Source: an uncultured Rhizobiaceae group bacterium (GTDB lineage Bacteria > Pseudomonadota > Alphaproteobacteria > Rhizobiales > Rhizobiaceae). From it: 64,000 bases of DNA. Below are positions 1-64,000 of the stretch, one piece after another; position 1 is the stretch's first letter, and each line of letters opens with the position of its first letter. The translations under genes and the position numbers were made by a program. The notes under the pieces were generated by a model that had not been told where the DNA came from, made no database searches, and saw only the letters and a list, made by a program, of their open reading frames with translations. The DNA lies in assembly GCA_937930635.1 (NCBI GenBank), contig CALHCF010000006.1, positions 62,001-126,000 of the forward strand, read 5' to 3'.

Positions 1-145
1 GAAGCCCAAGCTCGCCCATCTTTGTAAGCTGCTCGCGCGGAAATTCCCGATTGCGGTCGCGGTGTTCTGCTGTTGGCCACAATTCATCAGCAGAAAACTG
101 CCGTGCCATTTCACGAATGGCCGTTTGGGTTTCGTTCAGGATCAT
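1..145 (-). CDS. Acyl-CoA dehydrogenase, N-terminal part (cut by window edge)
   Basis: Translating the minus strand from the ATG at 145 gives 48 codons running off the window. The start MILNETQTAIREMARQF resembles the N-terminal helical domain of acyl-CoA dehydrogenases (FAD flavoproteins that introduce the alpha-beta double bond of acyl-CoAs). It begins 10 bp after the thiolase stop, so the two genes are very likely co-transcribed. The active-site and FAD-binding parts lie outside the window, so the subfamily cannot be judged. The family call rests on the N-terminal pattern and the beta-oxidation context only. Confidence 0.75.
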   Translation of the reverse strand, partial: MILNETQTAIREMARQFSADELWPTAEHRDRNREFPREQLTKMGELGL

Positions 146-155
146 GCCTGTGCCT

Positions 156-1340
156 CTAATTCAGTCGTTCAAGCCCAATCGCCGTCGCTTCACCACCACC
201 GATACAAACGGCGGCCACTCCGCGCTTGCCGTCACGCTCCTGCATTGCACCCAGCAGTGTAACCATAATGCGCGCCGCCGAGGCGCCAATAGGATGGCCC
301 AGCGCACAGGCGCCGCCATTCACATTCACCTTGTCATGGGGCAAGGAAAGCGACTGCATGGCGGCCATCGGTACAACCGCAAAAGCCTCATTGATCTCAA
401 ACAGATCAATCATATCGCTCGTCCAGCCGGTCTTCTCGAACAGTTTCTCCATGGCACCAATAGGAGCGGTGGTAAACAGGTTCGGCTCGTGGGCATGAGT
501 TGCATGTCCAACCACACGCGCCAAGGGGGTCAAGCCGCGCTTCTCAGCTTCGGAGGCGCGCATCATCACCATGGCGGCTGCGCCATCGGAAATTGAGGAT
601 GCGTTCGCCGCCGTTACCGTTCCATCTTTTCGAAAGGCCGGGCGCAATTGGCGGATTTTGTCCGGCTTGGCTTTGAAGGGCTGTTCGTCCTTGTCAAAAA
701 CCTCCTCGCCCTTGCGTGTCTTGACGGTAACTGGAGCGATCTCACCCCTGAAACGCCCTTCATTTGTCGCCGCCAAAGCACGTTCAAGAGATGAGACGGC
801 ATAGTCGTCCTGGGCCTCTCGCGTAAACTGATAAGCTTCTGCACAGTCTTCGGCAAACGTCCCCATCAGCCGCCCCTTGTCGTACGCATCTTCCAATCCG
901 TCGAGAAACATGTGGTCCTTGAGTTCAGCATGTCCCATGCGCAGGCCTGACCGGGCCTTATCGAGAAGATAAGGCGCACGGCTCATGCTCTCCATCCCTC
1001 CGGCCACGGCAACGTCAATCGATCCGGCCATCAGCATGTCGTGTGCAATCATCGCTGATTTCATGCCCGATCCGCACATCTTGTTGATTGTCGTGCAAGG
1101 CGCGCCCTTGGGAAGTCCCGCCTTCAATGCTGCCTGACGGGCAGGAGCCTGCCCCTGCCCTGCTGCCAGCACGCAGCCAAATGTGACATCCTCAACATCC
1201 TGCGAGCTGATCCCCGCCCGGCTCACGGCTGCCTCAATAGCCACCGCTCCAAGATCGGATGCGTCCACATCCTTAAAGTCACCTTCAAAACCGCCAATCG
1301 GTGTTCTGGCAGACGACACTATAACAACCGGGTTGCTCAC
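156..1340 (-). CDS. Thiolase, probable acetyl-CoA acetyltransferase
   Basis: The 394-residue length is usual for biosynthetic/degradative thiolases. Catalytic landmarks are visible: the nucleophilic Cys89 in NKMCGSGMKS, the NEAFA motif, the GHPIGASAAR histidine motif and the C-terminal CIGGGEA cysteine. The enzyme makes or cleaves acetoacetyl-CoA or a longer 3-ketoacyl-CoA. It lies downstream of a BKACE gene, whose family releases acetoacetate, and upstream of an acyl-CoA dehydrogenase. That position favours thiolysis of acetoacetyl-CoA or a beta-oxidation intermediate. No CoA transferase or synthetase to activate acetoacetate is visible nearby. Family is certain; chain-length preference is not. 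Confidence 0.93.
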   Translation of the reverse strand: MSNPVVIVSSARTPIGGFEGDFKDVDASDLGAVAIEAAVSRAGISSQDVEDVTFGCVLAAGQGQAPARQAALKAGLPKGAPCTTINKMCGSGMKSAMIAHDMLMAGSIDVAVAGGMESMSRAPYLLDKARSGLRMGHAELKDHMFLDGLEDAYDKGRLMGTFAEDCAEAYQFTREAQDDYAVSSLERALAATNEGRFRGEIAPVTVKTRKGEEVFDKDEQPFKAKPDKIRQLRPAFRKDGTVTAANASSISDGAAAMVMMRASEAEKRGLTPLARVVGHATHAHEPNLFTTAPIGAMEKLFEKTGWTSDMIDLFEINEAFAVVPMAAMQSLSLPHDKVNVNGGACALGHPIGASAARIMVTLLGAMQERDGKRGVAAVCIGGGEATAIGLERLN

Positions 1341-1530
1341 AATCGTACTCCTTCATCTCCTTGATGCCCCATCCATACAGACAGGCAGCGGTTCGGGGCA
1401 TCTTCGCCTCCGACATAAGAAATTGCGTGCCCGGTGGCAATGAGAACTCTATCCATATCTGCCCGGTCGCACATTCCCTTCAGTGCCAATCATTGCTTTT
1501 CTAAAAGAAGAAAGAACACGGCACCGGGCA

Positions 1531-1590
1531 GTAAGGCAGGTCGCGGCGTGACAGATCGCAGCGTGGCAGATCGCGGTATGGCAGATCATT
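1531..1590. repeat. Four tandem copies of a 15-bp unit at the BKACE stop codon
   Basis: Four consecutive 15-bp units can be aligned at 1531, 1546, 1561 and 1576: gtaaggcaggtcgcg, gcgtgacagatcgca, gcgtggcagatcgcg and gtatggcagatcatt. The last contains the TGA of the upstream BKACE gene. The period is a multiple of three, so read-through on the minus strand would encode an imperfect pentapeptide repeat. It looks like slippage-generated sequence in the 245-bp gap before the thiolase gene. No function is apparent. Confidence 0.7.
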
Positions 1591-2353
1591 GTCCAAACAA
1601 CGCACGCACCTCCCTCACCCTTTCCATATTACTGGCAGCAACAGACCCGTCCTGGTTCCACAGGGAATTTTCAAAACCGACACGCGCTTTTCCACCCGCC
1701 TTGATGGCTGCTTCGAGACAGGAAGTTTCTCCCGAACCGAATGCACATACGCTCCAGTCGTGATCAAAATGTGCGCTTTGAATCACATCAAGATAAGGCT
1801 GAAGCATCGCCGGATCACTTTGCTGATTTTCAGTATAACGCCCGAGCACAAAGATCATCTGTTGAGGCCGCGCTGGAATATGATCACTGTCTATTGCAGC
1901 CAGCAATTGCGACAGTTGATTTTCATCATAGACAATATGCTGCACGGCAATCTTTTCATCTTCTGCAAAACGATAGAAGGCGTGTGCGGCTTTGGTGTCA
2001 TTATCACAGTGCATTTCCGCAAAGCCTACAGAGACTGCGGCGCAGTTTAAATCCCGCACCAGCTTTCTTTGCTGTGCTGGCGTGTAGCGGCCCACGGCCT
2101 CAGTGGTGATCTGAACATCCATGGCGGGTACCTGCACCTTCATTTCGCCAATCAGTTCACGATACAGACCGGCATCAAGAATGTGCTCGCCATTCTGGTC
2201 CCGCACATGTGCATGCAGCGCGCCGGCTCCACCCTCAAAACAGGCCTTCGCCACCCTCACGGTTTCTGCAATCGTTACAGGTATTGCTGGATGGTCAGAT
2301 TTGGTTCGGCGCGCTCCGTTTGGCGCAACCATTATGTGGGGCAATATTTTCAA
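1586..2353 (-). CDS. BKACE / DUF849 beta-keto acid cleavage enzyme
   Basis: This 255-residue protein has the BKACE (3-keto-5-aminohexanoate cleavage enzyme, Kce) pattern. The HAHVRD motif supplies the metal-binding His47 and His49, and the C-terminal part carries RVGFEN near residue 228. Family members combine a beta-keto acid with acetyl-CoA to give a new acyl-CoA plus acetoacetate. It overlaps the upstream aminotransferase by four bases (ATGA), implying translational coupling and a substrate made by transamination. Most family members read RVGxED here; this one has Asn229 instead of Asp, a substitution at a position thought to be catalytic in Kce. It is somewhat shorter than the usual 270-310 residues. 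Substrate unknown. Confidence 0.85.
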   Translation of the reverse strand: MKILPHIMVAPNGARRTKSDHPAIPVTIAETVRVAKACFEGGAGALHAHVRDQNGEHILDAGLYRELIGEMKVQVPAMDVQITTEAVGRYTPAQQRKLVRDLNCAAVSVGFAEMHCDNDTKAAHAFYRFAEDEKIAVQHIVYDENQLSQLLAAIDSDHIPARPQQMIFVLGRYTENQQSDPAMLQPYLDVIQSAHFDHDWSVCAFGSGETSCLEAAIKAGGKARVGFENSLWNQDGSVAASNMERVREVRALFGQ

Positions 2354-3669
2354 AGCGCCATCCGCAATGCGGTATCGAGTTTGGTGACCAGTTCATCGAT
2401 CTGCGCATCCTCAATAATGTAGGGTGGTGCCAGCAGAACATGATCGCCCCGCTCGCCATCCAAAGTACCACCGCCTGGGTAACAGATCAGCCCTTTGCGG
2501 AAGGCTTCAGTCTTGATCTTCTTGTGAATGCCGCGTTTGGGATCAAACGGTGTTTTTTCTCCACGATCTTCGACAATCTCGATTGCCCGAAAGAGCCCGC
2601 GTCCGCGGATATCTCCAACATGGGGGTGTTGATCAAATGCGCTTTTCAACATCTCATCAAGCTTCGCGCCCTGTTTGCGAACACGACCAACGAGATCCCG
2701 TGTCAAAATGGCTTTGACTACGGCGAGGCCCGCCGCACAGGCAGTTGGATGCGCAAGATAGGTATGGCCGTGCTGAAAGAACCCTGTACCCTGTTCAATG
2801 GCCGCATAAATCCGCGACGAACACAACATCGCACCTATGGGTTGATAACCACCCCCCAGACCCTTGGCGATACAGATAATATCGGGTGCAACTCCGTCAT
2901 GATCACATGCAAACAGGTGGCCGGTCCGGCCCATCCCGCACATGACCTCATCAAAAATGAGCAACACGCCATGTTTGTTACAAATCTCACGGATACGGGA
3001 AAAATAGCCTTCAACTGCAGGAACCGCTCCGGCTGTTGCGCCAACCACCGGCTCGGCAATGAAGGCCATAACGGTCTCAGCACCCAATCGGTTGATTTCG
3101 GTTTCAAGCTCATCAGCGGCACGTTGGCCATATTCAAACACTGTCTCCGTTTCGCGCCGCTCATGATAATCGAAACAGGGCGCAATATGACTGGTCTCAA
3201 CCATGATCGGAGCAAAGGGTTCGCGGCGCCATAAGTTGCCACCGGCTGCCAGCGCCCCAAGCGTGTTGCCATGATAGCTTTGCCGTCGCGCGATCACCCG
3301 ATGACGATCCGGTTGCCCGGTCTCAAGAAAATACTGTCGGGCAAGCTTCAGCGAAGCCTCCACCGCCTCAGAACCACCGGAAACGAAATAAACACGATCA
3401 ATATCTCCCGGCGCATGTTGAACAAGAAGGTCAGCCAGCTCTTCCGCCGGGTTGGAAGTAAAAAATCCGGTATGGGCAAACGCTACCTTATCAAGCTGAT
3501 CCCTGATCGCCTGCAACACCTCCTGATCACCATGGCCAAGACAGGAAACAGCGGCTCCGCCTGAGCCATCAAGATAACGCTTCCCCTCGACATCGATGAG
3601 GTAACATCCTTCACCACCCGCAATGACGGGATTGGATGATTTCGTATGGCGGGGGAAGACATGGCTCAT
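2350..3669 (-). CDS. Class III (omega-type) PLP aminotransferase
   Basis: The 439-residue protein has the class III aminotransferase fold. The PLP-binding Lys269 sits in IAKGLGGGYQPIGA and the cofactor-pairing Asp240 in IFDEVMCGMGRTG, with SGGSEAVEASLK earlier. The family moves amino groups between omega- or beta-amino acids and pyruvate or 2-oxoglutarate. It overlaps both neighbours by four bases: the PLP lyase-like gene upstream and the BKACE gene downstream. A beta-amino acid donor would yield exactly the beta-keto acid a BKACE needs; this is inference from gene order. The large plus-strand ORF covering it is an antisense shadow. Confidence 0.9.
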   Translation of the reverse strand: MSHVFPRHTKSSNPVIAGGEGCYLIDVEGKRYLDGSGGAAVSCLGHGDQEVLQAIRDQLDKVAFAHTGFFTSNPAEELADLLVQHAPGDIDRVYFVSGGSEAVEASLKLARQYFLETGQPDRHRVIARRQSYHGNTLGALAAGGNLWRREPFAPIMVETSHIAPCFDYHERRETETVFEYGQRAADELETEINRLGAETVMAFIAEPVVGATAGAVPAVEGYFSRIREICNKHGVLLIFDEVMCGMGRTGHLFACDHDGVAPDIICIAKGLGGGYQPIGAMLCSSRIYAAIEQGTGFFQHGHTYLAHPTACAAGLAVVKAILTRDLVGRVRKQGAKLDEMLKSAFDQHPHVGDIRGRGLFRAIEIVEDRGEKTPFDPKRGIHKKIKTEAFRKGLICYPGGGTLDGERGDHVLLAPPYIIEDAQIDELVTKLDTALRMAL

Positions 3670-4706
3670 GACTCTTCAGGTGCTGTTTCTTCATTGAGCA
3701 TTTCACGAACATTTTCAGCATAGCCAAAAATTGCGGGTCCGCCGCCGGTGTGGATAAAGATACTGGTTTTTTCGCGGTGAGCCCGGCTGAACCTGATCGC
3801 CGCCGCCAGAACCTTTGATGTATAAACCGGATCGACAATCAATCCTTCCAGACGGGCGGCCAGCAACATGGCTTCACGGGCCTGAGGGCCGGCACGCCCA
3901 TATCCTGGTGCCAAAAAGGTATCATCCACCTCCACATCATCGTCCTGCAGGGCCAAACCGGTGTCCAACATGGTCAAAAGGTGGTCGCATCGGGCGCGAA
4001 TCCGAGGGGCTTGAAGTCCTGCATCACGCCGGACGCACACGCCGGTAACAGGCGTCTTATCACCCAGCAATCGCAGTCCCACCAACAGGCCGGTATGGGT
4101 ATTGCCAGAACCGGAACCGACGAAAATCCGGTCCGGCCTGATCGCCATTTCATTCATCTGATCAACAAGTTCGCGCGCGCCATGAAGATAACCAAGCGCA
4201 CCCAGTGGGGCGTGGGACGGATGCATTGGGACAACATAAGTTTTACGCCCGTCGGCTCGATAGGTCGCAGCAATCTGTTCCAGTTCCGCATCCGCTGCCT
4301 GCTCGTCCTCCCCTTCAGAAAAGAACGATAAAGCCGCCCCAAAAAACTGATTTAAAAGGACATTTCCGGATTTATTGTATTCGAAATCATCTTTTGGAAC
4401 CCGGTCTTCCAGTTGTATGTGGCACTTCAATCCAAGCTTGCAGCAAGCAGCAGCTGCGGTGCGTACAAAATTAGACTGCACCGCTCCCGTCATCAAAATG
4501 GTATCGGCTCCCTGAGCCAAAGCGTCACCGAGATAATATTCCAGCTGCCGCACCTTGTTGCCGCCAAAGGCAAGCCCGTTGGCGTCGTCGCGCTTCACAA
4601 AAAGCGGCCCGCCACCGATCTCACGCGAGATGTTGGCGGCCTGTTCAAGCGGCGTTATGTGATCCCACAAAGCTGCGCGCGCAAATCGCGACAAATCAGG
4701 AATCAT
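3666..4706 (-). CDS. Fold-type II PLP enzyme, D-cysteine desulfhydrase / ACC deaminase family
   Basis: The 346-residue protein matches the family of D-cysteine desulfhydrase, L-cysteate sulfo-lyase (CuyA) and 1-aminocyclopropane-1-carboxylate deaminase. PLP-lysine Lys51 is in FGGNKVRQLEY, the substrate serine motif is GAVQSNFVR (most relatives have QSNH), and the C-terminal end has HTGGGPAIFGY. These enzymes eliminate ammonia or a leaving group from amino acids. It is the first enzyme gene after the permease (4 bp gap) and overlaps the aminotransferase, so it likely acts early on the imported compound. The exact reaction cannot be assigned; CuyA or a D-amino acid lyase are alternatives. Confidence 0.82.
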   Translation of the reverse strand: MIPDLSRFARAALWDHITPLEQAANISREIGGGPLFVKRDDANGLAFGGNKVRQLEYYLGDALAQGADTILMTGAVQSNFVRTAAAACCKLGLKCHIQLEDRVPKDDFEYNKSGNVLLNQFFGAALSFFSEGEDEQAADAELEQIAATYRADGRKTYVVPMHPSHAPLGALGYLHGARELVDQMNEMAIRPDRIFVGSGSGNTHTGLLVGLRLLGDKTPVTGVCVRRDAGLQAPRIRARCDHLLTMLDTGLALQDDDVEVDDTFLAPGYGRAGPQAREAMLLAARLEGLIVDPVYTSKVLAAAIRFSRAHREKTSIFIHTGGGPAIFGYAENVREMLNEETAPEES

Positions 4707-4710
4707 GGTC

Positions 4711-7329
4711 TCAAAGCGCCATAATCGGGCGACGCCGTCGCTGCATCAGATAGATGAAACCGAGCAACAAGAGAGCCGGAATGTAGAAGACTTCCTTTGA
4801 CCATCGCTCAGCCGTCTGCCGGACTTTCGAAACCACCACCGGCTTGTCACTATAGTAGTCAAACATCTTCCCGATCTTCTCGAAAAACGGTGTCTGCGGG
4901 AACGGTTCGCCAACCTTTGCAAGGCCGTCTTCAAGGTTGACGATCAGACCAGCGGCCTCCAGCCGTTTGATCGCTTCGGCCCGGTCGCCCATCGGCACGA
5001 GTAACGTTGTGGAAGTCTCCTCGCCGGTATCAAAGTCCGGTCCACTCACCACAAAGGTCAGCACGCCATTGTCGGGTGCATTGCCGACAACTTCAAAGAC
5101 CTTCGTTGGTTCCGTGTCCAGATAGGGCGGCGATATCTGATCAAGCCAATAGCCGGGACGGAACAGTGTGAAGGCGACAAGCAGCAGCGCCACCGTTTCC
5201 CATGCCCGGTTTTTGACAAGCCACCAGCCCTGCGTCGCCGCAGCGAAAAGCATCATCGCAATCACGGCAACAATGAAAACGAAAATCGCTTTCCAGAAAG
5301 TAACATCGATCAGCAGCAACTCGGTGTTGAAAATGAAAAGAAACGGCAACAGCGCCGTCCGGATATCGTAGGTGAAGCCCTGAACACCGGTCTTGATCGG
5401 ATCACCTTTGGCGATAGCCGACGCCGCGATAGCCGCCAGTCCCACCGGCGGCGTATCATCAGCCAGAATGCCGAAATAGAAGACAAAAAGATGGACAGCA
5501 ATCAACGGTACCAGCAGGCCGGATTTTGCCCCAAGCGCCACAATCACCGGTGCCATCAGCGATGATACCACGAGATAGTTTGCCGTTGTTGGCAACCCCA
5601 TGCCCAGTATCAGGCTCATGATGGCCACGAGGATGAGCATGATCATCAGATTGCCGCCGGACAGATATTCAACAAACTGGCCGACCACCTGATGTGCACC
5701 GGTCAGCGAAATTGAGCCGATAATGATACCCGCAGCCGCCGTTGCAATCGCGATTGCGATCATGTTGCGGGCCCCGGCAACCATACCTTCAATAAATTCA
5801 TTCCACCCGTCACGAAACTTCGACAGCGCTCCTGATTCACCTCGCATCCAGGCCTTGAATGCATGTTGAGTAAGGGCAACAAAAATCATCATCATACAGG
5901 CATAGAAAGCCGACAGATGCGCAGAGAATTTGTCAGGCGTCGGCAGGATGCACCACAGCAGCAAGACGATGGGCAGCAGGAAATACAAGCCTTTGATGGT
6001 GGTTTCACCGACAGGCGGAAGTTCCAGAATGGGCGCATCCGGATCCTCTTTTTCAAAATCAGGCTTCTTCGACGCAATCCAGAGCAGGGTAAGATAAACC
6101 GTAAGAAGAACCAGCATCACGTAGGGCAGCGACAATCCCGGTGAAATTTGCGCAACCCACCCCTGCGACAAATGAACCAGACCAGCCAGAAGTCCAAGAC
6201 CAACAAAACCGGTTAGAAACGCGATCATCTTCGACATGAGCGTCATCGAAGAAGGCAATTTATCGAGACCCTTTAGGTCAAGCTTACAGGCTTCCAGATG
6301 CACGATGTAGATAAGAGCGATATAGGAAACGAGCGCCGGAACAATCGCGTGGCGCAATATGTCGGTATAGGCAATGCCGGTATATTCCGCGATAAGAAAG
6401 GCGGCTGCACCCATGACCGGCGGAGTGAGTTGTCCGTTGGTTGATGAGGCAACCTCAACCGCTCCGGCCTTTTCAGCTGAAAAGCCCGTGCGCTTCATCA
6501 GCGGTATCGTAAAGGTCCCTGTCGTCACGGTGTTGGCGATGGACGAGCCGGAATAAAGGCCACTCATCGCAGAAGCAACAACCGCCGCCTTGGCCGGGCC
6601 GCCGCGCAGGTGCCCGAGCAAGGCAAAGGCAAGCTTGATGAAATATCCACCCGCTCCAGCTTTTTCCAGGATCGACCCGAAAAGAACAAATAGAAAGATC
6701 GTCTGTGCCGAAACCTCAAGCGGTTTTCCGAATATCCCCTCCTCCTGCATCCAGAAATGCCACATACCTTTAACAAAAGAGGCTCCGCCCCAGTTGCCGC
6801 CGCCGATAAACACATAAGCTGCCAGAACTGCAGCAACAGCAATCATGGGCAATCCAAGTGAGCGGAAAACACAAACAGTGAGAACCGCGATGCCCAACAG
6901 GGCGACCGTCATGTCGTAGGGGATCAACCGATGGTCAAATGAACCGGCGCGCTCTGCAATATTCGAATTCAGCGCTATCATGTAGACGATGCAAAGGACA
7001 CCGACGACCAATAAAAGCCAATCATACCAGGGTATTCTGTTTCGGGACGAGGTCTTCACCAGCGGATAAGCCAGACAAACCAAAGCCAGGCCGAAAGCCA
7101 GATGGATCTTTCGTGAAATCGAGAGATTGGCGAAAAAGTAAAAATAGGAAACCCCGGTCCACTCGGTCAGCAGTGAAGGAAGTGGCGAGGCGATGTAGAG
7201 TTGGTAGAAAGACCACGCAAGGCAAAGACCAGGTATCAGCCGCGCAAAATTTCCGGAAAGATTACGGGCGCCGGTATCGACTTCAGCAGCAATCTCCTCG
7301 GCGGTTTTTGCGGGCGCTTGCTGTGACAT
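4711..7329 (-). CDS. TRAP transporter permease, fused 4TM/12TM (TAXI type)
   Basis: This 872-residue polytopic membrane protein joins the small (DctQ-like) and large (DctM-like) TRAP subunits in one chain, the usual form in TAXI-TRAP systems. Glycine-rich transport segments such as GAGGYFIKLAFALLGHLRGG and LGMGLPTTANYLVVSSLM are visible, with many hydrophobic helices. The C-terminal 200 residues carry a soluble insert (DUF3394-like) and a final helix ending MQRRRRPIMAL. It works with the binding protein encoded 149 bp upstream, using an ion gradient to import an organic solute. The downstream PLP enzyme starts 4 bp after it, tying transport to catabolism. Confidence 0.93.
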   Translation of the reverse strand: MSQQAPAKTAEEIAAEVDTGARNLSGNFARLIPGLCLAWSFYQLYIASPLPSLLTEWTGVSYFYFFANLSISRKIHLAFGLALVCLAYPLVKTSSRNRIPWYDWLLLVVGVLCIVYMIALNSNIAERAGSFDHRLIPYDMTVALLGIAVLTVCVFRSLGLPMIAVAAVLAAYVFIGGGNWGGASFVKGMWHFWMQEEGIFGKPLEVSAQTIFLFVLFGSILEKAGAGGYFIKLAFALLGHLRGGPAKAAVVASAMSGLYSGSSIANTVTTGTFTIPLMKRTGFSAEKAGAVEVASSTNGQLTPPVMGAAAFLIAEYTGIAYTDILRHAIVPALVSYIALIYIVHLEACKLDLKGLDKLPSSMTLMSKMIAFLTGFVGLGLLAGLVHLSQGWVAQISPGLSLPYVMLVLLTVYLTLLWIASKKPDFEKEDPDAPILELPPVGETTIKGLYFLLPIVLLLWCILPTPDKFSAHLSAFYACMMMIFVALTQHAFKAWMRGESGALSKFRDGWNEFIEGMVAGARNMIAIAIATAAAGIIIGSISLTGAHQVVGQFVEYLSGGNLMIMLILVAIMSLILGMGLPTTANYLVVSSLMAPVIVALGAKSGLLVPLIAVHLFVFYFGILADDTPPVGLAAIAASAIAKGDPIKTGVQGFTYDIRTALLPFLFIFNTELLLIDVTFWKAIFVFIVAVIAMMLFAAATQGWWLVKNRAWETVALLLVAFTLFRPGYWLDQISPPYLDTEPTKVFEVVGNAPDNGVLTFVVSGPDFDTGEETSTTLLVPMGDRAEAIKRLEAAGLIVNLEDGLAKVGEPFPQTPFFEKIGKMFDYYSDKPVVVSKVRQTAERWSKEVFYIPALLLLGFIYLMQRRRRPIMAL

Positions 7330-7433
7330 TGATACCTCCCCAAACTGCTTATGTATCCCGACACATCAGGCCCGTTAAAACGCGGCCAAAAGGTCGAAAC
7401 GTCATACCAACCCCATTAGGCTACAGAACCGGC

Positions 7434-7464
7434 TGGGGAGGACAAATTTCCTTTGCCCTCCCCA
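7434..7464 (-). terminator. Intercistronic hairpin between TAXI receptor and permease
   Basis: An 8-bp perfect inverted repeat, tggggagg and cctcccca, with a 15-base loop lies in the 149-bp gap between the two transporter genes. No T-run follows on the minus strand. It is therefore more likely a partial terminator or 3'-end stabiliser, letting the periplasmic receptor be made in excess over the permease. This role is inferred from position. Confidence 0.45.
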
Positions 7465-7478
7465 CGGGTGGCTGGTTG

Positions 7479-8444
7479 TTACATCCAGCCTTTTTCTTTG
7501 TAATATTTTATCGCACCATCATGCAGCGGCGCTGACAGTGAATCTTTCACCATCTGCTCGGGCTTCAGGTTTGCGAAGGCCGGGTGAAGTTTTGTGAACT
7601 GATCGAAGTTTTCAAAAACAGCCTTTACCACCGTATAGACCACTTCTTCCGGCACGTCGGCACTCGATACAAAGGTGGCACCAACGCCAAAAGTGGTGAT
7701 GTCTTCTTTATTGTTGTACATGCCAGCGGGAATAGTTGCGACGCGGTAATAGGGATTGTCCGCTACCAGCTTGTCGATTTCCGGCCCTGTGGCATTGACC
7801 AGGTGGGTAGCACAGGAAGCAATCGATTCCTGCGTCAGCGCTGATGGGTGACCGACCAGCCAGAAATAGGCATCGATCTTGTTATCACAAACCGCCTGAC
7901 CAGTTTCCGATGACTTCATTTCAGAAGCAATCTTGAGGTCTTCGCGCTTCCAGCCAAGTGTCTCTTCGATCACTTCCCAGGTGCCGCGCGTACCGGAGCC
8001 AGGGTTGCCGATATTGAGGCGCTTACCTTTCAGATCGGTGATGTTGGAAACGCCTGAATCATCACGTGCAATAATGGTGACGGGTTCCGGATGGACCGAA
8101 AAAACCGCGCGCAATTTTTCAAACTTGCCCTGATCTTCGAATTTCGATGTGCCGTTATAGGCATGATACTGCCAATCGGACTGGGCAACACCAAACTCCA
8201 GTTCACCAGCGCGTACTGTGTTGATATTGTAGATCGATCCGCCCGTAGACTCCGCCGAACAGCGCAGACCATGATCCTTGCGATCCTTGTTCACCAGACG
8301 GCAAATCGCGCCACCGGTGGGATAATAAACACCGGTTACACCACCGGTCCCGATCGAGATGAATTTCTGCTGGGCAATGGCCTGGCCCTGCGCAGCAACC
8401 ACCAAACCAGTTGCAACAAGCAAACCCAAAAAGGTCTTTTTCAT
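7479..8444 (-). CDS. TAXI family TRAP transporter solute-binding protein
   Basis: The protein opens with a signal peptide ([17 protein letters not shown] ending near AIAQQ). It then shows the TAXI pattern [30 protein letters not shown] and a C-terminal YYKEKGWM. The ORF track start at 8564 is too early. The ATG at 8444 has a GGGAG ribosome site and begins the signal peptide, giving 321 residues. The protein captures an organic solute (glutamate-like or other carboxylate in known cases) in the periplasm and hands it to the fused permease downstream. It is the first gene of the catabolic run, so the promoter should lie in 8445-8852. Confidence 0.93.
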
Positions 8445-8852
8445 TTTTTTCTCCCTGAAATTTAAGTGTATTTGAAAAGACAAGTTTCCAATCAAAAACC
8501 GATTTTTAACAGAAACGCGCCTCCGCCGAACCAGAAGATTGAGCGAGGAACTCTTTGCGGTCAAGTGAACTTTGGGCCGCTGAGAAGAAACGTGCCTTCA
8601 CCTGCACATTTGGCTGAGCAGTCCGCTGATAACAAAATTGAACTCTACCCACGAGGTTCCCAAATACCGCAAAGGGCGGATATCCGGCCATTTACACAAG
8701 CAATAATGATCTTATGTGGGACATCCTGGAACGCAGTACATCTTCATTGCGTTAGGGCAAAGCATCGTTCAAAATCGGTATCTGCCGCCTTACAATGGCG
8801 TGCCATTCGGCAACTGGAAAATGGCAATTTTACTCAAACCACAGGTCAGGCA
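8445..8852. other. Divergent intergenic region, promoters for TRAP operon and VOC gene
   Basis: This 408-bp stretch separates the minus-strand TRAP operon from the plus-strand VOC gene. The ORF track extends the VOC frame to 8466, but that extension has no recognisable content. The first 60 bp beside the TRAP start are AT-rich, as expected of a promoter. No clear operator, riboswitch or RNA gene could be recognised. Confidence 0.5.
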
Positions 8853-9233
8853 ATGAACATCACGAAGCTGGATCATGTTAACGTGCGCACCAACAGGCTC
8901 GACAAAATGGTGGAATGGTACACCAATTTTGTTGGCTTGAAGAACGGTGATCGCCCCAGGTTTTCATTTCCGGGTGCCTGGCTCTATGCAGGGGACCAGG
9001 CAATCATTCACCTTGTGGGAGCTGACGGTGATGCTGGCGCGGGAGCAGAAACTCCTCTGAAGCTGGAGCACTTTGCCTTGTCGGCAACCGGCCAAAAAGC
9101 TTTTGAAGAAAAGCTGGCAGCAACAGGTGAAAAATTTTCCAAAACCGAAATCACCGATTTCAACATCATTCAGTACAATGTGTGGGACCCGGACGGGAAC
9201 CACATCCATATCGATTTTCCACTGCATGAATGA
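8853..9233 (+). CDS. VOC (glyoxalase/bleomycin resistance) family protein
   Basis: The 126-residue protein starting at MNITKLDHVNVRT has the vicinal-oxygen-chelate fold signature: an N-terminal LDHVNVRT strand, a central KLEHFAL segment and a terminal DPDGNHIHIDF. His8, the central His and the C-terminal acidic/His residues could hold a metal. The ATG at 8853 follows an AGGTCAGG ribosome-site-like sequence; the longer ORF-track version is spurious upstream. Members are glyoxalases, extradiol dioxygenases, epimerases or resistance proteins, so the reaction stays open. It faces the TRAP operon and converges on an acyl-CoA dehydrogenase gene. Confidence 0.82.
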   Translation: MNITKLDHVNVRTNRLDKMVEWYTNFVGLKNGDRPRFSFPGAWLYAGDQAIIHLVGADGDAGAGAETPLKLEHFALSATGQKAFEEKLAATGEKFSKTEITDFNIIQYNVWDPDGNHIHIDFPLHE

Positions 9234-9236
9234 AAC

Positions 9237-9262
9237 TTGCCGCTTGTGTAACCGCGCGGCAA
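9237..9262. terminator. Hairpin between convergent VOC and acyl-CoA dehydrogenase genes
   Basis: Perfect 7-bp arms ttgccgc and gcggcaa enclose a 12-base loop in the 45-bp gap between two converging genes. A second small hairpin (aaccg/cggtt) follows at once. No T-run is present, so it may be a bidirectional but weak terminator. Confidence 0.45.
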
Positions 9263-9278
9263 CCGGATCGGTTCCGTC

Positions 9279-10436
9279 TCAAAAGCTTCTCGGCATCCCC
9301 AGCACATGCTCACTGATGTAGGAGAGAATGAGATTGGTTGAGATCGGCGCGATCTGGTACAGGCGGGTCTCACGCAGCTTGCGTTCGATATGATATTCGC
9401 GGCTCATTCCAAAGCCTCCATGGGTTTGCAGGCAGGTGTCACCGGCCTTCCAGGAAGCATCGGCAGCCAGCATTTTCGCCATATTGGCTTCCGCACCACA
9501 AGGTTGTCCGGCATCAAACAGGCGAGCCGCCTTGTCCACCATCAAAGCTGCCGCCTCGGTGTTGGCGTAGGCTTGAGCGATGGGAAATGAAACACCCTGA
9601 TTTTGCCCTATAGGACGGTCGAAAACGACCCGTTCACGCGCATAGGTTGTTGATCTGTCCGTAAAATATCGCGCATCGCCAATACACTCTGCTGCAATCA
9701 AAATGCGTTCGGCATTCATGCCATCCAGCACAACCCGGAAGCCCGCATTCTCTTCACCTAGTAGATTTTCTTCGGGAATTTCAAAATCGTCAAAGAACAA
9801 TTCACAGGCATGATGATTGATCATTGCGTCAATTGGCTTGATCGTCAGTCCGCGCTCCTGCGCGCCCCGAAGGTCGACAATGAAGCTGGACAACCCATCG
9901 GTCTTGGATGTCCGTTCCTCGATTGGTCTGGTTCGTGCCAGCAACACCATCAGGTCAGAATGTTGCACCCGGCTGATCCAGACCTTCTGGCCGTTGACAA
10001 TGAACTTGCCCCCTTCCCGTCTGGCAAATGTTTTCAATGATGTGGTGTCCGTACCGGTTGTCGGTTCGGTAACGCCAAAGGACTGCAGCCGCAGTTCACC
10101 GGCCGCAACAGCCGGCAAATACTTTTGTTTCTGCTCCGGCGAACCGTGGCGCAAAACGGAACCCATGACATACATCTGGGCATGAGCAGCACCGGGATGT
10201 CCGCCGGACCGCGAAATCTCTTCCAGAACCGCACAGGCTTCCACGAGGCCAAGGCCCGCACCGCCATAGGATTCCGGGATCAGGCAACCCAAAAAACCAG
10301 ACTGCGTAATTGCTGCAACAAACTCTGTTGGATATCCGCCCCGGCTATCCAGTTCCCGCCAATAGCCCTCTCCAAAGGACTTGCAGATTGCACGAACAGA
10401 CTCGCGTATCCCGGCAAGATGGTCAGTGTCGTCCAT
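9279..10436 (-). CDS. Acyl-CoA dehydrogenase family protein
   Basis: The protein shows the acyl-CoA dehydrogenase layout: an N-terminal helical region, the central beta-domain motif GVTEPTTGTDTTSLKT, GQKVWISRV, and a C-terminal THGGFGMSREYHIER with the usual FAD/substrate contacts. The ATG at 10436 gives 385 residues, the normal family size; upstream starts at 10472 or 10535 would add residues outside the family pattern. It introduces a double bond into an acyl-CoA and passes electrons to ETF. It stands alone on the minus strand, close to the TRAP/BKACE operon, and is the second acyl-CoA dehydrogenase in the first 11 kb. Confidence 0.9.
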   Translation of the reverse strand: MDDTDHLAGIRESVRAICKSFGEGYWRELDSRGGYPTEFVAAITQSGFLGCLIPESYGGAGLGLVEACAVLEEISRSGGHPGAAHAQMYVMGSVLRHGSPEQKQKYLPAVAAGELRLQSFGVTEPTTGTDTTSLKTFARREGGKFIVNGQKVWISRVQHSDLMVLLARTRPIEERTSKTDGLSSFIVDLRGAQERGLTIKPIDAMINHHACELFFDDFEIPEENLLGEENAGFRVVLDGMNAERILIAAECIGDARYFTDRSTTYARERVVFDRPIGQNQGVSFPIAQAYANTEAAALMVDKAARLFDAGQPCGAEANMAKMLAADASWKAGDTCLQTHGGFGMSREYHIERKLRETRLYQIAPISTNLILSYISEHVLGMPRSF

Positions 10437-10578
10437 GGAGCCCCAAACCTGATCAAAAGAAATTTGGTCCATATGTTTTGAACCAAAACTCTCCAATTGA
10501 CTATTGCTGGACCCCAAATTCACACTTCCCGGCAATCAAAGAGACGTCAATAAACGGGGCTGGCAACGGGGCTGGCTT

Positions 10579-10592
10579 TGGTGGGAGTGGAG
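10579..10592. repeat. Probable att site, 14-bp copy of the tRNA 3' end
   Basis: The sequence tggtgggagtggag is identical to 13486-13499, the 3' end (including CCA) of the tRNA on the minus strand. Both copies are in the same orientation and 2.9 kb apart. The N-terminal integrase remnant starts about 130 bp inside this copy, the usual att-int spacing. This supports a tRNA-targeting element between the two repeats. Confidence 0.65.
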
Positions 10593-10721
10593 ACCACCGT
10601 ACCCTGTTTGTGGTCATTCGTCATCATCCGCGAGAAACCCATGCAAATAGGGGTTTTAAGCTCTTTTCGTTTGCGCTCGTTCGTGGTCGTACGCCATAAT
10701 TCGGCACTGAAAGTAAGAAAT

Positions 10722-11159
10722 TTGAGCCGACCGATCCATAAACTATCCGCCAAACGCGTTGATACGATCAAGAGCATTTCTGAAGACCCAATCAATGGAA
10801 AGCGTCGGGTGCGCGATGGTTGAGGGCTGTGGCTGAATATTGTTGGCAGCGGATCTAAGTCTTGGATATTCCGTTGGACACCCAAAGGTGGTTCTGCCCG
10901 TGAGATGGGACTTGGTCCCTACCCTGATCTGTCACTCTCCGACGCTCGCCGTCTTGCTGAGATCGGTCGTGGCCACGTTGCCAATGGGAAAAACCCGAAG
11001 CGTGAACGCGATGCAGAACGTGTTTTGCCGCTAACATTCGCCTTGGACCGACGAATTAGGGCTGATCAGGCACCCGAAAGCTCGCCAAGAAATCTTTGGG
11101 GCGAGAAGTCGGATGAGCAGGGCGATTTGTTCTCCGACCTCAGCAGCTTTTGCCTTTAG
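10722..11159 (+). pseudogene. Tyrosine integrase N-terminal remnant (P4-type, DUF4102 arm domain)
   Basis: Reading from a TTG at 10722, the frame gives SRPIHKLSAKRVD, KRRVRDG, a TGA at 10821, then GLWLNIVGSGSKSWIFRW and MGLGPYPDLSLSDARRLAE. This is the classic N-terminal domain of P4-like integrases, where DGGGLWL is normal; the TGA replaces the middle glycine codon. Recognisable similarity ends near residue 110. The catalytic domain with the Arg-His-Arg-Tyr residues is missing. The tail to the stop at 11157-11159 is unrelated sequence. The gene is dead, through both a nonsense codon and truncation, and marks a former mobile element beside the att copy at 10579. Confidence 0.75.
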
Positions 11160-11337
11160 TGAATCCTATCGGTACCACGTTGGATGTACCGGGCTTGCCT
11201 TCAACGATTTCGAGCAATCTCAATCCCCAAGCATCCAGAGCCCGGCGTCTCGCAGGCAGGTATTCGTTTCGATCATAAGCGCCTATTACTGCCGCGCCGC
11301 CGCCGTTTTCAGGAATTAGCTCGACGCCTGCGGCCAA
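11140..11337 (-). pseudogene. Tyrosine integrase C-terminal remnant, opposite orientation
   Basis: The 65-codon minus-strand frame contains AYDRNEYLPARRRALDAWG followed by LRLLEIVEGK and NVVPIGF. This matches the extreme C-terminus of P4-type integrases (YDRxxYxxEKRxALExW ... VVPL), just after the catalytic tyrosine region. No catalytic residues are left and the apparent TTG start is not a real gene start. It lies tail-to-tail with the N-terminal remnant on the plus strand. That means either an internal inversion after deletion of the middle or two different decayed integrases. Its stop region overlaps the plus-strand remnant by 20 bp. Confidence 0.65.
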
Positions 11338-11404
11338 AGCGACGACTGAAGGTTCTCTCTGATTAGATCTGAGGTGGCATGAAAATGACTACAACAACAC
11401 TGAA

Positions 11405-12169
11405 CTATTTGTTCTTGAAGGAAAAAACCTCATCAAGCTCAGTCATTTGACCTTGGAACCAAACAATCAAATCTGGGTCAAAAAGTGCGTATGCAGTAAG
11501 AAGTGTCAAAATTGTTGATGCGGCAGATGGCACCATGTGCGACAAACTCGTAAAGCTCTCGGCGCGGAGAAAACTTTCCATTCGGGCCGTGGAATAGATC
11601 TGAGAACGTCGAACCATTCGATCCATGTGGGTAGCCAATTTTGCAGCCAGAATCGGCTCAACGGGACTCAGATCACGATCTATGCGGCTTTGTATGTGCA
11701 TTTGGACTGGAGCGGTATCAACTGGTGTAAAATCTTCGCTTTCTTGGAGAAACTCGGAGGGAGACATGGATAGTCCATGTGCGAGTGTGATAAAGCTACT
11801 GGCTAGGTCTTGATGCCCTTCGCGTGAGAGATGTTTTGAAGCTTCAAGGTCCTTGATCACGGATTCCAATCTGTCGAAAATTGGTTTCCCTACGAGTTCA
11901 TCATGGCTCGCTATGTCATATATCCGTTCGTGGTCAGCCTGATCGCGCAAAGATTGGGTCGTATATGCAAATGTGAAGTAGACGTTGGCGAACATCAGTG
12001 CGATCAGCAATTGAGATTTGCCGAATGTAATTTGTGTTCCAAAGATTGAGAGCTGAGTGATTTCGACGCCCAGAATCAGAATCAGCGCCATCAGCGCCGA
12101 TACGAACAGCAAATAGAACCGTGTCTTGCGAGTTTCCTCAGTAAGCGCGCGGTCTCTGACACGGTTCAT
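11405..12169 (-). CDS. Unknown membrane protein (island gene)
   Basis: I do not recognise this 254-residue protein. Two hydrophobic segments near residues 20-40 and 52-72 form an N-terminal membrane anchor. A long soluble, charged and probably helical region follows (about 80-220), then another hydrophobic stretch, AASTILTLLTAYALF, close to the C-terminus. It starts 15 bp after the stop of a Cys/His-rich small protein, so the two probably form one transcript. It lies inside the tRNA-flanked island, and its codon use looks less GC-rich than surrounding genes, which fits acquisition by transfer. No enzymatic motif is visible. Confidence 0.7.
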   Translation of the reverse strand: MNRVRDRALTEETRKTRFYLLFVSALMALILILGVEITQLSIFGTQITFGKSQLLIALMFANVYFTFAYTTQSLRDQADHERIYDIASHDELVGKPIFDRLESVIKDLEASKHLSREGHQDLASSFITLAHGLSMSPSEFLQESEDFTPVDTAPVQMHIQSRIDRDLSPVEPILAAKLATHMDRMVRRSQIYSTARMESFLRAESFTSLSHMVPSAASTILTLLTAYALFDPDLIVWFQGQMTELDEVFSFKNK

Positions 12170-12184
12170 TGTTGTGATGTCTTA

Positions 12185-12358
12185 CTATCGATGGTCGAAG
12201 CAGCGGTGGGGGCCATTATGGTATGGGTCAAGACAACAATCCTGAGAACAGCCGTATGCATGACAACGTCCACCACAGCCCGCCATAGTTTCTTCTATGG
12301 CTTCGCTGGAGTGGTCATCTTCAACGACATTTTTTTGGGTCGTAAAATCCAATTCCAC
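12185..12358 (-). CDS. Small Cys/His-rich protein, unknown (possible zinc-binding)
   Basis: The track start (GTG 12406) is probably too early. A GTG at 12358 has an excellent ribosome site (GGGAGGTGAG, 4 bases away) and gives 57 residues. The N-terminal half is acidic. The C-terminal half packs six cysteines and several histidines: CGGRCHAYGC, QDCC and DPYHNGPHRC. The HxGPHxC pattern resembles putative zinc-binding motifs in other small hypothetical proteins. A leader-core peptide layout is also conceivable, but no modifying enzyme lies nearby. It precedes the unknown membrane protein by 15 bp and is divergent from the SRAP gene. Confidence 0.6.
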   Translation of the reverse strand: MELDFTTQKNVVEDDHSSEAIEETMAGCGGRCHAYGCSQDCCLDPYHNGPHRCFDHR

Positions 12359-12584
12359 AGCTCTCACCTCCCGAGTAGTTGTCTGCAATGAATTGCTCAA
12401 AGACACGAAAACGCTAGCTTTCCAACATCTTGCAAGCTGTGATAATTCTCACAGTTTAAGTTTCTCGCCATTTTCGAGATTGTGTACCATTTGTGGAGGA
12501 CGTAAATCGACGGTCTTCAAGTTCACACTGCAGTCTATGCAGAAGTGACTGGTCAACCGCGAACTTGCTTGCGACTTTCCCGCA

Positions 12585-13247
12585 ATGTGCGGTCGCTTCG
12601 CCATCGATGTCACCTGGTCTGAACTGCATGATGCCGTGCGGTTGATCCCGGTTAGTGCAGTCGGGCGCAATGATCCACCACGCTACAATGTAGCTCCCAC
12701 TCAAGATGTGGGCTTTGTGACCCTTCAGGACGGTGAAACTACTGTGATGAATGGCCGGTGGTGGCTGGCGCTACATTCGGCAAAAGAAATCCCCCAATAT
12801 CCCATGTTCAACGCCCGAGCAGAAACGGCGCATGAGAAGTCTTCGTTTCGCGATGCCATGAAGACCAGACGTTGTTTGATACCGGCCACGGGCTACTATG
12901 AGTGGACGATCGGCGAAGATGGCGGCAAAGACCCGCATTTCATCCATCTGCCGGACAAAGAACCATTTATGTTTGCTGGTCTGTGGGCGCACAATGCTCA
13001 TCTCGATATCACGTCTTGCACGATCTTGACGGCACCGGCATCGCCTGAAATCGGCCATTTGCACCACCGCATGCCCATCATACTGAAGCCAGACGCCCAT
13101 CAGGCTTGGGTGGAGCCAGACATAGGGGTAATGGGTGCGAGAGCACTGTATAATGAGAACATGGGTCACCAGTCGGTGAGCTACCGTGTAGGGCGTGAGG
13201 TCAATTCAAGCAAACGGGAAAGGTCAGAATTGATCGAGCCATGCTGA
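12585..13247 (+). CDS. yedK: SOS response-associated peptidase, SRAP/HMCES family (YedK)
   Basis: The 220-residue protein begins MCGRFAI, so after Met removal Cys2 is the N-terminal nucleophile that forms a thiazolidine cross-link with abasic DNA. Other family marks are RYNVAPTQ, FNARAET, the GYYEW glutamate and the HHRMP histidine. Members shield abasic sites in single-stranded DNA. The usual WGLxPxW segment reads WWLALHSAKE here, a divergent region. The gene sits inside the island between the Cys-rich gene and the tRNA; mobile elements often carry such SRAP genes. Divergent from the minus-strand pair, so 12359-12584 should hold both promoters. Confidence 0.88.
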   Translation: MCGRFAIDVTWSELHDAVRLIPVSAVGRNDPPRYNVAPTQDVGFVTLQDGETTVMNGRWWLALHSAKEIPQYPMFNARAETAHEKSSFRDAMKTRRCLIPATGYYEWTIGEDGGKDPHFIHLPDKEPFMFAGLWAHNAHLDITSCTILTAPASPEIGHLHHRMPIILKPDAHQAWVEPDIGVMGARALYNENMGHQSVSYRVGREVNSSKRERSELIEPC

Positions 13248-13485
13248 TGGCTATCATTAAGCCCATTTCCTTACTGACAACAAGAAATTCGGGTTTTCAT
13301 GATTACCAGCACCACCATATATCGCCGCAGTACTTTTTCTGCATTGAACCCTTACCGAAGTTCTCTTGTGGGCCAAAAGAGATAACTCAGGCTGGCGAAT
13401 TGACCTTCAAAGTAAGCAATAAAGTAAGAAAAATTTGTCCAAGATATATTAAATACATCTATATCAGAGGGTTAAATGAGACATA

Positions 13486-13499
13486 TGGTGGGAGTGGAG
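13486..13499. repeat. tRNA-side att copy (14 bp)
   Basis: This is the 3' end of the tRNA, identical over 14 bp to 10579-10592 and in the same direction. Tyrosine integrases of the P4 type typically recombine at tRNA 3' ends and leave the tRNA intact, as here. The repeats bracket the integrase remnants and three accessory genes. Confidence 0.65.
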
Positions 13500-13561
13500 G
13501 GACTCGAACCCCCAACCAAGCGGTTATGAGCCGCTGGCTCTAACCATTGAGCTACACTCCC
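13486..13561 (-). tRNA. tRNA with CAT anticodon, probably tRNA-Ile2
   Basis: The minus strand folds as a 76-base tRNA with encoded CCA. The acceptor is GGGAGTG/CACTCCC, the D-arm GCTCAATGGTTAGAGC, the anticodon arm AGCGG-CTCATAA-CCGCT and the T-arm GGGGGTTCGAGTCCCTC. The anticodon is CAT. The short D-loop and the ATAACCGCTTGGTT region resemble E. coli tRNA-Ile2 (whose C34 is changed to lysidine by TilS) more than elongator Met, but this is by eye. Its 3' end is repeated at 10579, marking it as an integration target. Confidence 0.93.
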
Positions 13562-13619
13562 AAGCCAGCATTTGAGCTAAACCAAAACGATCATTTCAAC
13601 AAGAGCATCTGATCAAACA

Positions 13620-13634
13620 CCTCGATTATCGAGG
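13620..13634. promoter_or_regulatory. Perfect palindrome upstream of SIMPL gene
   Basis: The sequence cctcgattatcgagg has 7-bp perfect arms around one base. It lies about 70 bp before the SIMPL gene start and upstream of the minus-strand tRNA. It could be a regulator-binding site or a small hairpin; nothing else supports a specific role. Confidence 0.3.
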
Positions 13635-13704
13635 GAGTTTTAGAAACTTTGGTTCTCACCACGACGCGTTCGCTCTACAATACCTGCAATCAAGGAGAAC
13701 GTTC

Positions 13705-14451
13705 ATGTCTTTAACGCCCCTTAAACGCCCCCTGTCCAGCGCTCTTTTCATCGTTGCCGCAATGGTTCTCATTCCTGAAAATTCTTATGCCGCTGAAGAC
13801 AAACCAGGGATAATTTCGGTCTCTGCTACCGGCAAGTCGAGCATAAAACCGGACATGGCCATCATCAATCTTTCTGTTGTTCGCGAAAGCGAAACTGCGC
13901 GTGCTGCACTGGATGAAAATAACGCAGCCATGGCTGCGGTTCTGGCAGCCATGAAAGAAGCAAAGATTGAAGATCGCGACCTGCAAACCAGCAATTTCAG
14001 TATCCAGCCAAGATATTTTTATCCCAAACAGTCAAGCAAAGGACCGCAAAAGCCTCCTCAAATAACCGGCTATGTGGTCAGCAATTCATTGACTGTCCGA
14101 CTGCGCGATCTCACCAGGCTTGGCGCTCTCATTGACGAATCCGTCACCCTGGGTGTGAACAGCGGGGGTGCAATTCAGTTTGTATCAAGTGACCCCTCAA
14201 GCACGATCGAGATGGCACGCAAGGATGCCATGAAGAATGCGATCGCCAAGGCGCGAACACTCACTCAGGCTGCCGGAGTTGAACTGGGGCGAATCCTGAC
14301 CATCAACGAGGGCAGCGTTCGCATTCCACGAGCGCGGGGTCTTGCACAAGCCAGAGCCGCATCAAGCAGAGTTGAATCTGCAGTCCCCGTGGCCGGCGGC
14401 GAGAACAGCTATTCGATCAGCATTTCCGTGAGTTGGGAGCTAAATCAATAA
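13705..14451 (+). CDS. SIMPL domain (DUF541/YggE-like) periplasmic protein
   Basis: The 248-residue protein has an N-terminal signal peptide ending near NSYAAE, then the SIMPL pattern: ISVSATGKSSIKPDMAIINL, a central YVVSNSLTVRLRD and a C-terminal ISISVSWELNQ. YggE-like members are exported proteins linked to oxidative or other stress tolerance, without a known enzyme activity. The start is well supported by AAGGAGA 6 bases before the ATG. It is a single gene: the neighbouring tRNA is on the other strand and a hairpin follows its stop by 10 bases. Confidence 0.85.
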   Translation: MSLTPLKRPLSSALFIVAAMVLIPENSYAAEDKPGIISVSATGKSSIKPDMAIINLSVVRESETARAALDENNAAMAAVLAAMKEAKIEDRDLQTSNFSIQPRYFYPKQSSKGPQKPPQITGYVVSNSLTVRLRDLTRLGALIDESVTLGVNSGGAIQFVSSDPSSTIEMARKDAMKNAIAKARTLTQAAGVELGRILTINEGSVRIPRARGLAQARAASSRVESAVPVAGGENSYSISISVSWELNQ

Positions 14452-14460
14452 CGACAGCAG

Positions 14461-14487
14461 AACCCGGCCTCTTAGCAAGACCGGGTT
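14461..14487 (+). terminator. Hairpin after SIMPL gene
   Basis: Perfect arms aacccgg and ccgggtt with a 13-base loop start 10 bp after the SIMPL stop codon. No T-run follows, but the position and GC-rich stem support a transcription end. Confidence 0.55.
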
Positions 14488-14559
14488 CCACCTGCATCCG
14501 GAATCGTGGCTAAAGTGTTTCCATCTTTGATGAACGCATCAAAGGGGTGCAGAAACTCT

Positions 14560-14943
14560 TTAATAGGCTCTCACGAAACGCACCGGGCAGGAACGGTGGC
14601 GACCAAATCCGATAGTGACAACATCACCCCATTTTCTACCACGAACGATGACACCACGATGGCCGACGCGCACAATATGGGCCCGCCGAATTCCACGGCG
14701 CTTTGCCTTGCGCAGCGCCTTACCGGGGCGACAAAAACGACGGTGGCGTGGACGTTCCCACCGGTCATAGCGGTCAAAATGCCGACGGCCGTAGTGGTTC
14801 CCTCCAAAGCCCAGGTGAAATCCGGGGCCGTCAAAGAACAGACCGCCGCGTGAACCGGCATTGGCAGACGAATTCACAACAGCCAGGCCGCCAAGCGCAA
14901 TAACACCGGCAATGAGAGTGGATGTAATTTTGGAAGCAAACAT
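14560..14943 (-). CDS. Secreted basic protein of unknown function
   Basis: This 127-residue protein has a signal peptide (MFASKITSTLIAGVIALG, cleavage near ANAGS). A glycine/histidine/arginine-rich linker and a conserved-looking C-terminal domain follow (CRPGKALRKAKRRGIRRAHI to RSCPVRFVRAY). The two cysteines probably form a disulfide in the periplasm. I recall similar small exported proteins in rhizobia, with no function known. It is a single gene on the minus strand, with a promoter expected in 14944-15088. Export is clear; role unknown. Confidence 0.75.
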   Translation of the reverse strand: MFASKITSTLIAGVIALGGLAVVNSSANAGSRGGLFFDGPGFHLGFGGNHYGRRHFDRYDRWERPRHRRFCRPGKALRKAKRRGIRRAHIVRVGHRGVIVRGRKWGDVVTIGFGRHRSCPVRFVRAY

Positions 14944-15088
14944 AGCGATTCTCCTTCATGAACCTCATACTGCCCGTTTATTTTGCAGGGGGTGGGCAGC
15001 TGATAGAACCAATTTAGAGACGCGCGCGTGAACCAATCCGGAACGGCCTATTCATCTTCTATTCAGGGTCCCGGGCGCGCTTTCAGCG

Positions 15089-16207
15089 CTATTTGAAAGC
15101 CATGCCTTTACCGATCGGCTTGGATTCATTCCGGCGACGTGAGGAAAGATATCGGGCAATTGGGCGTTCGATAAACAGATGAACCGCAACACCAACGGCA
15201 ATACAAAACGGTATGATCACTCCTGCGAACACGACCGGTATCAGCTGAACCTCCAACAGTTCGGTCATGTTCAAAACTTCACTGAGAAGCGTGGCGATAC
15301 CTATTGCGAAGGGGTGAGAAAGATAGAGCGCATAGGATGAGGCCCCAAGCAAAACGAACCATGAAGGCACATATCTGTCCGCCCCACCGCGTGTCATGGT
15401 TACGGCAGCCACCAGAAAGAATGCAGGTATGCCATAGTACCAAACACGCTGTGGCTCGTATGCTTCTGTAAACGGTGGCGCAAGACCAAGCAGCACAAGA
15501 CCGAAGCCTATCATTGGCCAGAACACCCAGGTGGGTAACCGCAGATCGGTTTGATACGCAAGACCAAGCAGGATACCGATACCAAATTCCAGAATTATCA
15601 CGTTCGACCAGAAAACCAGCGGCACACTTTCAGGTTCAAACAACCAGCCAAGGGTGACTATCAAAGTGAGTAAACCAACCAGACTCCAGCAGGCCCGGTG
15701 GAACGGCAGGGCCATGAAACCCGCAAACAGCAGATAGAAAAACATCTCATATTGCAGAGTCCAGCCGACACCCAGGAGCGGGCGGACAGCCTCATCGGTG
15801 GCGCGTTCATAAGGAAAAAACAGAAACGACGAAATCCAGTGCCATACATCGTGGGTCTCATTATCAACCCTGCCAGGCAGCAACACCACTGCAGCCAGCA
15901 TCATCAGCGTCAAAATCCAGTAAAGTGGGACGATGCGGGCAATACGCCGTTTGATAAAAGGCCAGGCTTGTCGAGCGTCCCCAAAACTCCTGCGGCTCAC
16001 ATACACCATAATGAAACCGGATATGACGAAGAAAATGTCCACACCCGCATCACCGGGGAACATCTTTTCATTAAAGGCCACAGACTGGCGGGCAAGAATT
16101 TCCTTTATCTCATGCAAGACATGGGTAATGACAACCATGATCGCCGCTAACGCACGCAGAGCCTCAATGGGCAAGAGTTTCGCGGATAATGACGACGGGA
16201 AATACAT
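15089..16207 (-). CDS. Acyltransferase 3 (OafA/YrhL-like) membrane protein
   Basis: The sequence has about ten hydrophobic segments and the acyltransferase-3 opening PIEALRALAAIMVVITHVLHE, where the THV histidine is the putative catalytic residue. GDAGVDIFFVISGFIMVYVS follows. These integral membrane enzymes O-acylate (often acetylate) surface sugars, lipopolysaccharide or exopolysaccharide. The ATG at 16207 gives 372 residues; the track's GTG at 16243 adds 12 more, and neither has a strong ribosome site. It follows the SDR gene by about 60 bp on the same strand, possibly co-transcribed. Substrate cannot be read from sequence. Confidence 0.85.
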   Translation of the reverse strand: MYFPSSLSAKLLPIEALRALAAIMVVITHVLHEIKEILARQSVAFNEKMFPGDAGVDIFFVISGFIMVYVSRRSFGDARQAWPFIKRRIARIVPLYWILTLMMLAAVVLLPGRVDNETHDVWHWISSFLFFPYERATDEAVRPLLGVGWTLQYEMFFYLLFAGFMALPFHRACWSLVGLLTLIVTLGWLFEPESVPLVFWSNVIILEFGIGILLGLAYQTDLRLPTWVFWPMIGFGLVLLGLAPPFTEAYEPQRVWYYGIPAFFLVAAVTMTRGGADRYVPSWFVLLGASSYALYLSHPFAIGIATLLSEVLNMTELLEVQLIPVVFAGVIIPFCIAVGVAVHLFIERPIARYLSSRRRNESKPIGKGMAFK

Positions 16208-16267
16208 GGTGTGCTTTATGGCCGAGACCAGATGATATTGCACTATGTTTCGTCATTGAAGTTAATA

Positions 16268-17140
16268 TCACCAACCGGAGCGGATGACCTCGGTCGGTGT
16301 TTCATCGAAAATGCTGTCTGGAACAAAAAAATCTGCTGCAAGCTTTCCGCCGGGATCATTTGCATAGGCTGAAAAGTCACTCATACCTTCCGCCCGCAAA
16401 ACCATTTCATCGATGAAGAAATTCCCACTGCATTCTGCTGCATCACGAACCAGAATGGCATGGGCGGCATCTGCCATGATTTCCGGTTTGCGGCTCATTT
16501 TGCTCACGGCGTCTCCGCCAAGCAGGTTGCGAACCGCCGCCGTATCAATGGCCGTCAGTGGCCACAATGAATTAACACCGATCTTTTGCCTGGAAAATTC
16601 CTGAGCCATACCCAAAGTGCACATGGACATACCGTATTTGGCCATGGTGTAAGCGACGTGGGGTGCAAACCATTTCGGGGCCATATCCAGCGGCGGTGCC
16701 AGATTAAGTATATGGGCGTTATCGGATTTTTTGAGATGCGGCAGGCACGTTTTCGACACAAGAAACGTTCCTCGCGTGTTGATCTGGTGCATGAGATCAA
16801 ACCGCTTCATGTCAGTCATCTCTGTTGGCGTAAGCTGGATCGCTGATGCATTGTTGACGCAGATATCAATTCCACCAAAACGTTCGACAACGGCGTCGAC
16901 CGCCGCCACGACCTGCTCCTCATACCGGATATCGCAGACCAACGGCAAAGCCTGGCCTCCGGCTGCTTCAATCTCCTCAGCTGCCGAATAGATGGTTCCA
17001 GGTAATTTTGGATGAGGATCCACGGTTTTTGCCGCGATTGCCACATTGGCACCATCCCTGGCAGCCCTCAGTGCAATTGCAAGGCCGATGCCCCGGGATC
17101 CGCCGGACATGAAGATGGTTTTGTTTTTGAGGTCCGTCAC
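16268..17140 (-). CDS. SDR family NAD(P)-dependent oxidoreductase (HSDL2-like)
   Basis: The 290-residue Rossmann protein has the cofactor motif SGGSRGIGLAIA, the NNAS segment and the catalytic YTMAK (Tyr-x-x-x-Lys). The C-terminal extension (DEMVLRAEGMSDFSAYA) is like that of hydroxysteroid dehydrogenase-like protein 2 relatives, which are linked to lipid or acyl-CoA metabolism. It reduces or oxidises a hydroxy/keto substrate that is not identifiable here. It starts 10 bp after the GH31 stop, so the two genes are probably in one transcript. Confidence 0.9.
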   Translation of the reverse strand: MTDLKNKTIFMSGGSRGIGLAIALRAARDGANVAIAAKTVDPHPKLPGTIYSAAEEIEAAGGQALPLVCDIRYEEQVVAAVDAVVERFGGIDICVNNASAIQLTPTEMTDMKRFDLMHQINTRGTFLVSKTCLPHLKKSDNAHILNLAPPLDMAPKWFAPHVAYTMAKYGMSMCTLGMAQEFSRQKIGVNSLWPLTAIDTAAVRNLLGGDAVSKMSRKPEIMADAAHAILVRDAAECSGNFFIDEMVLRAEGMSDFSAYANDPGGKLAADFFVPDSIFDETPTEVIRSGW

Positions 17141-17150
17141 GTATTTCCCC

Positions 17151-19499
17151 TTATATTTCGGATTCGGGCCTTACACCCCGCCAGTCGGTTTGCAGACTGT
17201 GATGAGATGCGCAGCGAGACGAAAGAACAGGCTGAAACCAGGCGTTCCCTGTCTCATGAACGCTTAGATGCGCTGCATTTGCATCCCAGTCCAGCGCACA
17301 GGCAAGCTGAGAGGCCTTGCCCTCCTGATAGTTCCAGCTAAGACCATCATCGAAAAAAATGTTGGCAACGCTCTGGCCGCTCCCCATGCCGGGGAAAACA
17401 TATAGGGCGACGTGAGAAGCGTCATGTGGCGAATGGTGCGGCCATTTCTGTGCCAGCGGCAAAACAGCACCACCACGCACAAATACTGGCAGCTGGCCCA
17501 GCGGCACATCGCCCACCAGGTCTTGTCCGCCTGCATGAACCTGGCCGGTATTGTAATCCAGCCAACCGCTCTCGCTCGGTGGCAAAAAGAGCGTTACCGA
17601 CTGGGCCTCAGGTTCGACAACCGGAGCAACCAGAACGTCGGGACCAAGCATAAAGGCATCACAATCATCCCTGCAGCGATGATGATCAAAATGAAAAAAT
17701 GTTGGCGCAATAACCGGCTCTCCGGTTCGGTGGGCTTTGTGAACAAGCCCATAAAGATAGGGCAGAAAAACGTAACGCAAACGCAATGCGGATTTTACAT
17801 GATCAAAGACGTTCTCATGCATCCAGGGGAGATTTGGGATATTGCCATAATCGGCTTTCCATGAATTCATCACGCAACGCGGATGCAGTGCCATCATCTG
17901 AAACCAGCGCACCAACAGTTCATCATCGGGCGGAGGACCGTCAAAACCGCCAATATCATGACCGACAAGCGGCATCCCCGACAGGCTCATAGACAAGCCC
18001 TGTCGAAGGTTCCATTTCAAACTATGCCAACTGGTTCGGTTATCGCCTGACCATGTTTCGCCATAACGGGCAATACCAATCGGGCCGGCACGTGTGATGG
18101 TATAAGGCCGTTCATCCGGGCGCATCAGCTTTATGATTTCAAAGCTTGCCCGTGTCATCAGCAGGGCGTGGACAGGGCGACACTCCATCCCCGGCAAGGG
18201 CTTTCCAAAACCATCCAGCGTTGCGGTCTCATCCCATAATTCGGCTTCGTTATTATCATTCCAGACCGCATCAAACCCGGCACCAAGCACCTGTTGGCTG
18301 ACACCGGTCTGCCAAAAGCCGATTGTTGCCCGGTTGGTAAAGTCGAGGCTCGCCCCCTCCCCACCCCAAAACATTTCAACAGCAGCTTCCCCACCAGCGC
18401 GGCGGACAAACCAGCCTTGCTGCCAGGCATTTTGAAACGCGCTATGGCCTGTCAGCAGTACCGGTTTGACATTTGCACTGGTACGAAACCCAAGGGACCG
18501 GAGCGACGAAAAGAAATTGTCGCGATGCGGAAATCGGTTCAGGTCCCAGTTGAAGACATAGCGCAACCCGTCAGCACCGCGTGTGTAACCAGAACCCAGA
18601 TGGATTGCGCTGATGGGCAGATCACGGCCCCTTGCTTCATGCGCAAAATCCATGATCACTTCCTGCGCATTGGGCGCATCAGCGTGGTGCATGGTTGTAA
18701 AGGCAAACCCAAAAGCCCAGCGCGGGGGGAAGGCGGAATATCCGGTAAGATCATGGAGGCGCGGCACCACATCGCCAACCCGCGGCCCCGCCATGACATA
18801 AAGGACAAGCCCCTCTTCATGTATTTCGGCATGGCGGTAGCGGGGAAAGTAGTTTGAGTGCTCCGCTCCCAGATCGAAACTGACCTCAGCCATTGTGTCA
18901 TACAGCAAACCGGCCGCACTGTCCGGCCCTGACACAATGATCCACGGAGCATGTTTATAAAGAGGGTCGGAGTGTTCTGCATCAAAACCAAGCGCATCGC
19001 TTTGAAGAACGCGGACCCGTCGTCCGGTCCGATCAACAGGGCCCGTCTTGTCACCCAATCCGTAATGGGCGTCCGATTGCCTCAGGCATTGAAAATGCTT
19101 TAACCGATGCCCCTTGTTGAACCATTGGTAAGCACCACCGGGCCTGTCTTCAAAAATCGGCACCCAGTGATCACCGACTTTCTGTTTCACGGCAATTCGC
19201 AAAGGTTCAGCTTCTACAGTTGCACACAGCGTATTCCCGTCAAAGCCATCCTTTCTGGCCTGTACACCGGGGCACTCAAACCCATCTGTTGAGAGCCTGT
19301 CACGCCCGTCCCACGCAACTTCTCCCCCCGGAGCAATCATCCAGGTACGGTCCACATCCAGCCCCTTCCGGGGCACCAGCGCAATGCGCATAAGTGTCTC
19401 GTTGAGAAGCTCGATACGAAGATCAAAACCATCCGATACCGACGCTGTCAGCCCATGGGGCAGGTGGTTGATGGTGTCCTGGAGATGCAGCGCGGTCAT
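17151..19499 (-). CDS. Glycoside hydrolase family 31 alpha-glucosidase
   Basis: The protein has the GH31 layout: an N-terminal beta-sandwich, a catalytic barrel and C-terminal beta domains. The nucleophile region reads DAVWNDNNEAELW, and the acid/base region has ETWSGDNRTSWHSLKWNLRQ followed by GHDIGGFDGPP. Family members cleave alpha-linked glucosides or xylosides from non-reducing ends. No signal peptide is visible, so it is likely cytoplasmic. The ATG at 19499 (782 residues) is preferred; the track start at 19538 adds 13 residues and has no better ribosome site. It is followed directly by the SDR gene. Exact sugar linkage is unknown. Confidence 0.9.
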   Translation of the reverse strand: MTALHLQDTINHLPHGLTASVSDGFDLRIELLNETLMRIALVPRKGLDVDRTWMIAPGGEVAWDGRDRLSTDGFECPGVQARKDGFDGNTLCATVEAEPLRIAVKQKVGDHWVPIFEDRPGGAYQWFNKGHRLKHFQCLRQSDAHYGLGDKTGPVDRTGRRVRVLQSDALGFDAEHSDPLYKHAPWIIVSGPDSAAGLLYDTMAEVSFDLGAEHSNYFPRYRHAEIHEEGLVLYVMAGPRVGDVVPRLHDLTGYSAFPPRWAFGFAFTTMHHADAPNAQEVIMDFAHEARGRDLPISAIHLGSGYTRGADGLRYVFNWDLNRFPHRDNFFSSLRSLGFRTSANVKPVLLTGHSAFQNAWQQGWFVRRAGGEAAVEMFWGGEGASLDFTNRATIGFWQTGVSQQVLGAGFDAVWNDNNEAELWDETATLDGFGKPLPGMECRPVHALLMTRASFEIIKLMRPDERPYTITRAGPIGIARYGETWSGDNRTSWHSLKWNLRQGLSMSLSGMPLVGHDIGGFDGPPPDDELLVRWFQMMALHPRCVMNSWKADYGNIPNLPWMHENVFDHVKSALRLRYVFLPYLYGLVHKAHRTGEPVIAPTFFHFDHHRCRDDCDAFMLGPDVLVAPVVEPEAQSVTLFLPPSESGWLDYNTGQVHAGGQDLVGDVPLGQLPVFVRGGAVLPLAQKWPHHSPHDASHVALYVFPGMGSGQSVANIFFDDGLSWNYQEGKASQLACALDWDANAAHLSVHETGNAWFQPVLSSRCASHHSLQTDWRGVRPESEI

Positions 19500-19618
19500 C
19501 CGGCGAATGTGGAACAGAATGTGTCCCGCTCCAAGCAAGAATTGACTTTGTACTGGACTTTTAGCAGCAGGCTGTCTTCACTGACGCGGGGGCGCATTTG
19601 ATAACCGCGGAGTCTTCC

Positions 19619-20611
19619 ATGGAGAGTTTTTTCCTCACCACACGCAACATCAAGCGACCCGCAGGCAAAAAGCCTTTCTTTGCAGACGAGCCTGCCGACC
19701 CTTCCTTTGTTATTGCTGCGCAGAATTCGACAACCATGGACCCGGCCGATCGCCTGACCGGCAACCGCCCCGGCGAAAGATGGGCCAAAAAGATCATTGA
19801 AGCTGCCGAGCAACCAGATGGTTCAGGCGACATTGTTTTTCTTGTTCCAGGTTTCAACAATGATGCAAAAGATGTTTTCGGCAATCACACAGATCTCGCA
19901 AAAGGTATCCGCGCAGCCGGTATGCCGAACGCGGTTTTTGTATCGTATTCCTGGCCGTCAAAGGGCAGTTTTCTAAACTACCTCGAAGACGATATGGATG
20001 CACGGCTGACGGCAATCCATCTGGTGACTTCGGGGCTTGCTCTGTTTGCCCGTTTTTGCGAACCGGGCTGCCGTATCCGCGTTCATGTGATGGCCCATTC
20101 CATGGGCGCGCTGGTTGTTCGTGAGGCCCTGCGTGCTTCTGGCGGGCATCAGGCAACTCGCGATGCCGCGTGGGGAATAACCCAACTCATTACCTATGCT
20201 GCCGACATCTCTGCCAACTCGTTGGAAAGTGATGCAGCTGAGATGATGTTTGATTGTTCGCAGCGCTACACCAATTATTTCAATCGGCATGATGGCGTAT
20301 TGGCGACCTCAAACATCAAACGCTTTCTGTCGTCACCGCGCCTTGGGCGTCACGGAGCACCCGGCTCGGTGCTCGACAAGATGGTGGATGTCGATCTTTC
20401 CGACTACTGGAACTCGATAGAGGACAACAATGACACCGGCCCGATCGGTGATGTGCCTGCCAGTCATTCCTTTTATCGGCGCGATAAGAAGTTTGCGGCA
20501 GATATTGCACAAACACTGATGGGTGATGCGGATCGTCGCAACATCGGCGACCGCTCACCTCATGAAGAAGCCGGACGCCTTCACATGGCAGGAGTTGGCG
20601 GTTTATTTTAG
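19619..20611 (+). CDS. Alpha/beta hydrolase, DUF900 family
   Basis: The 330-residue protein begins MESFFLTTRNIKR after a GGAG ribosome site. It carries the DUF900 pattern: LVPGFNNDAKDVFGNH (oxyanion strand), VSYSWPSKG and the nucleophile elbow VMAHSMGALVVREAL. No signal peptide or membrane anchor is seen. These are putative serine esterases of unknown substrate. Divergent from the GH31 gene with a short shared upstream region. The seven residues in front of MESFF in the track ORF are probably not translated. Confidence 0.85.
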   Translation: MESFFLTTRNIKRPAGKKPFFADEPADPSFVIAAQNSTTMDPADRLTGNRPGERWAKKIIEAAEQPDGSGDIVFLVPGFNNDAKDVFGNHTDLAKGIRAAGMPNAVFVSYSWPSKGSFLNYLEDDMDARLTAIHLVTSGLALFARFCEPGCRIRVHVMAHSMGALVVREALRASGGHQATRDAAWGITQLITYAADISANSLESDAAEMMFDCSQRYTNYFNRHDGVLATSNIKRFLSSPRLGRHGAPGSVLDKMVDVDLSDYWNSIEDNNDTGPIGDVPASHSFYRRDKKFAADIAQTLMGDADRRNIGDRSPHEEAGRLHMAGVGGLF

Positions 20612-20731
20612 CACCTCGCCATCCATCACAGTTTGTTTCATCCCATCAAAACATCTGTAATGACCATTGATTGATCATATTCTCGCTGTTTTGAGCGCCT
20701 CATTGCAAATTTGTTTGGGGCGACACTCATC

Positions 20732-21133
20732 ATGAAATATTTCAGCTTTAGCATCGCTGCTCTGTTGGCAGCGGTTTTCCTCACAGGCTCGCTTTTCACC
20801 ACAACGGCTTTCGCCAAGGCTTCGGTCGGGAAAGCGTCGATTTACTGGCAGGGCCGCGTAACTGCAAACGGAGAAGCCTACAACAAGCTGGGCATGACAG
20901 CGGCACACCGGACACTGCCCTTTGGTACCCTTGTGCGTGTGACCCATCTGCGTAACGGAAAACAGGTCGTCGTTCGCATAAATGATCGGGGGCCTTTTAT
21001 CCGCGGACGAATCATTGATCTGTCACTTGGTGCCGGACGGCGTATTGGCCTGACCAAAAGAATTGGCGTTTCTCGTGTTCGCCTTGAAGTCATCGGGCGT
21101 TCAAAAACAAAACGCCGCCGTAAACGCCGCTAG
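20732..21133 (+). CDS. RlpA-like septal ring lytic transglycosylase
   Basis: The 133-residue protein has a signal peptide ([19 protein letters not shown], cleavage after AFA) and a double-psi beta-barrel domain: [33 protein letters not shown] and [18 protein letters not shown]. The IND aspartate and the AHR histidine are the catalytic pair in RlpA, which cleaves naked peptidoglycan strands. The SPOR domain of long RlpA proteins is absent; a very basic tail ([10 protein letters not shown]) ends the protein instead. The start used is MKYFS rather than the track's MFGATL, because it begins the signal peptide. Confidence 0.85.
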
Positions 21134-21180
21134 AACATTTCAGTTCTTTCCATGGCGCACGAATACCAACCTGCCCCCGG

Positions 21181-21603
21181 TCATCCGGCAAGGTGCAGCA
21201 CGACCTCCCGCGTATGCGGGCGGGTTCTGTGCTCAAAGAGATAGATTCCCTGCCAGGTGCCGAGCATCGCCCGGGATCTTGACACAGGAATGCTGAGGCA
21301 AGTCTGTGTCAACGCGGCCTTTATGTGGGCAGGCATGTCATCCGGTCCTTCAGTTGTATGCGCCATCCAATTGTGCCGATCATCGTTGGAGGGCGGCACA
21401 AGGCGGTGAAAAAACTCGGTCAGGTCCTGTTTTACATCCGGGTCAGCGTTTTCCTGGATAAGCAGAGAACAGGAAGTGTGGCGCACAAAGACCGTAACCA
21501 GGCCCGCCTCGACCCCGCTCTGTGCAACAAAGCTTTCCACAAGACCTGTGAACTCGGTCAATCCCGGTCCGTTTGTCTCAATCGACAAAACCTGCTGGTG
21601 CAT
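21181..21603 (-). CDS. YjbQ/UPF0047 family protein
   Basis: The 140-residue protein carries the family motifs RHTSCSLLIQENAD, HNWMAHTTEGPDDMPAHIK and GTWQGIYLFEHR. Members form trimers with a metal-binding site and have weak thiamine-phosphate synthase activity in some tests; the physiological role is unsettled. The ATG at 21603 starts one base after the HlyU-like gene's TGA, so the two are translationally linked. The track ORF's longer N-terminus (from 21735) overlaps the upstream gene and is rejected. Confidence 0.88.
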   Translation of the reverse strand: MHQQVLSIETNGPGLTEFTGLVESFVAQSGVEAGLVTVFVRHTSCSLLIQENADPDVKQDLTEFFHRLVPPSNDDRHNWMAHTTEGPDDMPAHIKAALTQTCLSIPVSRSRAMLGTWQGIYLFEHRTRPHTREVVLHLAG

Positions 21604-21604
21604 A

Positions 21605-21889
21605 TCAGCCAAACAGCCGGTCGCCCTGTTCTTTAATGACCTGCCTGGCTTTGCGCAGGGTTGCGTCAATGCACTCGTCTTGTGATGGGAAGAGGTCGGC
21701 CCTGATAAGGGTATGTTCCTTGCGTTCGCCATCAATGGTCTTGGAAATCACCCCGCAAACGCGAAACTGACCCCCGTCATTCTGCGGGGTGGGAGAGATA
21801 ACATAGCCCTCGTGTTCGACAGATTGCGCTGTCGAGGTCGAAGACGCCGCGCTGCCTGTAAGGCCAAACAACTTTTTTAAGAAGGACAT
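21605..21889 (-). CDS. HlyU-like family small protein
   Basis: This 94-residue protein begins MSFLKKLFGLTG and has the HlyU family pattern EHEGYVISPTPQNDGGQFRV, IRADLFPSQDECIDATLRKA and EQGDRLFG. HlyU was named as a virulence regulator in Vibrio, but many alphaproteobacterial members are uncharacterised, and this one has no winged-helix DNA-binding domain. It is followed with no gap by yjbQ in the same transcript. The Vibrio function should not be transferred with confidence. Confidence 0.8.
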   Translation of the reverse strand: MSFLKKLFGLTGSAASSTSTAQSVEHEGYVISPTPQNDGGQFRVCGVISKTIDGERKEHTLIRADLFPSQDECIDATLRKARQVIKEQGDRLFG

Positions 21890-21978
21890 GGAAAGATCCG
21901 CCCTGTTCAGGGGTCAAAGCCCGTGGTCATGAACCTTAACACGCCAAAACCAGCGGCGCGAGCGCATTTCCGTCAGGC

Positions 21979-22233
21979 TCAATTTACGGTTTCGCGCCTG
22001 TATTCTTCAACATCGGCATCCCGCGAGGAAGACAAGAGCTTTCCCGTCCCTTTGACTGCCGCCTTGGTCCCGCGATAGGCGAGTTTTCCTGCACCAACGG
22101 TGCCTTTTACTGCCACCTTGGTAACCGTTGCGGCTGTACCAACAACAGCGCTGGTTACAGCAACTGTGGCACATCCCGAAAGCAGCAGTGATGCACTCAC
22201 AACCATAATCAGCACTGCGTTGGGAGCTCTCAT
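21979..22233 (-). CDS. Small lipoprotein, unknown
   Basis: The 84-residue protein has a type II signal sequence ending in the lipobox LLSGC at about residue 21, so it is a predicted lipoprotein. The mature part is rich in Val, Ala, Thr and Lys (VVGTAATVTKVAVKGTVG, GTKAAVKGTGK) with an acidic C-terminus. It has no recognisable domain. It lies alone between rpoD (same strand, 50 bp upstream) and the HlyU-like gene. Role in the cell envelope unknown. Confidence 0.75.
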   Translation of the reverse strand: MRAPNAVLIMVVSASLLLSGCATVAVTSAVVGTAATVTKVAVKGTVGAGKLAYRGTKAAVKGTGKLLSSSRDADVEEYRRETVN

Positions 22234-22283
22234 AAAAGCGATCCTATCTCACACAGACATGCGATTCGTTTCAATGAACCAAA

Positions 22284-24356
22284 TCAACTGTCCAGAAAGC
22301 TACGCAATTTCCTTGAACGGCTTGGATGTTTGAGCTTGCGCAGGGCTTTGGCTTCGATCTGACGGATACGCTCCCTCGTCACGCTGAACTGCTGACCGAC
22401 TTCCTCAAGTGTGTGGTCTGTATTCATGCCAATGCCAAATCGCATACGCAGAACACGTTCTTCACGAGGAGTGAGCGAAGCCAGAACACGTGTCGTGGTT
22501 TCGCGCAGATTGGATTGAATCGCTGCGTCAATCGGAAGAATGGCGTTTTTATCTTCAATGAAATCACCCAGGTGAGAATCTTCTTCATCACCAATTGGCG
22601 TTTCCAGGGAGATCGGCTCCTTCGCAATTTTCAGCACCTTACGCACCTTTTCCAAAGGCATGGCAAGCTTTTCAGACAGCTCTTCCGGTGTCGGCTCACG
22701 ACCGATTTCATGCAGCATCTGCCGGCTGGTCCGCACGATCTTGTTGATCGTCTCAATCATATGAACAGGAATTCGGATCGTACGAGCCTGGTCTGCAATC
22801 GACCGGGTAATCGCCTGCCGAATCCACCATGTCGCATAGGTCGAGAATTTGTAGCCCCGGCGATACTCGAATTTATCGACCGCCTTCATCAGGCCGATAT
22901 TGCCTTCCTGAATGAGATCAAGGAACTGCAATCCACGGTTGGTGTATTTCTTGGCAATCGAAATCACCAGGCGCAGGTTTGCCTCGACCATTTCCTTTTT
23001 CGCCTGCCGGCTCTCGCGCTCACCCTTTTGAACCATATGGACGATGCGGCGAAATTCAGCGGTTTCGAGACCGGTTTCATGACTCAGCATTTGAATATCA
23101 GCCCGCAAGTCCTTGATTTCGGGCTTTTCGTCTCTGGTGAACTCTTTCCATCCCTTGGCACCCAGATTTGCAATCCGGCGAATCCAGTTCGGGTCAAGCT
23201 CAGAGCCACGATATTCCTCAAGGAAGTTCTCGCGCGAAACACCGTATTTCTCGGCCAACCGCATGAGGCGGCCTTCCGAAGACACCAGACGTTTGTTGAT
23301 GTCATAAAGCTGTTCGACCAGAGCCTCGATACGGCTCTGATTCAATTCCAGACTTTTGACTGATTCAATGATTTCTTCCTTTAGCCCCTTCAAACGCCGT
23401 TCCTGGCTGGGTGAAAGCTTCTCATTGTGCATTCGCTTTTCAACATACTGGTCCTGCAAGCGGCGCAGTTTTTTGTAGTTGCCGGCAATCGCATCAAAAA
23501 TTTCAAGAACCTTTGGCTTTAGCTCAGCTTCCATCGCCGCAAGGGAAAGCGCGGCATCATCCTCGTCATCTTCATCATCGTCTTCATTGGAATCTTCGTC
23601 GGACTGGTCCTCGCCGGGTTCTTCTTTTTTGTTGATCGCTTCATCTGGATCACGCCCCTCGGCAATGGCCTTGCGCCGTGCAATGGCTTCCGGGGAATGC
23701 TCACCACCCGACCCCTGACGCACAGCTTCGGCAACTGATGCAGGTGCATTGGGGTTTACCGGCACATTCTGTTTGGCGTCCGGACCGGCATAGGTTGCTT
23801 CCAGATCAATAATGTCGCGAAGCAGAATATTTTCTTCCAGCAGTTCGTCGCGCCAGATAATAATCGCCTGAAAGGTTAGTGGGCTTTCACAAAGCCCGGC
23901 AATCATGGTTTCGCGACCGGCCTCAATACGTTTGGCAATCGCAATCTCGCCCTCACGTGACAGCAGCTCAACCGAGCCCATTTCACGCAGATACATGCGC
24001 ACCGGATCGTCGGTGCGGTCAGTAGGTTCTTTCTTGGCAACCGTCGCGACAGCTTTTTTGCCGGCTTCAACAAGTTCGGATGAAACCTCCTCTGCAGTCT
24101 CTTCCGTCTCTTCTTCCTCGACGACATTGATCCCCATTTCAGAGAGCATCGACATCGTATCTTCTATCTGGTCGGGGCTGACTTCATCAGAAGGCATCAC
24201 GGCATTGAGTTCATCAACAGTGACATAGCCGCGCTTCTTTGCTGCCTTGATCATCTTTTTGACGGCATCATTATTCAGATCAAGCAAAGGACGGTCATTA
24301 TTCTGTTCGGCTGTTTCAGCAGGCGCCTTTTTAGCAGCAGCGGATTTGGTTGCCAT
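22284..24356 (-). CDS. rpoD: RNA polymerase primary sigma factor (sigma-70)
   Basis: The 690-residue sigma factor has every primary-sigma region. These are an N-terminal 1.1 domain, a large non-conserved insert with a strongly acidic run ([19 protein letters not shown]), and regions 2.1-2.4 ([32 protein letters not shown]). Region 3 and the region 4.2 helix-turn-helix ([17 protein letters not shown]) follow. Size matches alphaproteobacterial RpoD. It recruits RNA polymerase to housekeeping promoters. dnaG is upstream on the same strand, the classic dnaG-rpoD order. A CtrA-like box lies 157 bp before the start codon. Confidence 0.98.
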
Positions 24357-24679
24357 GTGTCACTTTCTTCTTCACACCGCAGCTGCATCTCAAGAAAATG
24401 ACGCGCAGCCGCAAAAACGGTTCACCGATCAGTCAAAAAAAGCAGAAATATCTGCGATCACCATGACAAATTGGCAATGAAAACCTTCGCGCAGAATCTA
24501 TCCGCGCGCCGTTAATTCTCGATTAACCCTGTCTTGGTTCGCAACCATCGGGACAAAAGCCCGCTATGTGACAAAGGTTCGTCGCTGATATGGAGCTTTT
24601 GCAGATGAGTCGCAAGGCTCAAAAATGGCGAATTTGATCAAAACAAGCCACAAAATAGGTCAAATACCGGGATTTTTAC
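24357..24679. other. dnaG-rpoD intergenic region
   Basis: This 323-bp stretch lies between the dnaG stop and the rpoD start, both on the minus strand. It should hold the rpoD promoter; I could not fix a convincing -35/-10 pair. The only clear motif is a TTAA-N7-TTAA site. No ORF or RNA gene was recognised. Confidence 0.5.
24513..24527. promoter_or_regulatory. Possible CtrA box (TTAA-N7-TTAA) upstream of rpoD
   Basis: The sequence ttaattctcgattaacc fits the CtrA consensus TTAA-N7-TTAAC exactly. It is about 160 bp upstream of the rpoD start codon. One chance match is possible in 64 kb, so functional weight is low. Confidence 0.35.
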
Positions 24680-26611
24680 TCAAAAGCTGCGGGCAGGCCT
24701 GCCGGAAGACAACCCAAACCCCTCAATAAGAGCTTCGGTACCCTCTTCTTTTTGTTTTTCAAGCCGCACGGCATTCAGCCGTTCAAAGCTTTGCTCGTCA
24801 CCCACTTCGTTGAAAGCACGCTCGGCGTCTTTCAACTCCCGGTCGAGCGCGCGGGTGCGGATATGCAGCGAGTGCGCCTGCAACCAGCCATCACGCGCAT
24901 CTTCAAAGGCAGCCTCTGAAAGCACTTGCCACAGCCTGTTATGCCGAACCTGTGCCTCCAGCATCTCAACTTCACCATGCAGCCCCTGATCATCAAGTTT
25001 CGTTCGCACGTCACTGACGCCGGGAAGCTCATCCAGTTCGCCCGCATTGGCAAAAATATTCAGCAACGCAGTATGAACACGCTGGAGAACAGGGTGGCCG
25101 ATCTCAAGCGCCGCAAACTCATCAAACCGTTCAAGCCCGATCGCCGGATGATTGATTATCGTGACAACCAGCGCGGTTTCACGCAGCGTCGGCAGATTGG
25201 TTCTTGTCTTTACAAGCGGCGAGTTCATCAGGCTTTCTGAAACCGCGAGCCGTTTTTGGCCGGGAGCCCCTTGCCTTCCATGCCAGGAGGTCCCCGTTTT
25301 GCGGCCCTTGGGTTGTTCGCGCGTTTCCACACCAAAAAACCCTGCAAGTCGGTCCTTGATGTCCTGCTGGTAGTGTCGCTTTACATTTTCATCACCGATC
25401 TGACTGATCACCGTGCGCAGGGTGGCTTCAAGTTCGGCACGCCGCTCGGGTGTATCGATGGTTCGACCGCTTGTTTCGCGGTTCCACAACATATCGGCAA
25501 GCGGGCGGGCCTGATCAACAACATCCTGAAATGCTTCCGGGCCTGCTCTGGCAACCAGATCATCAGGGTCTTCCCCCTCCGGGAGAAGCGCAAAACGCAA
25601 TGACCGGCCCGGTTTGAGCCCGCCCAGTGCTGTATCGATACTGCGGAAAGCAGCGCGCAGACCGGCCTCATCACCATCAAAACACAGCGTTGGTTCCCCA
25701 CCCACACGCCAGGCAAGATCAAGCTGATTTTCCGTCAGGGCTGTTCCCAGGGGCGCAACTGCATTTTCGAACCCGGCAACCGAGAGGGCGATCACATCCA
25801 TATAGCCCTCTGCGACAATCAGGCTTCCACCCCGTGCCACAGCCTTTCGTGCCTTGGCGTAATTATAAAGAACATTCGATTTCGAAAATAACTCGGTTTC
25901 GGGCGAGTTCAGGTATTTTGCCGGAACATCGGCAGACAATGCTCTCCCGCCAAATGCAATTATGCGGGACCGGGGATCAAGGATGGGAAACATGATGCGG
26001 TCACGGAAACGGTCATAGGAAACCGCAATATCGGGACCAAACACAACCAGGCCACAGGCTTCAATCTTCTCTTTTTCAACCCCTTTTGAGCCAAGGAACT
26101 CCTTTAGGGCACTGCGGCTGGACGGGGCATATCCAAGGCCAAAATCGTTTTGAACAGCCATTGGCAGATTTCTGTCGCGAAGATAAGCGCGCGCCTTCGC
26201 ACCCTCGCTCGTTTGCAGCTGATCGCGAAAAAACTGCCCGGCCATCTCCATCACATCGTATAGAGATGCCTTTTTGCGCTCCCGCTCCTCCATACGTGGA
26301 TCGGCGACAGGCATTGGTACGCCGGCCTCATCAGCCAGCCGTTCAACAGCTTCAGGAAAACTCAGTCCATCAAGTTCGGTGAGAAAGCGAAAATGGTCTC
26401 CAGACACCCCACAACCGAAACAATGGTAGCGCCCTTTGGGATTTTCACAGTGAAAACTGGGCGTTTTTTCGCCGTGAAAGGGGCAACAGGCCCAAAAATC
26501 GCCCTTGGAGGGATTGCTCTTCTTTCTATCGAACGTGACCCGGCGACCGATTACATCAGCAATCGGTATCCGGTCACGGACTTCTTCCAGAAAGGATGGC
26601 GAAAAACGCAT
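24680..26611 (-). CDS. dnaG: DNA primase
   Basis: The 643-residue protein shows primase domains in order. An N-terminal zinc-binding domain has CPFHGEKTPSF and YHCFGCGVSGD (near residues 43-72). A TOPRIM catalytic core follows with VAEGYMDVIALSVAGF and a CFDGDEAG acidic cluster, then a C-terminal helicase-interaction domain from about residue 480. It makes RNA primers for DNA replication. The start at 26611 aligns with the usual MRFSPxFLxEVRxRI opening. It lies upstream of rpoD, as in many proteobacteria, and downstream of yqeY, from which a terminator separates it. Confidence 0.97.
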   Translation of the reverse strand: MRFSPSFLEEVRDRIPIADVIGRRVTFDRKKSNPSKGDFWACCPFHGEKTPSFHCENPKGRYHCFGCGVSGDHFRFLTELDGLSFPEAVERLADEAGVPMPVADPRMEERERKKASLYDVMEMAGQFFRDQLQTSEGAKARAYLRDRNLPMAVQNDFGLGYAPSSRSALKEFLGSKGVEKEKIEACGLVVFGPDIAVSYDRFRDRIMFPILDPRSRIIAFGGRALSADVPAKYLNSPETELFSKSNVLYNYAKARKAVARGGSLIVAEGYMDVIALSVAGFENAVAPLGTALTENQLDLAWRVGGEPTLCFDGDEAGLRAAFRSIDTALGGLKPGRSLRFALLPEGEDPDDLVARAGPEAFQDVVDQARPLADMLWNRETSGRTIDTPERRAELEATLRTVISQIGDENVKRHYQQDIKDRLAGFFGVETREQPKGRKTGTSWHGRQGAPGQKRLAVSESLMNSPLVKTRTNLPTLRETALVVTIINHPAIGLERFDEFAALEIGHPVLQRVHTALLNIFANAGELDELPGVSDVRTKLDDQGLHGEVEMLEAQVRHNRLWQVLSEAAFEDARDGWLQAHSLHIRTRALDRELKDAERAFNEVGDEQSFERLNAVRLEKQKEEGTEALIEGFGLSSGRPARSF

Positions 26612-26704
26612 TCAGCAACTCCATTGCGCATCTGATATAGAATGCGCAACCGTCGCTTGCGAGTCGTTTCCCACCGATGCCCACTATTCACATGCGGGCC
26701 GGAA

Positions 26705-26836
26705 TCAAGACCAGGTTATTTCCAGCACAAAACCGGCAATAGCTGCCAGGCTCATGGAAATCAGCAGAACTTTGAGAACCGCGTGGTTGGGGGAAGCAGT
26801 ACCGCCACTTGCTTCTTCCGGTGAAAGCTCAGTCAT
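26705..26836 (-). CDS. Possible 43-residue single-pass membrane protein
   Basis: A short ORF, below the track cutoff, reads MTELSPEEASGG followed by a hydrophobic segment (VLLISMSLAAIAGFVL) and a short tail. An acidic N-terminus plus one transmembrane helix is typical of small membrane proteins. It begins 11 bp after the T-run of the yqeY terminator and ends 94 bp before dnaG. It would therefore need its own promoter or read-through, which weakens the call. A GAGATGATCC stretch is the only ribosome-site candidate. Confidence 0.35.
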   Translation of the reverse strand: MTELSPEEASGGTASPNHAVLKVLLISMSLAAIAGFVLEITWS

Positions 26837-26847
26837 GGGATCATCTC

Positions 26848-26882
26848 AAAAAAAGGTTTCTAACTCCAAACAGTTAGGAACC
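26848..26882 (-). terminator. Rho-independent terminator downstream of yqeY
   Basis: On the minus strand ggttcctaact and agttagaaacc form an 11-bp stem with one C-A mismatch and a 6-base loop. Seven T residues follow directly. It lies 57 bp past the yqeY stop and closes that transcript before dnaG. Confidence 0.85.
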
Positions 26883-26938
26883 CCTGATTCACCATTCCAT
26901 GGCACGACAGTCACGCTTGCGTGGCAGGCGCGTTACTT

Positions 26939-27388
26939 TTAACCGAGCATTTCCTTGACGACGGCACTGGCTTTGCCGACATCCAGCTTTCCAGGATAAC
27001 GCTCTTTAAGGGCGTTCATGCATTTGCCCATATCGCGCAAACTTTCACCGTTCACATCCGCAACCACCTGCTTACAGGCTTCCCGCACCTCCTGGTCGTC
27101 CATCTGTTTGGGCAAATAGGCGCGGATGATTTCGATCTCTTCGCGCTCCTGTTCGGCAAGCTCAAGCCTGCTGCTCTCTTCGTAGATGCGCGCTGATTCC
27201 TCACGCTGTTTGATCATCTTGGCGAGGATACCAAGAATATCGTCATCATTGACGCGTTCTTTGCCCGCTCCACGGGCGCTTATATCGCGGTCTTTGATCG
27301 CTGCCAGGATAAGGCGCAAAGTCGCCAACTCTCGCTTGTTGCCAGATTTCATGGCCACTTTCAGACCATCGGAAAGACGTGATCGCAT
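26939..27388 (-). CDS. GatB/YqeY domain protein
   Basis: The 149-residue protein (start MRSRLSDGLKVAMKSGNK) is a stand-alone YqeY domain: TLRLILAAIKDRDISARG, then helical segments to KASAVVKEMLG. The domain resembles the tRNA-binding tail of the GatB amidotransferase subunit, but the function of the single-domain form is not settled. The ATG at 27388 has GGAG nine bases upstream and fits family starts; the track start at 27412 adds eight residues. It is divergent from carA; yqeY-dnaG-rpoD next to carA is a common rhizobial order. Confidence 0.9.
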   Translation of the reverse strand: MRSRLSDGLKVAMKSGNKRELATLRLILAAIKDRDISARGAGKERVNDDDILGILAKMIKQREESARIYEESSRLELAEQEREEIEIIRAYLPKQMDDQEVREACKQVVADVNGESLRDMGKCMNALKERYPGKLDVGKASAVVKEMLG

Positions 27389-27687
27389 CAAATTAAGCTC
27401 CAGAAACGCCATGTCCCGCTGTTATTCAAGCGCCGGAACATACCTTGCAAGCCTTGCAAAGGCAAACTTGTCTGCAGGAACAAGGTGGCGGTACGTTTGA
27501 GTTTTGAACAGGCGAAAATGCCAATATGCCGTATTGCGGCCCCCAAGCGGGACCCGTCAACAGCCAATTTGATATCGCCCCTTCTCCCGCGCCAAATGGG
27601 TGCTATATAGCGCTCATTCAAGGACAGGCTGGCCAACGGCTTCGCGCATAGCGAGCGAATGCGGCCAAACTAACGGACCGGCAAACG

Positions 27688-28902
27688 ATGACAGAAAAAA
27701 CTCTGCAGCCCGCCGCGTGGAGTGATCAGATCACGACAGCGGTTCTCGTTCTGGCAGATGGGACAGTGATTGAAGGTCAGGGCGCCGGAGCCGTTGGCGA
27801 GGCGGAGGCAGAAGTCTGCTTCAACACAGCTATCACTGGATATCAGGAGATTTTGACCGACCCATCTTATGCCGGTCAGATCGTCAACTTCACATTCCCC
27901 CATATTGGCAATGTCGGAGCCAATACCGAAGATATTGAAACACTGGATATGGACCGCAGGTCCGGTGTAGTCGGTGCAATCTTCAAAATGCCGGTCACCA
28001 ACCCGTCGAACTACAGATCGGGGGATCATTTCAACGACTGGCTGAAAGCCCGCAATATTATTGCGCTTTTTGACATCGACACCCGGGCGCTGACTGCTCA
28101 TATTCGCGAAACCGGCCTGGCAAATGCTGTAATTGCCCACAATCCGCAGGGAGAGTTCGATCTGCCCGCACTGAAAGCCCGTGCTGCTGAATGGGGAGGC
28201 CTTGAAGGAAAGGACCTCGTGCCGGATGTGACTTCAAACGACAGGCATGATTGGTCACAATCAAACTGGCAGTGGGACAAAGGCTATCGTGAGAGTGAAA
28301 AGGCTGCCCACCATATTGTAGCGCTGGACTTTGGCGTGAAACGCAACATCCTGCGCCTTTTTGCCGGGCTGGAATGCAAAGTTACGGTGGTCCCGGCAAC
28401 CACCAAAGCCGAAGACATTCTCGCCCTGCAACCCGACGGTATTTTCCTGTCCAACGGCCCGGGCGACCCCGCAGCAACCGGCACATATGTTGTTCCTGAA
28501 ATTCAGGCTTTACTGGAAAACGGGGTGCCCGTTTTTGGTATTTGCCTGGGACATCAGATGCTGGCTTTGGCACTGGGAGCCAAGACCCTCAAAATGCATC
28601 AGGGTCATCATGGAGCAAATCACCCCGTGAAAGATCACACCACCAACAAGGTGGAGATTGTTTCAATGAACCACGGCTTTGCGGTGGATGGTGAAAGCCT
28701 GCCGCAAAATGTGGAAGAAACCCATGTTTCATTGTTTGACGGCACCAATTGCGGTCTACGGGTTGTCGGCAAGCCGGTGTTTTCAGTCCAACATCATCCA
28801 GAGGCGTCGCCCGGACCACAAGACAGCCATTACCTGTTCCGGCGCTTTATCAATCTGATCCGCGAGCAAAAAGGGCAAAACCTGCTTAGCGAACAGGTTT
28901 AA
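27688..28902 (+). CDS. carA: Carbamoyl-phosphate synthase small (glutaminase) subunit
   Basis: The 404-residue protein has the CarA N-terminal domain (LVLADGTVIEGQGAGAVG, YQEILTDPSYAGQIV) and a C-terminal class I glutamine amidotransferase. The nucleophile is in FGICLGHQM and the His-Glu pair in QHHPEASPGP. It hydrolyses glutamine and passes ammonia to CarB for carbamoyl phosphate, feeding pyrimidine and arginine synthesis. The start MTEKTLQPAAW is in the right place. carB lies 4 kb downstream, separated by unrelated genes, so the two subunits are not in one operon here. Confidence 0.97.
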   Translation: MTEKTLQPAAWSDQITTAVLVLADGTVIEGQGAGAVGEAEAEVCFNTAITGYQEILTDPSYAGQIVNFTFPHIGNVGANTEDIETLDMDRRSGVVGAIFKMPVTNPSNYRSGDHFNDWLKARNIIALFDIDTRALTAHIRETGLANAVIAHNPQGEFDLPALKARAAEWGGLEGKDLVPDVTSNDRHDWSQSNWQWDKGYRESEKAAHHIVALDFGVKRNILRLFAGLECKVTVVPATTKAEDILALQPDGIFLSNGPGDPAATGTYVVPEIQALLENGVPVFGICLGHQMLALALGAKTLKMHQGHHGANHPVKDHTTNKVEIVSMNHGFAVDGESLPQNVEETHVSLFDGTNCGLRVVGKPVFSVQHHPEASPGPQDSHYLFRRFINLIREQKGQNLLSEQV

Positions 28903-28911
28903 GACGGCAGA

Positions 28912-29889
28912 TCAGCCAAAGACCCGCGTATTACACTCTGCGATACGGCCTGTCTTGAATCCGCGAAAAAACCATTCGCGTCTCTGCTGTGATGTGCCGT
29001 GGTTGAAACTTTCAGGCACCACATATCCGCGCGTACGTTTCTGGATTGCATCATCACCGATCTGCATCGCGGCATTGAGAGCTTCATCAAGGTCGCCCTT
29101 TTCCAGAAGCCCTTTTTGATCGGTGAAATGAGCCCAGATACCGGCAAAGCAATCGGCCTGCAGTTCTACCCGCACAGACATCTGATTGGCTTCCACTTTG
29201 CCAAGCCGTCTGCGTGCCTGATTGAACTTTGGCAAAACGCCGATCACATTTTGCACATGGTGACCAACCTCATGCGCAATCACATAAGCCTTGGCGAAAT
29301 CTCCATGGGCATCAAACTGCCGCTCCAGAGTTTGGAAAAAATCCGTATCCAGATAGACCTTGCTGTCAGCCGGACAATAGAAAGGACCGGTTGCTGAACT
29401 GGCATGTCCACAGGCAGACGTGATCGCGCGCGAGAACAACACAAGCCTGGGTTCAGGGTACTGGCGCCCCTCTTGCTGAAAAATGCCGTTCCAGACATCT
29501 TCGGTCTCAGCAAGAACCACACCGATAAATTGCCTTATCTCGTCATTGGTCGAAACACGGCCGCGTGTGGCGGGCTGGGTCTGATCAACGCGGGTGGTCC
29601 TCTCAATCTGGTTGGGAGCGATACCGCCCCCGCTGTTTCCTCCAGCCAGAATCTGAAGTGGATCAATCCCACATGCCCGCAGCGCGAAAAATGCGATCAC
29701 CAGAAGAATGATGGTGCCAAAGCCGCCGCCGGAAGCCCGGCGCGCCTGACGCCCTCCCCCACCGATCCGGCCTCGGCCAAGGCCACCGGGGATACGAAAC
29801 CCACCGCCACGGCCCCGCCCCGCGCGGCCACCACTTTGGCCGCGAACATCTTCAATATTTGAACTTTCCCTACGGCCGCGCCAACGCAT
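28912..29889 (-). CDS. Neutral zinc metallopeptidase (YpfJ-like)
   Basis: The 325-residue protein has a Gly/Arg-rich N-terminal tail and one transmembrane helix (residues about 56-73, TIILLVIAFFALRACG). Its large extracytoplasmic domain contains the zinc motif HEVGHHVQNV, FYCPADSKVYLD and the C-terminal PESFNHGTSQQR. This is the YpfJ family of putative metalloproteases; substrates are unknown. It converges on carA with only 9 bp between stop codons. The plus-strand ORFs over it are antisense shadows. Confidence 0.9.
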   Translation of the reverse strand: MRWRGRRESSNIEDVRGQSGGRAGRGRGGGFRIPGGLGRGRIGGGGRQARRASGGGFGTIILLVIAFFALRACGIDPLQILAGGNSGGGIAPNQIERTTRVDQTQPATRGRVSTNDEIRQFIGVVLAETEDVWNGIFQQEGRQYPEPRLVLFSRAITSACGHASSATGPFYCPADSKVYLDTDFFQTLERQFDAHGDFAKAYVIAHEVGHHVQNVIGVLPKFNQARRRLGKVEANQMSVRVELQADCFAGIWAHFTDQKGLLEKGDLDEALNAAMQIGDDAIQKRTRGYVVPESFNHGTSQQRREWFFRGFKTGRIAECNTRVFG

Positions 29890-30248
29890 GGCAAACTCCC
29901 AGACTATCCAGGCGGCAGCACCAATGCCGCAATGAGATTGATGTTACGATGCGTCATACTCCGGCGCAACCGCCGGTAGTTTGATGTCCGCAATCCGTGA
30001 CCAAATTCTCAAAACGGGATTCATTGGTAAAAGCTCAGGCAAAAGCTCCGACGCCCATGATTAGTGCCCCAGCCCGCCGAAGCGAGCCATCACAGGCGCC
30101 AGAGCCTGTCGACGGATATCTCCGACAACCTGAATTCAACTCTAAGTGGTTGAAAATCTTGCAACCTATTGGGTCAGTTGCTTGACCCCAGAGAACGGTT
30201 AGAGGAAGTTGGAGACAAGAAAAAATTCGCAAGGGGGAAGAAAAATTC
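29890..30248. other. Divergent intergenic region, ypfJ-like / LytTR gene
   Basis: This 359-bp stretch separates two divergently read genes and must hold their promoters. Two small perfect hairpins are visible: ccggcg-caac-cgccgg at 29961-29976, and gggtca-gttgct-tgaccc near 30171-30188. Two direct repeats near 30224 and 30240 (gaaaaattcg) lie just before the LytTR start. I see no ORF worth calling. Confidence 0.5.
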
Positions 30249-31142
30249 GTGAATGGGACGGTATACCAACTCACGCTTCGCAGATGGTCAGAAGCATTAA
30301 GGCATCCTGGCTTGTACTTTTCTTTTGCGGCTGCTGTGTCGATAGCTACAGCAGGCGGTCCATTTGGTACTTTTGACTCACTGAGTCTCGCTCAACGCTT
30401 GGGATTCTGGTTTTTGGCCCTGCTGACGTGCTGGACCATCGGGCTGCTCGCGATCGTTCCGTTGAGATTATACCTCCAGAAACTGGGAGCACCCAAGTTC
30501 TTTGCATTTTTGACTGCTACATGCCTTGCAAGCGCCATCATCTGTCCGATTTTCATCACCTTGCTGACCGCCGTCAAAGATCGCCAAGTTGATAATATGA
30601 CACAGTTCGAGCACCTGCTTTTGACCGTTCCCGTTGTCGTTATAGTGAGTTTGCTGGTGCTGCATGCAAGTGGTGAAAGCACTGAGTTGCTAAACCGGGC
30701 TGATCAGCATTCAAAAAAAACAAGAACTGATAAGATGCGCATATCTGATGATGATGAGACAAATAATTGCGTGATTCTACAAAAACTGCCCCCCGAAAAA
30801 CGGGGTGCCATTTTCGCCATGCTGGCTCAGGACCATTACGTTGAAGTCATTACCAACAGGGGTAAAGAACTGGTTTTGGCCAGGCTGACCGACGCAACAG
30901 CTCTTTGCGGCGATCAGGATGGATTGCGTATCCATCGCTCAACATGGGTTTCCCGCAAAGGCATCGAAACTGTCGAAAAACAAGGCCGTAAGATGCGCGT
31001 GGTGCTTCGCAACGGCCTTCGGCTCCCCGTAGCACGTACCATGGAAGGCGAACTGGTGAAGTTTCTCGGCGACAGCGACTCCGGAATATCCGGCCCCGGT
31101 ACGGTCAGCCTGTCGAACGGTTCGATGCCCTCCACTCCCTGA
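30249..31142 (+). CDS. Membrane-anchored LytTR-type DNA-binding regulator
   Basis: The 297-residue protein has four hydrophobic segments in residues about 20-150 (YFSFAAAVSIATAGG, LGFWFLALLTCWTIGLLAI, FAFLTATCLASAIICPIFIT, VPVVVIVSLLVLHA). A LytTR domain occupies residues about 190-275 (AQDHYVEVITNRGKEL, RIHRSTWVSRKGIETVE, LPVARTMEGELVKFL). LytTR proteins bind DNA through a beta fold. The membrane-linked form without a receiver domain is common in alphaproteobacteria and poorly studied. No histidine kinase is adjacent. Its 3' end overlaps the converging DUF2306-like fragment by 38 bp. The start appears to be GTG. Confidence 0.85.
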   Translation: MNGTVYQLTLRRWSEALRHPGLYFSFAAAVSIATAGGPFGTFDSLSLAQRLGFWFLALLTCWTIGLLAIVPLRLYLQKLGAPKFFAFLTATCLASAIICPIFITLLTAVKDRQVDNMTQFEHLLLTVPVVVIVSLLVLHASGESTELLNRADQHSKKTRTDKMRISDDDETNNCVILQKLPPEKRGAIFAMLAQDHYVEVITNRGKELVLARLTDATALCGDQDGLRIHRSTWVSRKGIETVEKQGRKMRVVLRNGLRLPVARTMEGELVKFLGDSDSGISGPGTVSLSNGSMPSTP

Positions 31143-31305
31143 CAAACATGAGAAATGCAACGACAAGCACACTAACCAGACTCAAGACCCAGCCAAGCGA
31201 CAAAAGCGTTGCGACCGAGATCAGATGAATGGGGCTGTAATTGCCCCAGAGTTTGATTTCATGGATAAAAAATGAACTCAGTGCGGTCAAAACTATAACA
31301 AGCAC
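31105..31305 (-). pseudogene. DUF2306-like fragment
   Basis: A 66-codon minus-strand frame contains SSFFIHEIKLWGNYSPIHLI and a following hydrophobic helix, matching part of DUF2306 membrane proteins. Complete members are two to three times longer, with additional helices and His residues. Here an in-frame TGA lies just before the GTG start and no family sequence is visible upstream. It is most likely a truncated remnant, although a short expressed protein cannot be excluded. It overlaps the LytTR gene end by 38 bp, tail to tail. Confidence 0.5.
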
Positions 31306-31415
31306 CCAAAACCGTCAGATCACCAACAAGCGCCTTGCTACAGACAACAAAGATGTGGGAGCCTGCCGCTGCGAGACCGGTTCGAGGGACGTTTCCAACA
31401 ACCAATGACAATTGA

Positions 31416-32687
31416 GTGCCGCCACCCGTGAATCAGGACCGCACATATTTCCTTCTGCTCAATATCGGGCATTTTCTGGATCACCTGTTCATGTTGATCT
31501 TTGCCACTGTCGCGGCATTGGCACTTCATGTGGAATGGGGTGTCAGTTATGCGCAATTGCTGGCCTATGCGACGCCCGGTTTTTTCGCATTTGGCGTATT
31601 TGCCCTTCCTGCCGGTTGGATGGCCGACAGGTGGAGCCGGGATGGCATGATGGTGGTTTTCTTTATCGGCATCGGCATCACATCCATCCTGACCGGGCTT
31701 GCCCAAACCCCCTTTCAGATCGGAGCAGGCCTTTTCGCGATTGGAGTGTTTGCCGCCATCTACCATCCGGTCGGACTGGCAATCGTGACACTAAATTGGC
31801 GCGATACGGGCATGAGAATTGCCGCCAATGGTGTATGGGGCAATCTGGGTGTCGCAAGCGCCGCTCTCCTTACCGGCTATCTGATCGATAATGGCGGATG
31901 GCGCGCCGCATTCGTGTTTCCTGGCCTGTTCTCGATCGCCACCGGTCTGATCTATCTGGCCCTGCGCAGGAACAATATCCGCCAAGAACACGAAACGATT
32001 TCACCGCCTGCAACCAAAGGCCATGAAAGACTATCACTCTCGACACGAAGACTTCTGATCCGGGTTTCATCCATCGTCTTTCTCACAACCGCGGTGTCAT
32101 CGGTAATTTTCCAGTCAACAACCTTTGCCCTTCCCAAAATGCTGGACGAAAGCGTGGGTGGGCTTGCGTTGGATCTGGCCGGCTGGGTGAGCGCTGCAGA
32201 AGATGGCAAAGGCGAAGTTGCAACGGTGATTGGTTTGCTTGCCTTCATCGTTTTTGCAGTGGCGTCGGTCGCACAGCTGGTTGTGGGCCGAATGCTGGAC
32301 CGCTATGGCCCGCGCCGTGTCTTCATGGTTGTGGCATCAATGCAAATTCTGTTCTTTGCAATGATGCCGGGATTGAAAGATGCCGCTGCATTGGCGGTAG
32401 CGCTTGGCTTCATGCTTGGGGCGTTCGGTCAAATACCAATCAACGATTTCATGATCGGCAAGATGGCCAGCGGATCAATGCGCGCCCGAATCTATGGCAT
32501 CCGCTATGTGGTGAGCTTCGCGGTCCTGGCAATCGCTTTGCCGCTTATCGCATTTGTTTACGACAATTGGGGCTTTGACACGCTTTTTCGTATTCTCGCA
32601 TTCGCCGCGCTGATCATCCTGCTGGCGGCGGCTCTTTTGCCAAGAAAATTGCCGTCAGCGAACCTCCTGCCAACGGCCGCCGAGTAA
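31416..32687 (+). CDS. MFS transporter
   Basis: The 423-residue protein has about 12 hydrophobic helices and the MFS loop 2-3 signature PAGWMADRWSRDGMM (GxxxDRxGRR type). A second related loop, GRMLDRYGPRRVFM, lies in the C-terminal half. The opening YFLLLNIGHFLDHLFMLIF resembles fosmidomycin-resistance-like and other alphaproteobacterial MFS exporters. The direction and substrate of transport cannot be deduced. GTG starts at 31416 or 31428 are both possible. It is a single gene between the DUF2306 remnant and carB. Confidence 0.88.
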   Translation: MPPPVNQDRTYFLLLNIGHFLDHLFMLIFATVAALALHVEWGVSYAQLLAYATPGFFAFGVFALPAGWMADRWSRDGMMVVFFIGIGITSILTGLAQTPFQIGAGLFAIGVFAAIYHPVGLAIVTLNWRDTGMRIAANGVWGNLGVASAALLTGYLIDNGGWRAAFVFPGLFSIATGLIYLALRRNNIRQEHETISPPATKGHERLSLSTRRLLIRVSSIVFLTTAVSSVIFQSTTFALPKMLDESVGGLALDLAGWVSAAEDGKGEVATVIGLLAFIVFAVASVAQLVVGRMLDRYGPRRVFMVVASMQILFFAMMPGLKDAAALAVALGFMLGAFGQIPINDFMIGKMASGSMRARIYGIRYVVSFAVLAIALPLIAFVYDNWGFDTLFRILAFAALIILLAAALLPRKLPSANLLPTAAE

Positions 32688-32902
32688 ACTTGACCGGCTC
32701 ACGTCGTTCCCCACTGTCACCCAGGATCACCAATCAGTTTTTTTTGGGGGTTTGCAGTTGTGCAGGGCGTGGAAAGGGTTCACGCCCTCGATGCCTTACC
32801 CTATAGAAATGACTTAGCCACAACAATTGCTGCTCCAATACCCGGTCGGCGGACGCAGGCCGGGTTTTGTTCGGGCAGCCCTATGCCTGACAGGTTATAT
32901 TC

Positions 32903-35900
32903 ATGCCAAAAAGACCCGACATCGATGCCATTTTGATCATCGGAGCCGGCCCTATCGTCATTGGTCAGGCCTGTGAGTTTGACTATTCCGGCACCCAGGC
33001 CTGCAAGGCTTTGCGTTCGGAGGGCTATCGCGTCGTGCTGGTTAATTCGAACCCGGCAACGATTATGACCGACCCCGAACTTGCTGACGCCACTTATATC
33101 GAACCCATCACTCCCGCCGTTGTTGCCAAAATCATTGAGCGGGAGCGGAAAGCCCATCCCAACGAAAAGTTGGTCCTGCTCCCCACCATGGGCGGGCAGA
33201 CCGCACTGAACACAGCCCTGTCACTGGAACGGATGGAGGTCCTTGAAGAACACGACGTCGAAATGATTGGCGCAGATGCGGCAGCCATCGACAAGGCGGA
33301 AGACCGTGACCTGTTTCGAACGGCCATGGACAAGATCGGTCTGGCCACCCCGAAATCAGCATTTGTCAACACCAGCGAACTGAAGAAGCAGTTCAAGGCC
33401 GAAGAAGAAGCCCATTTTGCTCAGAAGGATGAACGGGCAACTCTCCAGAAGTCGTGGGATTCCGGTGAACAGTTTCGTCGCGAAAAACATCGCCTCACCG
33501 CTCAGATGCAGGCGCTCGAAGCCTATGAAACCACAGGCCTGCCCGCCATCATACGCCCCTCCTTTACGATGGGTGGTCAGGGCGGCGGTATCGCCTACAC
33601 GCTTGATGAGCTTTACGAGATCGTTTTGTCTGGTGTGGAAGCCTCACCCACAAACGAAGTTCTGGTGGAAGAAAGTGTGCTGGGCTGGAAGGAATACGAA
33701 ATGGAAGTTGTGCGCGACAAGGCGGACAACTGCATTATCGTTTGCTCTATCGAGAATGTGGATCCGATGGGTGTCCATACCGGCGATTCCATTACCGTTG
33801 CCCCAGCCCTGACCCTGACCGACAAGGAATACCAGATTATGCGCAACGCCAGCATCGCGGTGTTGCGTGAGATTGGCGTTGAAACCGGCGGATCCAATGT
33901 GCAGTTTGCGGTCAATCCGGCTGACGGACGTCTGGTCGTGATCGAAATGAACCCGCGTGTTTCCCGTTCCTCGGCTCTGGCTTCAAAAGCAACAGGGTTT
34001 CCAATCGCAAAAGTCGCGGCACGTCTGGCCGTTGGTTACACGCTGGACGAGTTGGAAAACGACATTACGGGCGGCGCGACCCCTGCCAGTTTTGAACCCT
34101 CCATTGATTATGTGGTCACAAAGATTCCACGCTTCGCCTTTGAAAAATTTGGCGTGGCATCTGACACGCTAACAACCTCCATGAAATCGGTTGGTGAGGT
34201 GATGGCCATTGGCCGCACCTTTGCTGAAAGCCTGCAAAAGGCTCTGCGTGGTCTGGAAACCGGACTGACAGGTCTCGACGATGTCTGGATCGACGGTTTC
34301 AATACCGAAGGAGAGGAAACCGAGGAGCGCACCAAAGGCAACCGCGATGCCATTCGCGGGGCTCTTGGTACACCCAAACCGGACCGTTTGCTGAAGGTCG
34401 CCCAGGCCATGCGCGTGGGGACCTCACTTGAGGAAATCCACCGTTTTTGCCGCATCGACCCGTGGTTCCTGGAACAGATGCAAGCCATCATCGATACGGA
34501 AGAACGGGTGAAAACCCATGGCCTTCCCGGCGATGCGGTCAACATGCGCAACCTGAAATCCATGGGTTTTTCCGATGCCCGGCTGGCGCATTTGTGCGGA
34601 CAGACCGAAGCTGAAGTGGCCACGGCGCGGCGCAACCTTGATGTGCGCCCGGTTTTCAAACGCATCGACACCTGTGCTGCCGAATTCGCCTCTCCAACGG
34701 CCTATATGTATTCATCCTACGAGAAACCGTTTGCCGGAGCGCTACGCTCCGAGGCCGGCATTTCGAAGCGGCGCAAAGCCATGATTCTGGGCGGCGGACC
34801 TAACCGGATCGGTCAGGGTATCGAATTCGACTATTGCTGTTGCCATGCAGCGTTTGCACTGGCCGATGCAGGTATCGAATCCATCATGGTCAACTGCAAC
34901 CCGGAAACCGTGTCGACTGACTACGATACGTCCGACCGGCTGTATTTCGAAAGCCTCACCGCTGAAGACGTTCTGGAGATTATTCATGCCGAACAGCAGG
35001 ACGGCGAGTTTATGGGTGTGATCGTGCAGTTTGGCGGCCAGACACCCCTGAAGTTGGCCAATGATCTGGAGGCCGCAGGTATTCCTATCCTCGGCACATC
35101 TCCTGATGCCATCGACCTGGCAGAAGATCGCGATCGCTTTCAAAAACTGCTAAACGACCTCGATTTGACACAGCCCGTCAATGGCATTGCCCGGACAGTC
35201 GAGGAGGCCCATGCCATTGTGGCAGATGTGGGATATCCCGTCGTCATCCGCCCATCCTATGTACTGGGTGGCCGGGCGATGGAAATCGTGCGTGATGATG
35301 CACAGTTCACGCGCTACATTAACGAAGCTGTTGTGGTTTCAGGAGACACGCCGGTTCTTATCGACAGTTACCTCACCAACGCCGTGGAAGTGGACGTGGA
35401 CTGCCTCTGTGACGGAGAAGAAGTCTTCGTCTGCGGGATCATGGAGCATATTGAAGAAGCTGGCATACATTCCGGGGACAGCGCCTGCACCCTACCCACC
35501 CGCTCCTTCGATAATGCCATGCTTGCAGAACTGAAACGTCAGACCGTGGACATGGCCAGAGCATTGAACGTTATTGGCCTGATGAACGTGCAGTATGCGA
35601 TCAAGGACGGAACCATTTTTGTCCTTGAGGTCAACCCAAGAGCATCGCGCACCGTGCCCTTCGTCGCCAAAACAATCGGGGTTCAGATCGCCCGGATTGC
35701 AGCGCGGCTCATGGCTGGCGAGAAGCTTGCAACAGTGCTACCTGAACGTCCCGATGCCAGCAAACTCGATCATTTCGCCGTCAAGGAAGCCGTCTTTCCC
35801 TTCGCCCGTTTTCCCGGCGTCGATACCCTGCTCGGCCCGGAAATGCGGTCAACCGGCGAAGTTATGGGGCTTGATCGCAGCTACGCCATGGCTTTTGCCA

Positions 35901-36337
35901 AAGCGCAATTGGGGGCTTCAAACGACCTTCCAACCAGCGGCACAGTATTCATCTCGGTCAAGGGCGATGACAAGGAACGCGTTTTACCAGCAGCCCGCAA
36001 ACTGGCAGAGCTTGGTTTCACGCTCACAGCGACCGGCGGCACCCAACGCCATCTCGCAGCAGCCGGGCTGAACGTAACCCGCATTAACAAGGTTCTGGAG
36101 GGGCGCCCTCACGCAGAAGATGCCATCCGCAATCGCCAGGTGGATCTGGTGTTCAATACCACCGTGGGGGCCAAATCGCTTTCGGACTCACGGTCTCTGC
36201 GCCAGGCAGCCCTGCTCAACAAGGTTCCCTATTACACCACGGTTGCCGGCAGTCTTGCAGCCGCTGATGCCATTGAGGCCATGGCAACCGGTCAGATCGC
36301 GGTTGCTCCGTTGCAAAGCTATTTTCCGGCACCGTGA
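32903..36337 (+). CDS. carB: Carbamoyl-phosphate synthase large subunit
   Basis: At 1144 residues it carries the duplicated CarB architecture. Two ATP-grasp halves open with [20 protein letters not shown] and [20 protein letters not shown], and both contain ATP-binding IRPSxxxGG segments. The C-terminal MGS-like allosteric domain holds [10 protein letters not shown] and [12 protein letters not shown]. It makes carbamoyl phosphate from bicarbonate, ammonia (via CarA) and two ATP. It is about 70 residues longer than the E. coli enzyme, partly from an insert around residues 155-205, as is usual in rhizobia. It is separated from carA by three genes and a remnant. Confidence 0.98.
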
Positions 36338-36340
36338 TAG

Positions 36341-36733
36341 TTAAGCCACCAACCAGGTCAGCTGAGCGGCAGTAAACAGGGCATAACCGCAAAATATAAC
36401 CAGAACGCAAAAGACAGCAAAAGAACCAATATCCTTGGCGTTTCTGCCATAGTCGCTAATTTCCGGCGAGGTTCGGTCAACAATCAACTCGATGGCCGTG
36501 TTGAGGGCCTCAACGCACAAAACTCCCATAAAGAGGAAGAACAAAACAACGAACTGAGCAACAGATGCACCCAAAACAACAAAAACGAGCGATGCAAGTA
36601 CCATCAAAATGCATTCCAGGCGCGCTGCCTGCTCTCGCAACAAAACCCAGGCACCAGCCATCGAATACCTGAAAGCCCCCGCAATATGGGCAAGGCCTCT
36701 GGGTCCAGAATTTTGTCGCTTTACCAACGTCAC
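36341..36733 (-). CDS. dgkA: Diacylglycerol kinase (prokaryotic DgkA type)
   Basis: The sequence has the small three-helix membrane kinase pattern. GLAHIAGAFRYSMAGAWVLL leads to hydrophobic helices, then the hallmark EALNTAIELIVDR and GRNAKDIGSFAVF (E. coli: NSAIEAVVDR, GRAKDMGSAAV). It phosphorylates diacylglycerol to phosphatidate, recycling lipid released by envelope sugar transfer. I use the GTG at 36733, which has GAGGT five bases upstream and gives 130 residues; the track start at 36790 is longer than family norms. It converges on carB with 3 bp between them. Confidence 0.88.
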   Translation of the reverse strand: MTLVKRQNSGPRGLAHIAGAFRYSMAGAWVLLREQAARLECILMVLASLVFVVLGASVAQFVVLFFLFMGVLCVEALNTAIELIVDRTSPEISDYGRNAKDIGSFAVFCVLVIFCGYALFTAAQLTWLVA

Positions 36734-36902
36734 GATAACCTCAAATTTGGCACTTTCGGCAGGCAGTCCAGCCCAGAATACCAAAATCACGTTATCCAGC
36801 GGTGATCAGAAATGATAAAACTGGAACTGTTGGTGAAAATCTGGTCGCATTAGCGCATCAAAATAGTTGAACTGAAATGCCAAAAAGGCTTTGAGTGAAA
36901 CC

Positions 36903-37511
36903 ATGTCGGACGCGAATCTAAAACAACGGTATGTTGGGCCATGGAGCATTCCCAATTTGCTCACCTATGCCCGCATTCTGGTCGTGCCGTTGGTGGTCCT
37001 GTGTTTTGATCTGGAAGAGCGGGGAAAATCCACCGATATCGCGCGCTGGTCAGCACTTGGTCTCTTCGTATTTGCAAGCGTTACAGATTTTCTGGATGGC
37101 TATCTTGCGCGTATCTGGAAACAGACATCGTCCCTGGGCCGGATGCTTGATCCAATCGCCGATAAACTACTCGTGGCGGCATGTCTTTTGCTGTTGGCCG
37201 CCGATGGAACCATAGCCGGTTGGTCCATTTGGGCAGCCATCGTAATATTGAGCCGCGAAATCCTCGTTTCCGGCCTGCGCGAATATCTTGCCGAACTTAA
37301 AGTCAGCGTCCCCGTTACCCAACTTGCCAAATGGAAAACCACGCTACAGATGGTTGCGCTTGGCTTTCTTCTGGCTGGCCCTGCTGGCGACAAGATTTTC
37401 CCTTATTGCACAGATACCGGCCTGATCCTCCTGTGGATCTCGGCTGTTGTAACGCTGGTGACCGGATATGATTACTTTCGCGCCGGTCTCAAACATATGA
37501 TTGATGAGTAG
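36903..37511 (+). CDS. pgsA: CDP-diacylglycerol-glycerol-3-phosphate 3-phosphatidyltransferase
   Basis: The 202-residue membrane enzyme opens NLLTYARILVVPLVVLC. It carries the CDP-alcohol phosphatidyltransferase motif in DFLDGYLARIWK followed by LGRMLDPIADK, which holds the metal-binding aspartates. It makes phosphatidylglycerol phosphate, the committed step to phosphatidylglycerol. The ATG at 36903 is preferred over the track's TTG at 36891. It is followed by moaD with only a few bases between, an order (pgsA-moaD-moaE) typical of rhizobia, and faces dgkA across a shared upstream region. Confidence 0.95.
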   Translation: MSDANLKQRYVGPWSIPNLLTYARILVVPLVVLCFDLEERGKSTDIARWSALGLFVFASVTDFLDGYLARIWKQTSSLGRMLDPIADKLLVAACLLLLAADGTIAGWSIWAAIVILSREILVSGLREYLAELKVSVPVTQLAKWKTTLQMVALGFLLAGPAGDKIFPYCTDTGLILLWISAVVTLVTGYDYFRAGLKHMIDE

Positions 37512-37514
37512 GTG

Positions 37515-37778
37515 ATGTCCGCGACCACAAAGCTTATGTATTTTTCGTGGATTCGCGAACGTGTTGGTGCCAGCGAAGAAATACTTACGCTTCCTGACAA
37601 TCTCGACACGGTATCGGATCTTCTAAGCTGGATGAAAACCCGTAATGAGGGTTTTGCAGCAGCGCTGGAATTTCCCGATATCATCCGCGTTGCACTTGAT
37701 CAGGAACATGTCGAACATGACGCCCCCATCGGTTCCGCCAAAGAGATTGCCCTTTTCCCACCCATGACCGGCGGCTGA
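37515..37778 (+). CDS. moaD: Molybdopterin synthase sulfur-carrier subunit
   Basis: The protein (about 87 residues) has the ubiquitin-like MoaD pattern YFSWIRERVGASEE and ends FPPMTGG. The terminal Gly-Gly becomes a thiocarboxylate that donates sulfur to precursor Z. It acts with MoaE, encoded 4 bp downstream. The ATG at 37515 directly follows a GTG that the track used as start. Molybdopterin made here can serve the molybdoenzyme MsrP, also encoded in this window. Confidence 0.95.
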   Translation: MSATTKLMYFSWIRERVGASEEILTLPDNLDTVSDLLSWMKTRNEGFAAALEFPDIIRVALDQEHVEHDAPIGSAKEIALFPPMTGG

Positions 37779-37782
37779 AGCG

Positions 37783-38247
37783 GTGGCTGCCAAACCGGAC
37801 ATTCGGGTTCAGGCTGAGGATTTCGACCAGGCAGATGAAATATCTTCGCTGACCAGGGGCCGCACCGATATTGGCGCGGTAGCAACCTTCACAGGCCTTT
37901 GCAGAAGTGAAGGCGAAAGCCTCTCCGCCCTGGAGCTGGAACATTATCCCGGTATGGCTGAGGCGAAAATCATGCAGGCAGCACAACGCGCCTGTGCCCG
38001 TTGGCCCCTTGATGGCATGACCGTCATTCACCGCTATGGTGTCATTCAGCCTGGTGAACAGATCGTGCTGGTTATTGCAACCAGTCGTCACCGCGATGCC
38101 GCCTTTGATGGCGCACGCTATGTTATGGATTTCCTGAAAACCGATGCCCCCTTCTGGAAGAAGGAACACCGGACAGACGGTCAGGCAGGCGATTGGGTGG
38201 ACGCAAAAGAAAGCGACGAAACCGCAAAGAAACGCTGGGCTGAATGA
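37783..38247 (+). CDS. moaE: Molybdopterin synthase catalytic subunit
   Basis: The 154-residue protein has MoaE features: IGAVATFTGLCRSEG, LELEHYPGMAE, HRYGVIQPGEQIVLV and the active-site KTDAPFWKKE. It converts precursor Z to molybdopterin using MoaD thiocarboxylate. A GTG start at 37783, 4 bp after the moaD stop, indicates coupled translation. The C-terminal tail is charged and variable. The large minus-strand ORF over it is a shadow. Confidence 0.96.
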   Translation: MAAKPDIRVQAEDFDQADEISSLTRGRTDIGAVATFTGLCRSEGESLSALELEHYPGMAEAKIMQAAQRACARWPLDGMTVIHRYGVIQPGEQIVLVIATSRHRDAAFDGARYVMDFLKTDAPFWKKEHRTDGQAGDWVDAKESDETAKKRWAE

Positions 38248-38279
38248 GGCCGGTAAAGAGGTAATCAGGAGAGAAGCCC

Positions 38280-39278
38280 ATGCTGCGCTGGGGAATATTA
38301 TCAACTGCAAAGATCGGCATCGAGCATCTGATCCCTGCAATCCTGAACAGCGAGAATGGTGTGGTTTCGGCAATTGCCAGCCGCGACACAGACCGCGCCC
38401 GGAAAGTGGCCAAACGCTTCGCAATTCCCCAGGCATTTGGCAGTTACGACGAACTCCTCGCCAGCGATCAGGTGGACGCGGTCTATATCCCGCTTCTCAC
38501 ATCGCAGCATGTTGAGTGGTCCATCCGTGCTGCCGATGCGGGCAAGCATGTTCTTTGCGAAAAACCCATCGCACTCAAGGCTGATGAGATTGACGGCATC
38601 ATCGATGCCCGCGACCGCAACAATGTGGTACTTTCAGAAGCCTTCATGGTTACGTTCCATCCACAATGGCACAAAGTGCGTTCCCTCATAGCCGAAGGCG
38701 CGATTGGCACGCTGCAACACGTTCAGGCGGCCTTCACCTACAACAACACCGATCCAAACAATATGCGCAATATCGTCGAATTTGGCGGCGGCGCCCTGCC
38801 TGATATTGGTGTGTATCCAACTGTGACCACACGCTTCTCAACAGGCGCAGAGCCGCAACGGGTTTCGGCGCGGGTCGGGCGTGATCCCAAATTCGGAACT
38901 GATATTTACGCCAGCTGGCGGGCCGATTTCGGCACCTTTGAAATGACAGCCTATGTTGCCACCCAACTCGCCCTGCGACAGGAAATCTCCTTCCACGGTG
39001 AAAAGGGCTGGATCAACGTTGCAGCCCCCTTCAACGCCGGTCTTTATGATGCCGATGTCATCACGCTGCACGACAAGGATCATGCGCAAGCGCAGCATTT
39101 CCGCTTTGCAGGCGTCAATCAGTACCAAAATCAGGTCGAAGCTTTTGCAAAGGCAGTCGCCGGAGAAAAGTTGAAAGAAGGCGAAGAAATCTTCTCGCTG
39201 GAAAACTCAAAGCTTAATCAAAAACTCATCGACGCCATCTACCGCGCCGGTGAAAGCGACGACTGGGAAACGGTCTGA
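38280..39278 (+). CDS. Gfo/Idh/MocA family oxidoreductase
   Basis: The 332-residue protein has an N-terminal Rossmann domain ([18 protein letters not shown]), the family motif [11 protein letters not shown] and a C-terminal dimerisation domain with [12 protein letters not shown]. Members oxidise or reduce sugars, inositols or other polyols with NAD(P). A strong ribosome site (aggagag) precedes the ATG. It lies 32 bp after moaE on the same strand, perhaps co-transcribed though functionally unrelated. The sequence resembles dehydrogenases of xylose or trans-dihydrodiol type, but the substrate is not decided. Confidence 0.9.
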
Positions 39279-39332
39279 ACCTTCGGTTGGCGACAACAAA
39301 TCAGATCGAAACTGATCAACAAGGCCTTAGGA

Positions 39333-40370
39333 TCAAAGCCCCATGGAGCGAACGGGAGCAACCCACGAACTGGCCAGCAGGCCATAACTCAGCAAGATCA
39401 GGATAAAGCCGCCAACCAAGGCTATAAGATAACCGGCCGTATCGATACGAGTCGCAGTCGATCCCAACAATGAAACCGCCAGTCCCCGCGCTTTGACGGC
39501 AAGGATAGCGAGCGCCGAGACCGTGATCGCCGTACCCGCTGAAATTGCAGCAACGGCCATGATACCCGCCAGAGGAATGTCAGCAAACCGGGCAAAAACG
39601 AGCACCAGCACCGCACCAGAACAGGGGCGCAGGCCGATGGAGAAAATAATTCCGATCACCGAGCGCCAATCTGTTGCCTGCTCAAGTTGCTCCGTGCTTG
39701 GCATGTGGGAATGGCCGCATGTGCTGCAAACACCATTAGCTCCATGGCTGTGTTCATGATCATGGCCGTGATGCTCATTTCCGCCGTGTTGGCCACCCTG
39801 ATGATCGTGCTGGTGGCTGTGCCCGGCTGATGCAGCGCCGTTTGTTCCCAAACCAAACCAGTTCAAACCCCGCAATGCGCGCCAGGCCAGCATGGCACCA
39901 AGTCCCATAATCAGCACAAAGCTGATCCGCTCGCTCCACAACACCGCAATCTTCGCATCACGCGCAACGGTTCCAAACACATAAAACAGACCATAAACCA
40001 GCAGTACCGCCATCACACCCTGCAGCAGTGCCGCCGCGACAGACATGGCAACACTTTTGCCGATGCGTTCCGGCTGGGTGAGAAGATAAGTCGACAGAAT
40101 GACCTTGCCGTGGCCAGGTCCAGCTGCGTGGAAAACGCCATACATGAAACTGCCCAGAACCACGGTCGTCGCGGTCGACCACCCGGTCTTGTCGGCAAAT
40201 GCGCCCAGGCTCTCGGTCATGATTTTGTGAAAAGCGCGCTGTTCGGAAAATATCCACGTTAGAAAATCGCGATAGGCTTCCGCTGCCGGTTCCCGCAGAA
40301 CCAGCATCACCGCCGCCAGTGACAACAGACAAAGCGCAACCACCATCGGGCGGCTTTGAATCATTTGCAT
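39333..40370 (-). CDS. Nickel/cobalt transporter, NicO/RcnA family
   Basis: The 345-residue membrane protein has about six helices. GVFHAAGPGHGKVILSTYLL is the family motif near residue 85, and the C-terminal half has IGLRPCSGAVLVLVF. Between them is a long His-rich cytoplasmic or periplasmic loop (HSHQHDHQGGQHGGNEHHGH) with CSTCGHSHMPS. Such loops bind Ni, Co or Zn. Members are efflux or uptake proteins. It overlaps the stop of the DUF1007 gene by 10 bp, forming a common two-gene metal module. ATG at 40370 is preferred to the GTG at 40385. Confidence 0.9.
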   Translation of the reverse strand: MQMIQSRPMVVALCLLSLAAVMLVLREPAAEAYRDFLTWIFSEQRAFHKIMTESLGAFADKTGWSTATTVVLGSFMYGVFHAAGPGHGKVILSTYLLTQPERIGKSVAMSVAAALLQGVMAVLLVYGLFYVFGTVARDAKIAVLWSERISFVLIMGLGAMLAWRALRGLNWFGLGTNGAASAGHSHQHDHQGGQHGGNEHHGHDHEHSHGANGVCSTCGHSHMPSTEQLEQATDWRSVIGIIFSIGLRPCSGAVLVLVFARFADIPLAGIMAVAAISAGTAITVSALAILAVKARGLAVSLLGSTATRIDTAGYLIALVGGFILILLSYGLLASSWVAPVRSMGL

Positions 40371-41029
40371 GTTATCGCCACCCACTCGGCAAAGTTAATT
40401 CCAAGATCGGAGCCCCCCGACTCTGTCTTGTCGAGCGAACTGGCAAACGCCGCCACATCTTCATCGGGGTCAGGTGTACGCAAATCCCATTTGCAGCCGG
40501 CCGGTGCATTGGAAAGGCTGATTGAGCCATCCGCATTGTCGTGATTCATGGCGATATAAAACTCATCGTCATAAATTGCATATCGCAGCGGTTTCTCATT
40601 CACCTCAACTGCTTCCTTGAGGGGGACATCGAAAGTCAGGAGAAATTTTCGTTTTTTCAGCGTGGCCGCAACCGGAACAGCTTTGTCAACTTCAGGAACC
40701 ACACCGTTCTCATCAAATTTAGTGAAGTAGTCGATGCGATGAATGTTGCCGAGAATTTCCGTCATCAGACTGTCGAGTTCAGACTGCTCGGATTCGCCAT
40801 TCTTGTTCGCGTCCTGACCTTCCAGCGCGTAAGCGGAGAAGAACTCGTCGAAAAGCCACGAATAGCGGAACCCGCTGACCTTGCCTTGTGCATCGAATTT
40901 GACTTCGACTTTCATTTCGACAAATTCATGGGGGTGCGCCAGCGCCTGGCCGCCAAAAATGCTGCTAACCGCAATGGCTGCTGCGAAAACTGAAATGAAG
41001 GCCTGCGCCCGGGTCCATTTTGTGATCAC
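40361..41029 (-). CDS. DUF1007 family periplasmic protein
   Basis: The 222-residue protein has a signal peptide (AFISVFAAAIAVSSIFGG) cleaved before AHPHEFVEMKVEV, so the mature N-terminus would begin with a His motif able to bind metal. DUF1007 pairs with NicO-type transporters in many proteobacteria, and here it overlaps the NicO gene by 10 bp. A segment DANKNGESEQSELDSL resembles an EF-hand-like calcium loop. The GTG at 41029 fits the signal peptide better than the TTG at 41062. Role: probably metal capture for the transporter (inferred). Confidence 0.85.
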   Translation of the reverse strand: MITKWTRAQAFISVFAAAIAVSSIFGGQALAHPHEFVEMKVEVKFDAQGKVSGFRYSWLFDEFFSAYALEGQDANKNGESEQSELDSLMTEILGNIHRIDYFTKFDENGVVPEVDKAVPVAATLKKRKFLLTFDVPLKEAVEVNEKPLRYAIYDDEFYIAMNHDNADGSISLSNAPAGCKWDLRTPDPDEDVAAFASSLDKTESGGSDLGINFAEWVAITCK

Positions 41030-41126
41030 CTGTCCGGCACCTTTCCTTTGGCCACAAAACAAATCACTTGGCTATTTTAACACACGCATATTGTGGTGCC
41101 AGTTTGGCAACGCAAATTTGATGAAC

Positions 41127-41154
41127 CCCCGGCTCACTTTATGAAGGGCCGGGG
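41127..41154 (-). terminator. Hairpin downstream of ndk
   Basis: Perfect 7-bp arms ccccggc and gccgggg with a 14-base loop lie 27 bp past the ndk stop (minus strand). There is no long T-run, only GTT. It is a likely transcript end for ndk before the DUF1007 promoter. Confidence 0.55.
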
Positions 41155-41180
41155 ATCACATTTGGTCTCGTCGGCTAAGG

Positions 41181-41603
41181 TCAGCCTGCAATTTCAATTC
41201 CAGAAAACCAGTAGGCGATTTCTTCAGCTGCGGTTTCCGGCGCGTCCGAACCGTGAACACTGTTTTCGCCAAGAGACAGCGCAAAATCCTTACGGATCGT
41301 TCCCTCGGCGGCTTCCGCCGGATTGGTTGCGCCCATAACCTCACGATTTTTGGCAATCGCATTTTCACCTTCCAGAACCTGAACAACCGTCGGCCCTGAA
41401 GACATGAACTCAGTCAACTCGCCAAAAAACGGACGTTCCTTGTGAACGGCATAAAAACCTTCCGCCTGACGCAGGCTCATGTGAACCCGTTTTGAGGCGA
41501 TAACACGCAATCCGGCTTCTTCGAGGCGGGTGGTTATCGCGCCGGTCAGATTGCGCTTGGTTGCATCCGGTTTAATCATGGAAAAAGTACGTTCGACTGC
41601 CAT
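41181..41603 (-). CDS. ndk: Nucleoside diphosphate kinase
   Basis: The 140-residue enzyme has the universal Ndk features: the opening [18 protein letters not shown], the [15 protein letters not shown] segment, [17 protein letters not shown], and the phosphohistidine site [10 protein letters not shown]. It transfers the gamma-phosphate between nucleoside triphosphates and diphosphates. Length and start are standard. It is a single gene followed by a hairpin and divergent from the PHP gene. Confidence 0.97.
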
Positions 41604-41773
41604 TGCATAAGTCCTGAATTTTGTGGGAGGAGTTGCGCGAGCCTATAGCCGAGAGTGTCAAAACGGGCAAGGGTGTGTGATAGCGAATGGCTGTGATCTT
41701 TCGTCTTTTGTGATCTCCATTCGGATACTGAATAAGCGACTATGAGCGCATCCAACCTTTGGGATTGTTGACC

Positions 41774-42712
41774 ATGAACCAGACCCTGTTTGACGCGCCG
41801 GGACGCTTTTACAAAGGCAATCTGCACACCCATTCCACCCTTTCAGACGGTGTTTTGAGCCCACAGGACGTCTGTTTGCGGTATGCAGACCGCGGTTATG
41901 ATTTCATTTCGCTGACAGATCACTTCGTGGGGCGTTTCGATTATCCCATCACCGATACCACCCGTATGCGCACCAAAAATTTTACCACCATTTTGGGTGC
42001 CGAGCTTCATTCGGGCGCGAATTCGGCAGGTGAACTCTGGCATATACTTGCTGTCGGCCTGCCAGCCGATTTTGCGCCATCAAACACACCGACATTTCAG
42101 CCCCGCGATGATCAGGAAACAGGGCCGCAAATTGCCCAAAGAGCCGCCGATGCCGGAGCCTTCGTCGCCATTGCCCATCCTCACTGGTCTGCCCTGACTG
42201 AAGCAGACGCCCGTTCTCTGCAGGCTGCTCATGCCGTTGAGGTTTACAATCATGGTTGTGATGTGGAGTGCGATCGTGGCTACGGATTGCAAACACTCGA
42301 CACCCTGTTGAATGAAGGGCGTCGGGTGACCCTTTGCGCAACCGATGACGCCCATTTCGCGACACCCGACCACTTTGGTGGCTGGGTTATGGTCAAGGCA
42401 ACCGACAACGATCCCGACCTGCTTCTCGACGCGCTGAAGCAAGGACATCACTATTCCAGCCAGGGCCCTGATTTCCATAATATTTTATGGACCGATGACG
42501 AAGTGACCATCGAATGTTCTGCGGTCAATTCGGTCACGGTACAGGGCCGGGGTTCCGGCACTTCACAAATCGTAGGCGACACCCTGACGAGGGTCACTTT
42601 GCCGCTGGGCAGGGTGGCCAGCTCTCCCTGGGCTCGCATCAGCCTGATAGACGCCAAAGGAAAGCGTGCCTGGTCCAACCCCGTCTGGAAAACCGACGAC
42701 GGCTGGGTTTAG
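41774..42712 (+). CDS. PHP domain metal-dependent phosphoesterase
   Basis: The 312-residue protein has the PHP motifs in order: GNLHTHSTLSDG (residues about 15-26), ISLTDHF, GAELHS and the later AIAHPHW and TDDAH. These His/Asp residues build a trinuclear metal centre for phosphoester hydrolysis. Related proteins (CehA/TrpH types) act on nucleotides or small phosphoesters; the substrate is open here. The C-terminal 80 residues form a separate beta-rich region. The ATG at 41774 is preferred to the TTG used in the track. It converges on the GST gene with a 1-bp gap. Confidence 0.88.
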   Translation: MNQTLFDAPGRFYKGNLHTHSTLSDGVLSPQDVCLRYADRGYDFISLTDHFVGRFDYPITDTTRMRTKNFTTILGAELHSGANSAGELWHILAVGLPADFAPSNTPTFQPRDDQETGPQIAQRAADAGAFVAIAHPHWSALTEADARSLQAAHAVEVYNHGCDVECDRGYGLQTLDTLLNEGRRVTLCATDDAHFATPDHFGGWVMVKATDNDPDLLLDALKQGHHYSSQGPDFHNILWTDDEVTIECSAVNSVTVQGRGSGTSQIVGDTLTRVTLPLGRVASSPWARISLIDAKGKRAWSNPVWKTDDGWV

Positions 42713-42713
42713 G

Positions 42714-43412
42714 TCAGGCAGCACAGGCTGCAGGAACCGCACGACCCGCCCCGTCATACATATCGAGCAACCGCTCAAACCAATCCGCCACCCGGTTATC
42801 CTTTGGCATCACGTCGTTTTTGGCCGTCGTGCGCAACCATTGGAGCGCCCCAAATACGACGTAGTCTGCAAACAGCGGCTTATCTCCACCGATAAAATCC
42901 TGGGTTTTGAGCGTTAGCTCCAACGGCAAGAGTGCTTTCATGAGACCAGCGTTGTTCTTTTCGAACTTCTGGTCACACTCTTCCAGCGTCATGCCAAAAA
43001 TCTTTTCGCGGGTCATGCGAAAAAACGCCTGATCCTCAGGCGCCAGAGCGCTGTAAATATCAAACAAACAGAGTTTGGCGACTTCCGGATGCACCTGCGA
43101 CTGTGACCAGTTGATCACAAACTGTGTCATTGCAATACCACCCTCACCATCGAAGAGTGGCGGAGTATCGCGGTAGGTGGCATCGAGATATTTGGCAATC
43201 TCGAAACTGTCCTGCACAACGGTTTCGCCATCGCGCATCACCGGGACCTTCCGATCCGTCCCTCCTTCCAGAGACGCCACCTTTGTAAAGGGAACCGGCA
43301 CCGTCTGAAAATCCAGTCCCTTATGCGCAAAACTCAGTCGCGTCTTCCAGCAATGGGGGCTGAACAAGTGGGTTTCATCTGCACCACACAATTCGTAAAG
43401 TCTGATCGTCAT
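42714..43412 (-). CDS. Glutathione S-transferase family protein
   Basis: The 232-residue protein has an N-terminal thioredoxin-like domain (ETHLFSPHCWKTRLSFAHKG, RKVPVMRDGETVVQDSFEIA) and a C-terminal helical GST domain. The SPHCWK region places Ser/Cys where the catalytic residue sits, as in beta-etherase (LigE/LigF)-like and related GSTs. Substrate is unknown. It is one of three GSTs in this window and is divergent from the DMT transporter gene, with a 262-bp region between. Starts and length are as expected. Confidence 0.88.
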   Translation of the reverse strand: MTIRLYELCGADETHLFSPHCWKTRLSFAHKGLDFQTVPVPFTKVASLEGGTDRKVPVMRDGETVVQDSFEIAKYLDATYRDTPPLFDGEGGIAMTQFVINWSQSQVHPEVAKLCLFDIYSALAPEDQAFFRMTREKIFGMTLEECDQKFEKNNAGLMKALLPLELTLKTQDFIGGDKPLFADYVVFGALQWLRTTAKNDVMPKDNRVADWFERLLDMYDGAGRAVPAACAA

Positions 43413-43674
43413 TGGTCATCACCTGATGGTTTCATGCTCGCTTTTGGCTATCACAGCCACCACGAAAACCGAACCCCCGCCCTTTTTTGTCGATAGCTCT
43501 GGTTTGCCGACTACCCCGGTAGAAAGCCAACAATCAGCAGCGATTCCCCGGCTTGTTCTCAACCTTTACCAGAACGTTTGGCAAACAGAGTTTCGACCCG
43601 AAAATAAATCATGGTGCATTGTCGCCCAAACGCCTAAAGCTGATTGCTCCAATCAAACAATAAGCAAACAGCCC

Positions 43675-44568
43675 ATGGAGAAGAAAGATCATATTGACGC
43701 CTTTGGTGCGGTGAGCCTGATATCCTTTTCAGCGCTGCTGGGCCTCAATCAGGTGATGATCAAGATCGTCAATTCCGGGCTGGAACCGGTGTTTCAGGCC
43801 GGACTTCGTTCGCTTCTCGCCCTGCCTCTGGTGATCGCCTTTTCAGTCGTTTTCAAAAAGACTTTGACGATATCAGACGGCAGTTTCTGGCCAGGCATGA
43901 TCAGTGGCACATTCTTTGCCGCAGAGTTCATTCTGCTGTTTCTCGCGCTTGATTACACGACCGTCGCACGGGCTTCTATCTTCTTCTACACAATGCCTTT
44001 CTGGCTTGCGATTGGCGCGCATTTTCTTATTCCCGGCGACCAGCTGTCGATCCCAAAGGTCATGGGGCTCCTGCTTGCCTTTGCCGGTGTCGCCCTTGCG
44101 TTGTCAAACAACGCATCACCCGCAACTCCCTATGCTTTGGTAGGTGATTTGTTGTGTATCCTGGGTGCCAGCATGTGGGCTGGCATCGCACTGTTGGCCC
44201 GCGTGACAAAGCTGTCAAAATCGGTTCCTGAAATGCAGCTTGTCTATCAACTGGCCGTTTCGGCACCGCTGATTTTGATCACTTCGCTGTTTTTTGGGCC
44301 CGCCGTGCGTGATCTTGAAATCCACCATCTGCTGATTTTCGCTTTTCAGGTGGTTGTCGTGGCAAGCTTCGGTTTTGCTTTCTGGTTCTGGTTGCTGGCA
44401 AAATATCCAGCCTCCGACATGGCAAGTTTTGGTTTTCTGGCACCTTTGTTTGGCGTCGTACTGGGTTGGCTGATACTGGGAGAGCCGGTCGGAATTACGC
44501 TTCTTGCGGCCCTGGTGCTGGTGGCGCTGGGCATTGTTCTGGTCAACAGACGACCTTCCAAAGGCTGA
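43675..44568 (+). CDS. DMT superfamily (EamA) transporter
   Basis: From the ATG at 43675 the protein is 297 residues with ten hydrophobic helices in two EamA repeats (first around LNQVMIKIVNSGLEPVFQAG, second ending GEPVGITLLAALVLVALGIV). EamA proteins export amino acids, metabolites or drugs. The track ORF's upstream 83 residues are hydrophilic, lack family features and are rejected; the 262 bp before the gene are non-coding and hold its promoter. No partner gene is evident. Substrate unknown. Confidence 0.88.
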   Translation: MEKKDHIDAFGAVSLISFSALLGLNQVMIKIVNSGLEPVFQAGLRSLLALPLVIAFSVVFKKTLTISDGSFWPGMISGTFFAAEFILLFLALDYTTVARASIFFYTMPFWLAIGAHFLIPGDQLSIPKVMGLLLAFAGVALALSNNASPATPYALVGDLLCILGASMWAGIALLARVTKLSKSVPEMQLVYQLAVSAPLILITSLFFGPAVRDLEIHHLLIFAFQVVVVASFGFAFWFWLLAKYPASDMASFGFLAPLFGVVLGWLILGEPVGITLLAALVLVALGIVLVNRRPSKG

Positions 44569-44748
44569 GAAATCAGCCCACCAAAAACCAAAAATCCTGC
44601 CTTTTGGCCTGACAGTCACCTTCAAGAAGCCGTGATGAACTATTCGTGACACGTGAAGGCCACCTGATTGAAGACTTCTTAAGGCTTGCCTACAATACAC
44701 ATTGATAGAAAAGACTTTTGCAGCCACAACCTCGAGGACCAGGTCGTC

Positions 44749-45717
44749 ATGACTTCTTATCGCTATCCAACACCCCCGTCCTCCCAGATCACATCCAAAG
44801 AAGATTTCCTGAACCGGCGCTCTTTTGTGGCTGGCATGGCCGGCGCATCAGGTCTGGCGGCAGCGCCATCATTTATCGGCTCCTCCGCTATTGCCCAGGA
44901 AAGAAAAGCTCAAAAGCTCAAAACCACCAGCAGTTCGTTTTCGACGGTCGAAAAGCCCAACAGCTATGAAGACGTGACCACCTATAACAATTTTTACGAA
45001 TTCGGCACCGGCAAGTCCGATCCTGCTGAAAATGCGCATACCCTGACGACCCGCCCCTGGACCATCGATGTCGGCGGCATGGTCAATAATCCCGGCAAAC
45101 TGGATATTGAAAAACTGCTGACCAAATTCACATTGGAGGAACGCATCTACCGTTTCCGCTGTGTTGAAGCCTGGTCAATGGTCATTCCCTGGGTCGGCAT
45201 TCCGCTGGCCGATGTGCTGAAGCAGTATGATGTTCAGGGTAGTGCCAAATATGTTGCCTTTGAAACGCTGCTTCGCCCCGAAGAAATGCCGGGTCAGAGT
45301 TCGACTTTCTCGTCTTTGCCATGGCCTTATGTCGAAGGCCTGCGCATGGACGAAGCGATGCATCCCCTCACCATTCTTGCCGTTGGACTTTACGGAGAAG
45401 TATTGCCCAACCAAAACGGCGCGCCGGTGCGGCTGGTGGTGCCGTGGAAATATGGCTTCAAGAGCATCAAATCAATTGTGTCCATGAAGCTGACAGAAGA
45501 TGAACCACCAACATCATGGAACAAAGCCGGTCCCCGTGAATACGGCTTCTATTCCAACGTAAACCCAACCGTAAATCATCCCCGCTGGAGCCAGGCCACA
45601 GAACGACGCATTGGTGCCGGTATTTTTGCCAAGCGGATCGAAACACTGATGTTCAATGGATATGCGGATCAGGTGGCTTCGCTTTACGAAGGTATGGACC
45701 TGCGCAAGTTCTACTAA
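44749..45717 (+). CDS. msrP: Protein-methionine-sulfoxide reductase, catalytic molybdenum subunit
   Basis: The 322-residue protein has a Tat signal ([14 protein letters not shown], cleavage near AIAQE), [13 protein letters not shown], the molybdenum-ligand cysteine in [12 protein letters not shown], and [13 protein letters not shown]. It reduces oxidised methionines of periplasmic proteins, with electrons from MsrQ, encoded 18 bp downstream. The ATG at 44749 is chosen because the residues before it in the track do not belong to the Tat leader. It needs molybdopterin, for which moaDE are present in the window. Confidence 0.95.
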
Positions 45718-45735
45718 CGCGACAGCGCACCTCAA

Positions 45736-46425
45736 ATGTCCGATATGCCGGCAGCCGATATACCTGGCGAAAAACCCGCAATACCGTTAAGGTCGGCCAG
45801 AGTTTCTCAGGCTGACTTGTTTATGGCGCGTTCAAAGATTTGGACAGCACTGCCCTCATGGATCATCTATCCGCTGGGACTTATCCCTGCGCTGTATTAT
45901 TTTGCGGCGGCCTTTACCAACAAACTGGGTGCAGACCCGCTGGCCGTGCTGGAAAATGCGCTGGGCGAATGGGCGCTCATCTTTCTTGTCGCCGGTCTCA
46001 TGGTTACGCCGCTGATGTGGCTGACCCGCATTAATCTGGTCAAATACCGTCGCGCTGTCGGCCTGGTTGCCTTTGCTTATGTTGTGCTTCATCTGACGGT
46101 CTATCTTGTTCTCGATAAACAGTTTTTTTGGGGGGAAATCTGGAGCGATCTGATCAAGCGGCCTTATATCACCATCGGAGCTCTGGCTTTTCTTCTGCTA
46201 TTGCCGTTGGCGATTACATCCAACAATCGTTCCATCAGGAAGCTTGGTTCGCAGAGCTGGCGCAAGCTGCACCGTCTCGTCTATCCCGCCGCTTTGCTTG
46301 GTGCCATCCATTATGCTCTGCTTGAAAAGACCTGGCAGACAGAACCTTTGATGTATGTTGCCGCCGTGCTTGCGCTGATCGGTTTGCGAGGCATACGGTT
46401 CAGGATTCGCAGCAAGGCAACTTAG
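45736..46425 (+). CDS. msrQ: Heme-binding membrane subunit of the MsrPQ system
   Basis: The 229-residue membrane protein has about six helices with the MsrQ/YedZ features: an N-terminal LIPALYYFAAAF, LGEWALIFLVAGLMVTPL, the heme ligands in FAYVVLHLTVYL and KLHRLVYPAALLGAIHY. It passes electrons from the quinone pool or cytosolic flavin reductase through heme to MsrP in the periplasm. It follows msrP on the same strand. The N-terminal 35 residues are longer than in E. coli YedZ. Confidence 0.95.
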   Translation: MSDMPAADIPGEKPAIPLRSARVSQADLFMARSKIWTALPSWIIYPLGLIPALYYFAAAFTNKLGADPLAVLENALGEWALIFLVAGLMVTPLMWLTRINLVKYRRAVGLVAFAYVVLHLTVYLVLDKQFFWGEIWSDLIKRPYITIGALAFLLLLPLAITSNNRSIRKLGSQSWRKLHRLVYPAALLGAIHYALLEKTWQTEPLMYVAAVLALIGLRGIRFRIRSKAT

Positions 46426-46434
46426 GACGCGGTT

Positions 46435-47412
46435 CTATTCCACTGTCGACTGAAATTTTGACATCAGATACGGCCCCGAAAGCACGGGCTCGTATTTCGG
46501 CTTTTCATTTTCCATCCGGCATGTTGGCAGGCAGGCAATCTCCTGATGCCAGTTGGGTTGATGGAAAAATGCAAACGACTGCCTTCGCCTGCGGGCCAGT
46601 TCCGGATCCTTTGGATTGACCACCCGGTGCAGTGTTGAAACCCAGCGGTCATTGGTCCAGCGCGCCATGAGATCCCCGATATTGATGATAAATGCATCCT
46701 CGATTGGCGGCACCGCCCGCCATGTGCCATCAGGCATTTGAATTTCCAGCCCTTCGGTGCCCGGTTGCGGCAGCAAAATGGTCAAACTGCCATAGTCTGA
46801 ATGGGCACCGGCACGCAGCTGGTTCGCCTTTGGAGCGACAAGCTGTTCTGGATAATTCAGCGCCCGCAACGCACTGATTGGTTTATCAACAGCCGCATCA
46901 AACGTCATTTCCGGCAGTTTCAGCGCATTGGCAAACAACCGCATAATTCGAACAGCCAGATTTTCCATTTGCAGATAGTAGGATGTCCATGCCTGTTTAA
47001 ACCCGGGCGGTTCTTGCGGCCAGATGGTTGCCGCATAGCAAAAGCTCAAAGCATCCTCATCGGTCAGCCCATCGGGAACAGAGAGCGGGCCACCATTGAA
47101 ACTTTCCTTGAGATCAGGCGGCGTATCGACGCCCTTGGACTTGGCCAATGCCTCACTTCCCGGCCCCAGATAACCGTAAGGGTATCCCGGATAGGGAGCT
47201 GCAACCTGATTTTTTACATCAGCCGACTGATCAAAAAAGGCCGTTGCACAGGACCAAAGATCATCGATAATTGCCTGTGGCACGCCATGGCCTGTAATTG
47301 CCAGAAATCCGGTCTCACGACAGATTGCGTCAACCTGCTGCCCCAATTCAGCACGGCGTTCCCCAGAAGCGCTGTCAAAAGCACCAAGATCAAAGACCGG
47401 AAATTCCTGCAT
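46435..47412 (-). CDS. Isopenicillin N synthase-like 2OG/Fe(II) oxygenase
   Basis: The 325-residue protein has the non-heme iron oxygenase fold of the IPNS/ACC-oxidase group. The N-terminal DIOX_N-like region includes ITGHGVP, the iron motif is AHSDYGSLTILLPQPG, the second His is in STLHRVVNP, and an arginine follows in RRRQSFAFF. Substrates of such bacterial proteins are mostly unknown. The ATG at 47412 gives MQEFPVFDLG, a typical family start; the track's TTG is four codons earlier. It is divergent from the cysteine-hydrolase cluster, with about 160 bp between, and may serve the same pathway. Confidence 0.88.
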   Translation of the reverse strand: MQEFPVFDLGAFDSASGERRAELGQQVDAICRETGFLAITGHGVPQAIIDDLWSCATAFFDQSADVKNQVAAPYPGYPYGYLGPGSEALAKSKGVDTPPDLKESFNGGPLSVPDGLTDEDALSFCYAATIWPQEPPGFKQAWTSYYLQMENLAVRIMRLFANALKLPEMTFDAAVDKPISALRALNYPEQLVAPKANQLRAGAHSDYGSLTILLPQPGTEGLEIQMPDGTWRAVPPIEDAFIINIGDLMARWTNDRWVSTLHRVVNPKDPELARRRRQSFAFFHQPNWHQEIACLPTCRMENEKPKYEPVLSGPYLMSKFQSTVE

Positions 47413-47570
47413 TCGCGCGATCAACCTTCCTGAGACAAAGCTCTACTGTTTTTGATGAAGAGAGCTTTGGCAAGCCCACGGTCCAAAAGCCGCCCTGCGA
47501 GGGTAGTTGACTGTCCCCGTGGCCGGGCACTAGAGCTTAGGGCCAACAGTTTTCTCAAAAAGAGCAACAG

Positions 47571-48191
47571 ATGATCCGCCGGTTTGATGACTCCACTGCG
47601 CTTCTTCTGATTGATGTGCAAAAGGGCGTCGATGATACGTCTTATTATGGTGGCCCGACCGGACGGACCAACAATCCCGATGCAAAAGACCATATCAGAA
47701 CCATCCTGAAACAATGGCGCGAAGCGGGTGGCACGATCGCCTTTACCCGGCATGATTCCATCGAAGAAGGCTCACCGCTCAAACTTTCGCTGGAAAGTGG
47801 CCAACAGCTCGACGGTATGGAGATACTGCCGGGCGATATTGCCGTTTCAAAGAGCGTCAATAGCGGTTTTATCGGCACACCCCTGGCGCTTGAGCTGCGC
47901 CGCACCGGTATCAAACGGCTTTGCGTGGTTGGGTTTTTCACCAATGTCTGCGTTGAAACCACCGTCCGTATGGCAGGCAATATGGGCTTTGACACCTATC
48001 TGGTCCATGATGCCTGTTCGACCATGAACAGCATCGGGCTCGACGGAACCGACTATGACCCGCAGCTGGTGCACGATATGGCGATTGCCGGATTGCACGG
48101 AGAATTTTGTACTGCAATCAGCACACAGGATGCGCTCGGCCTGCTGACGGCAGACGCCTCCCACCTCGAACGGGTTCAGGGCAACGAATGA
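47571..48191 (+). CDS. Isochorismatase-family cysteine hydrolase
   Basis: The 206-residue protein shows the catalytic triad of the family: Asp in ALLLIDVQKGVDD, Lys in DIAVSKSVNSGFIGT and Cys in VGFFTNVCVETTVRMA. Members include nicotinamidase, N-carbamoylsarcosine amidase, ureidoacrylate and biuret hydrolases, which split amide or carbamoyl bonds. It overlaps the next gene, an amidinohydrolase-type protein, by 4 bp (ATGA), so their reactions are probably linked. The DAxxSTMN segment near residue 145 is typical. Substrate unknown. Confidence 0.88.
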   Translation: MIRRFDDSTALLLIDVQKGVDDTSYYGGPTGRTNNPDAKDHIRTILKQWREAGGTIAFTRHDSIEEGSPLKLSLESGQQLDGMEILPGDIAVSKSVNSGFIGTPLALELRRTGIKRLCVVGFFTNVCVETTVRMAGNMGFDTYLVHDACSTMNSIGLDGTDYDPQLVHDMAIAGLHGEFCTAISTQDALGLLTADASHLERVQGNE

Positions 48192-49060
48192 GCTACGGTG
48201 TCTCCTCGATGACAGACAGGTTGCGCCGGGTGGTTGTTCGCCAACCGGGGCCATCGATGCTGAATGCCGATCCGCAGAAATGGCATTACGGGACAAGCTT
48301 CAACCCACGGGATGTTACAAAAAACCATGCCGCGTTTGTCAGCCTGCTTGAAGAAAGCGGCGCAGAAGTGCTCCAAATGGGGAACGATGATGGCGGGATT
48401 GCCGACGCTGTCTTCACCTATGATGCCTCGTTGATGACTGGGGGAGGAGCAATCCTTCTCAGGCCGGGAAAGCCACTGCGGCAGGGAGAAGAGGAAGCGC
48501 ATCGCAGCTTCTATGAAGCCCATGATATTCCGGTGGTGGGTGCCATTGAAGGCGACGCCACAGCCGAGGGGGGTGACACATTCTGGCTTGACGACAAAAC
48601 CCTCGCCGTTGGACGCGGATACAGAACCAATGATGAGGGCATCCGCCAGCTGACAGAGATGATGCGCGAACAGAGCGTCGAAACGAAAGTGTTCGACCTG
48701 CCGCATTATCAGGGCGCAGAAGCATGTCTTCATCTCATGTCGCTGGTCAGTCTGGTCGACACCAGAACAGCTTTGGTCTGCCTTCCCATGCTGCCCGTTG
48801 GTTTGTTGCAACTGATGACCGGGATGGGCTACCGGCTGATCGAGACACCCATGGATGAATTCGAGCAGACGGCCACGCTCAACACCAATGTCCTGGCAAC
48901 CGCACCGGGTCAGTGCATCATGCTGGATGGTATTCCCAAAACCCGCGCGGCTCTGGAGCGTGACGGCGTGACGGTTCGCGTCTTTGACGGGAACTCCCTT
49001 TGTATCGGTTGCGAGGGTGGGCCAACCTGTCTGACCCGCCCGATCTGGCGCACCCCCTAA
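48188..49060 (+). CDS. Amidinotransferase/dimethylarginine dimethylaminohydrolase-like protein
   Basis: The 290-residue protein has the pentein-fold pattern of DDAH and arginine deiminase. Acidic DAVFTYDASLMT lies early, EGGDTFWLDDKTLAVGRGYR in the middle, the catalytic His in EACLHLMSLVSLVD, and the nucleophile Cys at the end in CEGGPTCLTRPIWR. Such enzymes hydrolyse or transfer guanidino groups, releasing ureido products. The start at 48188 overlaps the stop of the cysteine hydrolase; the longer track ORF is upstream noise. With its neighbour it could convert a guanidino compound to a carbamoyl compound and then an amine (inference). Confidence 0.85.
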   Translation: MSYGVSSMTDRLRRVVVRQPGPSMLNADPQKWHYGTSFNPRDVTKNHAAFVSLLEESGAEVLQMGNDDGGIADAVFTYDASLMTGGGAILLRPGKPLRQGEEEAHRSFYEAHDIPVVGAIEGDATAEGGDTFWLDDKTLAVGRGYRTNDEGIRQLTEMMREQSVETKVFDLPHYQGAEACLHLMSLVSLVDTRTALVCLPMLPVGLLQLMTGMGYRLIETPMDEFEQTATLNTNVLATAPGQCIMLDGIPKTRAALERDGVTVRVFDGNSLCIGCEGGPTCLTRPIWRTP

Positions 49061-49138
49061 CTTTCTGGCGAAAACGCTGGCGCTTAGACAGGCAAGCTCT
49101 ATATTTCGAAAGTTCCATTACCTCGCGATCGATTTTTC

Positions 49139-50119
49139 ATGCTTCTTTCCCTCACCGAGATTGAAACTGCAGCAGCCTCTCTGGCCGGGCGCATTGTTGC
49201 AACACCAACGCTGACACTGACTTCAAGCCGCATCACGGACCATCTGCCTCGTGCGGCACAGGTTCATATGAAAATGGAACTGTTCCAGCAGGCGGGTTCA
49301 TTTAAGTCTCGCGGTGTGCTGTTGGCTATTGATGCGATGACGCAGGCAGAAAAATCCGCTGGTGTCACCGCCGTCTCGGCAGGAAATCACGCGCTGGCGG
49401 TCTCATGGGGCGCAGCAAATGCCGGGCTTTCCGCCAAGGTGGTCATGCCCAAAACCGCAGACCCAATACGCGTTGAGGGATGCAAAACTCTCGGTGCTGA
49501 AGTGGTTTTGACCGATGATGTCGCCAAAGCATTTGAGGAGGTCGACCGGCTGGTACGCGAGGAAGGGCGCAGCATGTTGCATCCCTTTGAAAGCCCGTTC
49601 ATGAGGCTGGGCGCGGCAACCTGCGGCCACGAATTTGCCACGGCCCATCCCGACATGGATGTGGTTCTAATACCCGTTGGTGGCGGCGGCCTGATCTCGG
49701 GCATGACGAGCGCTATCAAACGGCTGCTGCCGGATTGTGAAATTATTGGTGTGGAACCGTTTGGCGCGGACTCCATGTTCCGCAGCCTTCAAGCCAACGA
49801 ACCTGTCACACTGGACAGCGTCAAAACCATTGCCGACTCTCTGGGCGCTCCCATGGCCCTGCCGGATAGTTTTGCCATAGTCCGCGATCATGTTCATGAG
49901 ATTGTCCGCCTTGAGGACGATGAAATCAGAGCCTCAATGCGACTGATATTTCACACACTGAAGCTGGTGGCTGAACCGGCATGTGCCGCGACGCTGGCCG
50001 CCGCCATTGGACCCCTTAAAACGCGCCTTGCCGGAAAATCTGTTGGTATCATCGCCTGCGGATCAAACATCAGTATTGAAAAATTTGTGGCTTTGACCAG
50101 TCTGGCAGATGGTGACTGA
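49139..50119 (+). CDS. Threonine/serine dehydratase-like fold-type II PLP enzyme
   Basis: The 326-residue protein has the PLP lysine in QQAGSFKSRGVLLA, the substrate loop TAVSAGNHALAVSWGAA, the phosphate-binding glycine loop PVGGGGLISG and a terminal GIIACGSNIS. This is the threonine dehydratase/serine racemase group without the regulatory ACT domain. Relatives include threonine, serine, threo-3-hydroxyaspartate and ectoine-derived amino acid lyases. It lies 78 bp after the amidinohydrolase-like gene on the same strand, so it may be part of the same catabolic set. Confidence 0.88.
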   Translation: MLLSLTEIETAAASLAGRIVATPTLTLTSSRITDHLPRAAQVHMKMELFQQAGSFKSRGVLLAIDAMTQAEKSAGVTAVSAGNHALAVSWGAANAGLSAKVVMPKTADPIRVEGCKTLGAEVVLTDDVAKAFEEVDRLVREEGRSMLHPFESPFMRLGAATCGHEFATAHPDMDVVLIPVGGGGLISGMTSAIKRLLPDCEIIGVEPFGADSMFRSLQANEPVTLDSVKTIADSLGAPMALPDSFAIVRDHVHEIVRLEDDEIRASMRLIFHTLKLVAEPACAATLAAAIGPLKTRLAGKSVGIIACGSNISIEKFVALTSLADGD

Positions 50120-50223
50120 CCTGTCGGCATTGAAGTGCCGTTTCAAAGCCAGACTACATATCAGGCAAGCTTCGAACCGCTGACATGTCGTCTGGCCCAA
50201 CCGGGTGATGATAAGGGAACCCC

Positions 50224-50847
50224 ATGAAATCACCCTCCTCATACCGTGATGATCCGGATGTGCCTTCTTCGAGGGAGCACCCTGAGAAAACGAAAGATCA
50301 TGCATCTGGATCATTCATCCCGATCTTTCATCGTGTCCTGGGTGATGATTTCGAACGCCTGCCTCCTGCCATACTTGAGACCCACATGACAACCGATCAA
50401 AGCCACTGGGTCGGGCGGGCCAACGTCACTCGCGGCACAAGGTTCTGGTCACGGTTGATCGCGGGCATCTTTGGCTTTCCAAAGGCTGCATCAGATATTT
50501 CGGTCAAAGTGGCAAAGACGTCGCGTCCCAATAGCGAGGTCTGGGTCCGTACCTTCGGCAACCGTCATTTCAGGTCACGGCTTACAGCAACCGATAAAGG
50601 CATGAGCGAAACATTCGGCCCTTTCACCTTCCTGCTGGGATTGAGGTTCGACGGAAGCGCCCTGCTCTACCCTGTTGTGGCATGCAGAATTGGCCTCTTG
50701 CCGCTCCCCGGCTGGTTTGTGCCAAAGGTTGTCGCTCGAGAATATGTTGAGGATGGTTTCTTCCGGTTTGATGTCGCCATTCATGCCCCGCTGACCGAAA
50801 GCCTTATTGTTCGCTATCGCGGCTGGTTGAAATCCGACCATAATTGA
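50224..50847 (+). CDS. DUF4166 domain protein
   Basis: The 207-residue protein matches the DUF4166 pattern: FHRVLGDDFERLPPAI, a central WVRTFGNRHFRSRL, ETFGPFTFLLGLRFDGSALLY, LPLPGWFVPKV and FRFDVAIHAPLTESLIVRYRGWL. It has no signal peptide or membrane helix. The family sometimes occurs fused to dehydrogenases or in operons with saccharopine-like proteins, but no function is known. It stands alone here, before greA. Start at 50224 (ATGAAATC) is reasonable. Confidence 0.75.
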   Translation: MKSPSSYRDDPDVPSSREHPEKTKDHASGSFIPIFHRVLGDDFERLPPAILETHMTTDQSHWVGRANVTRGTRFWSRLIAGIFGFPKAASDISVKVAKTSRPNSEVWVRTFGNRHFRSRLTATDKGMSETFGPFTFLLGLRFDGSALLYPVVACRIGLLPLPGWFVPKVVAREYVEDGFFRFDVAIHAPLTESLIVRYRGWLKSDHN

Positions 50848-50956
50848 TATGCACAACAACACCGCTTTGGCGGTCGGGCGCTTGACGCCCGGAATCGCAA
50901 CCCCATATAATCAGGCACATACAATGAGCGTCCAACAACGCCGAATAAATTTGGTA

Positions 50957-50992
50957 CTCCGGCATGCGGCAGTCGCTGCGTCGGGGTTTTTT
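50957..50992 (+). terminator. Probable rho-independent terminator or attenuator before greA
   Basis: The sequence forms an outer stem ctccggc/gtcgggg (with G-T pairs) and an inner stem gcag-tcg-ctgc, followed by six T residues. It lies 26 bp upstream of the greA start, so it may end the upstream transcript or control greA by attenuation. Confidence 0.5.
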
Positions 50993-51018
50993 ATGTCAAG
51001 AAGAGGGACAGCCTGACA

Positions 51019-51492
51019 ATGGAAAAGGTTCCCATGACCCAGCCCGGCTTTGCCGCGCTGGAAGAAGAATTGAAACGTCGCCAGTCGGAAGACCGGCACC
51101 GGATCGTTGAGGCCATCGCCGAAGCGCGGGCCCATGGCGATCTGTCGGAGAATGCCGAATATCATGCCGCCAAGGAGCAACAAAGCCACAATGAGGGCCG
51201 AATTGCGGAACTGGAGGACGCCATCGCCCGTGCGGAAGTCATCGATGTTTCGAAAATGTCGGGCGATACCGTGAAATTTGGCGCAACTGTGCGTCTGATT
51301 GACGAAGACACGGATGAAGAAAAACACTATCAGATTGTGGGTGATCAGGAGGCTGACGTCGCCTCTGGAAAGATCTCCATTTCGTCACCAATTTCACGGG
51401 CTTTGATCGGTAAAGAAGAAGGTGACAGTGTCGAAGTGGCCGCTCCCGGTGGATCACGGGCCTATGAAATCTTGAAAATTCAGTACATCTGA
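51019..51492 (+). CDS. greA: Transcription elongation factor GreA
   Basis: The 157-residue protein has the N-terminal coiled coil with the acidic tip ([20 protein letters not shown]) and the C-terminal globular domain ending in [18 protein letters not shown]. The D-L-S-E-N-A-E-Y sequence is the GreA hallmark that reaches into the RNA polymerase secondary channel to stimulate transcript cleavage. Start [11 protein letters not shown] is standard for alphaproteobacteria. A hairpin with a T-run lies just upstream and may regulate it; a GST gene follows 24 bp later. Confidence 0.97.
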
Positions 51493-51516
51493 GCCAGCGA
51501 GCCGGAAGAGAAAATT

Positions 51517-52143
51517 ATGATCGACCTCTACACATTTGGCACTCCCAACGGCAAAAAAATATCCATTGCGCTGGAAGAGATGGAGCTGGAATACAAGACC
51601 CACACCATCAACATCATGAAGGATGAGCAGTTCGCTCCCGACTTTCTCAAGATTTCTCCCAACAACAAAATTCCGGCCATTGTCGATCATGAAACCGGCA
51701 TTTCACTGATGGAGTCGGGCGCTATTCTTTTCTATCTCGCCACCAAGACAGGGAAATTTCTTCCCAAAGATCCGCACCACCACTGGCAGGCTCTTGAATG
51801 GCTGATGTGGCAAATGGGTGGTTTTGGCCCCATGCTGGGCCAGGCCAACCACTTCCTGAAATTCAATCCGGGCAAAAGCGAATATGCCGAAACACGCTAC
51901 GGCAACGAAGCCAAGCGTCTTTACGGTGTTCTTGACAAGCAGCTTGCGGATCGTGAATTCATCGCTGGCACCTATTCCATCGCTGATATGGCAGCCTGGC
52001 CGTGGGCAGCGCGTTGGGAATGGCAGGGCATCGACATGGATGCACTGCCTAACCTGAAACGCTGGTACCACACCATGGCAGCACGTCCAGCGGTGCAAAA
52101 AGGCTACAGCGTGCCAACAGAAGCGGAAATTCCGCTTCCCTGA
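51517..52143 (+). CDS. Glutathione transferase, YfcG-like (Nu-class)
   Basis: The 208-residue protein has FGTPNGKKISIALEEMELEY, LKISPNNKIPAIVDHE and ISLMESGAILFYLA, the thioredoxin-like half. The helical C-terminal half follows. The TPNG/KISIALEE pattern is characteristic of the YfcG-type, which bind two glutathiones and reduce disulfides with a conserved Thr/Asn rather than Ser/Tyr. It follows greA by 24 bp and precedes the ELM1-like gene by 5 bp, so the three may be one transcript. Confidence 0.9.
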   Translation: MIDLYTFGTPNGKKISIALEEMELEYKTHTINIMKDEQFAPDFLKISPNNKIPAIVDHETGISLMESGAILFYLATKTGKFLPKDPHHHWQALEWLMWQMGGFGPMLGQANHFLKFNPGKSEYAETRYGNEAKRLYGVLDKQLADREFIAGTYSIADMAAWPWAARWEWQGIDMDALPNLKRWYHTMAARPAVQKGYSVPTEAEIPLP

Positions 52144-52148
52144 ATACT

Positions 52149-53144
52149 GTGTCCGAACATCGGGGAAATTCAATCAAGTCACCGTTCGCCATTTTGATTC
52201 TGACAGATGGCAAGATCGGTGATCTTGCCCAATGTCGTGGCATCGCGTCGCGACTGTCGAGCGCTGACACAATTGTCGAGCATGTGGTGTCTCCTGACTG
52301 GTTCCATGCCCTGCCCCTGCCCTTTATGCCTGTTCAAAAAAGTGACAGGCAGGGTGCACCAGACAGTCCACTCAATCCCCCTTATCCCGATATGGTACTG
52401 GCTTCCGGCCGACGAACAGTCCCCTATCTGAGGGCTTTGAGACGGATACGCGGAAACAATGCCACGCCGATGATCGTCTTTTTGAAAGACCCGCGCGGTG
52501 GCCGCAGCGCGGCTGATTTCGTCTGGGCGCCAGTTCACGATGAACTTGCCGGAGACGACTTCATCACCACCCATACGTCACCTCATGGTTTTAGCGACAC
52601 CACACTGGATGCAGCAGGCATCGCAGGCGCGAAACGCTTTGCAAAATTGCCCCGCCCCCTGGTGGGTGTCGTGCTTGGAGGCAACAGCAACGCTGTAAAA
52701 TGGGACAAGCAATCGTCCTCTGCATTTGCAACCATTTTAAGAAATATCAGTCCCGACCGCGGCATTGTCGTAACCCCATCCAGGCGCACGCCGAAGATCC
52801 TGAGCGAGACTGTGGCTCAGGCACTCCAGGACCGGCCATCCTGGGTGTGGGACGGCGCTGGCGACAATCCTTACACTGAAATTCTGGCCTCCAGCGACTA
52901 TCTCGTGGTGACGGGTGACAGCCATAATATGGTGTCTGAATGCCTGGCCGCTGGTAAGGCTGTCCATGTCTTTCGACCTCCTCGCCTGCAGAAAAAACTA
53001 CAATCCTTTCTTGATGCGATGCAGGCACAGGGCGCTATTCGTGACGCGGCTCACGGGATTGGTGATTTCCCGCCGGTAAAAGTGGATGCCACGGAAGAAA
53101 TTGTCGAAGCCATCCTGCATCGTTTCCAGGATCGGGTCAGATAG
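52149..53144 (+). CDS. ELM1-family (mitochondrial fission ELM1-like) protein
   Basis: The 331-residue protein resembles the ELM1 family: LTDGKIGDLAQCRGIASRLS at the start, LASGRRTVPYLRAL, VVLGGNSNAVKW and the C-terminal VVTGDSHNMVSECLAAGKAVHVF, like the donor-site region of GT-B glycosyltransferases. The family is shared by alphaproteobacteria and plants, where ELM1 affects mitochondrial division; bacterial function is not known. The start is a GTG 5 bp after the GST stop. I place it as a glycosyltransferase-like protein of unknown role. Confidence 0.85.
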   Translation: MSEHRGNSIKSPFAILILTDGKIGDLAQCRGIASRLSSADTIVEHVVSPDWFHALPLPFMPVQKSDRQGAPDSPLNPPYPDMVLASGRRTVPYLRALRRIRGNNATPMIVFLKDPRGGRSAADFVWAPVHDELAGDDFITTHTSPHGFSDTTLDAAGIAGAKRFAKLPRPLVGVVLGGNSNAVKWDKQSSSAFATILRNISPDRGIVVTPSRRTPKILSETVAQALQDRPSWVWDGAGDNPYTEILASSDYLVVTGDSHNMVSECLAAGKAVHVFRPPRLQKKLQSFLDAMQAQGAIRDAAHGIGDFPPVKVDATEEIVEAILHRFQDRVR

Positions 53145-53186
53145 CAGGAACATCACCGCCACGCCCTTTTTAGAAAATCTGTTCAC

Positions 53187-53831
53187 TCATGTTTCCCGGT
53201 CGCCCGTTGCACGATCTTGGTTCGACCACACCCGCAGATCGATGACAACCTTCGCAGTTGCCAACAAAACCAGAAGGCAAATCGCAACCTTCGTCACAAT
53301 CTCCATCGTCCCTTCAATCAGCATGGCATGAACGACACTGCCGATGACGGTCATGACCACGAGAGCTGTATGACCGGAGCGCCACACGCGCGGCCGCAAC
53401 GACAAGCGCCGCCGCAACAATACCAGTAGTGCAGCGGCGAAGGTGGTCCACATAGCCACAACTCCCCACACGGAAAACGGTGTCGGTGAAACAAAAAGAA
53501 GGGCGTCAACAACATCAGGCGGACTGGTAATCCAAAGACCGGCAACATGGATCAATATTGCTGCAACCAGAATGCTCCCAGCCCAACGGTGGAACAACCG
53601 CCTGCGGCGAGGGGGAAGACCTGGCAAATAGCCACCCGCCAGCAAAGGCTGAACGAGGAGCAGCGCCATCGCAAGAATTCCGGCGAACCCGGCCGCGATA
53701 TATATGGAATCGCGCCAGGCGAGCAGTGGGCTCGTTGCTGCTGCAGCAATCGGCACAACAACTGCACCCGCCACCGCACCCCAAATCAGGACCTTGCGGA
53801 CGATATCTGGTTCAAGCCGGTTCAAGAACAA
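53187..53831 (-). CDS. Ferric reductase-like transmembrane cytochrome
   Basis: The 214-residue protein has about six helices. Pairs of histidines sit in LFHRWAGSILVAAILIHVAG and RSGHTALVVMTVIGSVVHAM, the layout of ferric-reductase-like/cytochrome b membrane domains holding two hemes. No FAD or NADPH domain is attached. Its start overlaps the upstream Tat-exported intradiol-fold gene by 20 bp, so the two products likely work together at the membrane, with electrons passing from or to a periplasmic partner (inference). Confidence 0.82.
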   Translation of the reverse strand: MFLNRLEPDIVRKVLIWGAVAGAVVVPIAAAATSPLLAWRDSIYIAAGFAGILAMALLLVQPLLAGGYLPGLPPRRRRLFHRWAGSILVAAILIHVAGLWITSPPDVVDALLFVSPTPFSVWGVVAMWTTFAAALLVLLRRRLSLRPRVWRSGHTALVVMTVIGSVVHAMLIEGTMEIVTKVAICLLVLLATAKVVIDLRVWSNQDRATGDRET

Positions 53832-54357
53832 AATGCGCGCTTAAAGTTGTATCACTTGCGCTTGGCATTATGGGGCGGAGGAAGACGGTTTTGAAATCAC
53901 CGCTGTCGTAAGCCAGATGGGCGTGTGGCTGACCAAAGGCAGGAACAATCTGCGGCATCTCCAACCTGAATTCGCCCTTGGCATTGGTGAGCGTAGCCCC
54001 GTGGCTGTGTGGCTCGCGCTCATGCCCTTCCGTGGTGTGTGCCCAGATCTGAATCCGCTGCCCTTCAAGAGGAGCACCATCACCGGCACGGCGCACCGTG
54101 CCTGTCATCCAAAAGCCACCTGCGCCGATCCGATCGACAATTTTGGCACCCGGCAGGTAATTATTGGAACCGCCCCGCATCGACGGCGTGGGAGAAAGAC
54201 CTTGAGCCTGAGCCGGGAAAAGATGGCCCGAAGCTCCGGTTGCAATAACCGCGCTTCCCGCAGCAAGAAGAGACCGGCGGGTCATCAGGCTGTGGTGGTG
54301 TTCGTTGCTAGGGAGACAGATGCGCGGATCGGTTTGATTGGCTGATTTGGCTGACAT
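53812..54357 (-). CDS. Tat-exported intradiol-dioxygenase-fold protein
   Basis: The 181-residue protein has a clear Tat signal (MTRRSLLAAGSAVIATGASG). A domain then resembles the catalytic half of intradiol ring-cleavage dioxygenases: GQRIQIWAHTTEGHE, NAKGEFRLEMPQIVPAFG and QPHAHLAYDSG. The HxH pair is present. The two tyrosine ligands of true intradiol enzymes cannot be found (GRY reads GHE), so catalysis is doubtful. AGGAGCG precedes the ATG at 54357, supporting the full start. It is coupled to the ferric-reductase-like gene. Confidence 0.8.
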   Translation of the reverse strand: MSAKSANQTDPRICLPSNEHHHSLMTRRSLLAAGSAVIATGASGHLFPAQAQGLSPTPSMRGGSNNYLPGAKIVDRIGAGGFWMTGTVRRAGDGAPLEGQRIQIWAHTTEGHEREPHSHGATLTNAKGEFRLEMPQIVPAFGQPHAHLAYDSGDFKTVFLRPIMPSASDTTLSAHFVLEPA

Positions 54358-54480
54358 GGAACGCTCCTGAATTTGCCGTTATCACACCCCCGGACAGACA
54401 CTCATTTAAGACCGGCACCGGCCGGTCGTACAGTGAATTTGCGTAACAATTGCGTTTATGAATTCAAAAACGTTCGGCAT

Positions 54481-55143
54481 TTAAGCCGGTGCGACGGTCC
54501 GTTCCGGAAACGCAAGCTGCTCGCGGGCGCGCCATTCCTGCGTAACATAGTTGATGATGATCGACTTGCGAACGCCGTTGATTGGTCGTTCTTCAAAACC
54601 ATGCCAGGTCTTGTCTGAGGGAACAAAAATCATCGCCAGGTTGGGCGCAAACGGAGATTCCCCCACATGGGTTTCGCGATCTGCATAAATGCTGGTGCCC
54701 AGATCCCCGTGGCCTTCATCGTCTGACAAATAGAGCAACATCGTAAAGGACTTCACGCCAATATCTGTATGTGGTTCAAGCCAGAAACCGTTGGTGTCCT
54801 GCCCGTATTCAATGCGCAGATAAGTGCCTTCAAGCTCGGTACCGAATGTTTTTTCAACCGCCGAAACAACTTCGGGATCCTGGAGCGCCTGCGCCAGCAA
54901 CTCACAGCATTCATGGGCCTGCCGGTTTTCAACGTCGAAATAGCTGCGCGATTTGTTGTGCACCTCCCGGGTCCCGGAAACACCGCCAAGGTCGGGTGCA
55001 GGAAAGGGCAGGCTTCGAAGCGGCTCAACCAATTGCGAAGGCACAACATCCCGCACAATGAAATAGGGATAAGGGCTGTCATGAGCTTCGGCCGCAGCGA
55101 AGCTGGCCAAAAGAGATTGTTTTACATCTGCAACTGCTGTCAT
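54481..55143 (-). CDS. 2OG/Fe(II) oxygenase family protein
   Basis: Starting from the ATG at 55143 the protein has 220 residues. Its jelly-roll core holds LRIEYGQDTNGFWLEPHTDI (first His/Asp iron ligands), TMLLYLSDDEGHGDLGTSIY and DKTWHGFEERPINGVRKSII (second His and the 2OG-binding Arg). The track ORF begins 29 codons earlier without family-like sequence. It hydroxylates an unknown substrate. It is a single gene divergent from trxB, with a 203-bp region between. Confidence 0.85.
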   Translation of the reverse strand: MTAVADVKQSLLASFAAAEAHDSPYPYFIVRDVVPSQLVEPLRSLPFPAPDLGGVSGTREVHNKSRSYFDVENRQAHECCELLAQALQDPEVVSAVEKTFGTELEGTYLRIEYGQDTNGFWLEPHTDIGVKSFTMLLYLSDDEGHGDLGTSIYADRETHVGESPFAPNLAMIFVPSDKTWHGFEERPINGVRKSIIINYVTQEWRAREQLAFPERTVAPA

Positions 55144-55346
55144 GGGAGTGGGCAACCGTATATCTTGGGACTTCTGGCTCAATAGTCCAAACAGGGGGCA
55201 GACACAATCGCTGCCGGGCCTGTTGAACACAAAAGGGTGTTGGGGATGAGCCGCCAGAACGCTTGAAACAGGGAGAGTTTGCCTCCTAAATTGAACGCCA
55301 CAAAGGCAATATTTCCGGCGCGGTGTGCCCTTAAAAGGTTTCTCTC

Positions 55347-56312
55347 ATGGCCAATCATCACACAAAAGTACTGATCATCGGCTCCGGCCCGGCTGGCTAC
55401 ACAGCCGCAATTTATGCAGCACGCGCGCTGATGGACCCGATCCTCGTCGCCGGTATCCAGCAGGGTGGTCAATTGACCATCACAACCGAGGTCGAAAACT
55501 ATCCCGGTTATGCCGAGGCTGTTCAGGGGCCATGGATGATGGAGCAAATGCTCGAACAGGCGAAAAACGTTGGCACGACTGTCGTCAACGATACCATCAC
55601 CAAGGCTGACCTGTCGGTGCGTCCCTTTCATTTTGAAGCCGATTCCGGGGACACTTTCACCGCAGACACTGTGATCATCTGCACCGGGGCGCAGGCGAAA
55701 TGGCTGGGTCTGGAATCCGAGCAGAAATTCATGGGCTTTGGCGTTTCCGCCTGCGCCACGTGTGACGGGTTTTTCTATAAAGACAAACACGTGATTGTCG
55801 TTGGTGGGGGCAATACGGCCGTCGAAGAGGCCCTGTATCTGTCTACCCTGGCCTCAAAAGTTACGGTCATTCATCGCCGCGACGAGTTTCGCGCCGAACG
55901 CATATTGCAGGACCGCCTGTTCAAAAAGGATAATGTCGAAATTATCTGGAACAGCGAATTGGTCGATGTGACAGGAAGCGAAGGATTGATGCCTTCCGCC
56001 AACGGAGCCATGATAAAAAACCGGGAGACCGGCGAGACAAATACCATGGATGTCGACGGCATATTCATCGCCATCGGCCATGCTCCTGCCGTGGAGTTGT
56101 TCAAGGATCAGCTAAAGCTGAAACCATCCGGATATTTGTGGACGGCACCCGATTCTACTGCCACCGAAATTCCCGGCGTCTATGCGGCCGGCGATGTGAC
56201 AGACGATATTTACCGTCAGGCGGTAACGGCGGCCGGTATGGGCTGTATGGCTGCTTTGGAGGCGGAAAAATATCTCGCCGAGGCCGAGGCGGCGCTGGAA
56301 GCGGCTGAATAA
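55347..56312 (+). CDS. trxB: Thioredoxin-disulfide reductase
   Basis: The 321-residue flavoprotein has FAD binding at the N-terminus (LIIGSGPAGYTAAIYAARA), the redox-active ACATCDGFFY, NADPH binding in VVGGGNTAVEEALYLS and C-terminal GVYAAGDVTDDIYRQAVTAAG. It transfers electrons from NADPH to thioredoxin. Length is standard for bacterial TrxB. It is followed by a nucleoside hydrolase gene and then lsrB; trxB close to lsrB is a known rhizobial arrangement, fitting the redox-linked role of LsrB. Confidence 0.97.
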   Translation: MANHHTKVLIIGSGPAGYTAAIYAARALMDPILVAGIQQGGQLTITTEVENYPGYAEAVQGPWMMEQMLEQAKNVGTTVVNDTITKADLSVRPFHFEADSGDTFTADTVIICTGAQAKWLGLESEQKFMGFGVSACATCDGFFYKDKHVIVVGGGNTAVEEALYLSTLASKVTVIHRRDEFRAERILQDRLFKKDNVEIIWNSELVDVTGSEGLMPSANGAMIKNRETGETNTMDVDGIFIAIGHAPAVELFKDQLKLKPSGYLWTAPDSTATEIPGVYAAGDVTDDIYRQAVTAAGMGCMAALEAEKYLAEAEAALEAAE

Positions 56313-56325
56313 AGACCTGACCCGC

Positions 56326-57324
56326 TTGAACACCTTTTCTGATCAACCCGGCCTCAAACGCCCTGTCCTGATCGATACTGACCCTGGCGTTGACGATGCT
56401 CTGGCGCTTTTGCTCGCCTTTGCAATGCCCGATATCGATGTGAAAGCCATCACCACAGTTTTTGGCAATGGCCCGCTGGACATGATGACCCACAACGCCG
56501 CTGGTCTTCTGTCACTATTTGGTCGCACCGATATCCCCATCGCAGCCGGGTGCTCCAAACCACGCGACGCGGAGCTGGGCGGTGACGCACTTTTCGTTCA
56601 TGGACCGGATGGTATTGGCGGGAATAAGGCTGTTCCAGATACCACGCCGGAGCTCGATCCGCGTGGCGCTTTGCACCTGATTGCGGATACAGCCAGCGCC
56701 CATGAAGGGGCTTTGATACTGGTTGCGCTTGGTCCGCTCACCAACATCGCCGCTGCCCTGGATCATGACCCTGATCTGGATCTGCGGGTCCGTGAGCTGA
56801 TTATCATGGGCGGGAATGCCTTTGGTCCCGGAAACGCAACACCAACCGCCGAAGCCAATATTCTCAATGATCCCGAAGCCGCCGATATCGTATTTGGCGC
56901 ACGCTGGACGGTTCGCATGGTGGGGCTGGATGTGACGGAAAAACTGCGTATGCCATCACAACAACGCCGTGAGCTTGCAGCGCAGACAGGGCCTGTGGGC
57001 CGGGTTTTCGACCGTGCCGTGCCCTTCTATGAGGATTTCTACAGAAACGCAGCCGGTTTCGATGGCATTGTCTTGCACGACCCGGCGGCCATGATGGTGC
57101 TCACCCACCCAAACCTGTTTGACTGGCAACCCGCTCCAATCCGCGTTGAAACTCTTGGCATGTCGCGAGGTAAAACCTGGCCCAGCCTACGCAACGAGGG
57201 CTGGCATCCCCCGGACTGGTCGGGACGACCAAACATACAGATTGCGCGCACAAGCGATAAAGAAAATCTGTTGCAGGAAATGATGACCCTTTGGCGACAA
57301 GGGTTGGTTGGGAACCACACCTAG
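56326..57324 (+). CDS. Nucleoside hydrolase (IunH/RihA family)
   Basis: The 332-residue protein has the nucleoside hydrolase N-terminus VLIDTDPGVDDALALLLAF, which binds calcium through its aspartates. ALGPLTNIAAAL, the middle IIMGGNAFGPGNATPTAEAN and a NDPEAADIVF segment follow. It cleaves ribonucleosides to base and ribose. The start is a TTG 13 bp after the trxB stop (NTFSDQPGLKRP), so translation may be weak or coupled. It lies between trxB and lsrB. Confidence 0.88.
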   Translation: MNTFSDQPGLKRPVLIDTDPGVDDALALLLAFAMPDIDVKAITTVFGNGPLDMMTHNAAGLLSLFGRTDIPIAAGCSKPRDAELGGDALFVHGPDGIGGNKAVPDTTPELDPRGALHLIADTASAHEGALILVALGPLTNIAAALDHDPDLDLRVRELIIMGGNAFGPGNATPTAEANILNDPEAADIVFGARWTVRMVGLDVTEKLRMPSQQRRELAAQTGPVGRVFDRAVPFYEDFYRNAAGFDGIVLHDPAAMMVLTHPNLFDWQPAPIRVETLGMSRGKTWPSLRNEGWHPPDWSGRPNIQIARTSDKENLLQEMMTLWRQGLVGNHT

Positions 57325-57574
57325 CCTGTTTCTCATTTGCAGAATCGCTCCGGCTGGTTCCCGTTCACCGTAATCCGGCTGCGAGGAATACCTGCGCGTG
57401 GCAGTCAAAAACTGTAACGCTCTTGAAAGACGTCACGCGATCTGAGGAAAGAACGGGCTCCAAACCTGCCGATAATTTGCGGTTGAACAGGTATACAAGT
57501 GTCAGTCCTCTTGAACACGCCGGTCAGGCTGTTCACATTGGCGCTTGTTCATCAATTTATCGAGATTTGATTCG

Positions 57575-58471
57575 ATGCCGCTCGACTGGGACAAGCTGCG
57601 CATTTTCTATAAAGTCGCCCATGCGGGCAGCTTTACCCACGCTTCTGAAACACTCAACCTCAGTCAGTCAGCCATCAGTCGGCAGGTCAGCGCTCTGGAG
57701 ACAGAAGTGGGCGTGCCGCTCTTTCATCGTCATGCCCGTGGTCTAATCCTGACCGAACAGGGTGAAATCCTGTTCCATGCTGCCGAGGAGATGACCGACA
57801 AGCTGGTGAATGTCACCAGCAAGCTCACCGACTTCAAGGGGACAGCCAAAGGCCCCTTGCGCGTCACAACAACCGTAGGGCTGGGTTCAGCATGGCTGTC
57901 CATCCGACTGCATGAATTCATCGACAAATATCCTGCCATTCAACTTGAACTCAAAATGAGTAACGACGAACTCGATCTCGGCATGAGAGAAGCTGATTGC
58001 GCAATACGTCTGCGCCAGCCTTTGCAGCCTGATATTATTCAACGCAAGCTCTTTACCGTGCATTTTCATGTATTTGCAGCTCAAAGCTACATTGATCGTT
58101 TTGGCCGACCAGAACGTCCTGAAGACCTGAAGAAGCACCGCATTATTGTGTGGGGGGGAGAAGCCCCGAAATATCTTGATGATGTGAACTGGCTGCTTCA
58201 CGCGGGTATGCCGCCTGGAAAAAGCCGCAACCCGGTTTTGAAGATCAACTCGATCCTCGCGATCAAGCGGGCCGTTCAACGCGGTGCAGGGATTGCGCTC
58301 TTGCCCGACTATTCAGTCGGTGAAGATGTCGATCTGATACCTGTCATGACCGACACTGATGTACCCAGTTTTGACACCTATTTTGCCTATTCATCAGAAT
58401 TGCGCCATTCAGCCCGGCTGGCGGCATTCCGCGACTTTCTATTGGATCAGGCAAAGAGCTGGCACTTCTAG
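57575..58471 (+). CDS. lsrB: LysR-type regulator, LsrB/VtlR type
   Basis: The 298-residue LysR protein opens MPLDWDKLRIFYKVAHAGSF and has the helix-turn-helix LNLSQSAISRQVSALETEVG, then FHRHARGLILTEQGE. This is the sequence style of rhizobial LsrB and Brucella VtlR. LsrB/VtlR controls redox and envelope genes and activates AbcR small RNAs. The start is the ATG at 57575, not the track's 57545. It sits beside trxB, as in Sinorhizobium. Directly downstream is an AbcR-like sRNA with a LysR-type palindrome in its promoter. Only one cysteine (Cys142) is present, which limits disulfide-based sensing. Confidence 0.88.
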   Translation: MPLDWDKLRIFYKVAHAGSFTHASETLNLSQSAISRQVSALETEVGVPLFHRHARGLILTEQGEILFHAAEEMTDKLVNVTSKLTDFKGTAKGPLRVTTTVGLGSAWLSIRLHEFIDKYPAIQLELKMSNDELDLGMREADCAIRLRQPLQPDIIQRKLFTVHFHVFAAQSYIDRFGRPERPEDLKKHRIIVWGGEAPKYLDDVNWLLHAGMPPGKSRNPVLKINSILAIKRAVQRGAGIALLPDYSVGEDVDLIPVMTDTDVPSFDTYFAYSSELRHSARLAAFRDFLLDQAKSWHF

Positions 58472-58505
58472 TCCGCAAACCGGATAATGTTGAGCCATGC
58501 AAAAA

Positions 58506-58524
58506 ATGCATAGGTCATATGCAT
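58506..58524. promoter_or_regulatory. Putative LsrB-binding palindrome (LysR box)
   Basis: Two perfect ATGCAT half sites flank a 7-base spacer, with an adjacent imperfect copy (atgcaaaa) at 58497. Relative to the predicted sRNA start near 58569 the box spans about -63 to -45, where LysR activators usually bind. The neighbouring lsrB gene makes it the natural ligand (inference). Confidence 0.6.
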
Positions 58525-58533
58525 TTCGCCCCA

Positions 58534-58562
58534 TTGCGACTCGCAGTGTCATCCACCATATG
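58534..58562 (+). promoter_or_regulatory. Predicted sigma-70 promoter of the AbcR-like sRNA
   Basis: A -35 like ttgcga and a -10 like catatg are separated by exactly 17 bases. The predicted start is near 58569. The -35 is imperfect, which fits a promoter that needs an activator, and a LysR-like box lies just upstream. Confidence 0.5.
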
Positions 58563-58568
58563 AGGCAA

Positions 58569-58689
58569 GACGAACGCGGCGGCCAACCTCCTCCTCCCAG
58601 GCTTCCCGTTTATCCCTATGGCAATGCAGGCATCCTCCCAAGCCAGATTGCCAGAATTCTAGCCAGGCCTAGCGGCCTGGCTTTTTTTT
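58569..58689 (+). ncRNA. abcR: AbcR-like (alpha-r15 family) small regulatory RNA
   Basis: About 120 bases between lsrB and the next gene show AbcR features. A 5' anti-Shine-Dalgarno run (cctcctcctccca) lies in a loop. A second stem tggcaat/attgcca exposes catcctccca in its loop, and a strong terminator follows. AbcR RNAs are Hfq-dependent silencers of ABC transporter mRNAs in rhizobia, Agrobacterium and Brucella, acting through CUCCC loops. In Brucella abcR2 is adjacent to vtlR, and the same arrangement is seen here. I infer family from motif layout and context; the 5' end is predicted from the promoter. Confidence 0.72.
58661..58689 (+). terminator. Rho-independent terminator of the AbcR-like sRNA
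   Basis: Arms agccaggcc and ggcctggct pair perfectly over 9 bp with a 4-base loop (tagc), followed by a run of eight T (the first T closes the stem). It is the strongest intrinsic terminator in the window. It closes the sRNA and could also stop read-through from lsrB. Confidence 0.93.
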
Positions 58690-58954
58690 GAGATCGGAAG
58701 GTATTGACGTTTACGTAAATGTGATTTCACAACCTTCATTCGCTCTCTAATTACAGGTAGTGCGTAATCGAATTTGAGGGTGGTGACTTGATTGTCGGTT
58801 CAAGAGGTCCAAATAGAGGAAGATTGCTCCGGACTGTTGTCCGTGGCTAAAACTTCCAGATAGTAGATCCAATCGGATGTCTGGCCTCAGGCTGGCGATG
58901 ACAATCAGCGCCAACAAGCGTTTGTGCCCGAACGCTTCATACAATTTGACAGGA

Positions 58955-58990
58955 TTACCGGTGGACGCAGGGGCGTGCTTCCGCCGGTAA
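58955..58990. repeat. Inverted repeat, 10-bp arms
   Basis: Arms ttaccggtgg and ccgccggtaa pair over 10 bp with one G-T pair and a 16-base loop. It lies 28 bp before a second, perfect inverted repeat. The pair could be part of an untranslated RNA or an intergenic repeat element. Confidence 0.5.
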
Positions 58991-59018
58991 GGGCGACGCC
59001 GTTTCAGGCAGCCGTCCA

Positions 59019-59049
59019 GGGGGTCGAGCCCCCCTCAAGCTCGACCCCC
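59019..59049. repeat. Perfect inverted repeat, 10-bp arms
   Basis: Arms gggggtcgag and ctcgaccccc match perfectly with an 11-base loop. No T-run follows on either strand, so it is not a standard terminator. Its GC-rich stem is unusual among the window's intergenic regions. Confidence 0.6.
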
Positions 59050-59277
59050 ATATCAATGCCCCTGATCACAACAACTTCAATCATTGGGTCAATCAGTTGA
59101 TTCAAAGTGCTTATTGCACCCTTGAACGAAGACTTTTGGCTTCCAAAATAAGACACAGCAGCAGTGGTGTGCGTTTTATCAACTCACGTTGCTGAATATT
59201 ATGTTTCAGTCAGATGTTAATTCCATCTGGGGGCGTGAAACCAAACACAAAAAGCCACAAAGGCAAGGAATAGAGTT

Positions 59278-59478
59278 ATGAGAGCAATATTTGGAAGGAT
59301 TACGCCGTTCCTGAAAAAGTCCGTAAATGGCTGCGGTCAAAGTAAAAAACGCGGAGGCCCCATCCGTTTGCTCACTCCTGCAGAACAGGGTGCCTATGCG
59401 CGAGAATTGTTTCCCTCACATTCCGACTTTCGACGCGATTTCGAGATGAACGCCCTGATCAAAGAGACAGAGGGATAG
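59278..59478 (+). CDS. Small hypothetical protein
   Basis: I do not recognise this 66-residue protein. It starts MRAIFGRITPFLKKS, is basic in the first half, and has LTPAEQGAYARELFPSHSDF in the second. AAGGAA lies about 10 bases before the ATG, a fair ribosome site. No signal peptide or membrane helix is visible. It stands alone between the structured region and the aminotransferase gene, which points the other way. A small DNA- or RNA-associated protein is one guess; expression is unproven. Confidence 0.45.
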   Translation: MRAIFGRITPFLKKSVNGCGQSKKRGGPIRLLTPAEQGAYARELFPSHSDFRRDFEMNALIKETEG

Positions 59479-59580
59479 GCCAACTCGCCAACCCGAAATA
59501 AGGGGAAACCCCTCACCCGTGACAAACCGCCAGAGCTGGATACCGAGCTTACGCCGGAGCCAGCCCTGGCGGATCGTTAT

Positions 59581-60855
<1,275 letters not shown>

Positions 60856-60885
60856 TCAGCCAAAGAGCAAGTCGGGAAGACAAAC

Positions 60886-61506
60886 ATGATCACTCTTTTT
60901 TCCATGCCGTCTTCGGGTAACTCCTATAAAGTGCGCCTGCTTTTGGCGCAGCTTGCCATTCCCTTCAAACACACCGCGACAGAGTATGATGGTGGCAAAG
61001 AACTGACACGCACTGACGGCTTTCTAAAAATGAACCCTGAGGGGAAAGTTCCACTGGTTCAGTTTGAAGATGGACGCCTCCTTTCCCAGTCCAATGCCAT
61101 ATTGCTCTATTTTTCAGAGGGCTCTCCCCTGTTGCCAGAAGACAGCTACGAAAGGGCTTTGGTTCACCAATGGATGTTTTTTGAACAAAACAGCCATGAA
61201 GGCAGCATTGCGGTTCGCCAGGCCGCATACCGCTATCCGCACCGCGCTCATCAGCAGATTCCAGAGATTCTGGACCCCTTGCTGGAAAGCGGGAACAAGG
61301 CACTGGATGTGATGGAAGCCCAGTTAAACCGAACGCCGTTTTTGATCGGTGACCAATATACGGTGGCTGACATTGCTCTTTATGCCTACACCCACAGCGC
61401 AGACCTTGGGGGCTTCGATATTGTTGGTCGCAAAGGCATCGCCGCCTGGCTGGCAAGGGTTCGCGATCAACCCGGCCATGTCGGTCTCGACTGGTTGCCG
61501 GCATGA
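60886..61506 (+). CDS. Glutathione S-transferase family protein
   Basis: The 206-residue protein has an N-terminal thioredoxin-like half (FSMPSSGNSYKVRLLLAQL, NPEGKVPLVQFEDGRLLSQS) and a C-terminal helical half with QYTVADIALYAYTH. The SSGNSYKVRL segment puts Ser/Asn in the active-site loop. It conjugates or reduces unknown electrophiles with glutathione. It is the third GST in this window. A 132-bp gap with a small possible ORF separates it from DUF1499. Confidence 0.9.
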   Translation: MITLFSMPSSGNSYKVRLLLAQLAIPFKHTATEYDGGKELTRTDGFLKMNPEGKVPLVQFEDGRLLSQSNAILLYFSEGSPLLPEDSYERALVHQWMFFEQNSHEGSIAVRQAAYRYPHRAHQQIPEILDPLLESGNKALDVMEAQLNRTPFLIGDQYTVADIALYAYTHSADLGGFDIVGRKGIAAWLARVRDQPGHVGLDWLPA

Positions 61507-61638
61507 GATGTTAATCATTTGGTAACACTAAATCACCGTGTGGCCATGATTTAGGCGAACAGCCACCATGATTGACAGCTACAAAACCGGTATCGAACTT
61601 TACCCCCAGACATGGGATAAGACCAAAGAACTGTTTTC

Positions 61639-61794
61639 ATGACAGATGAGACGATCAACAAACAGGTTTGTGCTGACAGGGTTGTGGCAGCAAACCGCCT
61701 GCGAAACATGCAGCAGACATCGATATTGATGGCTGTTCTTCTGCTGTCGTCTGCCATCGTGGGCTTGGCCGGGTTGGGCACATTTCTTGTCTGA
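61639..61794 (+). CDS. Possible 51-residue single-pass membrane protein
   Basis: This ORF is too short for the track. It begins MTDETINKQVCADRVVAANR and ends in one long hydrophobic helix (ILMAVLLLSSAIVGLAGLGT) and a short tail. It lies between a GST gene and DUF1499 on the same strand. The ribosome site is weak (AAAGAA). Layout, a charged N-terminus plus a C-terminal helix, is typical of small regulatory membrane proteins, but nothing else supports it. Confidence 0.35.
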   Translation: MTDETINKQVCADRVVAANRLRNMQQTSILMAVLLLSSAIVGLAGLGTFLV

Positions 61795-61905
61795 CCTCCT
61801 CCCCGCCAGATGAATTTCTGATTCAGGACAGAAACATCAAACCTTACCTCAGATGTCCTCATTCCACGGCTTGACGCCTGCTCAAACCCAGCCTACCCAC
61901 ACCCG

Positions 61906-62430
61906 ATGAAACTGTTGTTTGGAGCTCTGCGGTTGTTTCTTGCCCTGGCCATTCTCGTCAGTGTTGTGTTTTTGAGTGGTTTTCTTTTCGGCTGGCAAAA
62001 TATCTGGCCCCGCATTTTTGGCGACCCTGACCTTGGCCCCGTTGCATTTGAAAGCCTCGCCAAGGGACCTCGACCCAACCAGGCTCTTATCTGCCCGCAG
62101 GGCCTCTGCAACGATGCTGATCTTGATCGCCAAAGCCCGGTATACAAGATCGATGCATCACGCCTGCACGCCGAATTGCTATCCAGTCTGAAAAACGAGG
62201 AACGCCTTGTACGGGTGGATGGCCAAGACGATCCACTCAATCTGCGGTTTGTTCAGACATCGAAGATCATGCGCTTCCCCGACACAATCAGGGTTCGCCT
62301 GATACCCCTGGACAATAACCGTTCAACGCTCGCACTCTATACGCAGGCTCAGATCGGGTACAAAGATTTCGGCGCCAATCTTGAGCGGGCAAACCGTTGG
62401 CTGAAAAGGCTCGAACCTTTCGAAGAATAA
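61906..62430 (+). CDS. DUF1499 family protein
   Basis: The 174-residue protein has an N-terminal transmembrane helix (LFLALAILVSVVFLSGFLF), then DUF1499 features: NQALICPQGLCNDAD, the central VDGQDDPLNLRFVQTSKIMR and NRSTLALYTQAQIGYKDFG. The two cysteines may form a disulfide outside the cytoplasm. Function is unknown; the family is common in alphaproteobacteria and plants. It converges on the sensor kinase gene with 11 bp between stops. Confidence 0.85.
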   Translation: MKLLFGALRLFLALAILVSVVFLSGFLFGWQNIWPRIFGDPDLGPVAFESLAKGPRPNQALICPQGLCNDADLDRQSPVYKIDASRLHAELLSSLKNEERLVRVDGQDDPLNLRFVQTSKIMRFPDTIRVRLIPLDNNRSTLALYTQAQIGYKDFGANLERANRWLKRLEPFEE

Positions 62431-62441
62431 GCGCCCAGCCC

Positions 62442-63845
62442 TTATGCCGGCAGCGTTACTTTCACCAGCAAACCGCCCAGATCGCTGTCACCAAGCTCAA
62501 TTTCACCACCATGGGTGTTAACAATATCGCGGGCAATCGCCAGGCCAAGACCGGTGCCTGATTCATCCTGATTACGCGCCTGATCCAGCCGCACAAATGG
62601 TTTGAACACCTCTTCGCGGTCTGTTGGGGCGATGCCCGGTCCATTGTCATGCACTTCCAGACTAAGCCGCTTTTTGCTTCTGACGCAGCGGACCTCGACA
62701 TGCTGGGAATGCCGCAGGCCGTTTGATACGAGGTTTGAAACAAGCCGCGAAAAAGCCGTGGGCTTGAGGTGAGCATAGGGGTCGCCGGAAAAAACGACCG
62801 AGAACTTTTTTCCCCGCGCTTCCGCCTCTGCTGAGAAACGGGCCAGCACATCTTCAACATTGATGTCACTGGCCTCTTCTCCGGTATCACCACGGGCAAA
62901 ATCCAGATAGCCCTCCAACATGCTTTGCATGTCCGTCACGTCATCGGTCAGGGCTTCCGTCTCATTTGATTGAGGCACGAGCGCCAGTTGCAGACGAAAC
63001 CGGGTCAAAACCGTCCGCAGATCGTGGCTCACCCCTGCAAGCATGGCTGTGCGCTGTTCCAGAGCCCGTTCAATGCGATCCCGCATTTCGATGAAGGAAT
63101 GGGTGGCCCGCCGCACTTCGGTTGCACCGCGCGGACGAAAATCCTCCGGGATACTCTGCCCTTTACCAAAACGTTCGGCAGCCTCAGCAAGACGTTGAAT
63201 GGGACGGATCTGATTGCGCAGGAACAAAATGGCGATGGCAATCAAGACAAATGCCGCCCCCACCATCCATAACAGGAATATTGCGGTGTTTGAGGCATAG
63301 GCTTGGCTTCGCAGGACAAACACCCGCAAAACCTGCCTTTCAAGCTTTATACGGATTTCCAGAAGATCGGAATCGCCCAGCGTATCGACCCAGAAAGGCT
63401 TACCAATCTGACGGGTCAGCTGATCGCTCAAAGCCGTATCGAGAATGGAGAAGAAAGGCTTTGACTTGGGCGGAGGCAAGTCTTCCAAAGGCAGAAAATT
63501 CACCCGCAGTTTGAACCGTTCCCGCGCAATGCGGACAATACTCTCTAATTCAGGCTCCTGTGGAAACGTATCGATAATATCCACCAAACCGGCAATATCG
63601 CGCACAACCGCTTCCGAAAGCCTGTCCGTGACCGATTGCCAGTGACGTTCCATGAACACGAACGCCACCACGGTCTGCAGCAGGATCATCGGTGCAACGA
63701 TGATGATAAGCGAACGACCAAAGAGGCCGGTCGGCATAAGCCCGGCAACCACGCGCGCAAAGCGCCACCAGACGCGGCGCAAGCCCCGTTGACGCGCTGC
63801 ATTACGCAGCGCGGGTTTCGATAATGGTTGAGTCGTCTCGGCCAC
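62442..63845 (-). CDS. EnvZ-like sensor histidine kinase
   Basis: The 467-residue kinase has two transmembrane helices (LFGRSLIIIVAPMILLQTVV near residue 45 and IFLLWMVGAAFVLIAIAILF near 190) around a periplasmic sensor region. A HAMP domain follows, then the H-box AGVSHDLRTVLTRFRLQLAL, the N-box NLVSNGLRHS and the G-boxes DNGPGI and GTGLGLAIA. The H-box has Val where Pro is usual (DLRTP). It autophosphorylates on the H-box histidine and passes phosphate to the OmpR-like regulator encoded 20 bp upstream. The start is a GTG. Signal unknown. Confidence 0.92.
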   Translation of the reverse strand: MAETTQPLSKPALRNAARQRGLRRVWWRFARVVAGLMPTGLFGRSLIIIVAPMILLQTVVAFVFMERHWQSVTDRLSEAVVRDIAGLVDIIDTFPQEPELESIVRIARERFKLRVNFLPLEDLPPPKSKPFFSILDTALSDQLTRQIGKPFWVDTLGDSDLLEIRIKLERQVLRVFVLRSQAYASNTAIFLLWMVGAAFVLIAIAILFLRNQIRPIQRLAEAAERFGKGQSIPEDFRPRGATEVRRATHSFIEMRDRIERALEQRTAMLAGVSHDLRTVLTRFRLQLALVPQSNETEALTDDVTDMQSMLEGYLDFARGDTGEEASDINVEDVLARFSAEAEARGKKFSVVFSGDPYAHLKPTAFSRLVSNLVSNGLRHSQHVEVRCVRSKKRLSLEVHDNGPGIAPTDREEVFKPFVRLDQARNQDESGTGLGLAIARDIVNTHGGEIELGDSDLGGLLVKVTLPA

Positions 63846-63865
63846 AGCCTGCCCGGTTCGAGTTG

Positions 63866-64000
63866 CTACTCAATGTGCAGCTTATATCCTATTCCGCGCA
63901 CGGTCTGTAGCCAAGTCGGCGCTGCCGGGTCCCGTTCAATCTTCCGACGCAGACGGTTAATTTGCACATCAACTGTGCGCTCATTGGCGGTCGCATCCTG
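63866..64000 (-). CDS. OmpR-family response regulator, C-terminal end (cut by window edge)
   Basis: The minus strand from 64000 gives [20 protein letters not shown] and [12 protein letters not shown] before the TAG at 63866-63868. This is the recognition helix and wing of the OmpR/PhoB winged-helix DNA-binding domain (44 residues visible). It directly precedes the EnvZ-like kinase, giving a standard two-component operon. The receiver domain lies outside the window. Confidence 0.9.

Follow-up and report, generated by a model that had tools for sequence, protein, structure and literature searches.

The LysR-type regulator gene lsrB and the small RNA encoded next to it likely form a diverged LsrB-AbcR-like regulator-target module that silences the mRNAs of solute-binding proteins. 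Both lie in the window, the whole 64,000-nucleotide stretch of DNA analysed here, whose host genome (3.04 Mb) is 78% complete. Judged by the lsrB-linked loci of its relatives, this genome falls within the Rhizobiales and probably within the Rhizobiaceae as GTDB defines them. It has been reported that LsrB/VtlR activates abcR1 and abcR2 (PMC8844928, PMC7486931). In the mechanism that we propose, LsrB would bind a three-part ATGC/GCATA box, located roughly 50-75 bases before the start, and would recruit RNA polymerase to a weak TTG/CATAT promoter. The product would be an RNA of about 121 nt with two hairpins, each exposing a UCCUCCCA loop, and then a terminator. These loops are predicted to pair with UGGGAGG(A) Shine-Dalgarno sites of periplasmic solute-binding-protein mRNAs (ABC, TRAP and TTT), and the pairing would block their translation. 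The RNA would descend from the AbcR (ar15) RNA at this locus, with M2 lost, a single copy kept and the ar15 model blind to it. The locus comprises the following features.

55347-56312: trxB, upstream of lsrB
57575-58471, + strand: lsrB/vtlR, LysR-type regulator of 298 aa (ATG ORF with HTH_1 and LysR_substrate domains)
58495-58522, + strand: predicted LsrB box CCATGC-N7-GCATA-N2-TC-N-TATGC, kept in the genus alignment and unique in the window and the genome
58506-58524, + strand: palindrome ATGCAT-N7-ATGCAT, exact, the sole exact match within the window
58534-58539, + strand: putative -35 hexamer TTGCGA (TTG invariant in 13 genus promoters)
58557-58562, + strand: putative -10 hexamer CATATG (CATAT nearly invariant in genus promoters)
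58569-58689, + strand: AbcR-like small RNA of about 121 nt, with the start predicted from promoter spacing and the end set by the terminator T-run
58569-58614, + strand: hairpin 1, with loop AACCUCCUCCUCCCA (aSD1) at 58585-58599
58619-58653, + strand: hairpin 2, with loop AUCCUCCCAA (second aSD, replacing AbcR M2) at 58632-58641
58661-58689, + strand: intrinsic terminator, a 9-pair stem at 58661-58682 followed by eight T to 58689

The regulator and the fold of the small RNA

The gene had been described beforehand as a LysR gene of LsrB/VtlR type, and its domains and orthology bear this out: it encodes a LysR-type protein whose ortholog is linked to trxB and the AbcR locus. One best ortholog was found in 56 of the 61 relatives searched, and LsrB identity among genus members is 72-81%. 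A nucleoside hydrolase gene (56326-57324) separates trxB from lsrB; in Agrobacterium the two genes are direct neighbours.

Agrobacterium LsrB has redox-active cysteines, with C144 and C273 as the conserved pair, and the C273S mutant is as sensitive to peroxide as the lsrB deletion (PMC11975290). We sought this pair in the genus LsrB alignment and did not find the second cysteine in any member. The single cysteine of the window LsrB is C142, and alanine stands at the site of Agrobacterium C273; position 271 is alanine in every genus LsrB examined, with C142 retained. A disulfide of the C144-C273 type is therefore impossible in the window protein. Outside the genus, cysteine occupies position 271 in 73 of 113 LsrB sequences, a set in which the loci overlap slightly.

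Two loops with CCUCCCA-type motifs and a terminator with a long T-run had likewise been noted, and both were recovered. In the computed fold, the two loops have an unpaired probability of about 1, and the RNA is more stable than its shuffles (z = -3.1). Within the RNA there is a 14-aa ORF (ATG at about 58618), which we discounted because, by eye, the one relative compared has no counterpart of it. At gathering thresholds, an Rfam search of the whole window found only a tRNA. Weak matches at the RNA to SorX, a Betaproteobacteria toxic sRNA, ncS025 and suhB/MmgR were discarded because they rested on the terminator and the CU-rich motif. A plasmid search returned similarity to the LysR gene only.

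Conservation of the small RNA and its relation to AbcR and ar14

The small RNA is real and conserved beyond what chance would give. A covariance model built from eight same-genus genomes with the window left out (R1) found it at 58567-58689 with 62.7 bits (E 6e-15). The same model gave one strong copy, 3' of lsrB, in 13 of 15 same-genus genomes, and the single copy noted earlier in the window holds for its whole genome, where R1 has one strong match. The R1 search found no strong copy in G007 (61% complete, no lsrB match) or in G014 (0.9 Mb, 98% complete), which keeps lsrB. RNAalifold on a plain MAFFT alignment recovered the terminator alone, so the covariation analysis relied on a structure set by hand and an alignment fitted to the model; this alignment is fitted to the structure and thus leans towards it. 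In it, 89.3% of helix cells are paired, as against 75.6 +/- 1.2 in shuffled alignments, and 24 of 34 pairs have changes on both sides, as against 12.8 +/- 2.0; none of 500 shuffles reached either value. When the partners were slid by one column, pairing fell to 41-47%.

The preliminary description had identified the RNA as AbcR and proposed the Rfam AbcR model as a check. As written, this identification is not supported. RF02345 (ar15, cut-off 40 bits) had no match at the RNA locus to E 5, its best score in the same genome was 15.6 bits at another place, and it exceeded the cut-off in none of the 15 genus genomes; at lsrB-linked sites of several other genera it scores 71-116 bits. An ar15-like match elsewhere (L147, 35.2 bits) was rejected, as it looks like a normal terminator region next to a tRNA. 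RF02344 (ar14, cut-off 58.8 bits) scores higher, with 22.4 bits at the window RNA and 22-46.7 at the lsrB-linked RNAs of the genus, all under the cut-off.

The motifs of AbcR are also only partly present. AbcR RNAs carry M1, CUCCCA, in the first hairpin loop and M2, GUUCCC (UUCCCCUC), between hairpins 1 and 2 (PMC5461406). In the window RNA, M1/aSD1 (CUCCUCCC) is found unpaired in the first loop. M2 is absent from the window RNA and the genus alignment; a CUUCCC in the window sits in a stem, and a second CCUCCC hairpin loop stands where AbcR has M2. Most lsrB-linked RNAs of named Rhizobiales carry both motifs. Those of Oricola (L067) and Aureimonas (L096, L100, L130 and L132) also lack GUUCCC, and the loss of M2 is thus not peculiar to the window's genus.

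In other respects the RNA resembles AbcR1/AbcR2 (ar15, RF02345) of Sinorhizobium, Agrobacterium and Brucella. These are encoded at the same locus and on the same strand, directly behind lsrB/vtlR, and likewise have a terminator, CUCCUCCC(A) in the loop of the 5' hairpin and, from about -61 to -49, a box of LsrB type, and the predicted target class of the window RNA, transporter solute-binding mRNAs, is likely the same. Apart from the missing ar15 match and M2, the window RNA differs from them in that its second CCUCCC lies in a closed hairpin loop and its box centre is TC rather than TG. It differs as well in copy number: multiple AbcR copies are reported for Rhizobiaceae and Brucellaceae (PMC3712013), whereas each genus genome with the RNA has one strong copy.

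The main rival to AbcR descent is that an ar14 (NfeR1-type) RNA was copied beside lsrB and took over the AbcR site, with the same LsrB-activated Shine-Dalgarno mechanism. Like the window RNA, NfeR1/ar14 (RF02344) exposes CCUCCC in the loops of successive hairpins, and no Rfam family scores higher than ar14 on the genus RNAs (22-47 bits). Moreover, NfeR1 of S. meliloti is activated by LsrB (PMC10746234), the RNA that follows lsrB in Oricola is ar14-like with three loops, and genuine ar14 RNAs exist at other places in the genus. We nevertheless regard this origin as improbable. Every genus member falls below the ar14 cut-off, the window RNA far below it, and there are two loops instead of the three CCUCCC motifs carried by NfeR1/ar14 (PMC10746234). 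The ar14 RNAs of the genus lie at a different locus, whereas the locus and strand of the window RNA are those of AbcR in most Rhizobiales.

Model comparisons point in the same direction: by score, the lsrB-linked RNAs of the genus stand closer to AbcRs found behind lsrB than to the genus's own ar14 RNAs. We built a second model (R2) from 32 AbcRs of named Rhizobiales; it includes some promoter bases, has 8 pairs and gives rough E-values, and since its RNAalifold structure was poor it is essentially a sequence profile. R2 matched all 12 genus RNAs, with scores of 22.9-39.6 bits (23.9 for the window RNA, E 0.002), and gave at most 15.7 bits on three DUF1127-linked ar14 RNAs of the genus. Conversely, R1 reached up to 41.7 bits on the lsrB-linked AbcRs of other genera and at most 27.6 on the genus ar14 RNAs. 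Cross-family scores are partly due to the common CCUCCC motif and terminator. In the R1 search, opposite-strand matches to the terminator alone score up to about 24 bits; the margin is thus genuine, though not large. Because the 32-AbcR model still weakly recognises the genus RNAs, descent from AbcR is the likeliest origin. We therefore describe the RNA as AbcR-like, at the AbcR locus and probably descended from AbcR; judged by its sequence, it would work like AbcR in outline, and we do not file it as a member of ar15.

Sequences flanking the small RNA

The three-part box upstream of the RNA has one match in the window, with 0.06 expected, and is the only site with fewer than three mismatches in a scan of the whole genome. 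Alignment of 13 genus sequences gave the pattern AGCYATGC-N7-GCATAGCTC-N-TATGC, with TTG about 20 bases downstream and then CATAT; the box is least well kept at two loci, L021 and L023. The site bound by LsrB in PabcR1 of S. meliloti spans -61 to -49, and the consensus is GCAT-N3-TG-N3-T (PMC8844928, PMC7486931). If the window RNA starts at 58569, its GCAT begins at -61 and the box extends from about -61 to -49, as in PabcR1, with one mismatch to the published consensus (TC for TG). At the second base of this centre pair, 40 of 41 outgroup boxes have G and most genus boxes have C.

The preliminary description had taken the palindrome ATGCAT-N7-ATGCAT as the LsrB site. It is present exactly, and its position agrees with the PabcR1 site; however, the palindrome is the 3' part of the longer box and covers two of its three elements, and TC stands at its centre in place of TG. 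The pair of -35 and -10 hexamers with a 17-base spacer was found as described, TTGCGA and CATATG. An E. coli-type sigma-70 scan called no promoter at these hexamers, which are too weak for the tool.

These upstream elements bear on another explanation, that the RNA is a processing product of the lsrB mRNA 3' end and has no promoter of its own, the box serving something else or nothing. On the strand that carries lsrB, the RNA lies 97 bases 3' of the stop codon of this gene, and its terminator is the only one found between that stop and 58760; 3' UTR-derived RNAs of such a kind occur in Rhodobacter (PMC8625941). Across the genus, the box, TTG and CATAT keep a fixed spacing from the RNA, whereas the distance from lsrB to the RNA varies from nearly 0 to about 260 bases, and the box occupies the position of the one in the proven S. 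meliloti AbcR1 promoter. We thus consider processing from the lsrB mRNA very unlikely and favour transcription of the RNA from its own LsrB-dependent promoter. That a CT-rich spacer and an ordinary lsrB terminator were misread by chance as an RNA gene, as the silent sigma-70 scan might suggest, is hardly credible given the covariation, the match of the held-out model and the genus-wide single-copy conservation.

A second genus-conserved element occupies 58967-59050, a few hundred bases 3' of the small RNA; it has two hairpins and consists of GGGGTGTGCTTCTGTCGCAGGCAGCCGCCCC and then a hairpin whose loop is of the CUUCCCUC type. It was seen in at least 8 genus genomes, the window copy has an insertion, and it matched no Rfam family. 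Downstream of lsrB in a same-genus genome, there is also a near-threshold match to the Whalefall-1 RNA (L017:3481-3534, 32.4 bits, cut-off 37).

Candidate targets and significance of the module

Both loops contain UCCUCCCA, which is the complement of TGGGAGGA, and CUCCCA loops of AbcR are known to pair with transporter mRNAs (PMC5461406). We searched the window's own genome for candidate targets by sequence pattern and found 51 sites of the form TGGGAGG-N(3-10)-ATG, as against 12 for the reversed pattern. Fifteen of the 32 distinct ORFs of at least 50 aa behind these sites encode solute-binding proteins by Pfam, namely nine of ABC type, five DctP (TRAP) and one TctC. The others include two ABC ATPases, an ammonium transporter and a glutamine synthetase. 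None of the 19 ORFs behind AAGGAGG was solute-binding (ten judged by Pfam, the others by eye; Fisher p = 2.6e-4), a control that is weak because the set is small and its sites (26, background 20) barely exceed the background. With the other three first letters, the motif has 101 sites together, about 34 each, and 3 of 15 ORFs sampled from them appeared solute-binding-like by eye. The enrichment at TGGGAGG would be equally compatible with any other RNA whose loops carry CCUCCCA.

In 11 genomes of the genus, genuine ar14 RNAs (L153-L163, 65-88 bits with RF02344) are located directly behind a DUF1127 gene of 45-48 aa, and an LsrB-like box precedes this gene in most of the examples viewed. The counterpart in the window's own genome, L004 (G000:C17:13993-14099), also follows such a gene, scores 46.5 bits and keeps GCATAGCTC, with the first box element missing. 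The layout is shared with the CcsR-type RNAs of Rhodobacter, which sit directly behind the DUF1127 gene ccaF1 (PMC12501420); the window RNA, in contrast, has no DUF1127 linkage.

Further box-like sites were seen before other small genes. One lies on the minus strand of the same genome (L228, G000:C1:1460) before a 54-aa ORF that has no Pfam match and is DUF1127-like by eye only; this ORF recurs with a box in G009 (L223). Sites in three genus genomes (L220, L222 and L224) precede a gene for a small predicted membrane protein (MEKSVEKSCWGI...), which in L222 is followed by an ORF that is rhodanese-like by eye. Box-pattern matches in malate-dehydrogenase-like ORFs (L215-L217 and others) were rejected because they fall within conserved coding sequence.

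The module had been called a complete regulator-target module. The regulator, the conserved RNA, the position of the box and the strong complementarity of the loops to Shine-Dalgarno sites of transporter genes agree with this, but it is not the whole circuit, as similar boxes precede small-protein genes elsewhere in the genome. Two target classes, an RNA and DUF1127 proteins, are in fact already known, since Brucella VtlR controls AbcR2 together with three DUF1127 proteins (PMC12595884). The candidate targets in the genus belong to the same two classes, the lsrB-linked RNA and small DUF1127 proteins; here, unlike in the Brucella regulon, one box-bearing DUF1127 gene also has an ar14 RNA in its 3' region. 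The reduced G014 genome (L227, L041) retains both lsrB and a box-bearing DUF1127 gene, and a CCUCCC RNA is absent from it behind either gene.

It is possible, albeit doubtful, that the whole LsrB circuit has been rewired in this genus, with the thiol pair lost, the box altered, and AbcR1/2 condensed into one RNA with two UCCUCCCA loops. If so, having lost its thiol pair, LsrB may respond to a signal other than the C144-C273 disulfide, and G014, with lsrB and a boxed DUF1127 gene and no RNAs, would indicate that control of DUF1127, not of the RNA, is the indispensable part of the regulon. On AbcR descent, which we favour, an AbcR-type RNA can drift far and still keep its locus, promoter box and predicted target class, and the family model used to annotate AbcR (ar15) overlooks an entire genus. 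The module may also reveal whether AbcR needs two different motifs and whether LsrB functions in the absence of the cysteine pair that has been put forward as its redox switch, and the reduced relative G014 is a natural experiment on the relative importance of LsrB targets.
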